In this document: positions 1 to 64,000 of the stretch, piece by piece
How positions within the stretch are numbered: the first letter of the stretch is position 1
How the letters are laid out: the number at the start of each line of letters is the position of its first letter
From: Billgrantia bachuensis
Lineage (GTDB): Bacteria > Pseudomonadota > Gammaproteobacteria > Pseudomonadales > Halomonadaceae
DNA: 64,000 bases
Direction of reading: 5' to 3'
NCBI RefSeq assembly: GCF_011742165.1
Contig: NZ_JAAQTO010000054.1
Span: 1 to 64,000, forward strand
Notes under the pieces: generated by a model
Told to the model about the DNA's origin: nothing
Seen by the model: the letters and a program-made list of their open reading frames with translations, nothing else
Databases searched by the model: none
Translations under genes and position numbers: made by a program

Positions 1-70
1 AATAGCTCAGTGGTAGAGCATCGCCTTGCCAAGGCGAGGGTCGGGAGTTCGAATCTCCTTTCCCGCTCCA
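1..70 (+). tRNA. tRNA-Gly(GCC), 5' end cut off by the window
   Basis: The cloverleaf is visible from just before the D-arm: the anticodon stem-loop TCGCCTT-GCC-AAGGCGA, a T-arm with GTTCGAATC, an acceptor 3' strand TTCCCGC and an encoded TCCA end at 70. Anticodon GCC reads glycine codons GGC/GGU. About six acceptor bases that would pair with the 3' strand lie before base 1, so the gene is incomplete only because of the window edge. Confidence 0.95.
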
Positions 71-128
71 AATTCTTACGTATCTCGAAGATGCCAAGGC
101 TCGGGCCGGGAGCCGGGGCGCCGGACCG

Positions 129-151
129 TCGAATCTCCTTTCCCGCTCCAA
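129..151 (+). repeat. Second copy of the tRNA-Gly 3' end
   Basis: Twenty-three bases at 129-151 repeat 49-71 exactly. They cover the T-loop, the 3' acceptor strand, CCA and one following base of the tRNA-Gly. Nothing upstream of 129 forms the rest of a tRNA, so this is a 3' remnant rather than a gene. It could be a leftover of recombination within a tRNA array, or an attachment-site duplicate of the kind left by integrases that use tRNA 3' ends. No integrase gene lies nearby. Confidence 0.8.
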
Positions 152-281
152 TTTTCCTCCCCCCAAGCTTTCGATTGCCTTGCCCGTGGGCGAGGCATGC
201 TGCGTTTTTCCTGGGCCAGGCTTGAAAAATTCCTTCGCGCCCTAATCTCTTGAACTCATTTTCGCTTCGCAAGGATGTCCC

Positions 282-1244
282 ATGGCCGAACCGGCGCTGT
301 CGATCCGTGGCCTGACCAAGGTCTACGGCAACGGCTTTCACGCCCTGAAGGGGATCGACCTCGACGTCGAGCAGGGCGACTTCTTCGCCCTGCTGGGGCC
401 CAACGGGGCCGGCAAGTCCACCACCCTGGGCGTGGTCTGCTCGCTGGTTCAGAAGACCGCCGGCAAGGTCTCGATCTTCGGTATCGACATCGACCGCGAC
501 TTCGCGCGTGCCAAGTATCATCTGGGCGTGGTGCCCCAGGAGTTCAACTTCAACCAGTTCGAGAAGGTGCTCGACATCGTGCTGGCCCAGGCGGGCTACT
601 ACGGCATGCCGCGTCGCGAGGCGCTGCCGCGTGCCGAGCGACTGTTGAAGGATCTCGGCCTGTGGGACAAGCGCAACGGCAGCGCGCGCATGCTCTCCGG
701 CGGCATGAAGCGCCGCCTGATGATCGCTCGAGCGCTGATGCATCGGCCCAAGCTGCTGATCCTCGACGAGCCTACCGCCGGCGTCGACATCGAACTGCGC
801 CGCAGCATGTGGGAGTACATGCGCCGCATCAATCGCGAGGAGGGCACCACCATCATCCTCACCACCCACTATCTCGAGGAGGCCGAGAGCCTCTGTCGCA
901 ACGTGGCGATCATCAACCACGGCGAGATCGTGCGGAATACCAGCGTTCGTGGCCTGTTGGCCGAGCTCGACACCGAGACCTTCCTGCTCGACCTGGCGCA
1001 TCCCGTGGAGCAGGCCCCTTATATCGAGGGTTTCGAGGTGAACAAAGTGGAGGGCGCCCAGCTAGCCGTGGTCGTGCACCGCGGGCAGCGCCTGAACGAT
1101 GTGTTCACTGCCTTGGGTGAACAGGACATCGAGGTGGTCTCGATGCGCAACCGCGCCAATCGGCTGGAGGAAATGTTCGTATCGATGGTAGAGCAGGGCA
1201 ACGATGAGCGTCGTGAGGCCGAACGGGTGGAGGTGGGTAAATGA
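282..1244 (+). CDS. yadG: ABC exporter ATP-binding subunit, YadG type
   Basis: This 320-residue protein is the nucleotide-binding subunit of an ABC-2 type exporter that would power the membrane protein encoded next. Walker A GPNGAGKST is at residues 39-47, the signature LSGGM at 138-142, Walker B LLILDEP at 158-164 and the switch histidine at about 196 in TTHYLEE. About 90 further residues form the C-terminal extension usual in this family. The start is set by AAGGA at 271-275, and its stop overlaps the next start as ATGA. YadG resembles DrrA/NodI-type exporter ATPases; the substrate is not known from sequence. Confidence 0.9.
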   Translation: MAEPALSIRGLTKVYGNGFHALKGIDLDVEQGDFFALLGPNGAGKSTTLGVVCSLVQKTAGKVSIFGIDIDRDFARAKYHLGVVPQEFNFNQFEKVLDIVLAQAGYYGMPRREALPRAERLLKDLGLWDKRNGSARMLSGGMKRRLMIARALMHRPKLLILDEPTAGVDIELRRSMWEYMRRINREEGTTIILTTHYLEEAESLCRNVAIINHGEIVRNTSVRGLLAELDTETFLLDLAHPVEQAPYIEGFEVNKVEGAQLAVVVHRGQRLNDVFTALGEQDIEVVSMRNRANRLEEMFVSMVEQGNDERREAERVEVGK

Positions 1245-2014
1245 GCGCCAGCCAGATCGCCATCGCACTCTGGACCCTGGTCTTCAAGGAGATCAAGCGC
1301 TTCACGCGGATCTGGCCGCAGACATTGCTGCCGCCTTCGATCACCATGGCGATGTACTTCATCATCTTCGGCAGCCTGATCGGCTCGCGCATCGGCGAGA
1401 TGGATGGCTTCAGCTACATGGACTTCATCGTTCCCGGGCTGATCATGATGGCGGTGATCACCAACAGCTACTCCAACGTGGCCTCGAGCTTCTTCTCCAA
1501 CAAGTTCCAGCGCAGCGTGGAGGAGATGATGGTATCGCCCATGCCCAACTGGGTGATCCTCACCGGCTTCGTGCTCGGCGGCATGGCGCGCGGGCTGGGC
1601 GTTGGCCTGATCGTGACGCTAGTGTCGCTGTTCTTTACCCGCATCAGCGTGGCTCATCCGCTGCTGACCATCGGCGTGGTGGTGCTCACAGCGGCGCTGT
1701 TCTCCATCGGCGGCTTCATCAACGCGCTGCTGGCCAACAAGTTCGACGACGTTTCCATCGTGCCGACCTTCGTGCTCACGCCGTTGACCTACCTGGGCGG
1801 AGTGTTCTACTCGATCTCCCTGCTGCCGACCTTCTGGCAGAATGCCTCGCTGCTGAACCCGATCCTGTACATGGTCAACGTGTTCCGTCACGGTTTTCTC
1901 GGTGTCTCCGACATTCCCGTGGGCTGGGCGCTGGCCGCCATCGTCGCTTTCATCGTCGTGCTCTTCACCGTCGCGCTATGGATGCTGGAGCGCGGCAAAG
2001 GTATTCGTTCATGA
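1241..2014 (+). CDS. yadH: ABC-2 type exporter permease, YadH type
   Basis: This 257-residue integral membrane protein has about six hydrophobic segments and the ABC-2 permease layout. A loop near the middle reads SPMPNWVILTGFVLGG, and a hydrophobic hairpin containing YLGGVFYSISLLP follows. It starts inside the yadG stop codon (ATGA) and ends overlapping the queF start, so the three genes are probably one transcript with coupled translation. With YadG it would form a homodimeric exporter in the inner membrane. Substrate unknown; the link to queF is positional only. Confidence 0.88.
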   Translation: MSASQIAIALWTLVFKEIKRFTRIWPQTLLPPSITMAMYFIIFGSLIGSRIGEMDGFSYMDFIVPGLIMMAVITNSYSNVASSFFSNKFQRSVEEMMVSPMPNWVILTGFVLGGMARGLGVGLIVTLVSLFFTRISVAHPLLTIGVVVLTAALFSIGGFINALLANKFDDVSIVPTFVLTPLTYLGGVFYSISLLPTFWQNASLLNPILYMVNVFRHGFLGVSDIPVGWALAAIVAFIVVLFTVALWMLERGKGIRS

Positions 2015-2844
2015 GCCACAGACCCGATACGCTTGAGCATGCCCCGCTGGGGCGCGAGTCCGCCTACCCCGAGCACTACGACGCCGGGCTACTCTATCCC
2101 ATTCCCCGCGAGGCCAATCGCGCGCCACTGGGCATCGAGGAGGGTAGCCTGCCCTTCGTCGGCGAGGACGAGTGGCACGCCTTCGAGGTCAGCTGGCTCA
2201 ACGCCCGCGGCAAGCCGCTGGTGGCCGTGGCGCGCTTCCGCCTGCCGGCCGAGTCGCCCAACCTGATCGAGTCGAAGTCGTGGAAGCTCTACCTCAACAG
2301 CTTCAACCAGACCCGCTTCGAAAGCCGCGAGCAGGTGATCGACGTACTCGAGCGCGACCTGGCCAAGGCGGCCGGGGCGCACGTCGCGGTGGAGCTGTTC
2401 GGTGTCGATGACACGGCGCTTGCCGCCTGCCGGCTGCCCGGCGAGTGCCTCGATGAGCTCGATATCGAGGTCGACGATTACACGCCGAGCGCTGAGCACC
2501 TGCAGGTCGGCGAGGAGATCGTCGAGGAAACGCTCTACTCGCATCTGCTCAAGTCCAACTGTCCGGTCACCGGCCAGCCCGACTGGGGCAGCGTGCTGAT
2601 CCGCTATCGTGGCCCCAGGCTCGACCGCGAGGGCCTGCTGCGCTACCTGATCGGTTATCGCCAACATCAGGACTTCCACGAGCACTGTGTCGAGCACATC
2701 TTCACCGACCTGATGGCCCGTGCTCGCCCCGAGCGGCTGCTGGTGCTGGCACGCTACGTGCGCCGCGGTGGGCTCGATATCAGCCCCTGGCGCGCCACGC
2801 CGGGCGAACGCCCTCCGGAGCCCCTGCGCTTGGCAAGACAGTAG
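2011..2844 (+). CDS. queF: NADPH-dependent preQ0 reductase QueF (long form)
   Basis: QueF reduces the nitrile 7-cyano-7-deazaguanine (preQ0) to the aminomethyl compound preQ1 in queuosine tRNA modification. The 277-residue length matches the long, two-domain type. The QueF motif ESKSWKLYLNSFN is at residues 87-99 of the N-terminal half. The catalytic pair lies in SNCPVTGQPDWG, with Cys184 forming the thioimide and Asp191 as proton donor. The start is the ATG overlapping the yadH stop; an in-frame open region upstream is only a shadow of yadH. No other queuosine gene is in the window. Confidence 0.95.
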   Translation: MSHRPDTLEHAPLGRESAYPEHYDAGLLYPIPREANRAPLGIEEGSLPFVGEDEWHAFEVSWLNARGKPLVAVARFRLPAESPNLIESKSWKLYLNSFNQTRFESREQVIDVLERDLAKAAGAHVAVELFGVDDTALAACRLPGECLDELDIEVDDYTPSAEHLQVGEEIVEETLYSHLLKSNCPVTGQPDWGSVLIRYRGPRLDREGLLRYLIGYRQHQDFHEHCVEHIFTDLMARARPERLLVLARYVRRGGLDISPWRATPGERPPEPLRLARQ

Positions 2845-2845
2845 G

Positions 2846-3034
2846 CCTGGCGCGCAGGTCTATCGCAGTTAGCAATTTCACTCGGGGCTGATCCGTCGAC
2901 AGGGCTACGAGGAGGCGCTGTGAACCCGTCCTTGGGCGCTACTTTTGCCATCCATGGCAAAAGACCTCCTCTTCGACCTATCCCCGGCGCCCCTCTTCAT
3001 GTCCAGCTGCGATAGCCCTAGCCTGGCGCGCCAG
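2846..3034. repeat. Imperfect palindromic intergenic element of about 190 bp
   Basis: The gap after queF is one large imperfect inverted repeat. CCTGGCGCGC and CTATCGCAG (2846-2868) face CTGCGATAG and GGCGCGCC (3007-3032). GTCGA and GAGGAGG (about 2896-2915) face CCTCCTC and TCGAC. The centre is a near-perfect hairpin of 9-bp arms, TTTTGCCAT at 2943-2951 and ATGGCAAAA at 2954-2962, around CC. An RNA from either strand would fold into a long stem. It looks like a dispersed palindromic (REP/MITE-like) repeat and may also act as a transcript end for queF. No second copy is in this window. Confidence 0.65.
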
Positions 3035-3080
3035 TAGCGCCTTGGGTAGAGTGCCGAGAAAGACTCAAGAGGAGAGCAAC

Positions 3081-3641
3081 ATGGATGCGATGACCCTGCT
3101 GCACGAACGCAGCTCCATGGGCAAGTTGACCGGCCCGGCGCCCAGCCCCGAGCAGATGGAAGCGATCTACCGCGCCGCGCTACGAGCCCCCGATCACAAG
3201 GAGCTGCGCCCGTGGCGCTTCATCGAGTTTTCCGGTGAAGGGCTCGAGCGGTTGGGGGAACTCTTCGCCGAAGCCGAGTACCGCGAGGACCCGAGCATCG
3301 AGGACGCCGCCCTGGACGCCGCGCGCAAGAAGCCGCTGCGCGCGCCGATGATAGTGGCTGTCGTCGCCAAGGTCACGCCCGACGTGGAGAAGGTGCCCAA
3401 GATCGAGCAGGTGATCTCGGCCGGCTGCGCCGCCCATGGCATCCTGCTGGCCGCACACGCCCTCGGGCTGGGCGCCATGTGGCGCAGCGGCAAGTACGCC
3501 TTCGACCCCACCGTACGCAAGGGGCTCGGCCTGGAGGGGGAGGACGAACTGATCGCCTTCATCTACCTTGGCCAGCTCGCCGGGCGCCACAAGCCCATTG
3601 CCGAGCATCGCCTCAGTGACTTCGTCGAACGCTGGACCTGA
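3081..3641 (+). CDS. Nitroreductase family protein, YdjA-like
   Basis: This 186-residue flavoprotein matches the short YdjA class of FMN-dependent NAD(P)H nitroreductases, which act as homodimers in the cytoplasm. The N-terminal RAPDHKELRPWRF segment is the usual FMN-phosphate region, and SAGCAAHGILLAAHALGLGAMW is the central family helix. The start is ATG at 3081 behind AGAGGAG. An upstream in-frame start lacks a ribosome site. The next gene begins four bases after its stop, so they are probably co-transcribed. The physiological substrate is unknown. Confidence 0.85.
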   Translation: MDAMTLLHERSSMGKLTGPAPSPEQMEAIYRAALRAPDHKELRPWRFIEFSGEGLERLGELFAEAEYREDPSIEDAALDAARKKPLRAPMIVAVVAKVTPDVEKVPKIEQVISAGCAAHGILLAAHALGLGAMWRSGKYAFDPTVRKGLGLEGEDELIAFIYLGQLAGRHKPIAEHRLSDFVERWT

Positions 3642-3645
3642 CGCC

Positions 3646-4149
3646 ATGCGTGAAATCGGCGTTCCCCACCCGCGCCTGCCGCTGCCCGCATCCGGCGAGC
3701 GCGACGATCCGCGGGCCTTTCTTGCCTGGCTGAGTGACGCCATCCCCATGGTCGAGCACCTGGGCATCCGCGAGATGCGCCGGGAAGGGGAGAGCCTGGT
3801 GTGGGAGCTTTCGCTGGCGCCCAACCTCAACGACAAGGGCACGGGCTTCGGCGGTGGGCTCACCGCGCAGACCACCCTGCTGGGCTGGTGCTGGACCACC
3901 CTGTGGCTGCGCGAGCGCGGCCATGCCCGCGACGTCGTCGTGGCCGAGGCCAGCCAGCGCTTCCTGGCGCCGGTCACCGGTGATTACCGCTTGACCTGCA
4001 CGCCTGAGCGCGCGCACGGCTCCGAAACGCTGGCGGAGCGCTTGGCGAGCCGCGGGCGCGGTCGTATCGCTCTCACGCAGCAGCTCTGGTGCGGCGATAC
4101 TCTATGCTTGGAAGCCTGCGGCGACTACGCCGTGCTGCCCGCCAGCTGA
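3646..4149 (+). CDS. Putative thioesterase, YiiD C-terminal domain type
   Basis: This 167-residue protein is similar throughout to the hotdog-fold domain at the C-terminus of YiiD, a putative thioesterase. The family segment LAPNLNDKGTGFGGGLTAQ lies near residue 60, before the long hotdog helix. No acetyltransferase domain is attached, unlike the two-domain E. coli protein. The start four bases after the nitroreductase stop suggests coupling. A role in hydrolysing an acyl thioester is inferred from the fold. Confidence 0.75.
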   Translation: MREIGVPHPRLPLPASGERDDPRAFLAWLSDAIPMVEHLGIREMRREGESLVWELSLAPNLNDKGTGFGGGLTAQTTLLGWCWTTLWLRERGHARDVVVAEASQRFLAPVTGDYRLTCTPERAHGSETLAERLASRGRGRIALTQQLWCGDTLCLEACGDYAVLPAS

Positions 4150-4172
4150 CGGTGCTAGAGCCGAAAACCGGC

Positions 4173-4201
4173 TTGCAAACGCGTACTTAAGCCGTTAGAC
4201 T
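4173..4201 (+). promoter_or_regulatory. Promoter of tRNA-Ser
   Basis: TTGCAA at 4173-4178 and TAGACT at 4196-4201 are 17 bp apart, a good sigma-70 arrangement. The stretch after the -10 box is GC-rich (TTGCGCCG), as in stringently controlled stable-RNA promoters. Transcription would start near 4208, about 47 bp before the mature tRNA. Confidence 0.65.
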
Positions 4202-4254
4202 TTGCGCCGTTCTGACGCACAAGGCACGGCCAAAAGGCGTGAGGACCACAATGT

Positions 4255-4342
4255 GGAGGGGTGTCCGAGTGGTCGAAGGAGCACGCCTGGAAAGTGTGTA
4301 AGTCGCAAGGCTTCGAGGGTTCGAATCCCTCCCCCTCCGCCA
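4255..4342 (+). tRNA. tRNA-Ser(GGA)
   Basis: The acceptor strands GGAGGGG and CCCCTCC enclose an 88-nt class II tRNA with an encoded CCA. The anticodon loop CTGGAAA carries GGA, reading UCC/UCU. A long variable arm follows the anticodon stem, as expected for tRNA-Ser, and the T-arm has GGTTCGAATCC. A single-gene transcription unit is indicated by the flanking promoter and terminator. Confidence 0.95.
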
Positions 4343-4353
4343 CAGATACCGAG

Positions 4354-4381
4354 AAACCCGGCTCAGCGAGCCGGGTTTTTT
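4354..4381 (+). terminator. Rho-independent terminator of tRNA-Ser
   Basis: AACCCGGCT (4355-4363) pairs with AGCCGGGTT (4369-4377) around a five-base loop and runs into six T residues ending at 4381. It lies 12 bp behind the tRNA CCA end. Confidence 0.9.
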
Positions 4382-4558
4382 GTGCGCGTTCACTTGTCCG
4401 ACTAGCGCATCGACTTGCGATGCTTCGAATCGCATCACACGAACGCAGGGGCGCGGCTCAACCGGTCGTCTCCCTGGTCATGCCTCATCACACCTACCAC
4501 ACTGGGAACCAGCATGCCGCTGCGGCGGCTTCTCCTTGCTCAAACCCTGGGAGGCCAG

Positions 4559-5422
4559 ATGAAGAAGCGTTCCGTAGCCTCGGTTCACCCCGCGTATCGC
4601 GACGACATCGGTGACTTGCAGACGCGCCGACCCTTGCCGGGGCCGGGCGTGCCGCAGGTCGATCCGTTCCTGTTCCTCAATCATCACGGCCCGCAGGTCT
4701 ACCCGCCCAACAATGCCGGTCTGCCCTTCGGTCCGCACCCGCACCGTGGCTTCGAGACGGTGACCTTCATTCTCGAGGGCAGCCTGGCGCACCATGATTC
4801 GGGCGGCCATGCGAGCGTGATCGAGGCGGGCGGCGTGCAGTGGATGACGGCGGGCTCGGGGCTCGTGCATGCCGAGATCTCGCCACCCGAATTCAAGAAG
4901 CGGGGCGGCGCGCTGGAGATCCTGCAACTGTGGGTCAACCTACCTTCACGGCTGAAGATGGTGTCGCCGCACTATGTGGGGGTGCAGCGCGATGCGATAC
5001 CCACCGTGACTCTCGATGAGGGGCGCGGTTCGCTCGAGCTGATCGCGGGAAAGTACGGCGACGAGGTGGGGTCGGTCGAATCGCTGACGCAGGTATTCAT
5101 GTCAGTGGTTCGCCTCGAGGCCGGCGGACGTGTCGAACTACCGGCCCCGGCGGGGCGCAACGTATTTCTCTATACGGTATCCGGCCAGGCCCGCGTCGCG
5201 GGCGAAAGGGTCGAGCCTTGGCACTTGGTCGAGTTGAGCGACGACGGGGACACGGTTCTCCTCGAGGCTGTGACGCCGTGCTGCTATCTCTTCGGCCATG
5301 CCGAACCTATCGGCGAGCCGGTCGTCGCCCATGGCCCCTTCGTCATGAACACGCAGGAAGAAATCTCCCAGGCGGTACGCGACTACCAGTCCGGAAAGTT
5401 CGGCTCGGGGTTGACAATGTGA
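4559..5422 (+). CDS. Pirin family protein
   Basis: This 287-residue bicupin protein belongs to the pirin family, whose members bind iron and include quercetinases and redox-linked regulators. The N-terminal cupin has HPHRGFETVTFILEG with the metal-ligand histidines, followed by the AGSGLVHAE segment with another His-Glu pair. The start at 4559 is set by GGGAGG eight bases upstream; a longer in-frame reading from 4514 lacks a site and is not conserved-looking. It converges with the TRAP operon, leaving 27 bp between stops. The actual substrate or partner is unknown. Confidence 0.9.
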   Translation: MKKRSVASVHPAYRDDIGDLQTRRPLPGPGVPQVDPFLFLNHHGPQVYPPNNAGLPFGPHPHRGFETVTFILEGSLAHHDSGGHASVIEAGGVQWMTAGSGLVHAEISPPEFKKRGGALEILQLWVNLPSRLKMVSPHYVGVQRDAIPTVTLDEGRGSLELIAGKYGDEVGSVESLTQVFMSVVRLEAGGRVELPAPAGRNVFLYTVSGQARVAGERVEPWHLVELSDDGDTVLLEAVTPCCYLFGHAEPIGEPVVAHGPFVMNTQEEISQAVRDYQSGKFGSGLTM

Positions 5423-5449
5423 GCGGTTCACGATGTCAGCCATGGGAGG

Positions 5450-5956
5450 TCACCTCGTCATCGATACCGTGGCGCAGGCGGGCAGGGCGCGGGCGGCATC
5501 CAGCAGGAACTGCAGGGCGAGCATCGTGAATCCGATGGGCAGCAGGGCGTAGGGGAAGATCATGGGCGTGCCTAGCGAACTCGAGACGCGCTCGCTGTAC
5601 TCGAAGGCCTGCAAGGCCATTATACCGCCACGCCACACCATGATGCCGCAGAACACCGCACCGAGCAGGCCGGTGACGACGTCGATCGCGGCGCGGCTGC
5701 GTGGCGGCAGCTTGTCCTTGAAGAAGGTGATGCGGATGTGAGCGTCGTGGCGCTGGGCTTCGGCGGCACCGATAACGGCCAGATAGACCAGCAGGAAAGA
5801 GTTGATCTCCAGGCTCCAACTGGTCGGGGCGGCGAAGGCGTAGCGCATGATGGCGTCATAGCAGATCGACACCATCATGAACACCAGCACCGCCATAGAC
5901 GTCCAGCGCAGGACGGCCAGCAGGCCGTCCCAACTGCGTGTGGTTGAAGCGCTCAT
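5450..5956 (-). CDS. TRAP transporter small permease (DctQ family)
   Basis: This 168-residue protein has four hydrophobic segments and the DctQ layout, including WSLEINSFLLVYLAVIGAAEA before the second helix. It is the small membrane subunit that pairs with DctM in Na+-driven tripartite transport. The start is the ATG at 5956 behind GAGGAG; the open frame upstream overlaps dctP out of frame and is not coding. It is the last gene of the leftward cluster, 10 bp after the binding-protein gene. Confidence 0.87.
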   Translation of the reverse strand: MSASTTRSWDGLLAVLRWTSMAVLVFMMVSICYDAIMRYAFAAPTSWSLEINSFLLVYLAVIGAAEAQRHDAHIRITFFKDKLPPRSRAAIDVVTGLLGAVFCGIMVWRGGIMALQAFEYSERVSSSLGTPMIFPYALLPIGFTMLALQFLLDAARALPACATVSMTR

Positions 5957-5966
5957 GTGGCGCTCC

Positions 5967-7013
5967 TCATGCCTCGCCCAGGGCCAGTGCGATGGCACGG
6001 TTGCCGACTTCTTCGCCGACCTCGTCCTTCCAGTGGTCCCAGACCGCCTGGACGCCGGCGTTGAACGTCTCGATATCCTCCTCGCTGGGCTCGATGATCT
6101 CGATTCCGGCTTCCTCGACTTGCGGCCAGTACTCGTTGGGATAGATGTCGTTGTTGCAGTGCTCGATGAAGTTCTCGTCGTACCAGTCGGCGGCCTGTTG
6201 CAGCACACCGCGCACGTCTTCGTCGAGGTTGTCCCAGGTGTCGCGCAGCATGAAGGGTGCCACCGAGAAGCCGGTGATCGGCAGCTTGTAGCAGTATTTG
6301 AGCTGCTCCTGGAGGCTGCGCCCGATGATCGTCGATATGTTGAAGATGCCGGCATCCACGGTGCCGCGCTGCAGCGCCATGTAGGTTTCCGAGGAGGGGA
6401 TGCGGGTCGCCCCCACGTTGTAGGGTTCGAAGGCCTGGGTGGCCTCGAAACCGACGATGCGAACCTTCTTGCCGCGTACCTCGTCGAGGCTGCGGATGGG
6501 GCTCTCCTCGGTGCTCCACAGGTACTCCGGCTCGAGGATGCCGCCGCCGGAAGTGAGCAGGTAGAGGTTCTCCTCGGCCAGCACCTCGTTGATCAGTTCC
6601 ATGAGCGGGCTGCCCTGGCGCAATCGCTCCGGGTGCCGATAGAGTTCACCCACCACACCGGGCAGGCCGGTCACGCCGAGAATGGGAATCGAGCGGGTGA
6701 TATAGGAGAAGGTGTGGAACATGAAATCGATACTGCGTGCGCGCAGCGCCGGCAGTTGTTCGTCCACCTTGAGCAGTTGGCCGGAGTCGTAGAATTCCAC
6801 CGACAGTGCGTCACCGCCGTTCTCCTGGAGCATTTCCACGAAGCGGTTGGAGCCGTAGGTCAGTGCCTTGTAGGAGTCGGGCAGGTAGGTGACCCCGGTG
6901 AGGGTGGTGGCGGCATGGCTGCGTGGCGCCAGCAGGCTATGCGTGCCGAACAGAGTGGCGCCGGCGGTGGCGAAGGTGCCGTACTTGAGGACTTGGCGAC
7001 GGGACAGAGTCAT
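5967..7013 (-). CDS. TRAP transporter substrate-binding protein (DctP family)
   Basis: This 348-residue periplasmic protein captures the solute for the TRAP permease. Residues 1-34 look like a twin-arginine signal (SRRQVLKYG, a hydrophobic stretch, then APRSHA), so it may be exported folded by Tat rather than by Sec. The mature part has the usual DctP segments, including the long helix region with RIPSSETYMALQRGTVDAG, which in the family contains the substrate-carboxylate arginine region. It lies between dctM and dctQ. The neighbouring CoA-transferase suggests an organic acid ligand; the exact solute cannot be read from sequence. Confidence 0.88.
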   Translation of the reverse strand: MTLSRRQVLKYGTFATAGATLFGTHSLLAPRSHAATTLTGVTYLPDSYKALTYGSNRFVEMLQENGGDALSVEFYDSGQLLKVDEQLPALRARSIDFMFHTFSYITRSIPILGVTGLPGVVGELYRHPERLRQGSPLMELINEVLAEENLYLLTSGGGILEPEYLWSTEESPIRSLDEVRGKKVRIVGFEATQAFEPYNVGATRIPSSETYMALQRGTVDAGIFNISTIIGRSLQEQLKYCYKLPITGFSVAPFMLRDTWDNLDEDVRGVLQQAADWYDENFIEHCNNDIYPNEYWPQVEEAGIEIIEPSEEDIETFNAGVQAVWDHWKDEVGEEVGNRAIALALGEA

Positions 7014-7070
7014 GGCGAATCTCCCTTTGTTGTTGTAGCGGTTTACTTCTTTGACGGTGCTGCCCCGGGG

Positions 7071-8360
7071 TTACATCAGCCCCGGTAACCACAGGCTGAG
7101 GCTGGGCATGAAGACGAACAGCATCAGCACGAGGAACTGCACGGCGACGAAGGGCAGGGCGCTCTTGATGATTTCCTCCACGGAGAGTTCGGGGCAGACC
7201 CCGCGCAGGGCGTAGAGGTTGAGGCCCACCGGTGGGGTAACCACGGCGATCTCCAAATTGAGCACCATGACGATGCCGAACCACAGCGGGTCATAGCCCA
7301 GGGCGATGACCAGCGGCAGCAGCACCGGGGTGGTCACCACGATCAACGAGACGGCATCGACGATCATGCCGAGCAGGATCAGCAGCAGCATGACCGCCAA
7401 CAGGATCGCCCAGGCGGGCAGGCCGGTAGCGGTAAGCGCCTCGGTGAGCAACTGGGGCACACGCACCATGTTGAGGTAGTCGCCGAAGATCTTGGCGCAG
7501 CCGATGATCAGCAGGATGGCACCGCTGATCCGGGCGGTGGTGCCGAGGATCTCCAGGAACTTGGCCCAGCTGAGGCTGCGAAACACCAGGGTGGCGATCA
7601 GGAAGGCGCCGGCCGCGCCGATGCCGGCGGCCTCGCTTGGGGTGGCCAGGCCCGAGTAGATGGAGCCCAGCACGGCGACAACCAGCAGGGCGGCATGCCA
7701 GATGTTGGCCAGGCTTGCCCAGCGCTGTTTCCAGGTGAAGCGCTCCTCGCTGGCCGGCGCCTCGGCCGGGTTGAGGCGCACGCGAACGTAAATGAACAGC
7801 GACAGGGCCAGTGCCAGCACGATACCGGGCACGATGCCACCGATGAAGAGGTCGGCCACCGAGACGCTGGATACCGCACCGTAGATGATGAAGGGCACGC
7901 TGGGTGGAATCAGCATGGCCAGTGCGCCGGCACTGACCACGGCGCCTGCGGCCAGCGAGCGGCTGTAGCCGCGCTGAAGCATCTGCGGCACGGCGATCGA
8001 GCCCACGGCGGCGACACCGGCGAGGCTCACCCCGGAGACGGCGCCGAACATGGCCGAGGCGCCCACCGAAGAGATCGCCAGGCTGCCGCGTAACCAGTTG
8101 AGCCAGCGCACCGCGGCGGTGAACAGGCTGGAACCTACCGGTGTCGCTCCCAGGAAATTGCCCATCAGGATGAACAGCGGCAGGGCGATCAACTCGAAGG
8201 CGTTGAGCTGACCGAACAGCGACGACGGGGCGAAGAAGAAGGCCAGCGAGCCGCGGGCCATGTAGAGGCCGATCAGGCCCGATAATCCCAGGGCGAGGAA
8301 GATCGGAAAACCGATGACGATCAGTCCCACGAGCACGATCAGAACGATGACGGGATCCAT
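7071..8360 (-). CDS. TRAP transporter large permease (DctM family)
   Basis: This 429-residue polytopic membrane protein has about twelve hydrophobic segments and DctM hallmarks: the early ALPLFILMGNFL segment, the LIPPSVPFIIYG loop near the middle and VVTPPVGLNLY near the end. It forms the translocation unit driven by sodium. It starts 10 bp after the CoA-transferase gene, with a GAGGAA site, and is followed by dctP after 57 bp. The gene order M-P-Q is one of the common TRAP arrangements. Confidence 0.93.
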   Translation of the reverse strand: MDPVIVLIVLVGLIVIGFPIFLALGLSGLIGLYMARGSLAFFFAPSSLFGQLNAFELIALPLFILMGNFLGATPVGSSLFTAAVRWLNWLRGSLAISSVGASAMFGAVSGVSLAGVAAVGSIAVPQMLQRGYSRSLAAGAVVSAGALAMLIPPSVPFIIYGAVSSVSVADLFIGGIVPGIVLALALSLFIYVRVRLNPAEAPASEERFTWKQRWASLANIWHAALLVVAVLGSIYSGLATPSEAAGIGAAGAFLIATLVFRSLSWAKFLEILGTTARISGAILLIIGCAKIFGDYLNMVRVPQLLTEALTATGLPAWAILLAVMLLLILLGMIVDAVSLIVVTTPVLLPLVIALGYDPLWFGIVMVLNLEIAVVTPPVGLNLYALRGVCPELSVEEIIKSALPFVAVQFLVLMLFVFMPSLSLWLPGLM

Positions 8361-8370
8361 GGCGACTTCC

Positions 8371-9588
8371 TCAGATCACACCGTCGGCGCGCAGTGCGTC
8401 GATGGCTTCGGCGGTGAGCCCGATCCAGTCGGAAAGCACGGCTTCGGTGTGCTCGCCCAGCGCCGGGCCCGCGTGATTCACTCGTCCCGGTGTTTCGGAA
8501 AGGCGCGGAAAAACGTTCTGCATGGGAAGCGGTTGGCCCTGGCGGTCGAGGACCTCGACGATCGACTCGCGGGCCTGGAAGTGGGGGTCGTCGAGCATGT
8601 CGGGGGCGCGATAGACGAGGCCTGCCGGTACCCCGGCATCGGCGAGGATATCGACGACCTGCTGGGCATCGTGCTGCCGGGTCCAGGCGGCGATCAGGTC
8701 GTCGATGGCCTGCTGGTTGTCGCCGCGCGCCCGGTGGGTGGCGTAGTCGGGATGATCGGCCAGGCGCGACTGGCCCATGGCCTCGCACAGGCGCCGGAAG
8801 ACGCTGTCCTGGTTGGCGCCGATGATCACGTCACGCCCGTCGCGGGCCGGGTAGGCGTTCGACGGGGCGATCTTGGGCAGGAAGCTGCCGCTGCGCTCAC
8901 GCACCTTGCCGGCGCGGGCATAGTCGGGGACCAGACTCTCCATCATCGCCAGCACCGACTCGAAGATCGAGCTGTCGACCACCTGGCCGCGGCCGCTGCG
9001 GTCACGCTGGTGCAGCGCCATCATGGCGCCCAGCGCGGCGTGCAGGCCGGCCAGCGTATCGCCCAGGGAGATGCCCACGCGCACAGGGGGGCGATCCGGA
9101 TAGCCGCTCACATAGCGCAGCCCACCCATGGCCTCGCATACCGAGGCGAAGCCGGCGCGCGAGGCGTAGGGACCGTCCTGGCCGAAGCCGGTGACGCGCA
9201 CCATCACCAGGCGAGGATTGCGACGTGAGAGCTCATCAAAGCCCAGCCCCCAGTGCTCCATGGTACCGGGACGAAAGTTCTCTATGACGACATCGGCCTG
9301 GCTGGCCAGTTCGCGCAGGAGTTCCTGCCCGCGCGGTTGGCGAAGGTCGAGGGTAACGGACTGCTTGTTGCGGCCGATGACGTTCCACCACAGGGGCTCG
9401 CCGCTGGTGGGGTCCGCCTCGCCCCACTGTCGCATGGCGTCGCCCTTGCCGGGCGGCTCGACCTTGATCACTTGGGCACCGAAGTCGGCCAGTACCTGGC
9501 CGCAGTAGGGGCCGGCGATCAACTGGCCCAGTTCGAGCACCTTGATGTCGTCAAGAGGTAGCGGGGATATGCTGTCATGCGCAGTCAT
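8371..9588 (-). CDS. Class III CoA-transferase (CaiB/BaiF family)
   Basis: This 405-residue enzyme belongs to the formyl-CoA transferase/CaiB family, which moves CoA between carboxylic acids through an aspartyl-CoA thioester. The N-terminal GPYCGQVLADFGAQVIKVEPP is the CoA-binding Rossmann region, NKQSVTLDLR is a family motif, and the likely catalytic Asp is residue 177 in GISLGDTLAG. It is co-oriented with the TRAP genes, so it probably activates the imported acid to its CoA ester. Succinyl-CoA-dependent activation of a dicarboxylate such as itaconate or mesaconate, or of another acid, is possible but not shown. Confidence 0.9.
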   Translation of the reverse strand: MTAHDSISPLPLDDIKVLELGQLIAGPYCGQVLADFGAQVIKVEPPGKGDAMRQWGEADPTSGEPLWWNVIGRNKQSVTLDLRQPRGQELLRELASQADVVIENFRPGTMEHWGLGFDELSRRNPRLVMVRVTGFGQDGPYASRAGFASVCEAMGGLRYVSGYPDRPPVRVGISLGDTLAGLHAALGAMMALHQRDRSGRGQVVDSSIFESVLAMMESLVPDYARAGKVRERSGSFLPKIAPSNAYPARDGRDVIIGANQDSVFRRLCEAMGQSRLADHPDYATHRARGDNQQAIDDLIAAWTRQHDAQQVVDILADAGVPAGLVYRAPDMLDDPHFQARESIVEVLDRQGQPLPMQNVFPRLSETPGRVNHAGPALGEHTEAVLSDWIGLTAEAIDALRADGVI

Positions 9589-9620
9589 TGTTGTTGTGTG
9601 CCTCTCTTGGAGTCCCTGGA

Positions 9621-10334
9621 TCAGCCAGGAGATGTCTGTGGCTCGTCGGGCGAATCCGGAAAGCGTACATGCAAGGCCTGAGCGGCCAACAGATGAGAGC
9701 GCATCACGTTTTCCGCCCAGGTGGAGCTACCGGCGCTAATCGCCTCCAGGATTTCGCGATGGTGGCGCATGCTGCGGCGCAGGTTGGCGAGATCGTAGTT
9801 GCCGAAGTTGCGCCGGATCACCGAGGTCCGCACCACACCGTCCAGCACCGCGGCCAGGCGCTGGTTGTCGCTCGCGGCGATCAGCTCGCGGTGGAACTCA
9901 TGATTGAGGAGGGCAATTTCGTTACGCACCTCCGGTTCACGCTCGATGCGCTCGACGAGTTCCTCCATGCGGCTGGCCAGTTCCTCGAGATGCGCCAGGT
10001 GTGTCCGATTCATGCGCTCGCTGGCAAGCCGTACGGCCATGGGCTCGAGTACCAGGCGCAGCTCGAAGACTTCGCGGGCGTCTCTCTCCGTCCAGGCCAC
10101 TACCCGCGCACCATGATGTGGAATCGCTTCCAGCCAGCCTTCGGAGACCAGCTCCCGCAGCGCCTCGCGCACCGGGGTACGGCTCACGCCGAGTTCGCGG
10201 GCGATGCTCGCCTCGCGAACGTATTCCTGGGCCCGGTAGTGACCGTCGAGAATCCGCTGCTTGATCACGTTGTGGACTTCAGCGGTAGCGGTTCTCGCTA
10301 TCCGGGGGAGTTCGGATATGGAGGGTTGATTCAT
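9621..10334 (-). CDS. GntR/FCD family transcriptional regulator
   Basis: This 237-residue regulator has an N-terminal winged helix (REASIARELGVSRTPVREALRELVSEGWL) and a C-terminal all-helical FCD effector domain. The FCD metal-ligand pattern is visible in HEFHRELI and MRHHREILEAI. It is the first gene of the leftward cluster and most likely senses the imported acid or its CoA derivative. ATG at 10334 is preferred: longer readings run through the palindromic operators, where the upstream ATGs belong to GCATGC. Regulation of its own promoter is indicated by the two palindromes just upstream. Confidence 0.9.
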   Translation of the reverse strand: MNQPSISELPRIARTATAEVHNVIKQRILDGHYRAQEYVREASIARELGVSRTPVREALRELVSEGWLEAIPHHGARVVAWTERDAREVFELRLVLEPMAVRLASERMNRTHLAHLEELASRMEELVERIEREPEVRNEIALLNHEFHRELIAASDNQRLAAVLDGVVRTSVIRRNFGNYDLANLRRSMRHHREILEAISAGSSTWAENVMRSHLLAAQALHVRFPDSPDEPQTSPG

Positions 10335-10348
10335 CGGTGTCTCAAAGA

Positions 10349-10423
10349 ATTGCATGCAATATGGACTATAGGTGCAGGTTCTCGTGGCTTCTAACTCGAC
10401 CTTGGTCGAAAATTGCATGCAAT
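10349..10423 (-). promoter_or_regulatory. Paired operator palindromes and promoter of the GntR-TRAP operon
   Basis: ATTGCATGCAAT occurs perfectly at 10349-10360 and again at 10412-10423, with centres 63 bp apart, six helical turns. Between them on the minus strand is TATAGT (10365-10370), a plausible -10 box that places the transcription start within the proximal palindrome. Palindromes of this size are typical for dimeric GntR proteins. The arrangement fits autorepression, possibly with looping or side-to-side contact. That the adjacent regulator binds here is inference. Confidence 0.7.
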
Positions 10424-10496
10424 GCGTTATACGATGCTCACCGGGCCGACCAAGTCTCCCAGGGGTTCACCTACGTAAGGAGTCACCTACGTTTTT

Positions 10497-10514
10497 TGTA
10501 GTGAATCTCTTACA
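10497..10514 (+). promoter_or_regulatory. GacA/UvrY-type upstream box of the first Csr-like RNA
   Basis: The 18-mer TGTAGT-GAATCT-CTTACA matches the known GacA upstream activating sequence TGTAAG-N6-CTTACA at ten of twelve defined positions. It is about 50-60 bp ahead of the first GGA-rich RNA. In gammaproteobacteria this box activates rsm/csr small RNA genes when GacA/UvrY is phosphorylated. Confidence 0.65.
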
Positions 10515-10559
10515 AGTCTTTCTAACTTGGGTTAACTCACGACTTCTCTTCCTATGCCA

Positions 10560-10706
10560 TGGTGTGGATATCGGGCATGGATAGCCCAACACGGAAGGCC
10601 GAGCGACGGAATGCTCATACCCAGGGATGCTTGGGCAGGAAGCCCAAGGTTGGTTGGATGGGAAGCGTCGACAGGAAGCCCGGCCCCAGTGGCCGGGCTT
10701 CTCTTT
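10560..10706 (+). ncRNA. CsrB/RsmZ-like CsrA-binding small RNA, copy 1
   Basis: The stretch contains eight GGA triplets (near 10579, 10593, 10608, 10625, 10638, 10656, 10661 and 10674), several placed in hairpin loops: GGGC-ATGGATA-GCCC (10573-10587), GAGC-GACGGAAT-GCTC (10601-10616) and CCCA-GGGATGCT-TGGG (10620-10635). It ends in a strong terminator. Arrays of loop-exposed GGA are the hallmark of CsrB, RsmY and RsmZ, which titrate the translational regulator CsrA/RsmA. The 5' end is estimated; no open frame here has coding character. The class was recognised by structure, not by database match. Confidence 0.75.
10675..10706 (+). terminator. Terminator of Csr-like RNA 1
   Basis: GAAGCCCGGCC (10675-10685) pairs with GGCCGGGCTTC (10691-10701) over a five-base loop, followed by TCTTTT. 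Confidence 0.85.
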
Positions 10707-11000
10707 TGGCAGGCTTGGTTTGACGCTGTGCCGACACTGTTTTTGTCGTCTTGAACGTTCGAAACGACAAGGCCCGTTGCGAGAGATGCCTGCTCTTGCG
10801 TTCTCTTCGGGTTCGCCAAAATATCGCATCTCATCGCACCTGACCCCGGCAGTTGGTCGGGGTCTCTGTTGTCTTGCTTGTCTACACGCACTGGAGCCGA
10901 GCCGCTCGGGGTTTCTGGATGCCGGCAATCAGCGAGCTCGGTATTCGCATTGCAAGGATAATAGCGTTAGAAAACTCATGCTGCCGTCGTAGGAGATTTA
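10707..11000. other. Spacer between the two small RNA genes
   Basis: No protein gene is supported here. Two hairpins are present: TTGTCGT/ACGACAA (10743-10770) and GACCCCG/CGGGGTC (10842-10864), the latter followed by TCTGTTG and possibly a weak terminator. Unlike its flanks, the stretch is poor in GGA triplets, so I see no third Csr-like RNA. Confidence 0.5.
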
Positions 11001-11011
11001 ACTACACCGCT

Positions 11012-11029
11012 TGTCAGCAATTTCCTACA
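11012..11029 (+). promoter_or_regulatory. GacA/UvrY-type upstream box of the second Csr-like RNA
   Basis: TGTCAG-CAATTT-CCTACA matches TGTAAG-N6-CTTACA at ten of twelve defined positions and sits inside a wider dyad, ACCGC and GCGGT at its two sides. A further imperfect palindrome, AACAGCAATTTGCTGC, follows at about 11049-11063. The 12-mer GCTTGTCAGCAA overlaps this box (11009-11020) and recurs at 11076-11087 next to the RNA start. The distance to the RNA is about 50-60 bp, as for copy 1. Confidence 0.65.
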
Positions 11030-11079
11030 GCGGTGCATATCCCACGTTAACAGCAATTTGCTGCACTACTGCCATGCTT

Positions 11080-11214
11080 GTCAGCAAGAGCAAGGAAGCT
11101 CCGCAAGGAAGCCGAGTCAGGACGACTCAACGACCATGGATACCCGGCCAGGATGACCGGGATAGGAGCAAGGAAGCATGAGTTAGCCCGGCCGCAAGGC
11201 CGGGCTCTTGCTTT
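11080..11214 (+). ncRNA. CsrB/RsmZ-like CsrA-binding small RNA, copy 2
   Basis: Seven GGA triplets occur within 90 bp. Clear hairpins present them in loops: GAGC-AAGGAA-GCTC (11088-11101), GAGTC-AGGAC-GACTC (11114-11128) and CCCGG-CCAGGATGA-CCGGG (11143-11161). The RNA ends at a strong terminator. This is the same architecture as copy 1, with little sequence identity, as is usual for paired RsmY/RsmZ or CsrB/CsrC RNAs. The 5' end is estimated from the first hairpin. The 270 bp that follow, up to the next gene, show no other feature. Confidence 0.78.
11185..11214 (+). terminator. Terminator of Csr-like RNA 2
   Basis: AGCCCGGCC (11185-11193) pairs with GGCCGGGCT (11198-11206) around GCAA, followed by CTTGCTTT. 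Confidence 0.85.
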
Positions 11215-11483
11215 GTGTGTCCCTCCTGTTGCGTACCCAGGCCCTCCTGAATCATCGGCCGTCGACTCACCGTATTCCAAGCCTGGAAAAGCCACCATAT
11301 AAGGGCGGATTCTTTGCTTTCGCTTCATTACAACAGAGGTGATGATGGAAGGTCGGCTGCCATGGGAGCGAAGGGGCGGCGCCGGTAGAGCAGAGGAGCA
11401 ACGATCAGCGACAGCGCTGGCATAGCCGGTTGCGCTTGATCAATTATTTTAGAATTATCTGCTATAGATAAGCGTATCCTTCA

Positions 11484-13406
11484 ATGGGTGACGGGATGTC
11501 CAAATCTGACTGGCTGGTCAAGGCTCGTCGTTCCACATTCGCCGGGCTGTGGGCCGGCCTGTCGTCGGTTGCGTCTGCCTCCGCTGGAGCGGCCGTCATG
11601 CCTGCTGCTGGCTGGGGCGTGGTGCTGCTGGTCGTGGTGTCGGTTCTGGTCCTGGCAGGACTGGCCTATAGGCGCCGGCTTTTGAGCGATGTCGAAAGGT
11701 TGCGGGCCAGCCACGAAGAGCTGACGACCATCCTCGACAGCGTCGACGCCTGTATCTACGTCAAGTCGAGCGACTTTCGCTACCAGTATGTCAACCGCAA
11801 GGGCTGCGAGATCGTAGGCCTGCCGGCCGAGGCGGTCCTGGGCAAGACCGACAGTGATATCTTCGATTCGGTCACGGCAGCGGAGCTGCGCTTCAACGAC
11901 CGGCGAGTCATGGAGCAAGGCGAGAAAGTCGTGGTGGAAGAGGGATATGTGAAGGCCCAGGACGAGACCGCCTTCACCTTTCTGTCGATCAAGCTGCCGC
12001 TGCTCAGAGCCGATGGCTCGATTCGTGCGCTCTGTGGCATCTCCACCGACGTCACCGAATATCGCGATATCCAGGAGAGCAAGCATCGGCTGACGTTCTA
12101 CGATTCGTTGACGGGGCTGCCCAACCGGCGCCTGCTGCTCGATCGGTTGGAAATGGTGGTCAAGGGCACTCGTCGCTCAGAGCGCTATGCGGCCCTGCTG
12201 TTCATCGACCTGGACGACTTCAAGGTCGTCAACGAGACCCAGGGGTTGCAGCGGGGGGACCGTTTTCTGCGCCAGGTGGCACAGAAACTGGAAGAGGTAG
12301 TGCGCGAGAGCGATACCCTGGCGCGGCTGGGAGCCGATGAGTTCGTGCTGATGATTCACGACCTCGGCCTCGACGTGGAGCAGGCGGCTCATGCCGCTGA
12401 ACGCGTGGCCGAGAAGCTGTTGGGGCAGATTGCGAGTGCCCAGACCGATGACGACCAGGCGCTGACCCTGCCCATCTCGGCGAGTATCGGCATCTCCTTG
12501 TTTGCCAACGGCCAGGCGAACGTCGACAGTGCCATGCAACAGGCGGACATCGCCCTGCAGCAGGCCAAGGCCGCGGGCGGCAACACCCTACGCTTCTTCA
12601 ATGCCGACATGCAGGCCGACGTGATGGAGCGGGTGCATCTCGAGGCCGACCTGCATCAGGCGTTGGCGCGCGACGAGCTGCGCCTGCATTACCAGATCCA
12701 GGTGGACGATCACGCGAAAGTGACGGGCGTCGAGGCTTTGATACGCTGGGAACATCCGCGGCGTGGCTTGGTGTCTCCTGCGCTTTTCATTCCGCTCGCC
12801 GAGAAGAACCGGCTGATCCTGCCGATCGGCTACTGGGTGCTCGAGACCGCTTGCCGCCAATTGGCCGCATGGGCGCAGGAGAGCGGCAAGGAGAGACTGA
12901 CGATCGCCGTCAACGTCAGCTCGGTGCAGTTCCACCAGCCCGACTTCGTGGCCCGTGTCCAGCATACACTGGAAGGAACGGGCGCCAATCCTGGCCGGCT
13001 GGTGCTGGAAGTCACCGAGAGCCTGCTGATGGAGGAGCCGGAGCGTGTGCGCAACATCATGCTGCGCCTGAGCAAGCTCGGCATACGTTTTTCCCTGGAT
13101 GACTTCGGTACCGGCTATTCATCGCTGAACTACCTGAAGCGGCTCCCCTTGGATGAGCTCAAGATCGACAAGTCGTTCATCGATGGCGTGCTCGACGACC
13201 CGGTTGATGCCGCCATCGTCACCACCACCATCACCTTGGCGAACAGCTTGGGGCTCGAGGTCACGGCCGAGGGAGTCGAGACGGAGGCGCAGCACCGCTG
13301 GCTGCTGGAACATGGCTGCGAGGCCTTCCAGGGCTATCTGTTCGGCCGTCCGCTGGCCCTGGAAGAACTGGCATTGCCCGAGCAGGCTTGCTCCATTTCC
13401 TCCTGA
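11484..13406 (+). CDS. PAS-GGDEF-EAL protein with degenerate GGDEF (probable c-di-GMP phosphodiesterase)
   Basis: This 640-residue protein has one N-terminal membrane segment (about 38-60), a PAS domain (about 75-195), a GGDEF domain (about 205-370) and an EAL domain (about 385-630). The GGDEF signature reads LGADEF near residue 282, so cyclase activity is unlikely and the domain may only bind GTP. The EAL domain keeps its key motifs: VEALIRW, NVSSVQF, DDFGTGYSS and the late AEGVE. It should hydrolyse c-di-GMP to pGpG in response to a PAS signal. It lies directly after the Csr-like RNAs. An alternative start is ATG at 11496. Confidence 0.88.
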   Translation: MGDGMSKSDWLVKARRSTFAGLWAGLSSVASASAGAAVMPAAGWGVVLLVVVSVLVLAGLAYRRRLLSDVERLRASHEELTTILDSVDACIYVKSSDFRYQYVNRKGCEIVGLPAEAVLGKTDSDIFDSVTAAELRFNDRRVMEQGEKVVVEEGYVKAQDETAFTFLSIKLPLLRADGSIRALCGISTDVTEYRDIQESKHRLTFYDSLTGLPNRRLLLDRLEMVVKGTRRSERYAALLFIDLDDFKVVNETQGLQRGDRFLRQVAQKLEEVVRESDTLARLGADEFVLMIHDLGLDVEQAAHAAERVAEKLLGQIASAQTDDDQALTLPISASIGISLFANGQANVDSAMQQADIALQQAKAAGGNTLRFFNADMQADVMERVHLEADLHQALARDELRLHYQIQVDDHAKVTGVEALIRWEHPRRGLVSPALFIPLAEKNRLILPIGYWVLETACRQLAAWAQESGKERLTIAVNVSSVQFHQPDFVARVQHTLEGTGANPGRLVLEVTESLLMEEPERVRNIMLRLSKLGIRFSLDDFGTGYSSLNYLKRLPLDELKIDKSFIDGVLDDPVDAAIVTTTITLANSLGLEVTAEGVETEAQHRWLLEHGCEAFQGYLFGRPLALEELALPEQACSISS

Positions 13407-13524
13407 TAAAGGGAGTTCGTGCCGAGCTTCCTCCTTTTCCTGGCGTCGCTGGGGTAAGCTGAGCGTGTCATGTCGCCGAGAAGCTCGCTTCTCTGTCATG
13501 TTTACCACTACAACGGAGCCTTTC

Positions 13525-13950
13525 ATGCCATTTCGTTCCTTGCTTGCCGCCGCCGTGCTGATCCTTCCGCTTACGGCCATGGCCGAGTCGCCCAACATCG
13601 TGCCGGGTCAGTGGCAGTTTTCCAGCACTACGTCCGTCAAGGGCGATGTGCCGATTCCCGATCAGTCCGACAGCTACCAGGAGTGCATCGTCCAGGGCGA
13701 TCTGGACGACGCCGATTTCCAATTTCTCGAAGTGGAAGAAGGCTGTGAGCTGCTCGAGCACAACGTCTCGGCGGATGGTGTCGATTACAAGATGGTCTGT
13801 CATGCCGAGGGTGGCGAAGCCAATATCGACGGGCGCATGGGGTTCCTGGGTGAACGCGTCGAGGGTAACGTGAACATCGATACCGAATCGCCGATGGGGC
13901 AGATGCAACTGGAAACTACCATCGAGGGTGAACGTCTCGGCGACTGTTGA
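13525..13950 (+). CDS. Small periplasmic protein, DUF3617-like
   Basis: This 141-residue protein has a Sec signal peptide (MPFRSLLAAAVLILPLTAMA) and then a beta-rich acidic domain with five cysteines. It opens with the PGQWQFSSTT pattern typical of DUF3617 proteins and contains paired cysteines in QECIVQ and EGCELLEH. No enzymatic function is known for the family. A terminator-like hairpin follows after 24 bp, and it appears to be a single-gene unit. Confidence 0.7.
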   Translation: MPFRSLLAAAVLILPLTAMAESPNIVPGQWQFSSTTSVKGDVPIPDQSDSYQECIVQGDLDDADFQFLEVEEGCELLEHNVSADGVDYKMVCHAEGGEANIDGRMGFLGERVEGNVNIDTESPMGQMQLETTIEGERLGDC

Positions 13951-13974
13951 GGGTATTCCGGACAGGAACGTCAC

Positions 13975-14000
13975 GAGGGCCACCCTTTGGGGTGGCCCTC
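13975..14000. terminator. Terminator-like hairpin after the DUF3617-like gene
   Basis: GAGGGCCACC (13975-13984) pairs perfectly with GGTGGCCCTC (13991-14000) over CTTTGG. The T-tract is weak (ATTGT). It may serve both converging genes. Confidence 0.65.
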
Positions 14001-14043
14001 ATTGTATGGCCTCGTCGGATCGGGACGATGCGAGCTAGTAAGT

Positions 14044-14915
14044 TCACTGCGTTGGCTGGGTGGATGCGCTCAGTTCATGAATGAGAAAAATCTCCTCGGC
14101 ATGGCGCGCGGCGCCCTCATAGTCGGGAAACAGCGTGGCCGCAGAATGCCCATGGCGGTCGCACTCGCGCATCAGCGCGGGAATGTCGCGTACCGACAGG
14201 CTGTGTCGGGTCAGGAAGTGCGCCGCTTCGGGCTGCTCCTCCAGGCATAAGTTGGGCACTCTGCGACCCTTGATCAGGGTGAAGATGCCGCGCTGGGCGG
14301 GCAGGTGGGCGCTCACGCTGCCAGGAGCCCGCTTGATCTCGAAGTCACTTCGATAGCGTGCCGATGCGTCGATATCGAGCTCCCAGATGGCCAGCTTGCG
14401 CGAGAGCGGGTCGTCGTAGAGCCCCTCCCCCTTCTCAGTGCAGCCGCGGCGGCAAAGTAGGCGGCGATGAGCGGAGCCGTGGTCCAGTCGAGCAGGCGCG
14501 TGGGAACTCCGTAGTGCTGGGCTTGAGCCATCAGCGAAAGCATCTCGTTGCTATCGCCCGGCCATTGGCTGGCCTGCGCAGAAGAGACGTTTCTCTGATC
14601 CCTGTCGACAAGACTCGGGTCGTCCAGGAAATTGCGCAGCTTTTCGCTATCGCCGGAAACGGGCAGGCCGGCTTTGTCGCAGGCATTGACGAAGAGCAGC
14701 AAGAAGTGATTCTCCAGGCGCATGGAGTCGTGCTCGGTATCCAGCCCGCTCAGTCGGGTCTGCGCCTGATAACGTCGATTGCGCACGATGGAGGGCTCGA
14801 GCCGCCAGGTCGAATTGCCATGCCCCCGGTAAGCCCTGGCGCCTGGTGCGGTGTCGGTCAGCGCACGTATCAAGCTGTCGACGTCTTCGTGTTCGATTTC
14901 GCGGGGTTCCATCAT
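14044..14915 (-). pseudogene. FRG-domain protein gene broken by a frameshift
   Basis: Reading leftward from ATG at 14915 (site GAGGAGG), the protein has an FRG domain: YRGHGNSTWRLEPSIVR near residue 35 and AQHYGVPTRLLDWTTAPLIAAYFA near residue 140. The frame then becomes arginine/serine-rich nonsense. Shifting by one base near the G-run at about 14430-14445 restores sensible coding: EKGEGLYDDPLSRKLAIWEL and a further 110 residues to a stop at 14044. This indicates a single-base indel, either a real mutation or a sequence error. FRG proteins are of uncertain function and often occur in accessory or defence-related regions. Confidence 0.75.
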
Positions 14916-15052
14916 TGCTCCTCCTCGTACCGCTTGGCTTGCCGAAGCAGTGGCGCAATCGCTGCCGGGAGCCCAACGGATGACGATGGTGTCGTTTCGA
15001 TCTCGACCATGGCGTTTCTCCACTTCCTTGTCGCTCGTTGGGTGGCCTTGGC

Positions 15053-16879
15053 TCAACGCCCTTCGTCGCTGCGTTCCTGTGCCGGCCCCTTGTGGTCCGG
15101 CATATCCTTGCTGAGGTTGTGGGCGCTGTTGATCAGCCCTACGTGGGAGAAAGCCTGCGGGAAATTGCCCAGCTGGCAACGCGCAATGGGATGATACTCC
15201 TCGGCGAGAAGACCGAGATCGTTGCGTACGCTGAGCAGCTTGTCGAAGAGATCGCGCGCCTCGTCGTGGCGACCGAGCAGCTCAAGCGTATCCACCAGCC
15301 AGAAGCTGCAGACCAGAAAGGCGCCTTCTCCCTCCGTCAGATGACGATCCTCGTCGCCGTGGGAGTAGCGGTAGACGAAGCCGTCATGCACCAGCTCGGC
15401 CTGTATGGCTTCGATCGTGCCGAGAATGCGCGGATCCTCGATGGGAAGAAAGCCGACCTGCGGCAGCAGCAACAGCGAGGCGTCCAACGCGTCCGCGCCA
15501 TAAGACTGGACGAAGCTGTTGCGCTCGCGATTGAAGCCGTGAGTACAGACGTCGTCATGGATGCGCTGGCGCAGCGCTCGCCAGCGCTGAACGTCGCCAT
15601 CGAGGCCGAAATGCTCGGCGCCCTTGATGACGCGATCCACCGCGACCCAGGCCATGACCTTGGAGTGGGTGTAGTGACGTGGGGGCTCGCGACTCTCCCA
15701 CAGGCCGGCTCCTTTCTCGCTCCAATGCTGTTCGAGAAAATCGATCATCTTGCACTGGATGTCCCACATGTTGTGGGAGGGCTCGATATGGTGGACGCGA
15801 GCGAGGTGCAGACCATCCATCACTTCGCCATAGACGTCGAGCTGGTTTTGCCGGAAGGCATCGTTGCCGATGCGCACCGGTCGGCAGCCATTGAAGCCCT
15901 CCAGCCATTCGATCTCATGCTCGTAGAGTCGCCGCTCCCCGGCCAGGCCGTACAGCGGCTGTAGCTTGCCGGGGTCACCGGCCACCGCACGCAGCAGCCA
16001 TTCACGCCAGGCGTAAGCCTCATCCCGGTAGCCCGAGGAGAGCAGGGCATAGAGCGTGAACGTGGCATCGCGCAGCCAAGTATAGCGATAGTCCCAGTTG
16101 AGGCCGGCACCGGGTTGCTCGGGCAGGGATGTGGTAGGGGCGCCCACCATGCCGCCGGTTTCGATGTGAGTGAGCGCCTTGAGCGTGATCAAGGATCTCA
16201 CCACCGGCTCACGGTAGCGATCGGCAACCTGACAGCGTGAACTCCATTCGCGCCACCAGCATTCGGTTTCTTCGAGCGAGCGCAGCGCATCCCGATGGCT
16301 GGGGACGTTGCGAAAAGGGGTGTACCAGGTCAGTACGAACGGGACTTGCTCACCGGCACGAACCTCAAAGGAGGCAATGATGTCGCTGCCTCGAGTTTCC
16401 AGTCCGATGGGGGCTGCCATACGCAACCCATCGGGGCCCGCCACGGCGGAAATACAGTCTTCATCCTGGCTTAGCCAGGGCATCAAGCGACCGTATCCGA
16501 AACGAAAGGCAGCATGGCAACGCATTGGCACGCAACCGCTACGGCCTTCGACGATACGCATCACGTCCTCTTCGTTGTCGCCCTTGCTGGCAACCGGCAT
16601 GAAGTCGATCACGGCGACACTGCCTTGGGCCGTCTCGAAGAGCGTCTCGAGCACAAGCGTCTCGCCGCGGTAGCGACGCGAGCGGCTCCTTACCGCTTCG
16701 GAGGGCTGGATACACCAATGGCCATTGTTCTCATCCCCAAGCAGCGCCGCGCAGCAGGCATCCGAATCGAACCGTGGCAGGCACAGCCAACTGATCGAGG
16801 CGTCGCGATCGATGAGCGCGGCCGTACGCATGTTGCCGATGAATCCGTAGTCCTCGATCTTCCGTGTCGCTTGATCCAC
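15053..16879 (-). CDS. Glycoside hydrolase family 15 protein (glucoamylase/trehalase-like)
   Basis: This 608-residue protein has the bacterial GH15 layout: an N-terminal beta-sandwich (IEDYGFIGNMRTAALIDRDASISWLC) and an (alpha/alpha)6 barrel beginning around residue 235. GLNWDYRYTWLRDA is the family substrate-site motif. The catalytic acid is expected in GLWESREPPRHYTHSKVM and the base in LLAEEYHP near residue 565. There is no signal peptide, so it acts in the cytoplasm. Actinobacterial relatives include trehalases and others act on alpha-glucans; the substrate is open. The FRG gene follows on the same strand 137 bp downstream. Confidence 0.87.
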   Translation of the reverse strand: MDQATRKIEDYGFIGNMRTAALIDRDASISWLCLPRFDSDACCAALLGDENNGHWCIQPSEAVRSRSRRYRGETLVLETLFETAQGSVAVIDFMPVASKGDNEEDVMRIVEGRSGCVPMRCHAAFRFGYGRLMPWLSQDEDCISAVAGPDGLRMAAPIGLETRGSDIIASFEVRAGEQVPFVLTWYTPFRNVPSHRDALRSLEETECWWREWSSRCQVADRYREPVVRSLITLKALTHIETGGMVGAPTTSLPEQPGAGLNWDYRYTWLRDATFTLYALLSSGYRDEAYAWREWLLRAVAGDPGKLQPLYGLAGERRLYEHEIEWLEGFNGCRPVRIGNDAFRQNQLDVYGEVMDGLHLARVHHIEPSHNMWDIQCKMIDFLEQHWSEKGAGLWESREPPRHYTHSKVMAWVAVDRVIKGAEHFGLDGDVQRWRALRQRIHDDVCTHGFNRERNSFVQSYGADALDASLLLLPQVGFLPIEDPRILGTIEAIQAELVHDGFVYRYSHGDEDRHLTEGEGAFLVCSFWLVDTLELLGRHDEARDLFDKLLSVRNDLGLLAEEYHPIARCQLGNFPQAFSHVGLINSAHNLSKDMPDHKGPAQERSDEGR

Positions 16880-17284
16880 TTCGATTCCCTCCTGTGCGCT
16901 TCCCTGTCGTTATGAACTACGACGTCTTGAGTGGTACGAGTCGAGCCATGATGGCAAAAAAGAACAAAAAACCGCTTTTCTTTACATCGCGGAGAGGCGA
17001 TTAAATAGCTTTTTCATTCTCTTCCTCTGCACGTTTTGTCCCGTTAGAGGATCGCTGTGTAACGCCTTCTTGTCGAAAGAGAAGTAAGGCCCGTATTTGC
17101 TTTAACTAACTGCTATTAAAGTAAGTTCTAGAATTATCGGCACGGGCAAGCGAAGCGAAACCGTTATTGTCGAGTCACATTGACCATCCTAATACAGATG
17201 ACTATAGCTCTAGTGATTTCCATGGAAAGAGTGTGCTTGGGAGCGTCGAATCCGAGCACTGACGAATGCTATGGGAGAGCAAAC
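16880..17284. other. Divergent intergenic region between GH15 and ThDP-enzyme genes
   Basis: About 400 bp, AT-rich compared with its surroundings between roughly 16950 and 17140, with A- and T-runs near 16959-16985. It must hold both divergent promoters. I found no convincing -35/-10 pair or operator. The open frame entering the ThDP gene from 17180 has no ribosome site at its start. Confidence 0.5.
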
Positions 17285-19081
17285 ATGAGCGAGCAAGTCG
17301 GCGACTTCATCATCAGGCGCCTGGGCGAATGGGGCGTCAAGCGTATCTACGGCTACCCGGGCGATGGCAGCAACGGCATCATGGGGGCCTTGAACCGTGC
17401 GGACGATCGCTTCGAGTTCATCCAGACGCGTCACGAGGAGATGGCGGCCTTCATGGCCTGTGCCCATGCCAAGTTCACCGGTGAGGTGGGGGTCTGTACC
17501 GCCACTTCGGGGCCTGGCGCCATCCACCTGCTCAATGGGCTCTATGATGCCAAGAAGGATCATCAGCCCGTCGTGGCCATCGTCGGTCAGCAGGCGCGAG
17601 CTGCCATGGGCGGCGAGTATCAGCAGGAGGTGGATCTCGTCTCGCTGTTCAAGGACGTCGCTCACGAATTCGTCCACATGGCGACCAGCCCCGCTCAGGT
17701 TCGCCACTTGATCGACCGTGCGATCCGCATTGCGCTTTCCGAGCGCACCGTGACCGCCGTGATCGTGCCCAACGACCTGCAGAGTCAGCCGGCGGTGGAA
17801 AAACCGCCTCACGCCCACGGTACGGTTCACTCGGGGGTCGGCTATGCGCGTCCGCGGGTGGTGCCCCATGAAGAGGAGCTGCGCCGGGCCGCCGCCGTGC
17901 TCAACGAGGGTGAGCGAGTCGCAATCCTGGTCGGCGCCGGGGCGCTGGGTGCGGCCGATGAGGTGATCCAGGTTGCCGAACGACTCGGCGCGGGTGTGGC
18001 CAAGGCACTGCTCGGACGCGCGGTGCTGCCCGACGACTTGCCTTTCGTGACCGGTTCGATCGGCCTGCTGGGCACCAACGCGAGCTGGGAGCTGATGGCA
18101 AACTGCGACACGTTGCTGATGATCGGTTCGGGGTTCCCTTATTCCGAGTTCCTGCCCGAGGAGGGGCAGGCTCGCGGCGTGCAGATCGATATCGACCCGC
18201 GCATGCTCAGCATCCGCTATCCGATGGAGGTGAGCCTGGTCGGGGATAGTGCAGGCACGCTGCAGGCGCTTCTGCCTCATCTCAAGCAGAAGGCCGACCA
18301 TGACTGGCGCGAGCACATCGAGAAAAGCATTGCCCAATGGTGGAAAGTTCTCGAGGAGCGCGCCATGGCCGATGCCGATCCGGTCAACCCGCAACGCGTG
18401 TTCTGGGAGCTGTCGCCGAAGCTGCCCGACAACTGCATTCTGACCAGCGATTCCGGCTCCGCCGCCAACTGGTATGCGCGCGACCTCAAGCTGCGCCGCG
18501 GCATGATGGCTTCGCTCTCCGGTGGGTTGGCCACCATGGGCAACGGTGTGCCCTACGCCATCGCCGCCAAGTTCGCCCACCCGGAGCGAGTCGCCATCGC
18601 CCTGGTGGGCGACGGCGCCATGCAGATGAACGGCAACGCCGAGCTTGTGACCATTGCCAAGTATTGGCAGCGCTGGACCGACCCACGCCTGATCATCATG
18701 GTGCTCAATAACCAGGATCTCAATCAGGTGACCTGGGAAATGCGCGTGATGGAAGGCGACCCAAAGTACGAGGCATCGCAGAATATTCCCGACTTTCCAT
18801 ACGCGGACTATGCCGAGCTGATCGGGCTCAAGGGCATCAAGGTCACCGAGCCCGAGGCGCTGGCAGGGGCCTGGGATCGAGCCCTGACGGCTGATCGCCC
18901 GGTGGTACTGGAGGTCGTCGCCGACCCGGACGTTCCGCCCATACCGCCGCACATCAAGCGCGAGCAGGCGCAGGCCTATATGTCGGCGCTACTGCATGGC
19001 GACCCGGATGCGCTGGGCACCATCAAGGCCTCCTTCAAGCAGTTCGCTCGGGAGTTCGTGCCCAAGGTGCGCAAGCACTGA
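17285..19081 (+). CDS. ThDP-dependent pyruvate oxidase-like enzyme
   Basis: This 598-residue enzyme has the three-domain acetolactate synthase/pyruvate oxidase fold. The N-terminal pyrimidine-binding domain carries the essential Glu in TRHEEMAAF, preceded by GYPGDGSNG. A central Rossmann-like domain with LVGAGAL follows. The C-terminal pyrophosphate domain has the GDGAMQMNGN...NN motif starting near residue 441. PoxB-like quinone-linked oxidative decarboxylation is the closest match, but other 2-oxoacid decarboxylases or lyases are possible. The start at 17285 follows GGGAGAG. It heads a four-gene rightward cluster with spacings of 27-40 bp. Confidence 0.85.
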   Translation: MSEQVGDFIIRRLGEWGVKRIYGYPGDGSNGIMGALNRADDRFEFIQTRHEEMAAFMACAHAKFTGEVGVCTATSGPGAIHLLNGLYDAKKDHQPVVAIVGQQARAAMGGEYQQEVDLVSLFKDVAHEFVHMATSPAQVRHLIDRAIRIALSERTVTAVIVPNDLQSQPAVEKPPHAHGTVHSGVGYARPRVVPHEEELRRAAAVLNEGERVAILVGAGALGAADEVIQVAERLGAGVAKALLGRAVLPDDLPFVTGSIGLLGTNASWELMANCDTLLMIGSGFPYSEFLPEEGQARGVQIDIDPRMLSIRYPMEVSLVGDSAGTLQALLPHLKQKADHDWREHIEKSIAQWWKVLEERAMADADPVNPQRVFWELSPKLPDNCILTSDSGSAANWYARDLKLRRGMMASLSGGLATMGNGVPYAIAAKFAHPERVAIALVGDGAMQMNGNAELVTIAKYWQRWTDPRLIIMVLNNQDLNQVTWEMRVMEGDPKYEASQNIPDFPYADYAELIGLKGIKVTEPEALAGAWDRALTADRPVVLEVVADPDVPPIPPHIKREQAQAYMSALLHGDPDALGTIKASFKQFAREFVPKVRKH

Positions 19082-19108
19082 GCCTCGTTCGGGAGAGGAG
19101 GAGCTGCG

Positions 19109-20212
19109 ATGTTGGAGCCATACATCCCCATCGAAGCCCTGGAAGTCTCGGCTTACGAGATTTCCACCGATGCGCCGGAGTCCGACGGCACGCTGCAGTG
19201 GGATTCCACCACCTTGGTGCTGGTCGAACTACGTGCGGCTGGCAAGAGCGGGCTCGGCTACACCTACGGGCACCGGGCCTGCGCCACGCTGATCCGCGAC
19301 AAGCTGGCCGGCATAATCGAAGGGCATGATGCACTTGCGGTGCGGGGAGGGTGGCTGAAGATGGTGGATGCGATCCGCAATTTCGGTCGGCCGGGAGTCA
19401 GCTCGATGGCGATCGCTGCCGTCGACGTGGCGATGTGGGATCTCAAGGCGCGCCTGCTCGATATTCCGCTGGTGACGCTGCTGGGCGCGGTACGTCAGGC
19501 AGTACCGGTGTATGGCAGCGGTGGTTTCACCTCCTATCCCCACGAGCGGCTTCAGGAGCAACTGTCCGGCTGGGTCGAAGCGGGCATGCGACGGGTCAAG
19601 ATGAAGATCGGTCGCCAGCCCGAATGCGACCTGGAGCGTATCCGCCTGGCACGCGAGGCGATCGGGCCCTTAGCCGAACTGTACGTCGATGCCAACGGGG
19701 CGTATGACCGCAAGCAGGCACTGGCCATGGCCGAAGCCTTCCACATCCATGGGGTCAGCTGGTATGAGGAGCCGGTAACCTCGGACGATTTGGCGGGGCT
19801 GCGTCTGCTGCGCGATCGCGCGCCTGCTGGGATAGAGATCTCTGCTGGCGAGTATGGCTATGACCTGCCTTATTTCCGGCGCATGCTCGAGGCTGAGGCA
19901 GTGGACGTGCTGCAGGCCGACCTGACGCGCTGCGCCGGAATTACCGGCTTCCTCGATGTCGCCGCGCTGTGCGAGGCCCACCAGCTTCCTCTCTCCTCCC
20001 ATACCGCACCGGCGCTGCATCTGCATCCCGCCTGCAGTACGGCGCCGCTACGTCATCTTGAATACTTCCACGATCACGCACGGATCGAAGCGATGCTGTT
20101 CGAGGGGGGCGTCGTTCCTGATGGCAAGGGAAACCTGCAACCGGACCTCACGCAGCCCGGCCTGGGGCTGAAGTTCAAGCACAAGGAGGCGGAGCGCTAC
20201 CGTTTGGGCTGA
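19109..20212 (+). CDS. Enolase-superfamily enzyme (mandelate racemase/muconate lactonizing type)
   Basis: This 367-residue protein has the enolase-superfamily capping domain and barrel. The KxK acid/base motif lies in RRVKMKIGR near residue 168. Metal ligands are expected in YVDANGAY, WYEEP and SAGEYGYD, and a histidine in SSHTAP could be the opposite base. This pattern fits acid-sugar dehydratases and racemases. The flanking oxidoreductases suggest it processes a sugar acid or hydroxy acid, but the reaction cannot be assigned. The start is ATG at 19109 behind GGAGAGGAGGAG. Confidence 0.85.
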   Translation: MLEPYIPIEALEVSAYEISTDAPESDGTLQWDSTTLVLVELRAAGKSGLGYTYGHRACATLIRDKLAGIIEGHDALAVRGGWLKMVDAIRNFGRPGVSSMAIAAVDVAMWDLKARLLDIPLVTLLGAVRQAVPVYGSGGFTSYPHERLQEQLSGWVEAGMRRVKMKIGRQPECDLERIRLAREAIGPLAELYVDANGAYDRKQALAMAEAFHIHGVSWYEEPVTSDDLAGLRLLRDRAPAGIEISAGEYGYDLPYFRRMLEAEAVDVLQADLTRCAGITGFLDVAALCEAHQLPLSSHTAPALHLHPACSTAPLRHLEYFHDHARIEAMLFEGGVVPDGKGNLQPDLTQPGLGLKFKHKEAERYRLG

Positions 20213-20252
20213 CCTCTTTGGCTCTTATCCCCACAATGCGCAGGGATTGGCA

Positions 20253-23200
20253 ATGAACGACATGATCAGTACATCTCGCTCGCAATACCGTGACGAGGCA
20301 GGGGCGTACCGCCAACTGGCTCGGGAGCTAGCCGAGGCGATCGAAGGGGAAGTGCGCTTCGACGATGGCAGCCGGGCGCTCTACGCCAACGACGCCTCGA
20401 ACTATCGTCAGCCGCCGATCGGCGTCACCATCCCCCGCTCGGTGGACGACATCGTTGCCATTCACCGCATTTGTCACGCGCATGGCGTGCCCATCCTGTC
20501 GCGCGGTGCCGGTACCAGCCTGTCGGGGGAAACCGTCAACCATGCGGTGGTGATCGACCACTCCAAGTACCTGGATCGCATCGTCGATATCGATACCGTG
20601 AATCAGCGGGTCAGGGTGGAGGCGGGGGCGATCAACGACAAGGTCAACCAGGCGCTGGGTCCCTATAACCTGGTATTTCCGCCCGATCCCTCCACCCACG
20701 AGTGGTGCACCATCGGCGGCAATGTCGGCAACAACTCCTGTGGGGTGCATTCGGTCCAGGCGCAGTGCTACGGCCACGGGCCTCGCACCTGCGACAACGT
20801 GCATTCGCTGGACATTCTCACCTATGACGGTGAGCGCATGACGCTCAAGGATGGCTACAGCGAGGAGGAGATCGACGCCATCATCGCCGCAGGCGGACGC
20901 CGAGGTGAAATCTTCCTCAGGCTCAAGAAGCTTCGCGATCGCTACAGCGAACAAATTCGCCAGTGCTACCCGCAGATCGAGCACATGCCGCGTCGTGTCT
21001 CCGGCTACAACCTCGACGATCTGTTGCCGGAGCGCGGCTTCAACCTGGCAAGCGCCCTGTGCGGCACCGAGGGCACCTGCATGACGGTACTGCATGCCAC
21101 GCTCAAGCTGACCGTCAATACCCGGCACCGGACACTGATGGTGGTGGGCTTCGACAGCATCGAGATCGCCGGCGATTATGTACCGACTATCATCGACGCA
21201 GCACCGATCGCGCTGGAGGCCATCGACAGGCGGCTGTTTCAGCACGAAGTCGATCAGCATATGCACGAGGAGACCCTCGCCAGGATGCCGGAGGGCAGTG
21301 CTTTCCTACTGGTCGAGTTCGGCGGGGAAGATGCCGAGGACACCTGTGCCCAGGCGAGGCGCTTGGTCGAAAAGCTGCAGCGCTCCGATAGCGCGCCGAC
21401 GGCTTACCGCATCGTCGACGACGGGGACGAAGCCAACCACATCTGGGAAGTGCGCAAGGCCGGGTTGGGGGCGACGGCGTTCCCGCCGCCCAAGAAAGCG
21501 CCGCATTGGCCCGGCTGGGAAGACTCGGCAGTACCTCCGGAGCGCGTCGGCGACTACGTGCGCGACCTCAAGGCGCTGTACAGGAAGCACGGCTATGTCG
21601 GGGCCATGTACGGTCACTTCGGGCAGGGCTGTATCCACTCACGTATCGACTTCGACCTGCAGAGCGAGGAGGGGGTACGCCAGTATCGCGTCTTCGTGAA
21701 GGAGGCCGCCGACCTGGTGGTCGCCTACGGCGGTTCGCTCTCGGGAGAGCATGGCGACGGTCAGGCGCGCGGCGAACTGCTGGAGAGAATGTACGGCCCC
21801 GAACTGATCGAGGCGTTTCGTGAGTTCAAGCGCATCTGGGATCCGCAGTGGAAGATGAATCCCGGCAAGGTCATCGATCCCTATCGGCTCGACGAGAACC
21901 TGCGTCTGGTCAACTACCGGCCGGAGCCGGTCGCGACTCACTTTCGCTTTCCCGAGGACGAGCGTAGTTTCGGGCGGGTCGCCTTTCGCTGCGTCGGGGT
22001 CGGTAAATGTCGCAGCGACAATGGCACCATGTGTCCGAGCTACATGGTGACCCGCGAAGAGAAACACACCACGCGCGGTCGGGCGCGCCTGCTGTTCGAG
22101 ATGATGAACGGCGAGGTGATTCGCGATGGCTGGCAGTCGGAAGCGGTGCGCGAGTCGCTCGACCTGTGCCTGGCCTGCAAGGGCTGCGTCCACGACTGTC
22201 CGGTCAACGTCGACATGGCCACCTACAAGGCCGAGTTCCTGTCGCATTACTATGAAGAGCATCGGCGCCCGCTCAACCACTACGCCTTCGGCTTCATCGA
22301 CCGCTGGTCGCGGCTGGCGTCGAAGATGCCTGCGCTGGTCAACTTCGTTACTCAAACGTCGCCGGTGAGCAACGTTGTCAAGGCCGTCACCACCATGCCT
22401 CAGCAGCGCCAGGCGCCGGTCTATGCTCCCGAAACCTTCAAGGCCTGGTTCGCCAAGCGCCCCATCGTCAACGAACGCGCCCAGCCGGTGATGCTGTGGG
22501 CGGACACCTTTACCAATCACTTCTATCCCGACACTGCCCAGGCTGCCACCGAGGTGCTCGAGGCGGCGGGTTATCGCGTCGTGATACCTCCAGAAGGGCT
22601 GTGCTGCGGGCGGCCGTTGTACGATTTCGGCATGCTCGACGACGCCAAGGCATACCTTCGGCGAGTGATGGCTACGCTGGGCTCGGCCATCGAGATGAAC
22701 ATGCCGATTATCGGCCTGGAGCCGTCGTGCATTGCGGTGTTTCGCGACGAGCTGATCAACCTCTTTCCGGACGAAGCCCGGGCGCGGCGTTTGAGTGCAA
22801 ACAGCCTGATGCTCAGCGAGTTCCTGGTGCAGCGTGCCGAGCACTATCAACCTCCACGCTTCGCACGCAAGGCGCTGGTTCATGGCCACTGTCATCACAA
22901 GGCCATCATGCACCTGGATGCCGAGAAGACGCTGATGGCGAGGATGGGACTGGAGTACGAAATTCCCGATTCCGGCTGCTGCGGCATGTCCGGCTCGTTC
23001 GGCTTCGAGCGCGACAAATACGATGTATCGATTGCCGCCGGGGAACGGGTTTTGCTACCGCAGGTGCGCGAAGCCGAGGCGAGCACCCTGATCATCACCA
23101 ACGGATTCAGCTGCCGCCAGCAGATTGCCGATACCACCGATAGGCACGCTTTGCATATCGCCGACGTGCTGCGCATGGCCATGGACACTCGGCAGGAATC

Positions 23201-23345
23201 GCCCAGCGAACTAGCGGAACAGCGCATTGTACGGCGCCGTGCCCTGGCTCAGCGTCGGGCCAATCGGCGTACCGCCGCCGTGGCTGGCGCTCTGGTCGCG
23301 GGCGGCTTGGCGGCTTGGGGTTGGCAGCGCCGAGCCAGACGATAG
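20253..23345 (+). CDS. FAD-linked oxidase/Fe-S dehydrogenase fusion (D-2-hydroxyacid dehydrogenase type)
   Basis: This 1030-residue protein joins a GlcD-like FAD domain to a GlcF-like Fe-S domain. Residues about 45-190 bind FAD (SRGAGTSLSGETVNHAVV), and the FAD-oxidase C-terminal domain runs to about 565. Ferredoxin-type cysteines occur near 580 (CVGVGKC, then MCPSY) and 639 (CLACKGCVHDC). Two CCG motifs lie near 783 and 907 for a further Fe-S centre. The last 25 residues form a hydrophobic helix ending in RRARR, which should anchor it to the inner membrane. It probably oxidises a D-2-hydroxy acid with electrons to quinone. Confidence 0.9.
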   Translation: MNDMISTSRSQYRDEAGAYRQLARELAEAIEGEVRFDDGSRALYANDASNYRQPPIGVTIPRSVDDIVAIHRICHAHGVPILSRGAGTSLSGETVNHAVVIDHSKYLDRIVDIDTVNQRVRVEAGAINDKVNQALGPYNLVFPPDPSTHEWCTIGGNVGNNSCGVHSVQAQCYGHGPRTCDNVHSLDILTYDGERMTLKDGYSEEEIDAIIAAGGRRGEIFLRLKKLRDRYSEQIRQCYPQIEHMPRRVSGYNLDDLLPERGFNLASALCGTEGTCMTVLHATLKLTVNTRHRTLMVVGFDSIEIAGDYVPTIIDAAPIALEAIDRRLFQHEVDQHMHEETLARMPEGSAFLLVEFGGEDAEDTCAQARRLVEKLQRSDSAPTAYRIVDDGDEANHIWEVRKAGLGATAFPPPKKAPHWPGWEDSAVPPERVGDYVRDLKALYRKHGYVGAMYGHFGQGCIHSRIDFDLQSEEGVRQYRVFVKEAADLVVAYGGSLSGEHGDGQARGELLERMYGPELIEAFREFKRIWDPQWKMNPGKVIDPYRLDENLRLVNYRPEPVATHFRFPEDERSFGRVAFRCVGVGKCRSDNGTMCPSYMVTREEKHTTRGRARLLFEMMNGEVIRDGWQSEAVRESLDLCLACKGCVHDCPVNVDMATYKAEFLSHYYEEHRRPLNHYAFGFIDRWSRLASKMPALVNFVTQTSPVSNVVKAVTTMPQQRQAPVYAPETFKAWFAKRPIVNERAQPVMLWADTFTNHFYPDTAQAATEVLEAAGYRVVIPPEGLCCGRPLYDFGMLDDAKAYLRRVMATLGSAIEMNMPIIGLEPSCIAVFRDELINLFPDEARARRLSANSLMLSEFLVQRAEHYQPPRFARKALVHGHCHHKAIMHLDAEKTLMARMGLEYEIPDSGCCGMSGSFGFERDKYDVSIAAGERVLLPQVREAEASTLIITNGFSCRQQIADTTDRHALHIADVLRMAMDTRQESPSELAEQRIVRRRALAQRRANRRTAAVAGALVAGGLAAWGWQRRARR

Positions 23346-23383
23346 GCAACGATGCCGAAGCAGGCAAGGCAAAGGAGGTGCAT

Positions 23384-24421
23384 ATGCAAGACCATCAGGA
23401 AGTGGTCGTCGTCACCGGCGCAGGCGCCGGGTTGGGGCGTGCCGTGGCGCGGGAATTCGCTCGTCATGGGGCCGCAGTGGGGCTGATCTCGCGCAGCCCG
23501 GGCCGGCTGGAGGCCGTGAAGAGCGAGATCGAGGCGCTCGGGGCACGTGCCGTGACGATGAGCGTCGACGTGGCCGATGCGACCCAGGTCGAACGTGCCG
23601 CCGAGCGCATCGAGGCCGAGCTCGGCCCCATCGACATCTGGATCAACGGTGTCATGACCACCGTATTCTCACCTTTGCACGAGATGAGTCCGGACGAGTT
23701 TCGCCGCGTGACCGAGGTCACCTACCTGGGCTACGTGCATGGCACGATGGCAGCGCTCAAGCGCATGCCTCGGCGCAACCGCGGCACCATCGTGCAGGTC
23801 GGCTCGGCCCTGGCCTATCGTTCGATTCCGTTGCAAAGCGCCTACTGCGGTGCCAAGCACGCCATCAAGGGAATGACCGAGGCGCTGCGCTGCGAACTGA
23901 TGCATGAGGGCAGTAGCGTACATGTCACCTTGGTCGAGATGCCGGCGCTCAATACGCCCCAGTTCGACTGGTGTCGCAATCGCATGCCCCGGCGCGCCCG
24001 TCCCATGGCACCCGTGTTTCAGCCCGAGGTGGGGGCAAGAGCCGTCTACTGGGCCGCGCACGAGCGTCGGCGCGAGCTCCATGTCGGGCTATCGACCGCG
24101 GTCACGATCTGGGGGAATCGCCTTTTTCCTGCGCTCATGGACCGGTGGCTGGCGCGCTCTGCCGTCGACGGACAGCAGACCGCCGAGAAGGAGGACCCTG
24201 AGCGCCCCGACAACCTGTGGCAGCCGGTCAGGGGCGACATGGGGGCCCGCGGCCGCTTTGGCCGCGAGTCGAAGAGCCGCAGCGAACAGTTCTGGCTGAC
24301 GACGCACCGTGACCAGGTTGGGCTGATTGCCGGGTCACTGCTGTTGGCCGGGGCCGCTATGCTGTGCACCGCCAAACGGCAACAGCGCCCGACGACGTCA
24401 CGGCTGCCGGCGCCGCGTTAG
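23384..24421 (+). CDS. SDR family oxidoreductase with C-terminal membrane tail
   Basis: This 345-residue protein has a short-chain dehydrogenase domain in its first 260 residues. The NAD(P) motif TGAGAGLG is at 11-18 and the catalytic Tyr154-x3-Lys158 is in YCGAKHAIK, with a preceding serine. A linker and a hydrophobic helix near residues 312-332 follow, which is unusual for an SDR. AAAGGAGG sets the start. It is the last gene of the cluster, and its stop overlaps the stop of the converging RND gene. The substrate is unknown. Confidence 0.87.
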   Translation: MQDHQEVVVVTGAGAGLGRAVAREFARHGAAVGLISRSPGRLEAVKSEIEALGARAVTMSVDVADATQVERAAERIEAELGPIDIWINGVMTTVFSPLHEMSPDEFRRVTEVTYLGYVHGTMAALKRMPRRNRGTIVQVGSALAYRSIPLQSAYCGAKHAIKGMTEALRCELMHEGSSVHVTLVEMPALNTPQFDWCRNRMPRRARPMAPVFQPEVGARAVYWAAHERRRELHVGLSTAVTIWGNRLFPALMDRWLARSAVDGQQTAEKEDPERPDNLWQPVRGDMGARGRFGRESKSRSEQFWLTTHRDQVGLIAGSLLLAGAAMLCTAKRQQRPTTSRLPAPR

Positions 24422-27400
24422 CGATCGGCTCCCGTGGACGTCGATTCGCTGTTCGCCTGTGCCATTTCGTCCTCCAGGCGTCGGCGAACGTCGCCGGGCG
24501 AGCCGGTGTGGCGCGCCAGCAGATCGTAGGCCACCGGCACCACGAACAGGGTGAAGAGAGTGGCGGCAGCGACCCCGGCGAGAATCACGGTGCCGATCAC
24601 CATGCGCGATTCGGCGCCGGCGCCGGTCGAGACGATCAGCGGGATGGAGCCGGCCATGGTGGTGACCGCCGTCATCAGGATCGGCCGCAGGCGCGTCACG
24701 GAGGCCTCCAGCAGGGCATCGCGGAAGGCGATGCCCTCGTCGCGCAGCTGGTTGGTATACTCCACGATCAGGATGCCGTTCTTCGACGCCAGGCCCATCA
24801 ACATCACCAGGCCCACCTGACTGTAGATATTGAGCGACTGCCCGGTGAGGTAGAGCCCCAACATGGCGCCGCTCATGGCCAGGGGCACGGTGAGCATGAT
24901 CACGAAGGGATGAACGAAGCTCTCGAACTGGGCCGCCAAGACCAGGAAGACCACCAGGCCGCCCAGGATCAGCAGGTACAGGGTGGCGCCGCTGGCACGA
25001 TCGTAGTCGCGTGAAGCGCCGCTGACGTCGGTCTGGGCCTGGCCCGGCAGGACCTCGTCGGCTGCCGCTTCCAGATACTCCAGCGCATCGCCCAGCGCGT
25101 AGCCGTCGGCCAGGTTGGCCTCGATGGTGATGGCGCGCAGGCGATTGAAGCGATTGAGCGTGCTGGCGCCGGCCTCGTCGGAGAAGCTCACCAGGCTGGC
25201 CAGCGGAATCAGTTCCCCGGTACGCGCCGAGCGTACCTGGATGTTGTCCAGGGCGCGCGGACTCGACTGGTTGGCGCGGTCGCCCTCGAGGATCACGTCA
25301 TACTCCTGGCCATTGTCGAGGTAGCGGGTCACGTTGCGCCCGCCCAGCATGACCTCGAGGGTCCGGCCGATCTCGGTCACGGTGACGCCCAGGTCGGCGG
25401 CCCGCGTATAATCGATCTCGACGCGCAACTGCGGCTGGGTCTCCTTGTAGTTGCTGTCCAGGCCGATCAGGCGCGGATTGTCCTCGCGAATATGCGTCAC
25501 CAACAGGTCGCGCCACTCGGCGAGTTCTTCATAGGTGCCGCCGCCCAGCACGAATTCAACTGGCTTGCTGATGCGCTGGCCGAAACCCTGGCGCATCACC
25601 GGGAAGGCCTGCACACCGGGAAGATCGGCGAGCATGCGCCGCACGTCGTTCATGATCGACCAGGCGTCGCGACGCTCTCCCCAGTCGGCCATGCTGACGA
25701 TCACGAAGCCGTTGTTGAAGTTCTCGATATTGCCGAATCCTCGTGGTGCCCGGATCACGACCCGCTGCAGATCACCGCTGTCGATCAGCGAGGAGAGGCG
25801 CGTCTCGATCTCGTCCATGTAATCCATGGTGTAGTCGAACGTCGCCCCCTCCGGCCCGTTGACCAGAACGATGAAACTGCCGCGGTCCTCCTGCGGGGTG
25901 TATTCGCTGGGTAGACGGTCGGCGAGCCATGCGGTGGCGGCGATCAGTCCGATGAATACCGCCAGCACCAGCAACCGGGCCTTGAGCACGCCGACCAGCA
26001 GCGTGCGGTAGAGGCGCTGCGAGAACTCCAGCAGCCACTGCACGCCGTGGGCGATATGGCCATCGTGCATGGAGGGCTTGAGGATCTTCGATGCCATCAT
26101 CGGCGTCAGCGACAGGGCCAGCACGCTGGAGATCACCACCGCAGCGGCCATGGTCAGGGCGAACTCGGAGAACAGGCGGCCTACGTTGCCCTGCAGGAAG
26201 CCCAGCGGTACGAATACCGCGACCAACACCAGGGTGGTGGCAATGACGGCGAAGGCGATCTGACGGCTGCCGCGAAAGGCTGCGACCAGCGGCGTCTCGC
26301 CATAGTCGTGCATGCGCCGATGAATGTTCTCGAGCACCACGATGGCGTCGTCGACGATCAGGCCGATCGCCAGTACCAGGGCCAGCAGGGTGAGCAGATT
26401 GATCGAGAAGCCCATCAGCGCCAGTGCCATGAAAGAGCCGATGATGGCGATCGGTACGGTAACGGCGGGAATCAGCGTGGTGCGCACGTTGCCGAGGAAC
26501 AGGAAGATCACCACCACGACCAATCCCATGGCGATGAACAGGGTGAGCACGACCTGTTCGATGGCGCCCGAGACGAACACCGAGGCATCATAGTTGAGGC
26601 GCAGCGACATGCCGTCGGGCAGGCTGTTCTGTACTCGCTCAAGCTCCGCCTGGACTCCCTGCGATACCTCGAGTACGTTCGCGGTGGATTGCTTCATGAT
26701 GCCCAGGCCCACCATCGGCACACCGTTGGCGCGGAAGATCGAGCGATCCTCCACCGAGCCGATCTCCACCCGTGCCACATCGCCCAGGCGCACCAGGTAG
26801 CCGTCGCCGCCGCGGGCCAGGGCCAGGCGCTCGAAGTCCCCTGGCTCGGCGAAACTGCGCGGCAGGCGTACCACGAACTGCCGATCATTTGATTCGATGG
26901 CGCCCGCGGGAAGTTCGACGTTCTCGGCGCGCAGGGCGCTCTCCACATCCCCGACGGTCAGATCGCGGGCGGCCAAAGCGTTGCGGTCGAGCCACACACG
27001 CATGGCGTATTCACTACCGCCGCCCACGCGCACGCGCGCCACTCCGGGTTGCACGGAGAAGCCATCCACCAAGTAACGCTCGGCGTAATCGGTCAGTTCG
27101 GAAATGGTATAGCCGGCGCCGGAGAGGGACAGCCACAGCACCACCTCTTCGCTCGAATCGGTTTTCTGCACCTCCGGCGGGTCGGCTTCGTCGGGCAGGT
27201 TGCGCAGCGCCCCCGAGATGCGGTCACGCACGTCGTTGGCCGCCGCATCGATATCCATGTCGAGGCGAAACTCGATGTCGATGCGCGACTGGCCATCCTC
27301 GCTGGTCGAGGTGATCAGTTCGATGCCCTCGACCCCGGCGATGCGATCCTCCAGCACCTGGGTAATGCGGGTCTCCACCACGCTGGCCGAGGCGCCGGGG

Positions 27401-27552
27401 TAGCGAGTCTCGATGCTGACCACCGGCGGGTCGATGGAGGGGTATTCCTGCAGCGGCAGTCGCTGCAGGGCCAGCAGGCCGAAGGCGACGATCAACAGGG
27501 CCAGTACGGTAGCGAGCACCGGGCGCTGGACGGAGATATCCGAGAGCCGCAT
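24418..27552 (-). CDS. RND efflux transporter (HAE1 family)
   Basis: This 1044-residue inner-membrane pump has the duplicated RND layout: one N-terminal membrane helix, a large periplasmic domain, a helix block, and the same again. Proton-relay aspartates are visible in the fourth helix (LALVLAIGLIVDDAIVVLENI), followed by the cytoplasmic EAFRGSRQIAFAVIATT-type motif. It forms a tripartite multidrug-type pump with the adaptor encoded immediately upstream; the two overlap as ATGA. No outer-membrane factor is encoded nearby, so a TolC-like protein elsewhere is expected. Substrates are not predictable. Confidence 0.93.
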   Translation of the reverse strand: MRLSDISVQRPVLATVLALLIVAFGLLALQRLPLQEYPSIDPPVVSIETRYPGASASVVETRITQVLEDRIAGVEGIELITSTSEDGQSRIDIEFRLDMDIDAAANDVRDRISGALRNLPDEADPPEVQKTDSSEEVVLWLSLSGAGYTISELTDYAERYLVDGFSVQPGVARVRVGGGSEYAMRVWLDRNALAARDLTVGDVESALRAENVELPAGAIESNDRQFVVRLPRSFAEPGDFERLALARGGDGYLVRLGDVARVEIGSVEDRSIFRANGVPMVGLGIMKQSTANVLEVSQGVQAELERVQNSLPDGMSLRLNYDASVFVSGAIEQVVLTLFIAMGLVVVVIFLFLGNVRTTLIPAVTVPIAIIGSFMALALMGFSINLLTLLALVLAIGLIVDDAIVVLENIHRRMHDYGETPLVAAFRGSRQIAFAVIATTLVLVAVFVPLGFLQGNVGRLFSEFALTMAAAVVISSVLALSLTPMMASKILKPSMHDGHIAHGVQWLLEFSQRLYRTLLVGVLKARLLVLAVFIGLIAATAWLADRLPSEYTPQEDRGSFIVLVNGPEGATFDYTMDYMDEIETRLSSLIDSGDLQRVVIRAPRGFGNIENFNNGFVIVSMADWGERRDAWSIMNDVRRMLADLPGVQAFPVMRQGFGQRISKPVEFVLGGGTYEELAEWRDLLVTHIREDNPRLIGLDSNYKETQPQLRVEIDYTRAADLGVTVTEIGRTLEVMLGGRNVTRYLDNGQEYDVILEGDRANQSSPRALDNIQVRSARTGELIPLASLVSFSDEAGASTLNRFNRLRAITIEANLADGYALGDALEYLEAAADEVLPGQAQTDVSGASRDYDRASGATLYLLILGGLVVFLVLAAQFESFVHPFVIMLTVPLAMSGAMLGLYLTGQSLNIYSQVGLVMLMGLASKNGILIVEYTNQLRDEGIAFRDALLEASVTRLRPILMTAVTTMAGSIPLIVSTGAGAESRMVIGTVILAGVAAATLFTLFVVPVAYDLLARHTGSPGDVRRRLEDEMAQANSESTSTGADR

Positions 27553-28688
27553 CAGGCGTCTTCCTCGTGACGGTTGGCCTCGAGGATCTCGCGGACCGAG
27601 GTGTCGTCGTCGGCAATGCCTAGAATCCGCACCCGATCGCCTTCGTGGGCACGCTGCAGGCCGTGGCTGACCAGCAGCTCACCGCCTGCGAGCCCTTCGA
27701 GAATCTCGGCCTGACCGGTACGGCGTTCGCCGACTCTCACCTGACGTCGCACCAGGCGATTATCGTCGCCTTCGTCGATCACCAGCACGTACTGCCTGTC
27801 GCCGCTGGGAACCAGCACCGACTCGGGCACCACCACCGCCTGGCGCGGATTGCGCCGCAGCACCACCTCCATCAGCATGCCGGGGCGCAGGCGCAGCTCG
27901 GGGTTGTCGAGCTTCGCCCGCACCGCGACGCTGCGACTGACCGGATCGACCCGAGAACCGATGCTGGCCACCTCGCCCTCGAAGCGCTCGTCGGGAAAGG
28001 CCGCACTGCGGGCAGTCAGTGGCAAGCCAGGTTCGAGAATCGACAGGAAGGACTCCGGCACGCTGAAATCGAGCTTCATCTCGTCGAGCTTGTCCAGCGT
28101 GACCAGTTCCGTGCCGGGCGTGACCAGGCTGCCCAGGCTGATGTTGCGAAACCCCACCCGGCCGGCGAACGGCGCGCGAATCCGGTAGTTGGTCAGCCGT
28201 GCCTCCAGAGCCTGAACCTCGGCCTCGACCTGGCGCAGCTGCGCCTGGCTGTCCTCGACGTCGGCGCGCGGCGCCATGTTGCGGCTCTGCAACTGGCTCA
28301 AGCGGTCGACCGTGCCGCGGCGCTCGTCGCGCAGCGCCTGGGTGGCACGCAACTGGGCGCGTTCCTCGCTGTCATCCAGGCGGATCAGCAGCTGCCCCGC
28401 TTCCACCATCTCACCATCCTGAAAGTTCAGTTCCGCCACCAGCTCGGTGACCGTGGCCGAGAGCGTCACGCTCTCGTCGGCACGTAGCGTCCCCAATGCC
28501 TCCAACGGGTCGGACCAGGGCTCGACGCTGGCGCGGGCGCCGATTACCGCCGGATGCTCCTGGGCGGCAACGAGCGTGTGGGGGGCAAGCACGAGGCCTG
28601 CGATCAGGGCAAGGGCCAGACAGAGCGGGCCGGTCAGCGTGGCCAGGCATCGGGCCAGCGCGAGGGGGTAGGGGCGCGTTGGTTTCAT
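27552..28688 (-). CDS. RND efflux periplasmic adaptor (membrane fusion protein)
   Basis: This 378-residue adaptor has a hydrophobic N-terminal signal to about residue 42. It then has a lipoyl half-domain, an alpha-hairpin (about 100-160, with the paired heptads SEERAQLRATQ and DSQAQLRQVEAEVQALEARL), and the family motif TNYRIRAPFAGRVGFR closing the lipoyl domain. Beta-barrel and membrane-proximal domains follow. It bridges the RND pump to an outer-membrane channel. There is no lipobox, so it is anchored by an uncleaved helix or is soluble. Confidence 0.92.
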   Translation of the reverse strand: MKPTRPYPLALARCLATLTGPLCLALALIAGLVLAPHTLVAAQEHPAVIGARASVEPWSDPLEALGTLRADESVTLSATVTELVAELNFQDGEMVEAGQLLIRLDDSEERAQLRATQALRDERRGTVDRLSQLQSRNMAPRADVEDSQAQLRQVEAEVQALEARLTNYRIRAPFAGRVGFRNISLGSLVTPGTELVTLDKLDEMKLDFSVPESFLSILEPGLPLTARSAAFPDERFEGEVASIGSRVDPVSRSVAVRAKLDNPELRLRPGMLMEVVLRRNPRQAVVVPESVLVPSGDRQYVLVIDEGDDNRLVRRQVRVGERRTGQAEILEGLAGGELLVSHGLQRAHEGDRVRILGIADDDTSVREILEANRHEEDA

Positions 28689-29025
28689 GAGGGCTCGTTA
28701 TCGTGGTTCGGCAGGCGCGAGAGGGCGCCACGTCCCTGGGCGCTTCCTTGACAGCCTACTCATCTTGTCGGCATCGAATGTGACAATAAATTAGCAATAT
28801 CCATTCTACCTCGGGTTTTCAACTGTATAGCTCTTGTATAGGGAAATCAATTTGTGCCCTAGCGCGCACCTCATTCCTCTCTTTTGCAAGATCCTTCCAT
28901 TGCTTTGCAAGATTCTCCAAGCGTAACCGTTTTGTAACGGCGATGATCAAGTCGTGAGCCGGGGCCAGAGGCACCGGTTCCCGACAGCAGCAAGCTTGAA
29001 TAAAAACCTGATTGGGAGAAAGACC
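28689..29025. other. Divergent promoter region between RND operon and Tad pilus locus
   Basis: This 337-bp gap is AT-rich around 28770-28920. A direct repeat TTGCAAGAT occurs at 28881-28889 and 28912 in slightly altered context, and an inverted repeat CCGTT-TTGT-AACGG is at 28927-28940, about 85-100 bp before flp. These are candidate regulator sites for the pilus operon. No certain -35/-10 pair was found. Confidence 0.45.
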
Positions 29026-29205
29026 ATGAGCAAGCTGATGCAGGGTATCGAGCGCTTCTGGCGCGAAGAAGAGGGTACAGAGGTGGTGGAGTGGGCCTTG
29101 GTTGGAGGGCTCGTTGTGGCAATTGGTGCAGCTGTTTTTGTCACTATCGGAACAGATGCGAAAACTCAACTTGATAAGATTGCTGCGGCAATTCCAGACA
29201 CCTGA
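29026..29205 (+). CDS. flp: Flp family type IVb pilin
   Basis: This 59-residue prepilin is the main subunit of the Flp/Tad pilus. The leader ends at Gly17 in EEEG, and the mature protein begins TEVVEWALVGG, with the conserved Glu at +5 and Trp in place of the usual Tyr. A single hydrophobic helix follows. Cleavage would be done by the peptidase encoded next. The start follows GGGAGA. It heads the locus and is separated from the next gene by a hairpin that may keep pilin expression higher than that of the machinery. Confidence 0.93.
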   Translation: MSKLMQGIERFWREEEGTEVVEWALVGGLVVAIGAAVFVTIGTDAKTQLDKIAAAIPDT

Positions 29206-29224
29206 TTAGTGTAGAGAGTGCTAA

Positions 29225-29252
29225 GGCGCCGGTAGAAATGCCGGCGCCATTT
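29225..29252 (+). terminator. Hairpin after flp (partial terminator or attenuator)
   Basis: GGCGCCGG (29225-29232) pairs with CCGGCGCC (29241-29248) over eight bases, followed by ATTTAAAAG. With only three T residues it is likely leaky, letting some transcription continue into the pilus assembly genes. Confidence 0.6.
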
Positions 29253-29289
29253 AAAAGTTAAATGAATAAAAAAGCTGGAGAGGAAGAGA

Positions 29290-29832
29290 ATGAATCAATA
29301 CGTTTCAATAATTCTTCTTTCGCTGCTTCTTGTATGGTGCGCAGCAGCTTGGGACATACGCACGCACCGTATCCCCAACCTTCTCGTTCTGGCCGGGGCC
29401 GCCGTGGGTTTTCTGCTGCAGGGATGGGCAGCAGGAATCGGTGGTGTCCTGGCCGCCATCTACGGACTTCTGGTTGGGTTGGCCATCCTGCTTCCCGGCT
29501 ACTTGATGGGATTTACCGGTGCCGGCGATGTCAAGTTTATGGCGGCAATAGGCACCTTTCTGGGTCCGATGGGAGTGTTCCATGCTGCCATTGTTAGCGT
29601 GTTTATTGGTGGAATTATTGCCCTTGGGTTTGCCTTGAGTGCATTCGTATTTCGCCATTCTATTTCTCCCTGGGGGCGCTATGGATTGATGTTTCGCACC
29701 CTGGTGATTACCGGTCGTCCGCTCTATATCCCACCTGAAGAGGGTGAGGTCATGAGTCGTAAATTCCCCTTTGCCATTTCTATTGCTCTGGGAACCACTG
29801 CCTGGATCACCTGGCAGTGGCAACTGGCATAG
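29290..29832 (+). CDS. tadV: Tad prepilin peptidase (TadV/CpaA type)
   Basis: This 180-residue membrane aspartyl protease removes the leader of Flp and of the TadE-type pseudopilins. The two catalytic aspartates are Asp22 in AWDIRTHRIPN and Asp80 in GAGDVKFM. It lacks the N-methyltransferase domain of large PilD enzymes, as usual for the TadV/CpaA group. Four to six membrane segments are visible. It lies between flp and the AAA+ ATPase gene. Confidence 0.92.
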   Translation: MNQYVSIILLSLLLVWCAAAWDIRTHRIPNLLVLAGAAVGFLLQGWAAGIGGVLAAIYGLLVGLAILLPGYLMGFTGAGDVKFMAAIGTFLGPMGVFHAAIVSVFIGGIIALGFALSAFVFRHSISPWGRYGLMFRTLVITGRPLYIPPEEGEVMSRKFPFAISIALGTTAWITWQWQLA

Positions 29833-29859
29833 GTCGAAAAAGTTTTGGGAGGTGGCGGC

Positions 29860-31254
29860 GTGGATACAAAAAATAACACCAAATACATCGGTGGCCCTGA
29901 GCAGCGGAATCTGCCGGAGAATGCTCGCGCCGAGGCCTTGCCGCCGCGTCCCACCAGCGTCGAGGAGACCGGCCTCTCGCCGCTCTATCTCGCCGACCTG
30001 CTTTCGAAGCAGCTGTTCGAGCAGGGTGTACTCGACCTGCGTCAGTTGAGCCGCAGCGCGGCCTTGGCCGGCAGCGTGGTGGAAGCCATCTGCCATCAGC
30101 TGCGCCGCGAGGGGCGCGCCGAGGTGCGCGGCCAGGCCGACAGCGGCGCGCTGCGCTTCGGCCTCACCGAGCTGGGCCGCGCCGCCGCCCTGGAGGCGCT
30201 GGCCCGCGACGGCTACGCCGGGCCCGCGCCGGTGCCGCTGGAAGCCTATACCGCCCGGGTGCGAGCCCAGGCCCTGAGCGATGCCGGCATCAGCCGCGAC
30301 CGGGTGATGTCGGCCTTCGCCGATACCGTGATCGACTCGATGCTGCTCGACCAGCTCGGCCCCGGGCTGCACTCGGGGCGGGCCATGTTCATTCATGGCG
30401 AGCCGGGCACCGGCAAGAGCTATGTCGCCCGCCGCCTGGCGCGCCTGCTGCCCGGCGAGGTACTCATCCCCTACGCCGTCCTGGCGGGGGGCAAGGCCGT
30501 GCGCTGCTTCGACCCCGCGGTACACAGCCCGCTGGCACCGCTGGACGAGCCGGCCGAGGCCGCCTCGACGCTACTGCTGGCCGAGGGCCACGACCCGCGC
30601 TTCGTGCGCTGCCGGCGCCCCTGCGTGGCCGCCGGCGGTGAGCTGACCATGGAGCGCCTGGAGATCCAGTACGATGCTGCCACCCACATCCACCAGGCGC
30701 CGGTCCAGCTGCTGGCCAACAACGGCATGCTGATCATCGACGACCTGGGCCGGCAGCGGATGCCGCCGATGGAGCTGTTCAATCGCTGGATCGTGCCGCT
30801 CGAGGAGCGCCGCGATTTCCTGGCGCTGGCCAGCGGCTACCACTTCAGCGTGCCCTTCGACGTGGCACTGGTGTTCTCCACCAACCTCGACCCGCTGTCG
30901 CTGGCCGATGCCGCCTTCCTGCGCCGCATCGGCTACAAGATTCGCTTCGCACCGCTGGATCCGGACGCCTACCGGCGGATCTGGGCCCTGCAGTGTCGCG
31001 AGAACGGCATTCCCTTCGATCCCGCCCTGGTCGACTTCGTGATCTATGAGCTGCATGCGCGCTTCGGCGCGCCGCTGCTGGCCTGCCACCCACGCGACCT
31101 GCTGGGGCTGGCGGCGGATCACCTGCGTTACTGGGGCGGCGAGGCACCCGACCGGGAGGTGCTCGCCTGGGCCTGGCAGACCTATTTCGGCGATTTCTCG
31201 GATGGCGACCGCGCAGGCGGTGACGGCAATACGAGCGGGAGGAACGCATCATGA
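29860..31254 (+). CDS. AAA+ ATPase within the Tad locus
   Basis: This 464-residue protein has an N-terminal winged-helix-like part (about 40-125) and a AAA+ domain. Walker A GEPGTGKS lies near residue 180 and Walker B MLIIDDLG near 290, with a sensor asparagine in VFSTNLDPL. A cysteine cluster RCRRPC lies between them. It is unlike TadA or TadZ and is not part of the classical tad set; comparable ATPases occur in some proteobacterial Flp loci. GTG at 29860 is chosen because GGGAGG lies eight bases before it. It overlaps the rcpC start as ATGA. A remodelling or regulatory role in pilus assembly is inferred. Confidence 0.75.
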   Translation: MDTKNNTKYIGGPEQRNLPENARAEALPPRPTSVEETGLSPLYLADLLSKQLFEQGVLDLRQLSRSAALAGSVVEAICHQLRREGRAEVRGQADSGALRFGLTELGRAAALEALARDGYAGPAPVPLEAYTARVRAQALSDAGISRDRVMSAFADTVIDSMLLDQLGPGLHSGRAMFIHGEPGTGKSYVARRLARLLPGEVLIPYAVLAGGKAVRCFDPAVHSPLAPLDEPAEAASTLLLAEGHDPRFVRCRRPCVAAGGELTMERLEIQYDAATHIHQAPVQLLANNGMLIIDDLGRQRMPPMELFNRWIVPLEERRDFLALASGYHFSVPFDVALVFSTNLDPLSLADAAFLRRIGYKIRFAPLDPDAYRRIWALQCRENGIPFDPALVDFVIYELHARFGAPLLACHPRDLLGLAADHLRYWGGEAPDREVLAWAWQTYFGDFSDGDRAGGDGNTSGRNAS

Positions 31255-32069
31255 AGAAGAAAGGCGTTGTCACGATGTTCGGTGTCTCGCTGCTGATGGC
31301 CGGCGGTGCGGCGCTGATCGCCATGAGCTGGATGCAGGAGCAGAACCGGGAGCACGACTCCCTGGCCGAGGCTGGCCAGGTGGTGGTGGCGGCCCTGCAG
31401 ATTCCCTTCGGCACCACGGTGCAGGCCAGCGACTTGAAGATGCTGCGGCTGCCACCGGACTCGGTGCCGCCCGGCAGCTTCAACGACATCGAGAACGTGG
31501 TGGGGCGGGTCAGCAATCAGGTGATCTATGCCGGCGAGATCCTCCATGAGGGCCGCGTGGCCGAACACCTCGGCGGCAGCGCCCTGGCCGCGCTGCTCGA
31601 CCAGGGCAAGCGGGCCATGAGCGTGCGCGTCGACGACGTGGTCGGGGTAGCCGGCTTCCTGCTGCCGGGCAATCGCGTCGACGTGGTGTCCAGCAAGCGC
31701 AACGGCAGCCGCGACAGCGTCGAGTCGAAGACGGTCTTGCGCAACCTCAAGGTGCTGGCAGTGGACCAGATCGCCTCCCAGGAGCGTGACGGGCCGGTAA
31801 TCGTGCGGGCCGTGACGCTGGAGGTTGACCCCACCCAGGCGGAAACCCTGGTCAAGGCTACCCAGGAGGGCAAGGTACAGCTGACCCTGCGCAATCCGCT
31901 GGATGACGAGGTGCCCGACCTGCTTGCCACCCAGCGCGAACTGCTCAACGTTGAGCCGCCCCGCGTGCGCAGCGAGCCGACGCCACAGCGAACCACCGTC
32001 GCCCAGGTACAGCGCCGCGTGACGGTCATTCGCGGCACCGAGGCCAGCACAGTGAACGTACGCAACTGA
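31251..32069 (+). CDS. rcpC: Flp pilus assembly protein RcpC/CpaB
   Basis: This 272-residue periplasmic protein is tethered by one N-terminal helix (about 5-25). A SAF domain follows from about 40 (VVAALQIPFGTTVQASDLKML), then the RcpC-type domain with AMSVRVDDVVGVAGFLLPGNRVDVV. It works with the secretin RcpA in the outer-membrane part of the Tad machine. It overlaps the ATPase gene by four bases, and rcpA starts 85 bp downstream. Confidence 0.92.
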   Translation: MKKKGVVTMFGVSLLMAGGAALIAMSWMQEQNREHDSLAEAGQVVVAALQIPFGTTVQASDLKMLRLPPDSVPPGSFNDIENVVGRVSNQVIYAGEILHEGRVAEHLGGSALAALLDQGKRAMSVRVDDVVGVAGFLLPGNRVDVVSSKRNGSRDSVESKTVLRNLKVLAVDQIASQERDGPVIVRAVTLEVDPTQAETLVKATQEGKVQLTLRNPLDDEVPDLLATQRELLNVEPPRVRSEPTPQRTTVAQVQRRVTVIRGTEASTVNVRN

Positions 32070-32154
32070 AGCTCGAGCGAGAGTCGGATTGCGGCATCAG
32101 GGCTGACTGCCGGGGCGGTTCGGCCAAATAGAACAGGGGCAGGGGAGAAGCGTC

Positions 32155-33714
32155 ATGAGCATTCAAGGTGCGCAGTGGAAGGGGCTGATGTTGGCCGGGT
32201 TCGCCGCCCTGGCCCTGGGCTGGGCGGCCACGCTGGAAGCGCAGGAGAGCACTCGCAGCGTGGCCATGCCGGTGGAGGGCCGGGCGGTGTCGGTAGCGGT
32301 GGAGCTGAACAAGGCCCAGGTGCTGCAATTCCCGAGGGCGGTACGGGTGGTGTCGGTGGGCAACCCCGAGATCGCCGACCTGGTGGTGATGGGCTCGCGC
32401 CAGCTCTACGTGCTGGGCAAGTCCACCGGCACCACCAACGTGGTGCTGTGGGACCAGTCGGAGAACATCCAGGGCACGCTCAACGTCACCGTGACCCATG
32501 ATCTCGAGGCGCTCAAGGGCCACCTGCACGCGCTGCTGCCGGACGAGAATATCCAGGTGCGTTCGGCCCAGGACAGCATCGTGCTCAGCGGCGAGGTTTC
32601 CAGCGCCGAGCGGCTCGATACCGCGCTGCGACTGGCGACTCGCTTCGCCGGCGGCGGCGAGGATGCGGTACTCAACCTGATGCAGGTGGGTGGGGCCAAC
32701 CAGGTGATGCTCGACGTGCGCGTGGCGGAGGTCTCGCGCTCGTTGGTCAAGCGGCTGGAAGCCAACTTCAACGTCTTCCACATTGGCTCGTCGGCGCTGC
32801 GTGGCGGGGCGGTCAGCGGCGGGGCGACCTTCCCCGATGCGATCTTTGAAGGAGTCGATGGTCTGGAAGGTCGCGTGCCCGTATTTGGCGGAAGTCCTAC
32901 GATTGGTCCCGTCATTGATGAGTTTGCACCGGCTACCGCCACCATCGAGGATACCGGCATCTTCGCCAGCTACCAGCGCAGCGACTATCTGCTCAATCTG
33001 GTGCTCGATGCGGCCAGCCGCGAGGGGGTGGCCAAGATCCTCGCCGAGCCCAATCTCACCACTCTGACCGGCCAGCAGGCGCGCTTCCTTGCCGGCGGTG
33101 AGTTTCCCATTCCGGTGCCCCAGGGCGACGGCCAGGTTGCCATCGAGCACAAGGAGTTCGGCGTCGGCCTGAGCTTCCTGCCGGTGGTGCTGGATTCCGG
33201 CTCGATCAACCTGCAGGTCGATGTCTCCGTCTCCGACCTGGTGCCCGCCAACAGCCTGCGCATCGGCGTCGGCGATCAGGTGGCGTCGCAGTTCTTCGTC
33301 CCGGCGCTGGTCAAGCGCAGCGCCAGCTCGAGCTTGGAGCTGGCCTCGGGCCAGACCATCGCCATCGCCGGCATGCTCAACGAGAGCCTGCGCGAGAACG
33401 TCTCCAAGCTCCCGGGTCTGGGCGAACTGCCAGTGCTTGGCGCGCTGTTCCGCAGCCAGGAGTACATCAAGGAGCAAACCGAGCTGGTGATCTTCGTCAC
33501 CCCGCGGCTGGCGCGCTCCTTCGCACCGGAGCAGGCCCGGCTGCCCACCGGGTCGTTCGTGCCCCCCAGTGACCTGGAATTCTACCTGCTCGGCCGCTAC
33601 CAGGCCGGCGGCGACGAGGGCGGCTCGCGGCCGCGCCCCAGTAGCCTGGACCTGGAGTTGATGTCGAGCCGTCGCGCGGGCGGCACCGAGGGCCGCTTCG
33701 GCCACGACCTGTGA
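32155..33714 (+). CDS. rcpA: Flp pilus outer-membrane secretin RcpA/CpaC
   Basis: This 519-residue protein has a signal peptide (cleavage after about residue 28, LEAQ), the BON/pilus-secretin N-domain (VGNPEIADLVVMGSRQLYVLG) and a C-terminal secretin barrel with LAEPNLTTLTGQQARFLAGGEFP and the GLGELPVLGALFRS motif. It should form the outer-membrane pore through which the Flp pilus leaves. The order rcpC-rcpA-lipoprotein-tadZ matches other Tad loci. Confidence 0.94.
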   Translation: MSIQGAQWKGLMLAGFAALALGWAATLEAQESTRSVAMPVEGRAVSVAVELNKAQVLQFPRAVRVVSVGNPEIADLVVMGSRQLYVLGKSTGTTNVVLWDQSENIQGTLNVTVTHDLEALKGHLHALLPDENIQVRSAQDSIVLSGEVSSAERLDTALRLATRFAGGGEDAVLNLMQVGGANQVMLDVRVAEVSRSLVKRLEANFNVFHIGSSALRGGAVSGGATFPDAIFEGVDGLEGRVPVFGGSPTIGPVIDEFAPATATIEDTGIFASYQRSDYLLNLVLDAASREGVAKILAEPNLTTLTGQQARFLAGGEFPIPVPQGDGQVAIEHKEFGVGLSFLPVVLDSGSINLQVDVSVSDLVPANSLRIGVGDQVASQFFVPALVKRSASSSLELASGQTIAIAGMLNESLRENVSKLPGLGELPVLGALFRSQEYIKEQTELVIFVTPRLARSFAPEQARLPTGSFVPPSDLEFYLLGRYQAGGDEGGSRPRPSSLDLELMSSRRAGGTEGRFGHDL

Positions 33715-33743
33715 ACCGATCACCATGACGGGAGTGCCACATC

Positions 33744-34040
33744 ATGTCCTCATTACCTGCATTCCAACACCTTGCCGCCGTGTCGCTCGGGCGCTACGCC
33801 TGGCGGGTGTCGCTCGTCGTCACCCTGGGGCTGGCCGGCTGCGTAGCGCCAAAGCCGGGAGCCGACCTGCCCCCCTTTGGTGACACGGTGAACCACACCA
33901 AGCAGCTGCAGACCTATTCGCCCGGTGACGATGCCCCGCCGCTGGGGGGCGCCAAGGCGGCCGAAGCGATGCGCGGCTATCGCGGTGCCGAATCGGGCGG
34001 GCAGCAGACGGTTCCCATGACCTCCAGCTCGCTGCCCTGA
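33744..34040 (+). CDS. Small Tad-locus lipoprotein (CpaD-like)
   Basis: This 98-residue protein has a type II signal with lipobox LAGC, cysteine near residue 33. The short mature part contains PPFGDTVNHTKQLQTYSP, resembling the GxAVxxNxxxQ segment of CpaD-type Tad lipoproteins. It is much shorter than full CpaD. It probably assists secretin assembly in the outer membrane. Assignment rests on position and this motif. Confidence 0.7.
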   Translation: MSSLPAFQHLAAVSLGRYAWRVSLVVTLGLAGCVAPKPGADLPPFGDTVNHTKQLQTYSPGDDAPPLGGAKAAEAMRGYRGAESGGQQTVPMTSSSLP

Positions 34041-34129
34041 AGCGACGAGACGCCGCAAACGGAACGGCGGCACGAGTGCCGGTGGCTTGCCACCGGCGAA
34101 ACAGAGCGACGATCAACGGGTGTATTACC

Positions 34130-35317
34130 ATGCTGACACGGCTCGAGATACGGCTGGTAGGGCGCGCACGGGTGGACATGGAGGCGCTGGAGGCCCTGCT
34201 GCGCAGCCAGGGTGACATCAACGTCACCCAGCGGCTGCTCTACAACGGCAGCGTCGATCCCCTGGAAGGCGTCGAGACGCTGCCCGATGCCCTGGTACTG
34301 ATGGTGGGGGAAAACTGGGAAGCGGAGCTGATGGCGCTGTGCGAACGCCCCGTCGGCGAGCGCCCGCCGCTGCTGGTGGTGGGGCCCAAGGGCAACGTGG
34401 AGCTGATCCGCCTGGCCATGCGGGCCGGTGCCCGCGACTTTTTCTCGCCCCCCGTCGACGACGGCGAGATCAGTCGCTTCCTGCGCGAGATCGTCCGCGA
34501 TCGGCGCGAGGAGCTGGCGCGCCCCGCCGCGACCCTGACCGCCGTGATCAATGCCAAAGGCGGTTCAGGCGCCAGCCTGGTGGCGGCCAACCTGGCCCAT
34601 CGCCTGGTGGTGGAAGGCAAGGAGTGCGCCCTGGTGGACCTGGACGTGCAGTTCGGTTCGCTGCCGCTCTACTTCAACCTGACCCCGGACCATGGGCTGG
34701 TGCAGGCGCTGGAAGCCGCCGACAGCCTCGACACCTTGGCCATGTCGGCCTACATCCAGCGTCACGAGAGCGGCCTCGGTCTGCTCGCCTCGTCGCCCGA
34801 GGATCGTGCCAGCCTCGCCGAGGTGCCCGAGATCCGGGTCGAGCAACTGCTCCACGTGCTGGGCCAGGACCACGACGAGGTGGTGGTCGACCTGCCGCGC
34901 TGGATCAACGGCGCCACGGCCTGCGTGCTGGAGCGCGCCGACCGCGTGCTGATGGTCATGCAGCAAAGCGTTGCTCACTTGCATGACGCCCAGCGCCTGC
35001 GCGACATCCTGGTGCATGAGCTGGGCCTGCCGCCGTCGCGTATCGCGGTGGTGGTCAACCGCTTCGACAAGCGCAACGACGTATCCCTCGGCGCCATCGG
35101 CGATGCCCTGCCGAAGCTGCCGTTGCACACCCTGCCCAACGACTATCGCCACGCCAGCCAGAGCATCAACGTTGGTAGCCCGCTGATCGACCTGGCGCGC
35201 AAGGCCGCGTTGACCCGCTCGCTCAAGGCCCTGGCGCTCACGCTCGTGACACCGCGTGTAGCTCCGGCACGGACGCGGCGCTGGTCGCTAAGGCTGTGGA
35301 ATCGTACCCAACACTGA
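34130..35317 (+). CDS. tadZ: TadZ/CpaE pilus localisation ATPase-like protein
   Basis: This 395-residue protein has an atypical receiver-like N-domain (about 1-130) and a MinD/ParA-like domain. The P-loop reads KGGSGAS near residue 144, so the usual lysine/threonine of GKT is replaced, as in several TadZ proteins that bind nucleotide poorly. TadZ marks the pole or site of pilus assembly. Deviant Walker A is followed by [15 protein letters not shown]. The start is ATG at 34130; the longer reading lacks support. Confidence 0.9.
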
Positions 35318-35337
35318 CGCTGACCGGAGACAGGCTC

Positions 35338-36699
35338 ATGAATTTCCGTGAACGCATGACGGCAGGAGAGGAAGATCGGACCTGGGGCGGCCGCGCGCTG
35401 GCGGGGACCAGCCTGTCGCCGGCCGAGCAGGAGTTCAAGCAGCGCCTGTTCCGCCAGCTGGTCAAGGTAATGGACCTGGCGCTGCTCAGCACGCTGGACG
35501 AACGCGAGGCGCGCAGCCAGGTGCAGCAGGTGTGCGAGGCGCTGATAGGCAGGGAGACGCTGCCGTTCAACGCGGCCGTGCGCCAGCGCATCGTCAGCGA
35601 ACTGCAGGACGAGGTGCTGGGCCTGGGGCCGCTGGAGACCCTGCTCGCCGACAAGACGGTCTCGGACATCCTGGTCAACGGCACCAAACCCATCTACGTC
35701 GAGCGTCGCGGCAAGCTGGAGCGGACGGTGCTGCGCTTCGACAGCGACCAGCACCTGATGACCATCATCGACCGCATCGTGTCGAGCGTGGGGCGGCGTG
35801 TCGACGAATCCTCGCCGATGGTCGATGCCCGGCTCAAGGATGGCTCGCGGGTCAACGCGGTGATACCGCCGCTGGCCATCGACGGGCCGATGCTGTCGAT
35901 CCGGCGTTTCGCCGTGGATCGCCTGACGGTGGAGAACCTGATCGCCCACGGCAGCCTCTCACCGGTCATCGCCCAAGTACTGGAGAAGGTGGTCAAGGCA
36001 CGGCTCAACGTGCTGGTTTCGGGCGGCACCGGTGCCGGCAAGACCACTCTGCTCAACGTGCTGTCGGGCTTCATCCCGCCTGACGAGCGCATTGTCACCA
36101 TCGAGGACTCCGCCGAGCTGCAGCTGCAGCAGCCCCATGTCGGCCGCCTGGAGACGCGCCCGCCCAACATCGAGGGGCGCGGCGAGGTGTCCCAGCGCGA
36201 TCTGGTGCGCAACAGTCTGCGCATGCGCCCCGACCGCATCATCGTCGGCGAGGTGCGCGGCGGCGAGGCCTTCGACATGCTGCAGGCGATGAACACCGGC
36301 CACGACGGCTCCCTGACCACCATCCACGCCAATACGCCGCGCGATGCCCTGACGCGGATCGAGAACATGGTGGCGATGAGCGGCTTCCAGCTGCCGCCGC
36401 GCGCGCTGCGCTCGCAGATCGCTTCGGCCATCGACCTGGTGGTGCAGGTAGAGCGCCAGGAAGATGGCGTCCGGCGCCTGGTCAGCGTACAGGAGGTCAA
36501 CGGCCAGGAAGGTGAGATCATCACCATGTCGGAGCTGTTCCGCTTCGAGCGCGAAGGCCTCGATGAGCACGGCCGCGTGGTGGGGCAGTACCAGGCCACC
36601 GGTGTGGTGCCGGGCTTCTACGACCATCTCAAGCGGCGCGGGCTCGACCCGGGGCTGGAAGTCTTCCAACTGGGCGGAGGGCAGCGGCCATGGGCGTGA
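35338..36699 (+). CDS. tadA: Tad pilus assembly/retraction ATPase TadA/CpaF
   Basis: This 453-residue hexameric secretion ATPase powers Flp pilus extension and retraction. Walker [10 protein letters not shown] is at 229-237, Asp box residues in [12 protein letters not shown], Walker B in [17 protein letters not shown] and the His box in [11 protein letters not shown]. The conserved [20 protein letters not shown] segment lies near residue 95. It starts behind CCGGAGA and its end overlaps tadB by ten bases, indicating translational coupling. Confidence 0.95.
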
Positions 36700-37676
36700 A
36701 TCTCAATCTCTCCGACGAGACGATCTTCATCGGCATGATCTTCATCGCCGCCTTCCTGCTGATGCAGAGCTTCCTGGTACCGGCGTTCGGTGAGAACCGC
36801 AAGGCGCAGAAGCGGCTCAAGAAGCGACTGCACGCCATCTCGGCCGGGGCGGAGCGCGGTCAGGCCTCGCTGGTGCGGCGCAAGTACCTGCGCCAGCTGT
36901 CGCCGCTGGAGCGGGGGCTGGAGGCGCTGCCCGGCATGGCACGGGTCGAGCGGCTGATCGAGCAGGCGGGGCGCGAGACGCCGGCCTACCGGGTGGTGCT
37001 GCAGAGCGTCTGCCTGGGGGGCATGTTCGGCGTGGCCGGCTTCTATCTGCTGCCCCAGCCCCTGCTGGGCGTGCTGATGGGGGTTGGCGTGGCGGTGCTG
37101 CCGTTCATGCACCTGCAGCGGCTGCGCAGCAGGCGCCTGGCGCGCTTCGAGGAACAGCTGCCCGATGCCTTGATCATCATGGCGCGGGCGCTGCGGGCGG
37201 GGCACCCCTTCAGCGACGCCATGCACCTGGTGGCCGAGGAGATGGCGGATCCCATCGCCGGCGAGTTCCGCACCACCTTCATGGAGATCAACTACGGCGG
37301 CGAGGTGCGCAGCGCCATGCTGGGCATGCTGGAGCGGGTGCCGAGCGTGACCGTGATGGTGTTCGCGACCTCGGTGCTGATCCAGAAGGAGAGCGGCGGC
37401 AACCTGGCCGAGCTGCTCGATGGCCTGGCCTCGGTGGTGCGCGACCGCTTCCGCTTCCAGCGCAAGGTACGCACGCTCTCGGCCCAGGGGCGCATGGCGG
37501 CCTGGATCCTCTCGCTGCTGCCGTTTGCCCTGGCCGGCATTCTCACCCTGGTGTCGCCGAAGTTCCTGCCCATGCTCACCCAGGATCCGGTGGGCCGGCA
37601 GATGATCGTGGCGGCGTTCGTCATGATCGTGATCGGTATCTTGTGGATGCGCCGCATCGTGCGCATCGACGTCTGA
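36690..37676 (+). CDS. tadB: Tad inner-membrane platform protein TadB
   Basis: This 328-residue membrane protein carries a type II secretion F domain (about 140-320) with a hydrophobic N-terminal segment, two central helices and one C-terminal helix. The F-domain motif [21 protein letters not shown] is clear. With TadC it forms the inner-membrane platform moved by TadA. Its start lies within the tadA 3' end and tadC follows after 13 bp. Confidence 0.93.
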
Positions 37677-37689
37677 GGAGGGCGCGCTG

Positions 37690-38667
37690 ATGGACGCGGT
37701 GACAGCTTGGCTCGACAGGTTCGATGCCTTCACGCAGGACCCCCAGGCCATGCAGCTCGGCTTTGCCGCCTTGCTGGGCCTTGCCGTCTTCGCCCTGATG
37801 GTGGCGCTGATGCTGCTGGTAATAGGGCTGTCGGACCCACTGCGGCGGCGCCTCCAGCACCTCGAAGCCAGCGCCGGGACAGCGGCGGGGAATGGCATGG
37901 CGGAGGCGGGCGGCGTGGTCCAGTGGCTGGGCCCGATGGGCGAGAAGCTGGTGCCCGGGAAAGAAGAGGTGCGTAGCCGTATCGCCACGGAACTGCGCCA
38001 TGCCGGCAAGCGCTCGCCGTCGGCGGTCAGCCTGTTCTATGGCATCCGCCTGCTGCTTGCCGTGGTGCCGCCGTTACTGCTGCTGCTGCTCCTTCCGTTG
38101 GTGCGCATTCCCTCCGCGATCGCGATCCTGCTGGTCATCTTCGTGGCCATCTTCGGCTACCTGCTGCCGCGCTTCTGGCTGGAGCGCGCGATCAAGCGGC
38201 GCACCACGTTGCTGCGCCGCGGCCTGCCCGACGCCCTCGACCTGCTGGTGGTGTGCAGCGAGGCGGGGTTGGGCCTGGGCGCGGCCATCCAGCGGGTGGC
38301 GCGCGACCTGGAGGTGAGCCACCCGGAGCTGGCCGACGAACTGCACCTGTTCGGCATGCAGACCCGTGCCGGTATGGACAACAAGACCGCCCTGCGCGAC
38401 CTCGAGGAGCGCACCGGGGTCGAGGACATCCGCGGCCTGGTCACGACCCTGCTGCAGAGCATGCGCTTCGGCACCAGCATCGCCATGACCCTGCGTCTAT
38501 TCGCCGTGGAACTGCGCGACAAGCGCACCCAGGAGGCCGAGGAGAAGGCCGCCAAGGTCAGCACCAAAATGCTGTTTCCACTCATCTTCTGTGTCTTTCC
38601 CAGCTTCTTCGTGGTGGCCCTGGGGCCGCCGCTGCTGGGGGCGGCCGCCGCCCTGGCGGGGCGCTGA
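37690..38667 (+). CDS. tadC: Tad inner-membrane platform protein TadC
   Basis: This 325-residue protein is the second T2SF-domain platform subunit. It has a membrane helix near residue 25-45, a helix pair at about 115-160, and the F domain with LDLLVVCSEAGLGLGAAIQRV and a late ALRDLEERTGVEDIRGLVTTLLQS segment. The final hydrophobic stretch is FPLIFCVFPSFFVVALGPPLL. It probably heterodimerises with TadB. Confidence 0.93.
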   Translation: MDAVTAWLDRFDAFTQDPQAMQLGFAALLGLAVFALMVALMLLVIGLSDPLRRRLQHLEASAGTAAGNGMAEAGGVVQWLGPMGEKLVPGKEEVRSRIATELRHAGKRSPSAVSLFYGIRLLLAVVPPLLLLLLLPLVRIPSAIAILLVIFVAIFGYLLPRFWLERAIKRRTTLLRRGLPDALDLLVVCSEAGLGLGAAIQRVARDLEVSHPELADELHLFGMQTRAGMDNKTALRDLEERTGVEDIRGLVTTLLQSMRFGTSIAMTLRLFAVELRDKRTQEAEEKAAKVSTKMLFPLIFCVFPSFFVVALGPPLLGAAAALAGR

Positions 38668-38697
38668 GCCATCCAACGTCGTACTGGAGGGGTTGTC

Positions 38698-39657
38698 ATG
38701 AATAACGTCATCAGAACTGCCATGGGCCTGCGCACCGTCTGGGCCGCTGCCACGCTATCCCTGGTGCTGGGCGGTTGCGCCGCCACCGGGGGCCCGCCCC
38801 CGGAGGGTGACGTCTACGGGTCGCTGAGCGACGGCGGATCGTCGGTGGCCTACAGCACCGCCTTTCCGGTGGGCTCGCCCGAGGAGGCCTACCGCAATGG
38901 CGATGCCGCGCTGCGGGCCGGCGACGCCGACCGGGCGCTGTTCGAGTACCTGCGCGGGCTGCGTATGGAGGCACGGCCCAAGGCCGATCCGCTCTATCGG
39001 GTGGGGATCATCCATCATGGGCGCGGCAATCATGAGCTTGCGGGCACCGCCTATCGCTGGGTGCTGGACATCGAGCCGAACCATGCCGGAGCGGGTACGG
39101 CGCTTGGCATCATCCTGATACAGCAGCGCGACTACGAGCAGGCCGAGCGGTTCCTGGCGCCCATCGCGGCACGCCGCCAGGCACCCTGGCAGGCTCACAA
39201 CGCCCTGGGAGTGATCGCCGACATCAACAGCGATCACGCCACGGCCCAGAGCCACTATGCACGCGCCCTGGAGGTGAATCCGAGAACGCCGCTGGTGCTC
39301 AACAACCAGGGCTACTCGCGCTACCTGGCCGGCGACCTGTCGGGCGCCCGCCAGGCGCTGCGCCAGGCGGTAAGTGTCAACCCCGACTACGACCTGGCCT
39401 GGCGCAACCTGGGACTCGTGCATGCCCGCGAAGGAGACTACGACACTGCCATCGAGGCGGTGGCTCGCAGCGGCGACCGCGCCAAGGCCTACAACGACAT
39501 CGGCTATATCTCGATGCTCGAAGGACGCTATCAGGATGCCATGGGCTTCTTCGAGGAGGCGATGCGCCTGTCGCCGGCCTACTACGTCACCGCCAGCGAG
39601 AATGCCCGCAGCCTGGACCAGCTGATTCGTCGTCACGGTGGTGAAACCGTCAACTGA
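38698..39657 (+). CDS. tadD: TPR lipoprotein TadD
   Basis: This 319-residue protein has a lipobox, LVLGGC, at about residue 27 and then at least five tetratricopeptide repeats (for example LVLNNQGYSRYLAGDLSGAR and AYNDIGYISMLEGRYQDAM). TadD is thought to help assemble or localise the RcpA secretin from the outer membrane. The site GGAGGGG precedes the start. Confidence 0.9.
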   Translation: MNNVIRTAMGLRTVWAAATLSLVLGGCAATGGPPPEGDVYGSLSDGGSSVAYSTAFPVGSPEEAYRNGDAALRAGDADRALFEYLRGLRMEARPKADPLYRVGIIHHGRGNHELAGTAYRWVLDIEPNHAGAGTALGIILIQQRDYEQAERFLAPIAARRQAPWQAHNALGVIADINSDHATAQSHYARALEVNPRTPLVLNNQGYSRYLAGDLSGARQALRQAVSVNPDYDLAWRNLGLVHAREGDYDTAIEAVARSGDRAKAYNDIGYISMLEGRYQDAMGFFEEAMRLSPAYYVTASENARSLDQLIRRHGGETVN

Positions 39658-39713
39658 TGGGCACGACCCCCGGCGCCACAAGCGCGGGGCAGCATGAACG
39701 AGGAGGGCTAGGC

Positions 39714-40157
39714 ATGAAAGCGATACGCTCGGTGCATTGTCAGCGCGGCTCCGAGGTCGTGGAGTTCGCCATCTCGGCGTCGCTGCTGTTCATTCTGCTG
39801 TTCGGCATCATCGAGTTCAGCGTCGCGCTGTTCGACAAGGCGACGCTGACCAATGCCAGCCGCGAAGGGGCGAGAACCGGCATTCTGTACCGCCCGGAAC
39901 CGCGTGACACGGCAACTGAGGATGCCGCCATCGAACAGGCGATTCGCGACTACGCCGAGCAATACCTGATTTCCCTGGGGGGGCCGGCCGCAATGGAGAT
40001 CACCATTCAACGCCCCAATGGTGGGACCCTGCAGGCCGGGGACAGTCTGGTCGTGACGGTCGACTATCCCTATCAGTTCCTGCTGCTACCCGCCTTCGTC
40101 GGCACCCTGGGCGATGTGCTGGAACTCAGCGCCACCACCGTGATGAGGGCCGAATGA
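39714..40157 (+). CDS. tadE: TadE-type pseudopilin
   Basis: This 147-residue protein has a short basic N-terminus followed by RGSEVVEFAISASLLFILLFG, a TadE pseudopilin-like segment with Glu at the +5-like position. A mainly polar C-domain follows. It is probably processed by the locus peptidase and serves as a minor pilus component. ATG at 39714 is set by GAGGAGGG. It is followed by tadG after one base. Confidence 0.9.
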   Translation: MKAIRSVHCQRGSEVVEFAISASLLFILLFGIIEFSVALFDKATLTNASREGARTGILYRPEPRDTATEDAAIEQAIRDYAEQYLISLGGPAAMEITIQRPNGGTLQAGDSLVVTVDYPYQFLLLPAFVGTLGDVLELSATTVMRAE

Positions 40158-40158
40158 C

Positions 40159-41433
40159 ATGAACGCAAACATCGCCAAGCGTGGCCGCTACGGTTCGCCG
40201 CAACGCCAACGTGGGGTCTCCATCGTCCTGTTGGCCGTCGGCCTCTTCATGCTGCTGGCCTTTACCGCCCTGACCGTGGACGGGGGCAATCTCTACGTGG
40301 CCAAAAACGAACTGCACAATGCCGCCGACGCCGGCTCTCTGGCGGGCGCCCGGGTGCTCTATACCGCCGATGGCAGTTCGGTCAATCCGAATGCGAACCA
40401 GGTCGCCACGGATGCGGCCATGGACAACGACAGCCAGAACGAGGCGGTGGAGGTCGTGCGCGCCTTGCGCGGGCACTGGAGCTTCGGCACCCGGACCTTC
40501 ACCCCGGACGAGTCCCTTGATCCTGTCGACCTGTTCAACAAGTCGACGGCCGAGCTCGACACCTATGACCCGCTGGAACCCTTCATCAATGCCGTGGAGG
40601 TGGTCACGGCTCGTCAGCAGACCCAGGTGGAGGCCTTCTTCGGAAGAATCTTCGGGTTTCCGGGCTACGACGTGACGGCGCGCTCGGTGGCCTACATCGG
40701 CTTTGCCGGCAACCTGCGCCCGGAGGACGTCGACCAGCCCATCGCCCTGTGCCGGCAGGCGCTTGTGGATCCCTCGGGGAATTACTCCTGCAGCACGGGC
40801 CGCTTCATCCCCGAGGGCGACCAGACCGGCGGCTGGACCAATTTCCAGCACGACGACAGCGGGGCGTCCAATGCCAACGAACTCAGGAACCTGGTTTGCG
40901 GCGACGGCAATCCCGACGAAATGCGCTTCGGTGAGGACATCTCCACTAACAACGGCCAGGTGCAGTCGGCCTTCAGCGACCTCTACGACTGCTGGGTGGA
41001 GAAGACCGGCAAGGAAGTTATCTGGACCTTGACCCTGCCGGTGATCGACTGCGAGGAGGGCGTTGCGCCGAGCAACCCGCTGGTAGGTGCCGTGACCGTC
41101 AATATCGTGTGGATCATCGACCAGGCCAACAACATCGACGATCGTGCGCCGCGACAGATGGAACTGCCGCCCGAAGACAGCGACAGCGATTCGCCGGGTA
41201 CCTGGAACCATGACGGCACCAGCGGTGCGGAGCGCTGGGACAGCTTCGTCGATACCTTCAATCTGCAGAAAGAGAATGGCGATCCCGCCTATTGGAGCTC
41301 CGACCCGCAAGAGTCGGGTTGGCGACAGAAGAGCATTTACTTCCTGCCCAGTTGCAGCTATCACGACCCCAAAGGACAGACGGGAGGCGAAAATTTCGGA
41401 ATTCTGGCGCAGATACCCGTGCTGGTGGATTAG
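40159..41433 (+). CDS. tadG: TadG-like pilus assembly protein
   Basis: This 424-residue protein starts with a TadE/TadG-like segment, QRGVSIVLLAVGLFMLLAFTALTVDGGN, giving one membrane helix. It continues with the conserved KNELHNAADAGSLAGARVL motif, then a long periplasmic domain with several cysteines. It lacks an obvious von Willebrand MIDAS motif found in longer TadG proteins. No TadF gene is present, so TadE and this protein are the only pseudopilin-like components. A terminator follows. Confidence 0.85.
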   Translation: MNANIAKRGRYGSPQRQRGVSIVLLAVGLFMLLAFTALTVDGGNLYVAKNELHNAADAGSLAGARVLYTADGSSVNPNANQVATDAAMDNDSQNEAVEVVRALRGHWSFGTRTFTPDESLDPVDLFNKSTAELDTYDPLEPFINAVEVVTARQQTQVEAFFGRIFGFPGYDVTARSVAYIGFAGNLRPEDVDQPIALCRQALVDPSGNYSCSTGRFIPEGDQTGGWTNFQHDDSGASNANELRNLVCGDGNPDEMRFGEDISTNNGQVQSAFSDLYDCWVEKTGKEVIWTLTLPVIDCEEGVAPSNPLVGAVTVNIVWIIDQANNIDDRAPRQMELPPEDSDSDSPGTWNHDGTSGAERWDSFVDTFNLQKENGDPAYWSSDPQESGWRQKSIYFLPSCSYHDPKGQTGGENFGILAQIPVLVD

Positions 41434-41452
41434 GCTCCGAGCGAAAGTCGGC

Positions 41453-41493
41453 GGGCGCTGGTCGAATCTCTCTGCCAGCGCCCTTTCTTGTTT
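41453..41493 (+). terminator. Terminator of the Tad locus
   Basis: GGGCGCTGG (41453-41461) pairs with CCAGCGCCC (41475-41483) over a 13-base loop and is followed by TTTCTTGTTT. Confidence 0.85.
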
Positions 41494-41517
41494 GGCGATG
41501 CGCTAAGAGTAAGCCGC

Positions 41518-42453
41518 TCAGGTCGAAGCCCTGAGGCTGAGGGGGGCGGCACCGTCGGAGCCGTCAATGTCGAATGCGGACTTGCCGACAGGTGCCGTCG
41601 CTTCTCCACATGGCTTGGCCGGCTCCTTGGGCGGTGCGACCGGAGCGGCGGTGGCTGTGTGCGGGTTCAGTGATTGCCGATAGAGCGTCGGCGTGTGGCC
41701 GACGTGCTTTTGAAAAGTGCGAGTGAAGTAGGAGAGGTCGCGAAAACCGACGCTGAAGCAGACGTCCGTCACCGACATCCGCGGATTGGCCAGCAGCCGC
41801 TTGGCTTCAGCGATACGCCGTTCAAGCAGATAACCCTGGAAGGTATTGTCGGTGAGCTTGCGGAACAGACGGCTGAGCTGGAAGGGGGTGATACCGCACT
41901 GCTCGGCGACGTCGGCCTGAGCCACTTTCTGGTGCAGGTGCTGTTCGATATAGCTGATGGCGCGATCCAGCTGCACGCGCTGATGGCTCGATGCAAGACA
42001 GTGATGCCGTGCTTCAGGAGGAATTTGATTGCTTAATTCCGCCGCCTGTCTCCTCACCTGAGTGCCTGCGTTGGCCGATCTCAACTGGTAAAGGCTTCCC
42101 ATCACCGCCATGAACCGGGTGAGATCGACCGGCTGAACGAAGTAATCCCATACGCGGGTGCGGAAGGCCCATACCGCCAGGCTTTCTGAATGCGCCTGAG
42201 TGATCATGAGCAGGGGCACCGAGGCCGCACGCTGCTTGGCCTGCCTGAGATCGGTCAGGCCCTGTAGGTCGGGATAATCGTATTCGAAACAGGCGGCGAT
42301 GGGGGGGCGGGAGAGCAGGATGGGAAGGGGATCCTGCTCATTGGACACGAATTCAACCGTATAGCCCTTTTTACGCAGAGCGTGTACATAATTTTTTTCT
42401 ACTGGGTTATCGATAGTACGTAGCACGACGAGCACATAAGCATGAGTGGACAT
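41518..42453 (-). CDS. Receiver-AraC type transcriptional regulator
   Basis: This 311-residue protein has an N-terminal receiver-like domain (about 1-125) and a C-terminal AraC/XylS DNA-binding domain (about 165-265, with two helix-turn-helices, QADVAEQCGITPFQLSRLF and MSVTDVCFSVGFRDLSYFTRTF). A possible phospho-acceptor Asp sits in FEYDYPDLQG, and DYFVQPVDL replaces the usual lysine motif, so phosphorylation is doubtful. A proline/alanine-rich tail follows. It opposes the Tad locus end and may regulate it. No partner kinase is adjacent. Confidence 0.83.
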   Translation of the reverse strand: MSTHAYVLVVLRTIDNPVEKNYVHALRKKGYTVEFVSNEQDPLPILLSRPPIAACFEYDYPDLQGLTDLRQAKQRAASVPLLMITQAHSESLAVWAFRTRVWDYFVQPVDLTRFMAVMGSLYQLRSANAGTQVRRQAAELSNQIPPEARHHCLASSHQRVQLDRAISYIEQHLHQKVAQADVAEQCGITPFQLSRLFRKLTDNTFQGYLLERRIAEAKRLLANPRMSVTDVCFSVGFRDLSYFTRTFQKHVGHTPTLYRQSLNPHTATAAPVAPPKEPAKPCGEATAPVGKSAFDIDGSDGAAPLSLRAST

Positions 42454-42782
42454 AAGCAGTGTCCCTCCGTGAATCCCTTGCGTGATAACGCTTTATAAGA
42501 TCTATTTATTGGGTCTTTCTAATTGTAAAAGTTTGTTAATTGGGAATGAGTTAACGTAATCTTTTGTGATGGGTATGTCTTATCCACTGTAATTGAAGGT
42601 GGCGAAATAGCTGGGTTATATTTCTCATCCTTTAGTCGTAGATATTTAACGAAAAAGCTGTATTAGGAATATGTGATTATGCTTGCAGCCATCAGGAAGG
42701 CCAGGCAGTTACGGCACTACGACTTGGCTGCGCGGACGAGAGTTCTGCTAGAATCGGCTCCTTTTCCACCAACGGACAAGCC
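42454..42782. other. AT-rich intergenic region
   Basis: This 329-bp stretch is far more AT-rich than its surroundings between about 42480 and 42680 and holds no supported gene. It contains the divergent promoters of the AraC-type regulator and of the flavoprotein. For the latter, TTGGCT and TAGAAT (near 42724 and 42749) are a candidate pair with long spacing. The composition fits silencing by an H-NS-like protein, but that is speculative. Confidence 0.5.
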
Positions 42783-43997
42783 ATGCCGTCTCCAGGATTC
42801 GATGTCGTGATCGTCGGCGCGGGCGCTGCCGGGCTGATGTGTGCCCTCACGGCGGGCTATGTTGGGCGGCGCGTGCTGGTGCTCGACCATGCCAACAAGC
42901 CCGGCAAGAAGATCCTGATGTCGGGGGGAGGGCGCTGCAACTTCACCAACTTGGCCACCGGGCCTGCCAACTTCTTCTCTGGCAATCCGCATTTCTGCAT
43001 CTCGGCGCTGAAGCGCTACCGTCCGGAACATTTCGTCGAGCTGGTGGAGCGGCATGGCGTCGACTATGTCGAGAAGGCACCGGGTCAGCTGTTCTGCGCC
43101 CACTCCGCCAAGGAGCTGCTCGACGTGCTGCTCACCGAATGCGAATGGGCCGGGGTGGAGCTGCGCCTGAAGACAGCCGTCGAACGTATCGAGCCAGTAG
43201 GTGAGGCCATGCGACTCGTTACCTCCACAGGGCGCATCGAGGCCGGTGCGGTGGTGATCGCCACCGGCGGGCTTTCGATACCCACCATGGGGGCTACCGG
43301 CTTTGGTTACGACATCGCTCGCCAGTTCGGCCTGGAGGTGACCGAGACGCGCCCGGCACTGGTGCCTTTCACGTTGACCTCCCAGTGGAAGGCACGCGTC
43401 GCCGACCTGGCCGGTGTGGCCTGTGACGTGGCGGTAAGCGCCGTGCGTGCCGGCCAGCGCCTGGGGCCGGGTCGCGAACGTCGCTATCGCGAGCCGATGC
43501 TGTTCACCCACCGTGGTCTGTCCGGCCCGGGCATGCTGCAGATTTCGAGCTACTGGCAGCCAGGCGACGAACTCGAGATCGATCTGTTGCCGAATATCTC
43601 GGTCGGTGAGGCGCTCGCGGCGGCGCGTCATGACACGCCACGCCGCCAGCTCTCCACCTGGCTTGGCGAATGTCTGCCTAGGCGCCTGGCCCAGGCGTTG
43701 ACCGAGTGGCACGGCGAGGATCCCATCCTGGCTGAACTCTCCAATGCCCGCCTAGAGGCGTGGCACGAACGCCTCGGCCACTGGCGCCTCAAGCCTGCCG
43801 GCACCGAAGGCTGGCGTACCGCCGAGGTGACCTTGGGCGGTGTCGACACGGCTTCCATCTCGTCGAAGGACTTCAGCGTCGAGGGTTTGCCGCAGCTGCG
43901 TTTCATTGGCGAGGTGCTCGACGTCACCGGCGAGCTTGGCGGTTACAACTTCCAGTGGGCCTGGGCATCGGGCGTGGCGTGTGGAAATGCTCTGTAG
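42783..43997 (+). CDS. NAD(P)/FAD-dependent oxidoreductase, YhiN/HI0933 family
   Basis: This 404-residue flavoprotein has a dinucleotide-binding N-terminus (VIVGAGAAGLMCA near 10-22), the family segment HANKPGKKILMSGGGRCNFTN, a middle domain with the FTHRGLSGPGMLQIS motif, and a C-terminal FAD loop, GEVLDVTGELGGYNFQWAW. The family is conserved in bacteria but the substrate is unknown. It appears to be transcribed alone, 178 bp upstream of egtB. Confidence 0.92.
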   Translation: MPSPGFDVVIVGAGAAGLMCALTAGYVGRRVLVLDHANKPGKKILMSGGGRCNFTNLATGPANFFSGNPHFCISALKRYRPEHFVELVERHGVDYVEKAPGQLFCAHSAKELLDVLLTECEWAGVELRLKTAVERIEPVGEAMRLVTSTGRIEAGAVVIATGGLSIPTMGATGFGYDIARQFGLEVTETRPALVPFTLTSQWKARVADLAGVACDVAVSAVRAGQRLGPGRERRYREPMLFTHRGLSGPGMLQISSYWQPGDELEIDLLPNISVGEALAAARHDTPRRQLSTWLGECLPRRLAQALTEWHGEDPILAELSNARLEAWHERLGHWRLKPAGTEGWRTAEVTLGGVDTASISSKDFSVEGLPQLRFIGEVLDVTGELGGYNFQWAWASGVACGNAL

Positions 43998-44175
43998 GTA
44001 GCCTGGGCAGCCTGGAAACCGCCGCGTTGGCCAGGGTTTCGGGCATTCGTACGCGGGTGCTCTTCTGGCATTCGAATGACAAAACCTTACGGAGCGTAAC
44101 CGGGCGCTTGGGGACGGATTGCTACGCTTGGGAGAATTGGTTCGCCACGGATGTGGTTCGTCACAGGAGTGTGCC

Positions 44176-45492
44176 ATGCCCCCCCAAGCCCACCAATGGG
44201 AAAGCCCACATCAGTTGGAAACGCTCGATACCCTGCACACCAAGGAGTGGCTGAGACGCTACCAGCGCATTCGCCGAGCCTCCGAACAGCTCTGTGAGCC
44301 GCTCTGCACCGAGGACTACGTGATCCAGAGCATGGATGACGTCAGCCCGCCGAAGTGGCATCTCGCCCACGTTACCTGGTTCTTCGAAGCCTTCATTCTC
44401 ACTCCCTTCCAGCCCCGCTACCGAACGCTCGACCCGGCCTACGATTTCCTTTTCAACTCCTACTACGAGACCCACGGTGTGCCTTTCCCACGGCCCCGAC
44501 GCGGGACGCTGTCGCGCCCCACGGTAGCCAACGTCTACCGCTTTCGTGCCCATGTCGACGCAGCCATGGCGGAGTTGCTCGAATCGCCACCGCCCGAGCA
44601 TGCCGAGGAGATCCTGCGGCGCGTGGAACTGGGGCTGCACCATGAGCAGCAGCATCAGGAGCTGCTGTTGATGGACATCAAGCACATCCTGGCGCAGAAC
44701 CCGCTGTGCCCCGCCTATCGTGACGACCTGTCGCCGCCGGTGGAGGAGACGCCGCCCGGCGAACTGGCCTGGCTCGACCATGCCGCCGGTATACGTCCCG
44801 TTGGCCATGACCTGGCGTCCGGGTTCGCCTACGACAACGAAGGGCCGCCACATCGTCAGTTTCTCGAGGCGTTCCAACTCGCCAATCGTCCGGTAACCAA
44901 CGGTGAGTTCCTGGCCTTCATTGAGGATGGTGGCTATACGCGTCCCGAGCTGTGGCTCTCCGATGGCTGGCAGCAGGTCGGCCAGGCCGGATGGCAGGCA
45001 CCGCTCTACTGGGTGAAGCGCGATGACGACTGGCATCACTTCACCCTGGGCGGACTGCGCCGGGTAGATTTGCAGGCGCCTGTGGCTCACGTGAGCTTCT
45101 TCGAGGCGGATGCCTATGCCCGCTGGGCCGGGGCGCGCCTGCCCAGCGAGGCGGAATGGGAGGTGGCCGCTCGCGACGTGGCCGTGAGCGGCAATTTCGT
45201 CGAGAGTGACCACCTGCAGCCGGTGGCCGCTGCGACCCTGGCACCGGCCTCGAGCCAGCTGTTCGGCGACGTCTGGGAGTGGACCGGCAGCGCCTACCGT
45301 CCTTATCCGGGGTTTCGCACCTTGCCGGGCACGCTAGGCGAGTACAACGGCAAGTTCATGTCCGGGCAGATGGTGCTGCGTGGCGGCTGCTGTGCCACGC
45401 CGGCCGATCATGTTCGCCCGACCTACCGCAACTTCTTTCCGCCCCACGCCCGCTGGGCGTTCTCCGGTTTTCGGCTCGCCAGGGAGGCATGA
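44176..45492 (+). CDS. egtB: Ergothioneine biosynthesis protein EgtB
   Basis: EgtB is the non-heme iron sulfoxide synthase that joins hercynine to a cysteine-type thiol (gamma-glutamylcysteine or cysteine) using O2. The 438-residue protein has an N-terminal DinB-like domain with iron ligands in WHLAHVTWFFE and LHHEQQHQEL (HxxxH), and a C-terminal FGE-sulfatase domain (WLSDGW to the GGCCATPADHVRPTYRNFF segment). ATG at 44176 follows CAGGAG. egtD begins one base after its stop, so the two form an operon. Confidence 0.95.
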   Translation: MPPQAHQWESPHQLETLDTLHTKEWLRRYQRIRRASEQLCEPLCTEDYVIQSMDDVSPPKWHLAHVTWFFEAFILTPFQPRYRTLDPAYDFLFNSYYETHGVPFPRPRRGTLSRPTVANVYRFRAHVDAAMAELLESPPPEHAEEILRRVELGLHHEQQHQELLLMDIKHILAQNPLCPAYRDDLSPPVEETPPGELAWLDHAAGIRPVGHDLASGFAYDNEGPPHRQFLEAFQLANRPVTNGEFLAFIEDGGYTRPELWLSDGWQQVGQAGWQAPLYWVKRDDDWHHFTLGGLRRVDLQAPVAHVSFFEADAYARWAGARLPSEAEWEVAARDVAVSGNFVESDHLQPVAAATLAPASSQLFGDVWEWTGSAYRPYPGFRTLPGTLGEYNGKFMSGQMVLRGGCCATPADHVRPTYRNFFPPHARWAFSGFRLAREA

Positions 45493-45493
45493 C

Positions 45494-46459
45494 ATGGACT
45501 CGCTCGTACGCTTTCACGACCAGCACCCTCCGGAGGTGGCGGGTTCGCTTTGCGAAGAGCTGTTGGCCGGGCTCAGCGCAACACCCAAGTTCACTTCGCC
45601 AAAGTTTTTTTACGACCGTCGCGGCTCCGAACTGTTCGACGCCATCTGCGTGCAGCCCGAGTACTATCCGACCCGTACCGAGGAGGCAATCTTGCGTGCC
45701 GCCGCCGCCGACATTGCCGAGGTGGTCGGCCGCGATGCTACGCTCATCGAGCTGGGCAGCGGTGCCAGCCGCAAGGTGCGGCTGCTGCTCGAGGCGCTGC
45801 ATCCGGCTTGTTACCTGGGCGTGGATATCTCTCGCGACTTCCTGCTCGAGAGTACTCGTCGCCTGGCAGCAGACTACCCCTGGCTCGAAGTGCATGCCGC
45901 CTGCGCCGACTTCTCGCGCCCCATGGCCTGGCCGGACGGCCTGGCAGGTGAACGTCCGGTGGCCTTCTTTCCCGGCTCGAGCATCGGCAATTTCACGCCC
46001 GAGGAGGCCGAAGGCTTCCTCAAGGGATTGACGAGACTGCTTCCCGTCGGTGGGGGGCTGCTCATTGGAGTCGACCTGATCAAGGATCGGGCGATTCTCG
46101 ATGCCGCCTACAACGACGCCGCAGGCGTCACAGCGGCATTCAACCTCAACCTGCTGCAGCGCCTCCGTCACGAGTTCGAGGCCGAGGTGGAGCCTCATGA
46201 GTTTCGTCACCAGGCTTTCTACAACGAGGTCGACTCACGCATCGAGATGCACCTGGTGAGCCTGCGCGACCAGGCCATCCGCGTGGCAGGGGAGCGGATC
46301 GACTTCGAAGAGGGCGAGTGCCTGCATACCGAGAACTCCTACAAGTACAGTGTCGCTGGCTTCCGCGAGCTGTCCGGCCGCGCCGGGTTCGAACCGAGGG
46401 CTCACTGGATCGACTGCGACTCGCTGTTTTGCATCCATTACCTGGAGCGTGCCGCCTGA
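45494..46459 (+). CDS. egtD: Histidine N-alpha-methyltransferase EgtD
   Basis: EgtD trimethylates histidine with three SAM to give hercynine, the substrate of EgtB. The 321-residue protein has the family start KFTSPKFFYDRRGSELFDAI, the SAM motif LIELGSGASRKVRLLL near 90, PVAFFPGSSIGNF in the middle and a C-terminal ECLHTENSYKYS motif. The substrate-binding features fit EgtD rather than other DUF2260 methyltransferases. With EgtB it gives the first two steps; the final C-S lyase (EgtE) is not in the window. Confidence 0.95.
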   Translation: MDSLVRFHDQHPPEVAGSLCEELLAGLSATPKFTSPKFFYDRRGSELFDAICVQPEYYPTRTEEAILRAAAADIAEVVGRDATLIELGSGASRKVRLLLEALHPACYLGVDISRDFLLESTRRLAADYPWLEVHAACADFSRPMAWPDGLAGERPVAFFPGSSIGNFTPEEAEGFLKGLTRLLPVGGGLLIGVDLIKDRAILDAAYNDAAGVTAAFNLNLLQRLRHEFEAEVEPHEFRHQAFYNEVDSRIEMHLVSLRDQAIRVAGERIDFEEGECLHTENSYKYSVAGFRELSGRAGFEPRAHWIDCDSLFCIHYLERAA

Positions 46460-46525
46460 TGGCCTTGAGGGTAATCCGGTCTATGCTGCATGACAGAACC
46501 ACGCTGGAAGCAGAGGGGCCCCGCC

Positions 46526-47176
46526 ATGACCATGATTGCGATTCAGGATTCTGCCGAATCCGAGGTGTCTCCGTTCGCCGACCGTATCGTCGACGAAGCC
46601 GTGCGCCAAGCCGAAGAGCGGGGCTGGCAGGCAGTCCGCCTCTCCGAGGTCGCGCATAGCCTCGGGCTGCCGATGTCCGTTGTGCTGGAGCGCTTTCGCG
46701 ACAGGGATGACGTGGCCAATGCCTGGTTTCAGCGTGGCTGGCGCGCCATGCTAGCGACGAAGCCCGATACCTTCGACGACTGGCCGGAGCGGGTGCGCAT
46801 CGAACACTGCCTGCAGGCCTGGTTCGACACCTTCGCCGCCCATCGGCGGGTCACCGTGCAGATGTTGAGATCCAAGGCACACCTGCCGCATCCGCATACG
46901 TGGGTGCCGATGGTCTTCGACCTGTCGCGTACCGTCCAGTGGCTGCGCGAGGCGGCCCGGCTCGAGGCGCGCTACGGTACTCGCCGTGCCCAGGTGGAGG
47001 AGATGGCGTTGACCAGCCTGTTCCTGGCGGCGCTGGCGGTATGGTCTTCCGACACCAGCGAAGGCCAGCGTCGCACCCGGCGCTTCATCGAGAAACGTCT
47101 CAAGCGCGGCGAGAGCTGGATGAAATGGGTGCCGGGAGTCGCCCACCGGCGGCATCATGCGGAGGCACAGCTGTAA
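46526..47176 (+). CDS. TetR-like transcriptional regulator
   Basis: This 216-residue protein has an N-terminal helix-turn-helix of TetR type (WQAVRLSEVAHSLGLPMSVVLERFRDRDD) and an all-helical C-terminal domain with conserved-looking HRRVTVQMLRSKAHLPHPHTW. It follows egtD in the same direction by 66 bp and might regulate it, although it could be independent. The start is uncertain: ATG at 46526 is chosen, with in-frame alternatives at 46490 and 46532. Confidence 0.75.
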   Translation: MTMIAIQDSAESEVSPFADRIVDEAVRQAEERGWQAVRLSEVAHSLGLPMSVVLERFRDRDDVANAWFQRGWRAMLATKPDTFDDWPERVRIEHCLQAWFDTFAAHRRVTVQMLRSKAHLPHPHTWVPMVFDLSRTVQWLREAARLEARYGTRRAQVEEMALTSLFLAALAVWSSDTSEGQRRTRRFIEKRLKRGESWMKWVPGVAHRRHHAEAQL

Positions 47177-47204
47177 GGCGGCAGCCCCAGGGCCCTCGTC
47201 GAAG

Positions 47205-47519
47205 TCAGCGGACCTGCTGCAGGAGGCGCAGTGCGCGATTGAGCAGCAGGCCGCTGGCAGCGAGTCGTTTTACCACGCGGATGAGCGAGCTGGGGTGGCG
47301 TGCGCTGCCGATCAGCAGGGCACCGCCGGCCAGGTATACCACCCCGCGATAGCGCTTGAGGCGTTGCCAGCCCGCATCGAGGGAGGCGGAGGCGTGCTGC
47401 CAGCGATCCGCCGCGACCAGGATGTCGATGCGCTGCTGCTCTATGGTGGCGACGAGCTCGGCCTTGCGTTGCGCGCGGGACGGCGCGTGGCTCCGGTCAC
47501 GGGTGGCGCGGTGTCTCAC
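47205..47519 (-). CDS. yqjK: YqjK-like protein
   Basis: This 104-residue basic protein has a helical N-terminal half and a hydrophobic patch (YLAGGALLIGSA) near residue 65. It matches the YqjK family that accompanies YqjD and YqjE in enterobacteria. It overlaps the end of yqjE by 23 bp and ends the operon. Function unknown. Confidence 0.75.
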   Translation of the reverse strand: MRHRATRDRSHAPSRAQRKAELVATIEQQRIDILVAADRWQHASASLDAGWQRLKRYRGVVYLAGGALLIGSARHPSSLIRVVKRLAASGLLLNRALRLLQQVR

Positions 47520-47901
47520 GGTGCTCCTCCACCAAGTGGCGGTCCAGGGCGAGCTGGGCCAGCGTTTCCTTGAGCAGGGTGTGGCGGCGGGCCAGGCGCA
47601 GTGCCATCAGGGCGGTCAGACTGCCGCCGGCCAGTAGCGTGGCGGCGCAGAGGAGAATGGCGGCCAGGCGGTGGGTATCCCAGAACATAACCACCACCAA
47701 TAGTGCCAGCATGCCCAGCCCCAGCAGCATCAGTACCAGGCTCAGGCCCAACAGCAGCAGCAGGGTGACGAGGCGAGCGCGCTCCTCCTCGAGTTCAAGC
47801 ACGGCGAGGCGCAGACGCGTCTCGCCGGTGGCCACCAGGCTTGCCAGCAGGCGCTTGCCGATTTCGAACAGACGCTGTACCGGACCTTCACTCGACGCCA
47901 T
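47497..47901 (-). CDS. yqjE: YqjE/holin-III superfamily membrane protein
   Basis: This 134-residue protein has an amphipathic N-terminal helix and two membrane segments (about 47-75 and 80-105), the pattern of YqjE and the holin-superfamily III domain. It is unlikely to be a phage holin, given the yqjD-yqjE-yqjK order. It starts inside the yqjD stop (ATGA). An inner-membrane role of unknown nature is expected. Confidence 0.83.
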   Translation of the reverse strand: MASSEGPVQRLFEIGKRLLASLVATGETRLRLAVLELEEERARLVTLLLLLGLSLVLMLLGLGMLALLVVVMFWDTHRLAAILLCAATLLAGGSLTALMALRLARRHTLLKETLAQLALDRHLVEEHRETPRHP

Positions 47902-48233
47902 CAGCGACGCCCGATGAGCATGCCGATAACGACGCCCATCGCGGCGCCAATGCCGATGCTGGTCCAGGGATTGTCGTGCACGTAGCGGTCGCAGGCATCG
48001 GCCTGGTGGTGCAGGGTATCGCGTGCTTCGCCGTAGAGTCGTTCACCGCGGGCTTCGATTCGCTCGCGGGTATCCTTCAGCCGCTTCTCGGCGCGCTCGC
48101 GGAGTTCCTTGATGTTGCTTCGCGAATCGTCGGCCGTGGCACTCACCAGTTCCTCGATGGTGCGGCTCAGCTGATGCAAGTCCTCCTTCAGCTGCCGGGT
48201 GGTTTCGTCGGTATGCGGGGTGCGAGATGCCAT
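47901..48233 (-). CDS. yqjD: YqjD/ElaB family ribosome-associated membrane protein
   Basis: This 110-residue protein has a long charged helical region (about 10-75, coiled-coil-like with RAEKRLKDTRERIEARGERL) and a C-terminal membrane segment WTSIGIGAAMGVVIGMLIGRR. This is the DUF883 layout of YqjD/ElaB, proteins that tether ribosomes to the inner membrane in stationary phase in E. coli. It heads a three-gene operon with yqjE and yqjK. Confidence 0.88.
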   Translation of the reverse strand: MASRTPHTDETTRQLKEDLHQLSRTIEELVSATADDSRSNIKELRERAEKRLKDTRERIEARGERLYGEARDTLHHQADACDRYVHDNPWTSIGIGAAMGVVIGMLIGRR

Positions 48234-48326
48234 GGCAGTCTTCCTATGACGTGAATGAGATCACAGGCTCAGCATAGCATTAGCGACTGCGACTTCAACG
48301 TCGCTTCGCTGCATGATTGACCGAAG

Positions 48327-49388
48327 TCACTCCGGGATCAGGGTGCTGCTGCCCGAGAAGATGGGGTTGAGGCTGACGCCAATACCGATGCGTTGGGTGC
48401 GATGATCGTAGTCGATCATACTGTCGCCGTAACCGTAGAAGTACTGAATGTGGCCGCGAACATTGCCGTGCAACGGCCAGGAGTAATCCAGGCGGGTTCC
48501 CATGTGCCCGGCGCTGGGATTGCCGTGCCACTGGACGGCCACTTCGTTGTCGCCCATGCGATGGGCAACGGTGACCTCGCCATAGCCCAGGTAGCGTTCG
48601 ATATCCGGGTTGTCGTCGTCGCCCGCCGACTCCGGCACTCGCCAATGAGGGGCGACGCTGACCAGCCAGTCGTCCTTGAGAAAGGTCGACTCGAGAATGA
48701 TCCGATTCCAGCTGCGTGACATGTCGCCCGAACGTCCGTTGGATTGGTGATTGAAGCTCACACGGTTGTTGATGTTGGTCCAGCCCAGCAGCGACCAGCG
48801 ATTCTCGAAGTCGATGAAGAACTCCGGTTCGTAGTTGGTCTCGCGGAACGGCGAAGAGGAATCGGCATTGTAAGCCTGCCACCAGCTACGCTGGGTGTAG
48901 GCGAAGTAGAGATCGCCGCCGTGGTCGCCGAAGAGCCGCTCGATCAGGTTGAACTTGGCGCTGAACTGGAATTTGACCTCGGCGCGGTCGGGTGTCCCGT
49001 CCTTGTCGACATCACCGAAGACCGCCTCATTGGGGCGACGGTCGTAATTCAGCGGCAGCAGGTAGTTGCGACGGTGAGTGGTGATTGCAAAGGGATTGCG
49101 CGAAGACTCACGCTCGAGTTGGCGGCGTTCTTCCACGGGTTGGAGCTCCTGCTCCGAGGCGATGGTGATCACCTCGCCCAGGCCGAGCCGGTCTTCGCCG
49201 GATTGCAACTGATCCTGGGTCAACCGCTGGCGCAGCGAATCCAACTCCTGGCCGAGCGTTTCGATGCGCGCTTCTATCGCCGCGCGCTCTTCTGCGGTGA
49301 GCTGGCCCTCTTGGGCAGTGACACTGCTGGTGGCCCCGGCCAGCAGCAACGCAAGAAGTGCCTGAGAAGACGAACGACGAAGCATCAT
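48327..49388 (-). CDS. pldA: Outer-membrane phospholipase A (PldA)
   Basis: This 353-residue protein hydrolyses misplaced phospholipids in the outer leaflet and keeps membrane asymmetry. The 29-residue signal ends near VTAQ. An acidic coiled-coil-like stretch (about 32-75) precedes the 12-strand barrel. The catalytic site lies in NHQSNGRSGDMSRSWNR (His and Ser, with the final Asn as third residue). At 353 residues it exceeds the 289 of E. coli, mostly in the N-terminal extension. The start is ATG at 49388; a longer frame upstream has no signal character. Confidence 0.93.
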   Translation of the reverse strand: MMLRRSSSQALLALLLAGATSSVTAQEGQLTAEERAAIEARIETLGQELDSLRQRLTQDQLQSGEDRLGLGEVITIASEQELQPVEERRQLERESSRNPFAITTHRRNYLLPLNYDRRPNEAVFGDVDKDGTPDRAEVKFQFSAKFNLIERLFGDHGGDLYFAYTQRSWWQAYNADSSSPFRETNYEPEFFIDFENRWSLLGWTNINNRVSFNHQSNGRSGDMSRSWNRIILESTFLKDDWLVSVAPHWRVPESAGDDDNPDIERYLGYGEVTVAHRMGDNEVAVQWHGNPSAGHMGTRLDYSWPLHGNVRGHIQYFYGYGDSMIDYDHRTQRIGIGVSLNPIFSGSSTLIPE

Positions 49389-49579
49389 GGCAGCGGGACC
49401 GAAGGAAGCGTGACTGTGAACGCCGTTTCTACCATGTTCGGGCCTTAAGTCAACCATGAGCCGAGCCGTCCCCGCCAATCATGGACGGAATGGGAAGAGA
49501 AACAGCTTCCCATTGCCTTGCGCTGCTGCGGGGCCGAGAATCAGCACGAAGCCGCAAGGTACCTCCCACGGAAGCAAGA

Positions 49580-52500
49580 GTGAAAGAATTGGCTTATCAA
49601 GTGCACCGTCGTCGCTGCCGGGCTGGCCGACCGGCCTGGCGCCTTCCCGCATGGTTCGTCCTGCTGCTGCTGTTGTTGCTTGCATGTGGGCGTGTAGTGG
49701 CTCAGGACGCCCTGCCCGAGCGAGGGGCAGTGGAAGAACGCCTGGCCGAACTCCGCCCCGAGGAGGGCGTGAGCGTAACCGACGCCGAACAGCGAGATAT
49801 CGACGCCTTGCAGGCTACGCTGAGCGCCCTCGAGCAGTTGCAGGGGGTGGAGGAACGGCTCGAGGCTCTGGAGAAGCGGCTCGAGGAGGCGCCTGCCGAA
49901 CTGTTGCGCCTGGAGCGGGAGCTGCTTCAGGAGGAGGAGGCGGCTCTCGATCGCACGATCGACGAGCTCGATGACGTCCCGCTGGATGAGCTGGAGTATC
50001 GCCAGCAGGAGGCGGTATTCGAGCTGCAGCAGCAGCAGGATCGTCTGGCTGACGTCAATGCCCAACTGCTTTCCGCCCAGACCCTGCCGGAGCGTGCCCA
50101 GCAGGCCATTGCCGAAGCGATGCAGGAAGCCGAGCGTACGCGTCGCGAGCTCGACGCGCTGGAGGGCCAGGGCGTCAGCGAAGATTCACCGCAGCTGTGG
50201 CAGCTCATGGTCGAGCGGCGCCTGGCCGAGCGGACGCTGCGCCTGCGTCAGCGCGAATTGGGCAGCAACACGCGATTGCGCGAATTGGCGCAGCAACGGC
50301 GCGACCTGCTGACACAGCAGATCGCGCGCCAGGAAGCCGAGCTTTCGCTGCTGCAGAGCGTGATCGACCGTCAGCGCCGCATGGCCACGGAACAGGCGAT
50401 TGCCGATGCCGCGCGTGACGACCCGCTGCTCGAGGCCGGCCATCCTGTGCTGGAGCGCGCCCAGCAGGTCAATCGCGATCTCAGCCTCGAACTGTTGCGG
50501 GCCAACGATCGTTACAACGGACTGGTGCGCGAGAGCTTGGCGACTCGCAGTCAGCTCGATCATGTACGCCAGCTCGAGCGTAGCCTCAACGAGCAGATAG
50601 AAGCGATACGCGGCAGCCTGCTGCTGTCGCGTATCCTGCGAGAGCAGCGCCGCTCGCTGCCCCAGGTCGATGCCAGGCGCAACCTGCACGACGAGATCGC
50701 CGACCTGCGCCTGCGTCAGTTCGATCTGGTGCGCCAGCGCGATGCCCTGCGCCAGAGCGAACGCTTGGCCAATCAGCGCCTCGAGGAGGCCGGGGTCGAG
50801 GTCAGCGAAGCGCTGGTGGAGTCACTGCAGGGCCTCTACCATTCGCGCCGTCAATTGGTCGATCAGCTCGAGCAGACCTACGGCAGCCTGCTGAGCGCAG
50901 CCATCGAGCTGCAACTCAACCAGCAGCAGCTGTTGGAAACCTCGCTCGAGCTGCGCACTACCATCGACGAGCAGCTGTTCTGGATTGCCAACACACGACC
51001 GCTGGATCTAGCCTGGTTCCGTCAGCTTCCGACCAACCTCGTCACCGAATGGCAGCAGGGTGAGTGGCGTGGGGTGCTGCCGGTGCACTGGCGTATCCCC
51101 GGGGCAGAAGCATTGGCAGGTGCCCCTCTCCTGTTGGTGGCAGGGTTGCTGTTGGGGCTACGACGTCGCATACAGCGCCGATTGGCGATGCTGCACGAGC
51201 AGATCGGCCGGTTGCGCAGCGATTCCCAGGCGCATACGCCTCTGGCGGTCGCCCTCAACGCCTTGCTGGCCTTACCAGGGCCGCTGACCCTGGCCGGCAT
51301 TGGCGCCTCATTGACCAGCATCGAAGCAGGCATTGCGTCGGGCCTGGGCCAGGCCTTCCTGCATCTGGCCCTGGCCTGGGCCTTCATCGCTTGGTCGCGA
51401 CGCCTGCTGGTACGCGACGGGGTGGCAACCAAGCACTTCTACTGGCCCTCGGGGTATGCCTCGCGGCTGCGTTGGCTGCTCGGCTGGCTCGGCGTGACAC
51501 TGATACCCGTATTGCTGATTTCCGCGCTGGCCCGCGATGGCGAAATCAGCCTGACCACGCGTCCCATCGCACTGACGCTGCTGCTGGCCGGTATGGTGGC
51601 CATGAGCGTTCTGCTGGCACGCCTCATTCTTGCCCATACGCCATTCTTCGGCGTCAAGCTGTTTCGCCTGGTACTGGGCCTGATCATGGCGGCAGTACCG
51701 CTGGTACTGGTGGGGCTGATCGTTTCCGGTTTCGAATACACCGCGCTGAGCCTGATCGGCCGCTTCGTCATCACGCTCTACCTGTTGGCGATGTGGATCC
51801 TGGTCGAGGCATCGGTGGTGCGCGGCCTGGCAGTGGCGGCCCGTCGTCTGGCATTCAAACGCGCGTTGACGCGGCGTCGTGCCCAGGCTCAAGAGGGTGC
51901 TGAGGGCGGACTCGAAGTGGTGGAGGAGCCGCCACTGGACATGGAGCAGATCAACCAGCAGTCGCTGCGTCTCTCCAAGCTGTTCCTGTTGATCGGCTTC
52001 GCCCTGCTGTTCTACCTGGTGTGGTCCGACCTGCTCACGGTGTTGGGCTATCTGAAGGATGTTGCGATCTGGGATGCGGGAGAAGAAGGGGGAGCAGAGC
52101 TCGTCACCAGCGCGCTGTCGGTTGCCGATATCTTTGCCGCAGTGTTGATATTCGTGCTGACCCTGGTGATGGCGCGCAATCTGCCGGGCTTGCTCGAAGT
52201 CATGGTGCTATCGCGGCTGGAGCTCAAGCAGGGCAGCGCCTATGCCATCTCGACGCTGCTTTCCTACACCATCGTCGGAACAGGGCTGGTCGTGGCACTG
52301 GCCACCCTGGGTGTTGCCTGGAGCCAGCTGCAGTGGCTGGTGGCGGCGCTGGGCGTGGGCCTGGGTTTCGGCCTGCAGGAGATTTTCGCCAATTTCGTCT
52401 CGGGACTGATCATCCTGTTCGAGCGGCCGGTGCGCATCGGCGACACCATCACCCTGGGCAACCTCACCGGTACGGTGAGTCGGATTCGCATCCGAGCCAC

Positions 52501-53026
52501 CACGGTGACCGACTTCGACCGCAAGGAGATCATCATCCCCAACAAGACCTTCATCACCGACCAACTGATCAACTGGTCGCTGTCGGACACCATCACCCGG
52601 GTCGTACTCAGCTTCGGTGTCGCTTACGGTTCGGACCAGCGTCTGGTACACCGCTTGCTACGTCATGTCGCCGACGAGAATCCTCGGGTGCTGGGAGACC
52701 CCGAGCCGCAGGTATTCTTCATGAGTTATGGTGAGAGCACGCTCACCTTTGAGCTGCGCATCTTCGTCAACTCGCTGGGCGACCGGCTATTCGCCACTGA
52801 CGAGATCAACTGTCGGGTCGGCGAGTTGTTCGCCGAGTATGGCATCGACATCGCTTTCAACCAGCTCGACGTCTGGCTGCACCGTGCAGATGACGGGGCG
52901 AAAAAGAAGGTGCAGACGCTGACGCCTTCGGACGATTGCGGGGAACTGTTTCCACCTCCCGGAGCGGGCGGCGATCCGGGAGATATCGATATCGGTGGCG
53001 GCGATGGAGGTGATGGCGGACGTTGA
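49580..53026 (+). CDS. mscK: Large mechanosensitive channel of the MscK/KefA type
   Basis: This protein of about 1148 residues has a signal-like N-terminus (about 20-45), a long periplasmic coiled-coil region with many heptads (about 50-490), about eleven membrane helices, and a C-terminal MscS pore domain (LGVGLGFGLQEIFANFVSGL, FERPVRIGDTITLGNLTGTV and EIIIPNKTFITDQLINWSLSD). It should open on hypoosmotic shock. The acidic glycine-rich tail, rich in Gly and Asp, is extra. GTG at 49580 with GGAAG upstream precedes the signal, but the true start may differ. A short inverted repeat, ATGGGAAG/CTTCCCAT, lies at 49490-49513. Confidence 0.9.
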   Translation: MKELAYQVHRRRCRAGRPAWRLPAWFVLLLLLLLACGRVVAQDALPERGAVEERLAELRPEEGVSVTDAEQRDIDALQATLSALEQLQGVEERLEALEKRLEEAPAELLRLERELLQEEEAALDRTIDELDDVPLDELEYRQQEAVFELQQQQDRLADVNAQLLSAQTLPERAQQAIAEAMQEAERTRRELDALEGQGVSEDSPQLWQLMVERRLAERTLRLRQRELGSNTRLRELAQQRRDLLTQQIARQEAELSLLQSVIDRQRRMATEQAIADAARDDPLLEAGHPVLERAQQVNRDLSLELLRANDRYNGLVRESLATRSQLDHVRQLERSLNEQIEAIRGSLLLSRILREQRRSLPQVDARRNLHDEIADLRLRQFDLVRQRDALRQSERLANQRLEEAGVEVSEALVESLQGLYHSRRQLVDQLEQTYGSLLSAAIELQLNQQQLLETSLELRTTIDEQLFWIANTRPLDLAWFRQLPTNLVTEWQQGEWRGVLPVHWRIPGAEALAGAPLLLVAGLLLGLRRRIQRRLAMLHEQIGRLRSDSQAHTPLAVALNALLALPGPLTLAGIGASLTSIEAGIASGLGQAFLHLALAWAFIAWSRRLLVRDGVATKHFYWPSGYASRLRWLLGWLGVTLIPVLLISALARDGEISLTTRPIALTLLLAGMVAMSVLLARLILAHTPFFGVKLFRLVLGLIMAAVPLVLVGLIVSGFEYTALSLIGRFVITLYLLAMWILVEASVVRGLAVAARRLAFKRALTRRRAQAQEGAEGGLEVVEEPPLDMEQINQQSLRLSKLFLLIGFALLFYLVWSDLLTVLGYLKDVAIWDAGEEGGAELVTSALSVADIFAAVLIFVLTLVMARNLPGLLEVMVLSRLELKQGSAYAISTLLSYTIVGTGLVVALATLGVAWSQLQWLVAALGVGLGFGLQEIFANFVSGLIILFERPVRIGDTITLGNLTGTVSRIRIRATTVTDFDRKEIIIPNKTFITDQLINWSLSDTITRVVLSFGVAYGSDQRLVHRLLRHVADENPRVLGDPEPQVFFMSYGESTLTFELRIFVNSLGDRLFATDEINCRVGELFAEYGIDIAFNQLDVWLHRADDGAKKKVQTLTPSDDCGELFPPPGAGGDPGDIDIGGGDGGDGGR

Positions 53027-53033
53027 TCGGCCG

Positions 53034-53798
53034 CTAATGCTTCACGGCGTGCAGCAGGAACTCCCGATTGCCATCGCCCCCGGTGATCGGACTTTCCTGC
53101 CAGTGGCGGATCGCCAGGCCCAGTTCGGCGCAGCAGGCGCGGATGGTGTCTTCCACTTCTGCGTAGCGCATCGGGTCGGCCACGATGCCGCGTGAGTTGA
53201 CGCCGCCCGGTCCTACCTCGAACTGTGGCTTGACCAGGCTCAGAAGTTCGCCGCCGGGGCGTAGCAGGGCGGAGATTTCCGGCAGGATCAGCGTCTGCGA
53301 GATGAACGAGACGTCCATTACCGCGATGTCGGGTGCCTCGGCCGCCTGGGCGGCCAGGGCCTCATGCAGGCGGGGCTCGGTGGCCATGGTCCGAGCATTG
53401 AGCCCCTCCAGGCAGGTCACACGGGAGTCGCCGCGCAGCTCCGGATCGAGCTGGCCGTGGCCCACCTCGACGCCGATCGCGTGGCGCGCGCCGAAGGCCA
53501 GGGCGCAGTCGGTGAAGCCGCCGGTGGACTGGCCCACGTCGAGTACCAGCTTTCCCTTCAGGTCGAGCCCTAGCACCTCGATCAGTGCCTCGAGTTTCAA
53601 TCCCGCCCGCGAGACATAGCGCTCCTCTGGGTCTTCGGTGACCGTGAGGCGGCAATCCTCGGCCAGTTTCTCGCTCGGTTTGTCGAGCACCCGGCCGCTG
53701 CTGGCAACGCTGACTCGGCCATGACGAATCAGCCGCTGGGCGCGCGTGCGCGAACGGGCCAGGCCCTGGGAAACGAGCAGTTGATCGAGGCGGGGCAT
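53034..53798 (-). CDS. tlyA: TlyA family rRNA 2'-O-methyltransferase
   Basis: This 254-residue protein has an N-terminal S4 RNA-binding domain (MPRLDQLLVSQGLARSRTRA) and an FtsJ/RrmJ-type methyltransferase domain. The SAM motif is LVLDVGQSTGGFTD near residue 85, and IAVMDVSFIS and SLVKPQFEVG follow. TlyA methylates 16S and 23S rRNA ribose in actinobacteria and some others; the hemolysin name is historical. The start ATG at 53798 is followed by the S4 domain; the longer frame is spurious. It converges with mscK with a 7-bp gap. Confidence 0.9.
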   Translation of the reverse strand: MPRLDQLLVSQGLARSRTRAQRLIRHGRVSVASSGRVLDKPSEKLAEDCRLTVTEDPEERYVSRAGLKLEALIEVLGLDLKGKLVLDVGQSTGGFTDCALAFGARHAIGVEVGHGQLDPELRGDSRVTCLEGLNARTMATEPRLHEALAAQAAEAPDIAVMDVSFISQTLILPEISALLRPGGELLSLVKPQFEVGPGGVNSRGIVADPMRYAEVEDTIRACCAELGLAIRHWQESPITGGDGNREFLLHAVKH

Positions 53799-53877
53799 GG
53801 CATGACTCCGGCAGCCAGAAGCGGGTTGGGCATTATGGCATAATCGTTTAGTTAGCCGGTTAATAGAAGGGGGCCGC

Positions 53878-54909
53878 GTGGGTCGAGACATGGGCAGGGC
53901 GTTGGCCAGGTCGCTGGCCTTCGGTGCCGTGGGTGGGCTGGTTTTCCAGTTCATCGGGATGCCGCTGGCATGGATGCTGGGCCCTTTGACGGCCAACCTG
54001 ATCGTCTCGGCGACGGGTGTCGACGTGCGCATACCCGAGCCGCTGCGTGAAGTCTTCCTCGGCGTGCTCGGCCTGGTGCTGGGTAGCCAAGTGACACCAC
54101 AGCTAGCCGAGCGGGTACTCGACTGGCCGCTTTCCGCCATGCTGCTGCTGCTCGGTGTGGCCGTCTCGACGGCGGCAGCGGCGGCCTGGTACCGACGTTG
54201 CGGCTTCGACTCGGTGAGCGCCTGGTTCGCCTCGGCGCCCGGTGCCATGACGGCCATGATCTTGATGGGCGAGAAGTGCGGTGGTGACCCGCGGCGTATT
54301 GCCGTGGCCCAGTCGCTACGCGTAGTGCTGGTAATAATGATCCTGCCGCCGCTGTTCTGGTTCTACGAGGGGGCGAGCAGTGACGAGGTGGCTGCCGCCG
54401 TGGATCGCGAACTCTCCTCGCCCTGGCTGCTGCTGGTCCTGCCGTTGCTCTTGCCGCTAGGGCGCCGCTTGCGGCTTCCCACTCCCTCGCTGCTTACCCC
54501 GCTGCTCTTCGCCGGCGTGCTCTCCGGTTTCGGCATCGCCAGCCTGAGCCTGCCGGATTGGGGGATGAACCTGATGTTGTGGGTGCTCGGCTGCGCCATA
54601 GGCTCGCGCTTCCGTGGGCTCTCCTCGGCGCGGCTGTGGCGCTATCTCGGCGAGGCCTTCGTCGCTACCCTAGTGGCGCTGGCGGTGCTGGCCGGCTTTG
54701 CCGAGCTGATCCATCGCCTGGTGGACGTACCGCGGGACGTTGCCCTGCTGGCACTGGCACCCGGCGGCATCGGAGAAATGGCGATACTGGCGGTGGCGCT
54801 GGACCTCGATCCCGTCTTCGTCGCCTTCCACCACCTGCTGCGCATGGTGGCGCTGATGTTGTTCGCCCCGTTCTGGGCGCGCTGGCTGTTACGGCGCCTC
54901 GATCAGTAA
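53878..54909 (+). CDS. AbrB family membrane protein
   Basis: This 343-residue protein has about ten hydrophobic segments and the AbrB (ammonia monooxygenase-like) duplicated pattern: GMPLAWMLGPLTANLIVSATG near the N-terminus and ASAPGAMTAMILMGE in the middle, with a second-half ALAPGGIGEMAILAVALDLDP. It starts at GTG 53878 behind AGAAGGGGG. Function is unknown; a transport role is likely. Its stop overlaps the stop of the converging unknown gene. Confidence 0.85.
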   Translation: MGRDMGRALARSLAFGAVGGLVFQFIGMPLAWMLGPLTANLIVSATGVDVRIPEPLREVFLGVLGLVLGSQVTPQLAERVLDWPLSAMLLLLGVAVSTAAAAAWYRRCGFDSVSAWFASAPGAMTAMILMGEKCGGDPRRIAVAQSLRVVLVIMILPPLFWFYEGASSDEVAAAVDRELSSPWLLLVLPLLLPLGRRLRLPTPSLLTPLLFAGVLSGFGIASLSLPDWGMNLMLWVLGCAIGSRFRGLSSARLWRYLGEAFVATLVALAVLAGFAELIHRLVDVPRDVALLALAPGGIGEMAILAVALDLDPVFVAFHHLLRMVALMLFAPFWARWLLRRLDQ

Positions 54910-56954
54910 TCCTGCGGCTGTGGACCGGCATCGGCCTGCAGATCGGCCGGGGGAATACGATCGGCCCCCCAACTGCGATGGATGTATTGCGTCACCCGGT
55001 CGAGTTCCTCCTGGCTGATTCGGGCCAGCTCGCCGCGCTCCAGCGGGTCGTAATGGAAGATGTACAGGCGTGAGGCGAACTGCTCGAAGGGCAGGGATGC
55101 CTCTCCGAATCGCTCGGCATTGCCGGCGGTGCTGACCTGCACGCCATCGCCCCAGTCCTGCCCGCTGTCGTTGTTGGGATTGAAGAAGTAGACCCGCATC
55201 ACATCCGAGGGGTCCAGCGATACCCGCAGGATGGTGATGGCGTGCCAGCCGATGAAGCGCGCCGCGCTGTCGGTGACGGCAATCCCGGCCGGCTGCGGGT
55301 GTATGAGGGGCTGGTTGCCGTTGTAGTAGGGATGATAGCTAGCATAGAAATGGCGCAGGAAGGCGTCCAGTTCGTGCAACTGCCCGGTGGCGACGTCGAC
55401 ATTGATGCGAAAGCCACGGCCCGCCCACCAGCCGTGGAATTCCGGATTCACCCAGCGATGCGGATCGCCCTCGCGGCCGATGCAGCGCCGCCCCATCTCG
55501 GCATAGATGCGATCCAGGTGCGGGACCACGATCAGCGAGACCGGATCCAGATCCATGGGCAGGGTCTGGGCCACCCCGGAGAGGCTCGCCATGGAGGAGA
55601 GCGGCATGCCTTCGAAGTGCATGATGATCTCGTCGTCGCGTGCCGCCCAGGCCACCATCTGCAGCAGGTAATCGGGGTCGTTGTAGGCCCACATGGAGAG
55701 TGCCCGTGCCGACTGGCAGGTCGGGTTGTTGCCCTGGCCCACTCCCAGCGGCAACCCGAGCATGCACAGCACGCCTTCCAGCAGGCGCGCCCGTGGCGAA
55801 ACGGCATCTCCGAAGGCCAGGATCAAGCGTTGTTGCGACCATTCCGAAAGCGACAGACCCAGTTGCCGCCACATGGCGGGCGCCACGGGCGGCTGGTAGA
55901 GAATGCCGCGCTCCAACGTCAACGTCAGGCCATAGACGGCTTGCGGCGTGGCGGGATGGACCGCCCCCCGGATCAGCGCACGAGCCAGCTCACGGTAGCA
56001 CAGCAGACAATCGCGACCGGTCGACGAGAGCCCCAGGGCCTCGGCCAAAAGGTGGTCACCGTGATCGAGCAGGTGGCGCAGCAGCACCGGATGGTAGGGC
56101 GATACCAGCCCGGTATCGTGCATGGCGCGTGCGAAGCCAGTGGCCTCTCCCTGCAAGGCGCTGTTGTCCATGCTCGACAGACGTTCACGATAGATCTCGA
56201 TGCCGGGATCCTCGCGGCTGGCCCGGGTAGGGCCGAACAAGGAGCTGACCAAGCGGTCGGCTCCCTGGCCGCTGGCGCCCAGGTCGATATTGGGATCGGC
56301 ATGGCAGATGGCAATCTGAGTGATCATCTGCTTGACGCTTTCCACCTGGATCGGGCGTTGCTGAAGGATGCGCCAGATCTCCTCGATCAACTTGTCGATG
56401 ATGTGCTCGTAGCCGATTCGCTCGGCCAGGTGGCGAAACAGATGACGGGGAATCTGCGCCAGCCGCCCCTGGGTCTCCCGTTCGGCCTCGCTGGGCGCAC
56501 TGAACAGCAGCCACAGGTTGAGCGCCATCACCTGGGTCAGGTAATGGTGGGCCTGCTCGGCGGAAACCAGGGAATGCGGATAGTCGCCCTTGGCCACGGC
56601 GAGCAGGCGCAGCTCGCTCAGTGCCTCGATCACCACGGTATTGGCATCTGCGCTCTTGAGTGAATAGGTCGTCAGGTAGGGCAGCAGGTACTGCGGCGTG
56701 GCCCAGTCCGAACCGAGAAATACACCCGCTTCCTCCAGAGCCCTGGCACGGTTTTCCAGCGCGGCAGCGCCGCCCGGCTGAAGCAGCACCCGGCGTGCCG
56801 TATCCAGCACACGGGAAAGCTTGCCCGGCTTGGCAAAGTCGCGCGCTTCGCCAAGCAGGGCGGTCGCTTCGTCGAGGTGCACCAGCAGGCCCTGGAGCTT
56901 GTCGTCACTCGGCGGGAACTGGCCGGTATCCTGCATGTCTCGGTTGGTGGCCAC
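54903..56954 (-). CDS. Unrecognised 683-aa protein with papain-like Gln/Cys-His-Asn arrangement
   Basis: I do not recognise this family. The first 380 residues are helical. The segment GQGNNPTCQSARALSMWA (about 406-423) has Gln407 and Cys413 five residues apart inside, the spacing of the papain oxyanion Gln and nucleophile Cys. IGWHAITILRV places a His at 571, and VYFFNPNN an Asn at 592, completing a possible Cys-His-Asn triad. Other histidines (PHRW, EFHGWW) lie between. No signal peptide or membrane helix is seen, so it is probably cytoplasmic. It follows the ATP-grasp gene by 44 bp on the same strand. A hydrolase or transamidase acting with that ligase is inference. Confidence 0.6.
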   Translation of the reverse strand: MATNRDMQDTGQFPPSDDKLQGLLVHLDEATALLGEARDFAKPGKLSRVLDTARRVLLQPGGAAALENRARALEEAGVFLGSDWATPQYLLPYLTTYSLKSADANTVVIEALSELRLLAVAKGDYPHSLVSAEQAHHYLTQVMALNLWLLFSAPSEAERETQGRLAQIPRHLFRHLAERIGYEHIIDKLIEEIWRILQQRPIQVESVKQMITQIAICHADPNIDLGASGQGADRLVSSLFGPTRASREDPGIEIYRERLSSMDNSALQGEATGFARAMHDTGLVSPYHPVLLRHLLDHGDHLLAEALGLSSTGRDCLLCYRELARALIRGAVHPATPQAVYGLTLTLERGILYQPPVAPAMWRQLGLSLSEWSQQRLILAFGDAVSPRARLLEGVLCMLGLPLGVGQGNNPTCQSARALSMWAYNDPDYLLQMVAWAARDDEIIMHFEGMPLSSMASLSGVAQTLPMDLDPVSLIVVPHLDRIYAEMGRRCIGREGDPHRWVNPEFHGWWAGRGFRINVDVATGQLHELDAFLRHFYASYHPYYNGNQPLIHPQPAGIAVTDSAARFIGWHAITILRVSLDPSDVMRVYFFNPNNDSGQDWGDGVQVSTAGNAERFGEASLPFEQFASRLYIFHYDPLERGELARISQEELDRVTQYIHRSWGADRIPPADLQADAGPQPQDY

Positions 56955-56998
56955 GCCGACTCCTTGCTGATCGATCTGTCGTGTTCATGACGCCTTGT

Positions 56999-58222
56999 TC
57001 AGACATAGAAATCAAGCTCTTCCTGATGCTTGAGCATGTCCCGCAGGCGATTGGGATCCTCGCCCTTGAAGTAGATCAGCCCCCAGTGGGTGCCGAAGGC
57101 GGTGCGTTTGGTTACGGTTTCTTCCATGGGAGGCGTGAGTTCATGGGATTCGAAGTATGGATCGTCCTCGACCTCCTCGGGAATCTCCAGGCGACTCACC
57201 ACGCGACGACGCGGATAGACGCCGAAGCAGCCTGCATAGCACTTGGCATCTTCCACTTCCCGCGGGAAGAAGGCCTTGACCTCATCCGGGGTGGTCTTGG
57301 GGTCGAATACCAGCATGCTGGCCTGGTAGGCATTGAACCCGTAGACGCGTTCGAGCAGCTCGAACACCTTGAAGCCCGGCGGGCGGTAGGCGACCTCGCC
57401 GAAGTACATCTCGCCGTCGCTGGTGACGAAGTACTCGGGATGGATCAGCCCGAAGTCGATATCGAATGCCTTGATCAGCTTCTCGATCTGGGCGGTGATC
57501 TGGGGACGATACTGCTCGAGTTCCGGTGAGGCGGGAACGAACACCGAATAGCCCAGGGTGACGTACTCCGAAATGTTGAGGAAGGCGATCTTGCCGTTGT
57601 GGATCCAGGCCTCGACGGCAAACTCCCAACCGTCCAGGTGCGACTCCATCAGCACCGGGAACTCCTCGTCGGGGATGGTATCGACCTCGTCCGGGGTACG
57701 GATCACCCGGTGTCCCAGGCAGCCGGCCTTGTCGAAGGCCTTGAGGTGAATGGGGTCGTTGGGGTCGCCGTCGAGCTTGAGCAGGGTCTGGTTGACGCGC
57801 TTTAGAAAGCGGATCACGTCGCCCTTGTCATGCGCTTCCTCAAAGATGCCCACGCGGATCCCACCTAGCTGGGCACGCCGCTTCATCAGGGCCTTGTCGC
57901 GTAGCAACAGCGACTGGCCGTAGAGGCGAGGATTGTCGAGCAGCACCGAGTTGATGGCACCTGCCCACTCCACGGTTTCTTCGAACAGAGGAATCGCTAC
58001 GTCCACGCCGCGCTCCTGCAGCGTTTCGGCGATCTCCATGGAGCGGTCGTTCAGTCTCTCGAAATTCCACGGTACGTAGGGAATGTCGTGCTTCTGGCAG
58101 TACTCTTCTGCCCATTCAGGGGCGACTACCAGGTAGCGACGATCAAAATTTTCGGCGGCCTCGATGGCGTTCAGGCTCCAGCCGAGCAGTGCGATATAGC
58201 CCTTGTCGGGATTCTTTTCCAT
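56999..58222 (-). CDS. ATP-grasp superfamily ligase
   Basis: This 407-residue protein has an N-terminal Rossmann-like preATP domain (ALLGWSLNAIEAAENFD) and an ATP-grasp fold. The late metal-binding region reads GLIHPEYFVTSDGEMYFGEVAYRPPG, the ATP-grasp pattern with His-Glu and Glu-x3-Arg, and earlier DGWEFAVEAWIHNG is the adenine-binding strand. ATP-grasp enzymes form acyl-phosphates and join them to amines or thiols. It is similar to carbamoyl-phosphate synthase-like domains without the partner domains. The substrates are unknown. It is the first gene of a unit with the Cys-His-Asn protein. Confidence 0.82.
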   Translation of the reverse strand: MEKNPDKGYIALLGWSLNAIEAAENFDRRYLVVAPEWAEEYCQKHDIPYVPWNFERLNDRSMEIAETLQERGVDVAIPLFEETVEWAGAINSVLLDNPRLYGQSLLLRDKALMKRRAQLGGIRVGIFEEAHDKGDVIRFLKRVNQTLLKLDGDPNDPIHLKAFDKAGCLGHRVIRTPDEVDTIPDEEFPVLMESHLDGWEFAVEAWIHNGKIAFLNISEYVTLGYSVFVPASPELEQYRPQITAQIEKLIKAFDIDFGLIHPEYFVTSDGEMYFGEVAYRPPGFKVFELLERVYGFNAYQASMLVFDPKTTPDEVKAFFPREVEDAKCYAGCFGVYPRRRVVSRLEIPEEVEDDPYFESHELTPPMEETVTKRTAFGTHWGLIYFKGEDPNRLRDMLKHQEELDFYV

Positions 58223-58331
58223 GGGGCAGCTCCTCAGATGCAGTGTCTTTCTCCTCGTGTTCCCCTGCTCTTTCTACCCTAGCCGATTTGAGGTGACCCT
58301 CACAGGGCGGGAGCTATCCGAGTCACGCTCC

Positions 58332-58360
58332 TTGCCCGCCCCCGGCACCGCTGGTATAGT
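58332..58360 (+). promoter_or_regulatory. Promoter of the SRP RNA gene
   Basis: TTGCCC (58332-58337) and TATAGT (58355-58360) are separated by 17 bp, with a GC-rich discriminator (GCACGCGC) after it, typical of growth-controlled stable RNA genes. A transcript would start near 58367, about 60 bp before the folded RNA. Confidence 0.75.
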
Positions 58361-58427
58361 GCACGCGCACTCGGCAAGCCATTGATGCAAACCGAGTTCG
58401 AGGCCTGCCAGGCAGGCGTCGTATTGT

Positions 58428-58537
58428 GGTGGCCCCGTCGGTCCTCCCGCAACGCTAAACCGCAAACCCCGCCAGGCCCGGAAGGGAGCAACGGTAGTGG
58501 TGGCCGCGTGTGCCGGGATGTGGCTGTCGGGGCCGCC
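58428..58537 (+). ncRNA. ffs: 4.5S (signal recognition particle) RNA
   Basis: The 110-nt hairpin has matching ends, GGTGGCCCCG and CGGGGCCGCC, the 5' strand CTCCCGCAACGC common to gammaproteobacterial 4.5S RNA, the apical SRP motif CAGGCCCGGAAGGGAGCA (GGAA tetraloop) and the 3' CGTGTGCCGGGATGT strand. It binds Ffh and targets membrane proteins to the inner membrane. The ends are estimated from pairing. Confidence 0.95.
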
Positions 58538-58779
58538 TCCATTTCGGCCCTTGCTTTTCGACTCCGTCTTTCCCTCCCCTTTGGTCGCACCCACGCTGCT
58601 TTCAGAATTCTCAAAACGTTTCGTTGCGTTTTGTCGCCCGGCCGTGCTTCCGAAGCGTCATTGCACATGTCTATACAAGCGGTGGGCTCGGGCTGGTGCG
58701 GCTGGTTTGTTAGACCTTGGTCGCGTTAGACTTTGGTGTTAATATGCAGCGCAGCAAAACCCTTGGAGGAGATGCACGC

Positions 58780-59085
58780 ATGCCGCTCGACACCACGCCC
58801 AACGTCCCTGTTCAGCGCAGTTTGCGCCAGTGTCTGTCGAACGCTGCCTTCCTGCTCTATCAGCACGGTCATGTGCTGGAAACCATCACCATTCCCTTCC
58901 GCGGTCTCGATAGCCGTGCCCTTCGCCAGTTGCGTGAGGCCTCTCGGGAGTGGCCTGCTTGCCAGCGCGTGCTGGAGAGCAGCGAAGCCGCCATTTACAA
59001 CGAGCAGGGCCGCTTCGTATTGAGCGCCATGGGCCGGGAACTGCTGTTCGACATGTTTGGCGAGGGGGCGGCGGACTGCGCCTGA
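58780..59085 (+). CDS. Small protein of unknown function after ffs
   Basis: This 101-residue protein is not a family I can name. It is soluble, with a likely helix-rich or alpha/beta fold, and contains LRQCLSNAAFLLYQHGH and a C-terminal FVLSAMGRELLFDMFGEG. GGAGGA lies nine bases ahead of the ATG at 58780, and an earlier in-frame ATG at 58750 has no site. A terminator follows. Good codon pattern and site make it a real gene. Confidence 0.7.
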   Translation: MPLDTTPNVPVQRSLRQCLSNAAFLLYQHGHVLETITIPFRGLDSRALRQLREASREWPACQRVLESSEAAIYNEQGRFVLSAMGRELLFDMFGEGAADCA

Positions 59086-59113
59086 GCCCAAGCGGCCAAG
59101 GGACAAGCAAGCT

Positions 59114-59133
59114 GGGAGGCCTTTGGGCCTCCC
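59114..59133 (+). terminator. Terminator after the small unknown gene
   Basis: GGGAGGCC (59114-59121) pairs with GGCCTCCC (59126-59133) over TTTG; a T-rich stretch starts eight bases later. Confidence 0.7.
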
Positions 59134-59203
59134 CGCTGCGTTTCTGTCTTCCCTCGCTAAAAGACTCTACGCGGTGGTCGGAGGCGACGCTCTGGTTTCC
59201 GGA

Positions 59204-60001
59204 TCAAAGATATTCTTGCGTCTGTTCCTGGCGGCCCAGGTGCTTGCGCAGAAAATTGCGGGTGCGCTCCTGGTCGGGGTGGGAAAACAAGTGGTCAGGA
59301 GTATTTTCCTCGATCACCACGCCACCGTCCATGAACATGGCCCAGTCGGACACATCGCGCGCGAAAGCCATCTCGTGGGTAACGATGAGCATGGTCATGT
59401 GCTCCTCGGCGAGGCTCTTCATGACCCGGTTCACTTCCTCCACCAGCTCGGGGTCAAGTGCCGAGGTCGCTTCGTCGAAGAGCATGACCTTAGGCTGCAT
59501 GGCCAGGGCACGAGCGATGGCGACGCGCTGTTTCTGACCCCCCGACAGGGAACTGGGATAGGTCGAGGCCTTGTCTGCAAGCCCGACTCGCTCCAGAAGT
59601 TCCATGCCTAGCTCCCTGGCGTCTTTCGCCGCCATGCCCTTGAGCTTTCTCGGCGCCAGCGTCACGTTCTCCAGCGTCGAAAGGTGAGGAAACAGATTGA
59701 AGTGCTGAAACACCATGCCCATGTTCTGGCGTATATGATTGATATGCCGCTCGAAGGCAAGACCCTTCAGGTCCGGTCGATTGACCTGGGTACCATCCAG
59801 CAGGATGCAGCCCTCGTCGATCACCTCCAGGTTGTTGATCGAACGTAGCAGGGTGCTCTTTCCCGAACCCGATGGGCCGATGATTGAAATGATCTTGCCG
59901 CGGTCGACCTTGAGATCGATCCCCTTGAGGACTTCAAGGTCGCCGAATCTTTTCTTGACTCCCTTCAGCTCTACCATTGGAGTTTCTGTCCCTTGTGTCA
60001 T
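59204..60001 (-). CDS. Polar amino-acid ABC transporter ATP-binding protein (GlnQ-like)
   Basis: This 265-residue ATPase powers a PAAT-family amino-acid importer. Walker [10 protein letters not shown] lies near residue 40, followed by the signature LSGGQKQR near 155 and [11 protein letters not shown] for Walker B. It is the last gene of a leftward operon after two permeases and the binding protein, starting 12 bp after the upstream permease stop. Confidence 0.94.
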
Positions 60002-60013
60002 GTGAGGTCCTCT

Positions 60014-60667
60014 TTAGCGGCGTTGGGCGGCACGGCGCTCTACCCAGGATTGTCCGGATTCCATCGCAATGTTGATCAGGTAATAAATGACAGCGATCGT
60101 GATATAGAACTCGAAGGGGCGAAAGGTCACGCTGATCGCATACTGCGACATGTAGACCAGCTCGGCGATGCCGATGGCAGAGAGCACCGAAATGTCCTTG
60201 ACCATGATGATCATGTTGTTGCCGAGTTGGGGGAGGGCGCGATAGAACGCCTGTGGAAGGATGATATGGAAGATGGTGGCGAGATGGCCGAAGCCCAGCG
60301 ATCTCGAAGCTTCATATTGTCCGCTCGAGACCGACTTGATAGTGGCAATGAAGATATCGGCGTTGTAGGCCATGTAGTGAAAGCCGAGACCGAGAACGCC
60401 GACCACGATGGCAGGAATCAATATCCACTGTCCCATGCCGAAGTACAGAAAGTAGAGCTGGAGTAGCAGCGGTGTGGTCATGAATAGCCAGATGAAGAAG
60501 CGCAGCGGCCAGTTCACGGCTTTCCTGGTGTAGAGAGTTATCACGGCGACGACCTGGCCGCCGATGATCGACATGATGGCAACCACCAAGCCAATCAGCA
60601 GTGTGGCTCCCACCCCTTTCAGAAGAGTCGGAAAGTAGGTGATGACGGGGCTGAAGTCGAATTCCAT
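60014..60667 (-). CDS. Amino-acid ABC transporter permease (HisQ/GlnP-like) 2
   Basis: This 217-residue inner-membrane protein has about five helices and the EAA loop ASRSLGFGHLATIFHIILPQA near residue 120 that contacts the ATPase. It resembles but is not identical to the first permease, so they likely form a heterodimer. It precedes the ATPase gene. Confidence 0.92.
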   Translation of the reverse strand: MEFDFSPVITYFPTLLKGVGATLLIGLVVAIMSIIGGQVVAVITLYTRKAVNWPLRFFIWLFMTTPLLLQLYFLYFGMGQWILIPAIVVGVLGLGFHYMAYNADIFIATIKSVSSGQYEASRSLGFGHLATIFHIILPQAFYRALPQLGNNMIIMVKDISVLSAIGIAELVYMSQYAISVTFRPFEFYITIAVIYYLINIAMESGQSWVERRAAQRR

Positions 60668-60711
60668 GAAGCTTACCCTGTTGTTCTATTGTCTGTTGGG
60701 TTCTATCGGTT

Positions 60712-61368
60712 CTATAAAAAGGTGTATCGCGTGGCGCGCCGATAGAGAAACTCAACGATGCCCATGACCGCATAGATGATGACGATGTACATCAGGGCAC
60801 TCAGCGTAAAGACTTCCAAGGGCTTGTAAGTGGAGCCGATCAGGCGCTGAGCCTGGTAGGTCAGCTCGACCACCGAGATGATGGAAACCAGCGATGAGTT
60901 CTTGACCAGGATGATGGCCAGTACACCGATGGAGCGAATCATCAAGCCGGACGCCTGCGGCAGAACGATATGCTGGAGCGTCGCGAAACGTCCGAATCCC
61001 AGCGAGCGCGACGCCTCGTTCTGCCCGCTGTCGACCGATTCGATGGCGCCTCGAATCGCCTCGCTCATGTAGGCGCCGATATTGAAAGCGCCGACCACCA
61101 CGCCGCAGGTGAAAGGATCCAGGCGCAAACCGATGGCGGGCCCGCCGTAGAAGACCAGCAGCAGCTGTACGAAATAGGGGGTACCGCGAACGACGCTGAT
61201 GTAGGCGCGAGCCAGCCAACGAACGGGGGGAGTTCGTGAGGTTCGCAGCGTTACCAGCGCGGAAGCGATGAAGAAGCCGAAGAACAGGGCACGAGCCGAT
61301 ATATCGATGGTCACCCAGGCCGCTTTTACCAGCAACGGCGTTAATTCGATCATCAGGTTGATGTCCAT
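60712..61368 (-). CDS. Amino-acid ABC transporter permease (HisM/GlnP-like) 1
   Basis: This 218-residue protein has about five helices and the EAA loop ASRSLGFGRFATLQHIVLPQA. It lies between the binding-protein gene and the second permease, 44 bp before the latter. The pair of related permeases with an early RGTPYFVQLLLVFYGGP segment is typical of the polar amino-acid class. Confidence 0.92.
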   Translation of the reverse strand: MDINLMIELTPLLVKAAWVTIDISARALFFGFFIASALVTLRTSRTPPVRWLARAYISVVRGTPYFVQLLLVFYGGPAIGLRLDPFTCGVVVGAFNIGAYMSEAIRGAIESVDSGQNEASRSLGFGRFATLQHIVLPQASGLMIRSIGVLAIILVKNSSLVSIISVVELTYQAQRLIGSTYKPLEVFTLSALMYIVIIYAVMGIVEFLYRRATRYTFL

Positions 61369-61440
61369 GAGCTCCTTTGCCCTGCTGTTGTGTTGTGATG
61401 ATGATTGGTTCAGCAGGGCTCGCGCCCTGCTGCTTCAGGA

Positions 61441-62244
61441 TCACGAGTCGAATTCGACCCCTTCGCCGATCCACTTGTCGACGATCTCCTGGTAGGTGCC
61501 ATCCGCCTTTATCTCGGCCAGTGCCGAGTTGAGGGCCTCACGAAGCTGTGGCTTGTTCTTCTGGATGGCAACGGCGGCAGGCCAGCTTGGCAGTTCGCCG
61601 ACATCGACCTGCTTGATGGCGAGTTCCTGCTCGTTGAGCGCCACGTAGACGGGAATGTCATCGGCAATCATGACGTCGATTCGTCCCGTGGTGAGCGCAT
61701 TGAGCATGTCGGGCAAGCCCTGGAAGGTCTGGTTGCGCCATTTCCCTTCGCCGTTCTCGGTGGCCCATTGATTGCCTGTTTCGCCGAGGGTGGAGCCGAC
61801 AGCCTTGCCTTCGAAATCATCGATGCGGGCGACGTCGTCAGTGCCCTCCTGAACCCATATCGAGAGTCCCGAACTGTAATAGCTGTCGGTGAAATCGACC
61901 GCCCGTTCACGCTCTTCAGTCACGCTCATGCTGCAGATGCAGGCATCGAAGCGTCCCCCGGCCAGGGCGGCGACGATGCCATTCCATGGGGAGGTCTGGA
62001 CATTGACCTCGACGCCCATCCTGTCTGCCAGGGCATTGGCGATGTCCACATCGAAGCCGACCAGATTGCCGGACGTATCGACGTAGCTGAAAGGAGGATA
62101 TGCGCCCGAATTGGCGACCTGAAAGACGTCGTTCTGAATTTCGGGTAAGTCTCGTGCCTGGGCCGAAAAGCTCGCCAGGGTAATGGCGCCGAGCGTCATG
62201 ACGGCGACAAGAGGGTATTGGAAAAGCTTTTTATGATTTGTCAT
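61441..62244 (-). CDS. Amino-acid ABC transporter substrate-binding protein
   Basis: This 267-residue periplasmic protein has a Sec signal to about residue 30 (FSAQA) and the family 3 solute-binding fold: YPPFSYVDTSGNLVGFDVDIANALADRMG and the WNGIVAALAGGRFDACI segment. An arginine in the RERAVDF motif fits binding of an amino-acid carboxylate. It is the first gene of a leftward operon. The ligand (for example an ornithine-, arginine- or glutamine-like amino acid) cannot be set by sequence alone. Confidence 0.92.
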   Translation of the reverse strand: MTNHKKLFQYPLVAVMTLGAITLASFSAQARDLPEIQNDVFQVANSGAYPPFSYVDTSGNLVGFDVDIANALADRMGVEVNVQTSPWNGIVAALAGGRFDACICSMSVTEERERAVDFTDSYYSSGLSIWVQEGTDDVARIDDFEGKAVGSTLGETGNQWATENGEGKWRNQTFQGLPDMLNALTTGRIDVMIADDIPVYVALNEQELAIKQVDVGELPSWPAAVAIQKNKPQLREALNSALAEIKADGTYQEIVDKWIGEGVEFDS

Positions 62245-62409
62245 GTCGATTCCTGTTCATTGTGAGGATTACTGTTAATTTGCGACCAGCGTCGCGACTT
62301 GCCTCATTGCTATTCTCGCTATCGAAGCGGAGCCGGGCCTTGCTGTCTTATCACCTCCAGTTATATTTATAAAAATTCATATTGACACTACCAAGCATTT
62401 CTTGCGGCG

Positions 62410-63600
62410 TCACATGAGTTCGATGATCATGGCAATCCCTTGGCCACCGCCCACACAGGCCGTGGCGCAGCCATAGCGGCCGCCGCGATGGGCCAGGATG
62501 CGTGCCAGGGTGCCGGCCAGACGCACTCCGGTGGCACCCAGAGGGTGGCCCAGCGCCAGAGCACCGCCCCACACATTGACCCGGGACGAATCGAGCCCGA
62601 GCTTGCCGATCGCATGCAGCGGCACGGCGGCGAAGGCCTCGTTGATCTCCCAGGCATCGATCTGATCTGCATGCAATCCGGCGCGAGCCAGCGCCTGCTC
62701 GGCCGCCGCCGCGGCACCGGCGCCCATGTGCTCGGGCGCCACGCCCACGTCGGCGAAGGCGACGATGCGTGCCAGTGGCGTGGCTGCATGATGCTCGACG
62801 GCCGCGGACGACATGAGCAGTGCCGCGGCAGCCCCCGACGTCAGCGGCGAGCTGTTGCCGGCCGTGACATTGCCTCCATCGAGGAATACCGGGTCGAGCC
62901 CAGCCAGGCGTTCAAGGCTGGTATCCGGGCGAATATTGGCGTCGCGCGCGATGACTTTCCCGGCGGGGTTGGCGAGTGAGAGTCTTTCGCCATCGAAGTG
63001 ATTGTCGGCGTCGGCTCGGGCGGCACGGCGGTGAGACTCCAGCGCGAACGCGTCCATTTCATCGCGCTCGATGCCGGTCGCCTGGGCCAGGCGCTCGGCG
63101 GTGAGCCCCATGTTCAGCGCCACGTCGAGTTCGAGCCAGGGAGCTTGCTGTAAGGTGCCGGGGGTGGTCAGTACGCCCTCCTTGAACAGCGCAGGGCCTA
63201 TCGGCACCCGGGTCATGTTTTCATAGCCGCCGGCCAGGGCCACATCGACGGCGCCAGCCTGGATCTCGCGCGCGGCGCTGCGCAGGGCGGCAAGCCCCGA
63301 GCCGCACTGCTGGTCGATCTGGCGGGTGGCGCAATCGCGACCCTGCGGCCCCAGGTGCTGCGACAGCCACAGCGGATAGCGTCCCCCGAAGCTCCACTGC
63401 TCCTTGACCGGCAGCGCACAGCCGATACTGAGGTCCTCTACGGCTTGCGGGTCGAGGTCGGCGCGCGCTAGAAGCTCGTCGATAACTCGTGCCAGCAGGG
63501 CGTCGCCGCGGATGTCGGCCCAGGCGTCCACCTCGGGCTTGCGCGGGTGGGCTCGGGTGAAGGCGCTGCGTGCGTAGTCGACGAGATAGGCGTCCCTCAT
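62410..63600 (-). CDS. Thiolase family acyl-CoA acetyltransferase
   Basis: This 396-residue enzyme has the thiolase fold and residues: the nucleophile Cys in [10 protein letters not shown] near 93, NEAFA near 335, GHPLGATG near 355 and the second Cys in CVGGGQG near the end. It cleaves or forms acetoacetyl- or 3-ketoacyl-CoA. Its ATG overlaps the stop of the upstream deacylase (ATGA), so the two are co-translated. A catabolic role is likely, although a biosynthetic one is not excluded. Confidence 0.93.
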
Positions 63601-64000
63601 GCCGCTCCTCCGTTGGCGTTGGCCAGTTCTGCCCAGCGATGGATGAACAGCGCATAGGTGGTCAGCACGTGGCGTATCGAGTCGATTTCGACGCACTCGT
63701 CGACACCGTGAATGCGCTGGGCCACCGGGCCGTAGCAGGTGCCGTTGATCTCGCCGCTGACATGGAAGGCGCGCAAATCAGTGGTGCAGGTCGAGAGATA
63801 GGCCTTCGGCGGCTCGCCGAGCAGGTCCTCATGGCAGCGCGAGAGCAGCGCGATGCCCGGCGCCTCGAGATCGACCAGATGACCTTCGGAGCGAAAGCCA
63901 TGGAACTCCACGCGTGGCGCAGGACTGCCGTTGCCGAGCTTGGCATGGCGCGTTTCGATGCATTGACGCACGCGATCCATGACCTCGTCGGTTGTCATGC
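63597..64000 (-). CDS. M20 family deacylase (ArgE/DapE-like), 5' part outside the window
   Basis: About 134 C-terminal residues of an M20 metal-dependent amidohydrolase are visible. TTDLRAF and the motif CYGPVAQRIHGVDECVEI, with the His that binds the second metal, then the final SIRHVLTTYALFI helix, are characteristic. Most of the gene lies to the right of base 64000. The ATG at 63998 is probably internal. Its pairing with a thiolase suggests release of an acid or amino acid that is then degraded by CoA thiolysis. Confidence 0.85.
   Translation of the reverse strand, partial: MTTDEVMDRVRQCIETRHAKLGNGSPAPRVEFHGFRSEGHLVDLEAPGIALLSRCHEDLLGEPPKAYLSTCTTDLRAFHVSGEINGTCYGPVAQRIHGVDECVEIDSIRHVLTTYALFIHRWAELANANGGAA

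Follow-up and report, generated by a model that had tools for sequence, protein, structure and literature searches.

Two Predicted CsrA-Sponge RNAs of Billgrantia bachuensis, Their Expanded Family and a Conserved Companion RNA

The Locus Between the GntR and EAL Genes

We analyzed a stretch of 64,000 nucleotides of Billgrantia bachuensis (contig NZ_JAAQTO010000054.1 of assembly GCF_011742165.1, positions 1 to 64,000), hereafter the window. The region of interest is bordered on the left by a minus-strand gene (9621-10418 at its longest) for a GntR/FCD-family regulator, in which PF00392 and PF07729 score over their cut-offs and whose closest relatives come from Billgrantia (88% in B. antri). On the right, a plus-strand gene (11484-13406) encodes a PAS-GGDEF-EAL protein with PF00990, PF00563, and PF08448 over cut-off. 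The interval of approximately 1.1 kb between the two genes holds no evident protein gene, in agreement with the initial annotation, which had read it as a tandem Csr/Rsm RNA locus, and no conserved protein frame was noticed in the two RNAs described below.

All features of the interval lie on the plus strand. The first predicted sponge RNA, RNA1, is preceded by a GacA-type box, TGTAGTGAATCTCTTACA (10497-10514), and the second, RNA2, by the box TGTCAGCAATTTCCTACA (11012-11029); as had been reported, both match TGTAAG-N6-CTTACA at 10 of the 12 fixed positions. Downstream of the RNA1 box lies a second promoter element, CTAACTTGGGTTAA (10522-10535), which has two mismatches to a palindrome of the RNA family, TTANCCNNGGNTAA, and stands at the distance usual in the family, its occurrence within the window being at chance level when taken alone. 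A putative -10-like motif, TGCCATGGT, follows at 10555-10563, and the same motif occupies the same place before RNA2 (TGCCATGCT, 11070-11078), where a palindrome-type element, ATATCCCACGTTAA, is found at 11037-11050. After each of the two boxes, the order is palindrome-like element, -10-like motif, GGA-rich stretch, and terminator. RNA1 (10570-10708, approximately 139 nt) and RNA2 (11085-11214, approximately 130 nt) would start near 10570 and 11085, respectively, and both boxes would thus be centered approximately 64 nt upstream (near -64). The strong terminators described earlier were recovered at 10673-10703 and 11184-11207. Sites with at most two mismatches to the box number three in the window (the third at 19140), compared with a mean of 0.47 in shuffled sequence, and 2 of 100 shuffles reach three.

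Between RNA1 and RNA2 lies a third conserved structured RNA, element E (10776-10867), which has a terminator of its own (stem at approximately 10842-10864) and was absent from the features listed initially. A strong hairpin between the RNA1 terminator and E (TTGTCGT...ACGACAA, 10743-10770) was not seen in the other E loci.

GGA Content, Folding, and Covariation

Each of the two RNAs carries eight GGA triplets, as had been counted for RNA1 and not seven, as had been counted for RNA2. Dinucleotide-shuffled RNA bodies contain on average 4.70 (RNA1) and 4.17 (RNA2) triplets, and since eight are reached by 7 and 2 of 200 shuffles, respectively, a single copy is modestly enriched in GGA. This would suit a GGA-rich intergenic region arisen by chance next to two ordinary terminators, a reading that we regard as exceedingly improbable given the homologues in other species and genera, the covariation, and the fixed promoter elements described below.

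Several GGA triplets had further been placed in hairpin loops. In the single minimum-energy folds, this applies to one triplet of RNA1 (equaled or exceeded by 131 of 200 shuffles) and two of RNA2 (30 of 200), so the individual folds agree with the statement in part only; when the genome's 13 candidate RNAs are pooled, however, 33 of 95 triplets lie in hairpin loops vs. 11.4 in shuffles. The fold of RNA2 has a z-score of -3.64. Across the family, the hairpins around GGA are well supported as being maintained by compensatory changes. In an alignment built without reference to structure (A1), base pairing holds for 95.0% of cells and both sides have changed in 11 of the 17 pairs; none of 500 shuffles reaches any of the five measures used. 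Partners slid against each other pair in at most 53.1%, a comparison that favors the actual structure, which was drawn from the same alignment. All 108 family members (see below) have 6-11 GGA each, GGA content having helped to choose the source loci of the model.

Comparison With Rfam

A search with Rfam models had been proposed as a check. At gathering thresholds and over all 4227 families, no Csr/Rsm family (CsrB, CsrC, RsmY, and others) matched in the window. At a lax threshold, RNA2 aligns with the full RsmZ model (PrrB_RsmZ, RF00166) at 22.5 bits (cut-off 44), and no Csr/Rsm family is among the matches listed for RNA1, a list from which one match of the same clan with a lower score was omitted. 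In relatives, RsmY (RF00195) reaches 28.8 and 23.7 bits, with a cut-off of 57. The RNAs of the window and of its relatives thus share GGA hairpins, a terminator, and a GacA-type box with PrrB/RsmZ and RsmY, yet score far under the curated cut-offs of these families.

Structured small RNAs might also have another main job, for instance base-pairing with mRNAs through GGA as an anti-Shine-Dalgarno-like or seed sequence, instead of titrating CsrA. The missing Rfam assignment at threshold and the few GGA in loops of single folds are compatible with this alternative, but GacA-type boxes at a fixed distance, GGA hairpins kept by covariation, and the weak yet full-length RsmZ likeness of RNA2 make it very unlikely.

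Copy Number in B. bachuensis and Its Relatives

DNA searches covered 151 genomes, the own genome included, drawn from the larger bacterial family. RNA2-like DNA was found in 12 and RNA1-like DNA in 14 of these. Combined, the searches point to seven places in the own genome: two on the window contig (C50), three on C66, and one each on C28 and C10. C66 holds an array of such RNAs, and similar arrays exist in the genomes G149, G111, and G147. Inside the C66 array, a candidate guanidine-II riboswitch (L092:15045-15094, minus strand; 31.3 bits, cut-off 32) precedes a frame that by eye resembles a small multidrug-resistance-type transporter.

From 80 first candidates, nine were removed as coding-like or as doubles, and 51 of the 71 kept entered a covariance model, R1. 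In the own genome, R1 gives ten matches of at least 64 bits: five on C66, two on C50, and one each on C28, C10, and C25. Nine of these belong to the training set and the C25 copy lies outside it. RNA1 (10565-10705) scores 118.2 bits and RNA2 (11080-11212) 107.5 bits, both as members of the training set. Two weaker matches, C44:70125 (32.4 bits) and C66:37495 (29.8 bits), were left out of the ten, as was an array RNA of another class that lies outside R1 and was recognized by eye (terminator at L092:13550-13579).

We then set the scores against 390 genomes of the order, using stricter filters. Matches listed outside the bacterial family score at most 36.1 bits, hence the working threshold of 40 bits. 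Since the best eight candidates per genome were scored in this search, the own genome counts at least eight there, and copy counts elsewhere are not to be read from it. In seven genomes chosen for many or strong matches, and hence not representing averages, R1 at 40 bits or more finds 17 (G122), 14 (G126), 12 (G114), 11 (G123), 9 (G014), 8 (G147), and 8 (G039) places, overlapping matches having been merged beforehand (two pairs in G122, one in G114). Sixteen of the 17 places in G122 are outside the training set, and all 17 stretches contain at least six GGA. Some G122 sponge RNAs (L230, L231, L232, L235) look longer, carrying additional hairpins and 8-10 GGA, and overlapping R1 matches were obtained for two of the longer-looking ones; sponge members may grow through added hairpins.

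At E≤0.01 and with the stricter filters, R1 matches at least 117 of the 151 sampled genomes, many at noise level. Within the own genus, the best match is strong (E<1e-20) in 10 of 24 genomes; another 6 show weak matches only, and 8 show none. The expansion is patchy even inside this genus, and the 14 genomes with weak or no matches may hold diverged RNAs that R1 misses. No match was found in plasmid records.

Promoter Elements Across the Family

R1 yielded 127 matches, of which 13 were dropped: 12 that scored under 40 bits, with partial and opposite-strand matches among them, and L109 (54.6 bits), which need not have been removed. After removal of doubles, 109 rows remained for a tree and 108 members for promoter counts. 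A GacA-type box with at most two mismatches precedes 37 of the 108 members, compared with 0.8 in shuffles. With distances taken from the first position of the box to the position 10 nt into the R1 match, 19 boxes lie at 76-83, 17 at 100-104, and one at 137, so that 36 of the 37 occupy two fixed distances. The palindrome TTANCCNNGGNTAA, which had been derived by reading many of these same loci, is present with at most one mismatch in 35 of 108 members (0.7 in shuffles), always at 51-56, and suggests a second regulator of the sponge genes.

A box with at most two mismatches is found in five of the ten own copies (both window RNAs, C28, C66:40291, and C66:39451), and it is free of mismatches at C28 and C66:40291. 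C66:38832 combines a perfect palindrome with a poor box (four mismatches), C66:38006 lacks the palindrome and its box has three mismatches, and at C10, C25, and C66:37737 both the palindrome and a good box are missing.

Box-like sites are not confined to these RNAs. The own genome contains 13 with at most one mismatch (three for a reversed control pattern), two of which could be placed upstream of an R1 copy. Two perfect GacA-type boxes, L241 (C24:60924) and L243 (C45:84113), have no GGA-rich RNA beside them. Boxes with at most one mismatch in the own genome (G000) at L246 (C5:178185), L252 (C33:9277), and L248 (C5:308816) lie 168, 118, and 82 nt before two VgrG-type genes (PF05954) and a PAAR gene (PF05488), so that type VI secretion genes might be direct targets of GacA. 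One-mismatch boxes at L245 (C5:27751) and L253 (C34:190728) are followed, after 36 and 55 nt, by long frames that by eye resemble a chemoreceptor and a sensor protein. Because the control pattern itself gives three sites, single sites may be due to chance.

Element E

E folds into a long stem and a terminator (z-score -2.95; none of 200 shuffles folds equally well). It matched no Rfam family at curated or lax thresholds. In the tree described below, E follows 13 of the 15 rows of the RNA1 class, the exceptions being G111:C9 and G023, and from these 13 sequences we built a second model, R2, which scores the window copy, a training set member, at 91.3 bits. At E≤0.01, R2 detects E in 14 of the 151 genomes. 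Its 15 matches with E<1e-8 comprise the 13 training places and two places in another genus (G014), and all 15 lie on the same strand as an R1 match, 32-70 nt downstream of its end. Weaker R2 matches (at most 34 bits) are uncertain, among them a match located between two sponge copies and another that precedes a sponge (G136). Covariation in the E stem is weak, with 4 of 21 pairs changed on both sides and 26 of 500 shuffles reaching the covariation score.

No shared promoter was found upstream of the E copies. Downstream of the 15 strong copies, no shared frame was seen, and the longest open frames vary in place and strand. A riboswitch-type leader was considered for E and tentatively set aside, since among the longest open frames no shared downstream frame was seen. 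Our guess is that E could be either an independent small RNA or a stable 3' product that arises together with the sponge. It presents a conserved RNA that lacks an Rfam match and has a fixed neighbor.

Classes and History of the Site

In the tree, RNA1 belongs to a class of 15 rows (support 100/99) and RNA2 to a class of 6 rows (support 99/94), each including other species. The tree rests on 137 columns for 109 rows, has 34 open forks, and its bootstrap had not settled. RNA1 and RNA2 are not recent copies of each other, as they fall into two classes, each of them supported and each represented in other species.

B. antri, B. lactosivorans, and G149 likewise have RNA2 between the GntR and EAL genes. 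The part of the window that contains RNA1 and E (10424-10972) is absent from B. antri and G149, and its place is occupied in B. lactosivorans by a zinc-type alcohol dehydrogenase gene. In G123 and G136, a gene related to this dehydrogenase comes after an RNA1-E unit, on the opposite strand, and G133 and G063 have another sponge and an RNA2-class sponge in tandem upstream of the EAL gene. From this pattern of presence and absence among relatives, sponge genes seem to be gained and lost at this site. A mobile cassette of RNA1 and E was considered and rejected: no flanking repeats of at least 11 nt were found within 10400-11010, and other genes have been gained or lost there as well.

The family might be real and RNA1 (or RNA2) a copy that is drifting and has hardly any activity of its own, or none at all, in line with the missing segment in B. 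antri and G149 and with window boxes that have two mismatches each, compared with none at C28 and C66:40291. Both RNAs, however, retain a box, a second element, a -10-like motif, eight GGA, and a strong terminator, and RNA2 is retained at the site in four species, so we consider this unlikely.

A sponge RNA lies directly upstream of the PAS-GGDEF-EAL gene in the window and in all seven relative loci with that gene (L002, L003, L036, L037, L095, L105, and L106, of which L002 and L037 are probably one place), a biased sample because these loci were fetched via the GntR gene or sponge RNAs. A link between c-di-GMP and Csr control is possible.

CsrA and GacA Partners

The own genome contains a single match to CsrA, a 66-aa frame in which PF02599 scores over its cut-off and which is close to solved CsrA/RsmA proteins (up to 106.7 bits). 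It also contains one GacA/UvrY orthologue (288.1 bits, cut-off 280), whose gene is followed by uvrC. Both partners had been named as a check on the locus. Together with the covariation and the fixed box spacing, they support the assignment to Csr/Rsm-type RNAs with GacA-type boxes. The initial annotation was sound in what it observed and mostly right in its interpretation.

A Proposed Many-Gene Titration Model

It is highly probable from the sequence comparisons that RNA1 and RNA2 both belong to a large Csr/Rsm-type family of small RNAs that titrate CsrA. If the RNAs are transcribed as predicted, phosphorylated GacA would bind the box approximately 64 nt upstream of each start and turn the RNA on, perhaps with a second factor at the palindrome. 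Each RNA of approximately 130-140 nt would present GGA in several small hairpins and capture CsrA dimers, whereupon mRNAs bound by CsrA would be released. Titration would be additive, with the dose split over at least ten genes whose promoters partly differ (box and palindrome, palindrome only, or neither), and several signals could thereby feed one CsrA pool.

Tentatively, we extend this reading to a broader one, which we hold possible rather than probable. In Billgrantia and some allied genera, Csr may have become a many-gene, many-promoter titration device, in which the richest genomes carry 8-17 sponge genes each. Some array members would have lost the GacA box and retained a second, palindromic operator for another regulator, and one sponge class would mostly be trailed by a co-made non-sponge RNA, E, which might tune sponge stability or act on targets of its own. 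That E follows 13 of 15 RNA1-class copies and that the expansion is seen in 10 of 24 genomes of the genus makes this broader reading slightly less likely.

Comparison With Known Systems

For Halomonas anticariensis, in which GacS/GacA has been linked to quorum sensing, exopolysaccharide, and biofilm, a review table of 2020 gives the decoy RNAs as "Unknown" (PMC7366521), and the available parts of three further papers do not name Halomonas decoy RNAs (PMC12889724, PMC13414033, PMC4465626). Within the CC-licensed PMC literature, we found no published account of the sponge expansion. The more far-reaching result is thus not the pair itself but the expansion of a family of sponges that goes unrecognized by Rfam and that comes with arrays, an additional promoter element, and E as a companion RNA. 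Candidates for decoy RNAs of Halomonas relatives and a model that detects them in several genera are now available. Moreover, one family with genomes of one or two, approximately ten, and up to 17 copies forms a natural dosage series, which would make it testable why bacteria retain several seemingly redundant sponges.

The tandem layout had been put forward as the special point of the locus, on the grounds that most genomes place the two RNAs apart. A tandem pair has already been published for Pseudomonas: in the passages available from PMC7911923, rsmX-1 and rsmX-2 of Pseudomonas brassicacearum are described as arranged in tandem, approximately 110 nt long, 75% alike, preceded by a GacA box, and GacA-dependent. 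In addition, genus g11 of the bacterial family includes at least four genomes (G144, G108, G010, and G148) with RNA pairs separated by 600-760 bp. As in the window, P. brassicacearum has two GacA-box RNAs in tandem; its pair is one duplicated gene, whereas the window pair represents two classes with E between them. Copy number, arrays, and the companion RNA E are the distinctive features, rather than tandem pairing.

Like CsrB and CsrC of Escherichia coli and CsrB1-4 of Vibrio tasmaniensis, the RNAs described here are GGA-rich and of a type that sequesters CsrA (PMC11882849, as far as its text was available). CsrB and CsrC concentrate many GGA in each molecule (22 and 14, respectively), and several species have two to four Csr RNA copies (PMC11882849), whereas the present family distributes 6-11 GGA per RNA over many genes. 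Larger decoy sets are known from Pseudomonas syringae, with up to seven Rsm RNAs (PMC7911923), and from Azotobacter vinelandii, with RsmZ1-7 and RsmY1-2 under GacS/GacA (PMC7366521). The nine decoy RNAs of A. vinelandii are the highest count that we found in print, as given in the accessible part of that review, and resemble the present family in the size of the set. B. bachuensis, in comparison, has ten copies at 40 bits or more and the relative G122 has 17 places, to which the arrays and element E are added.
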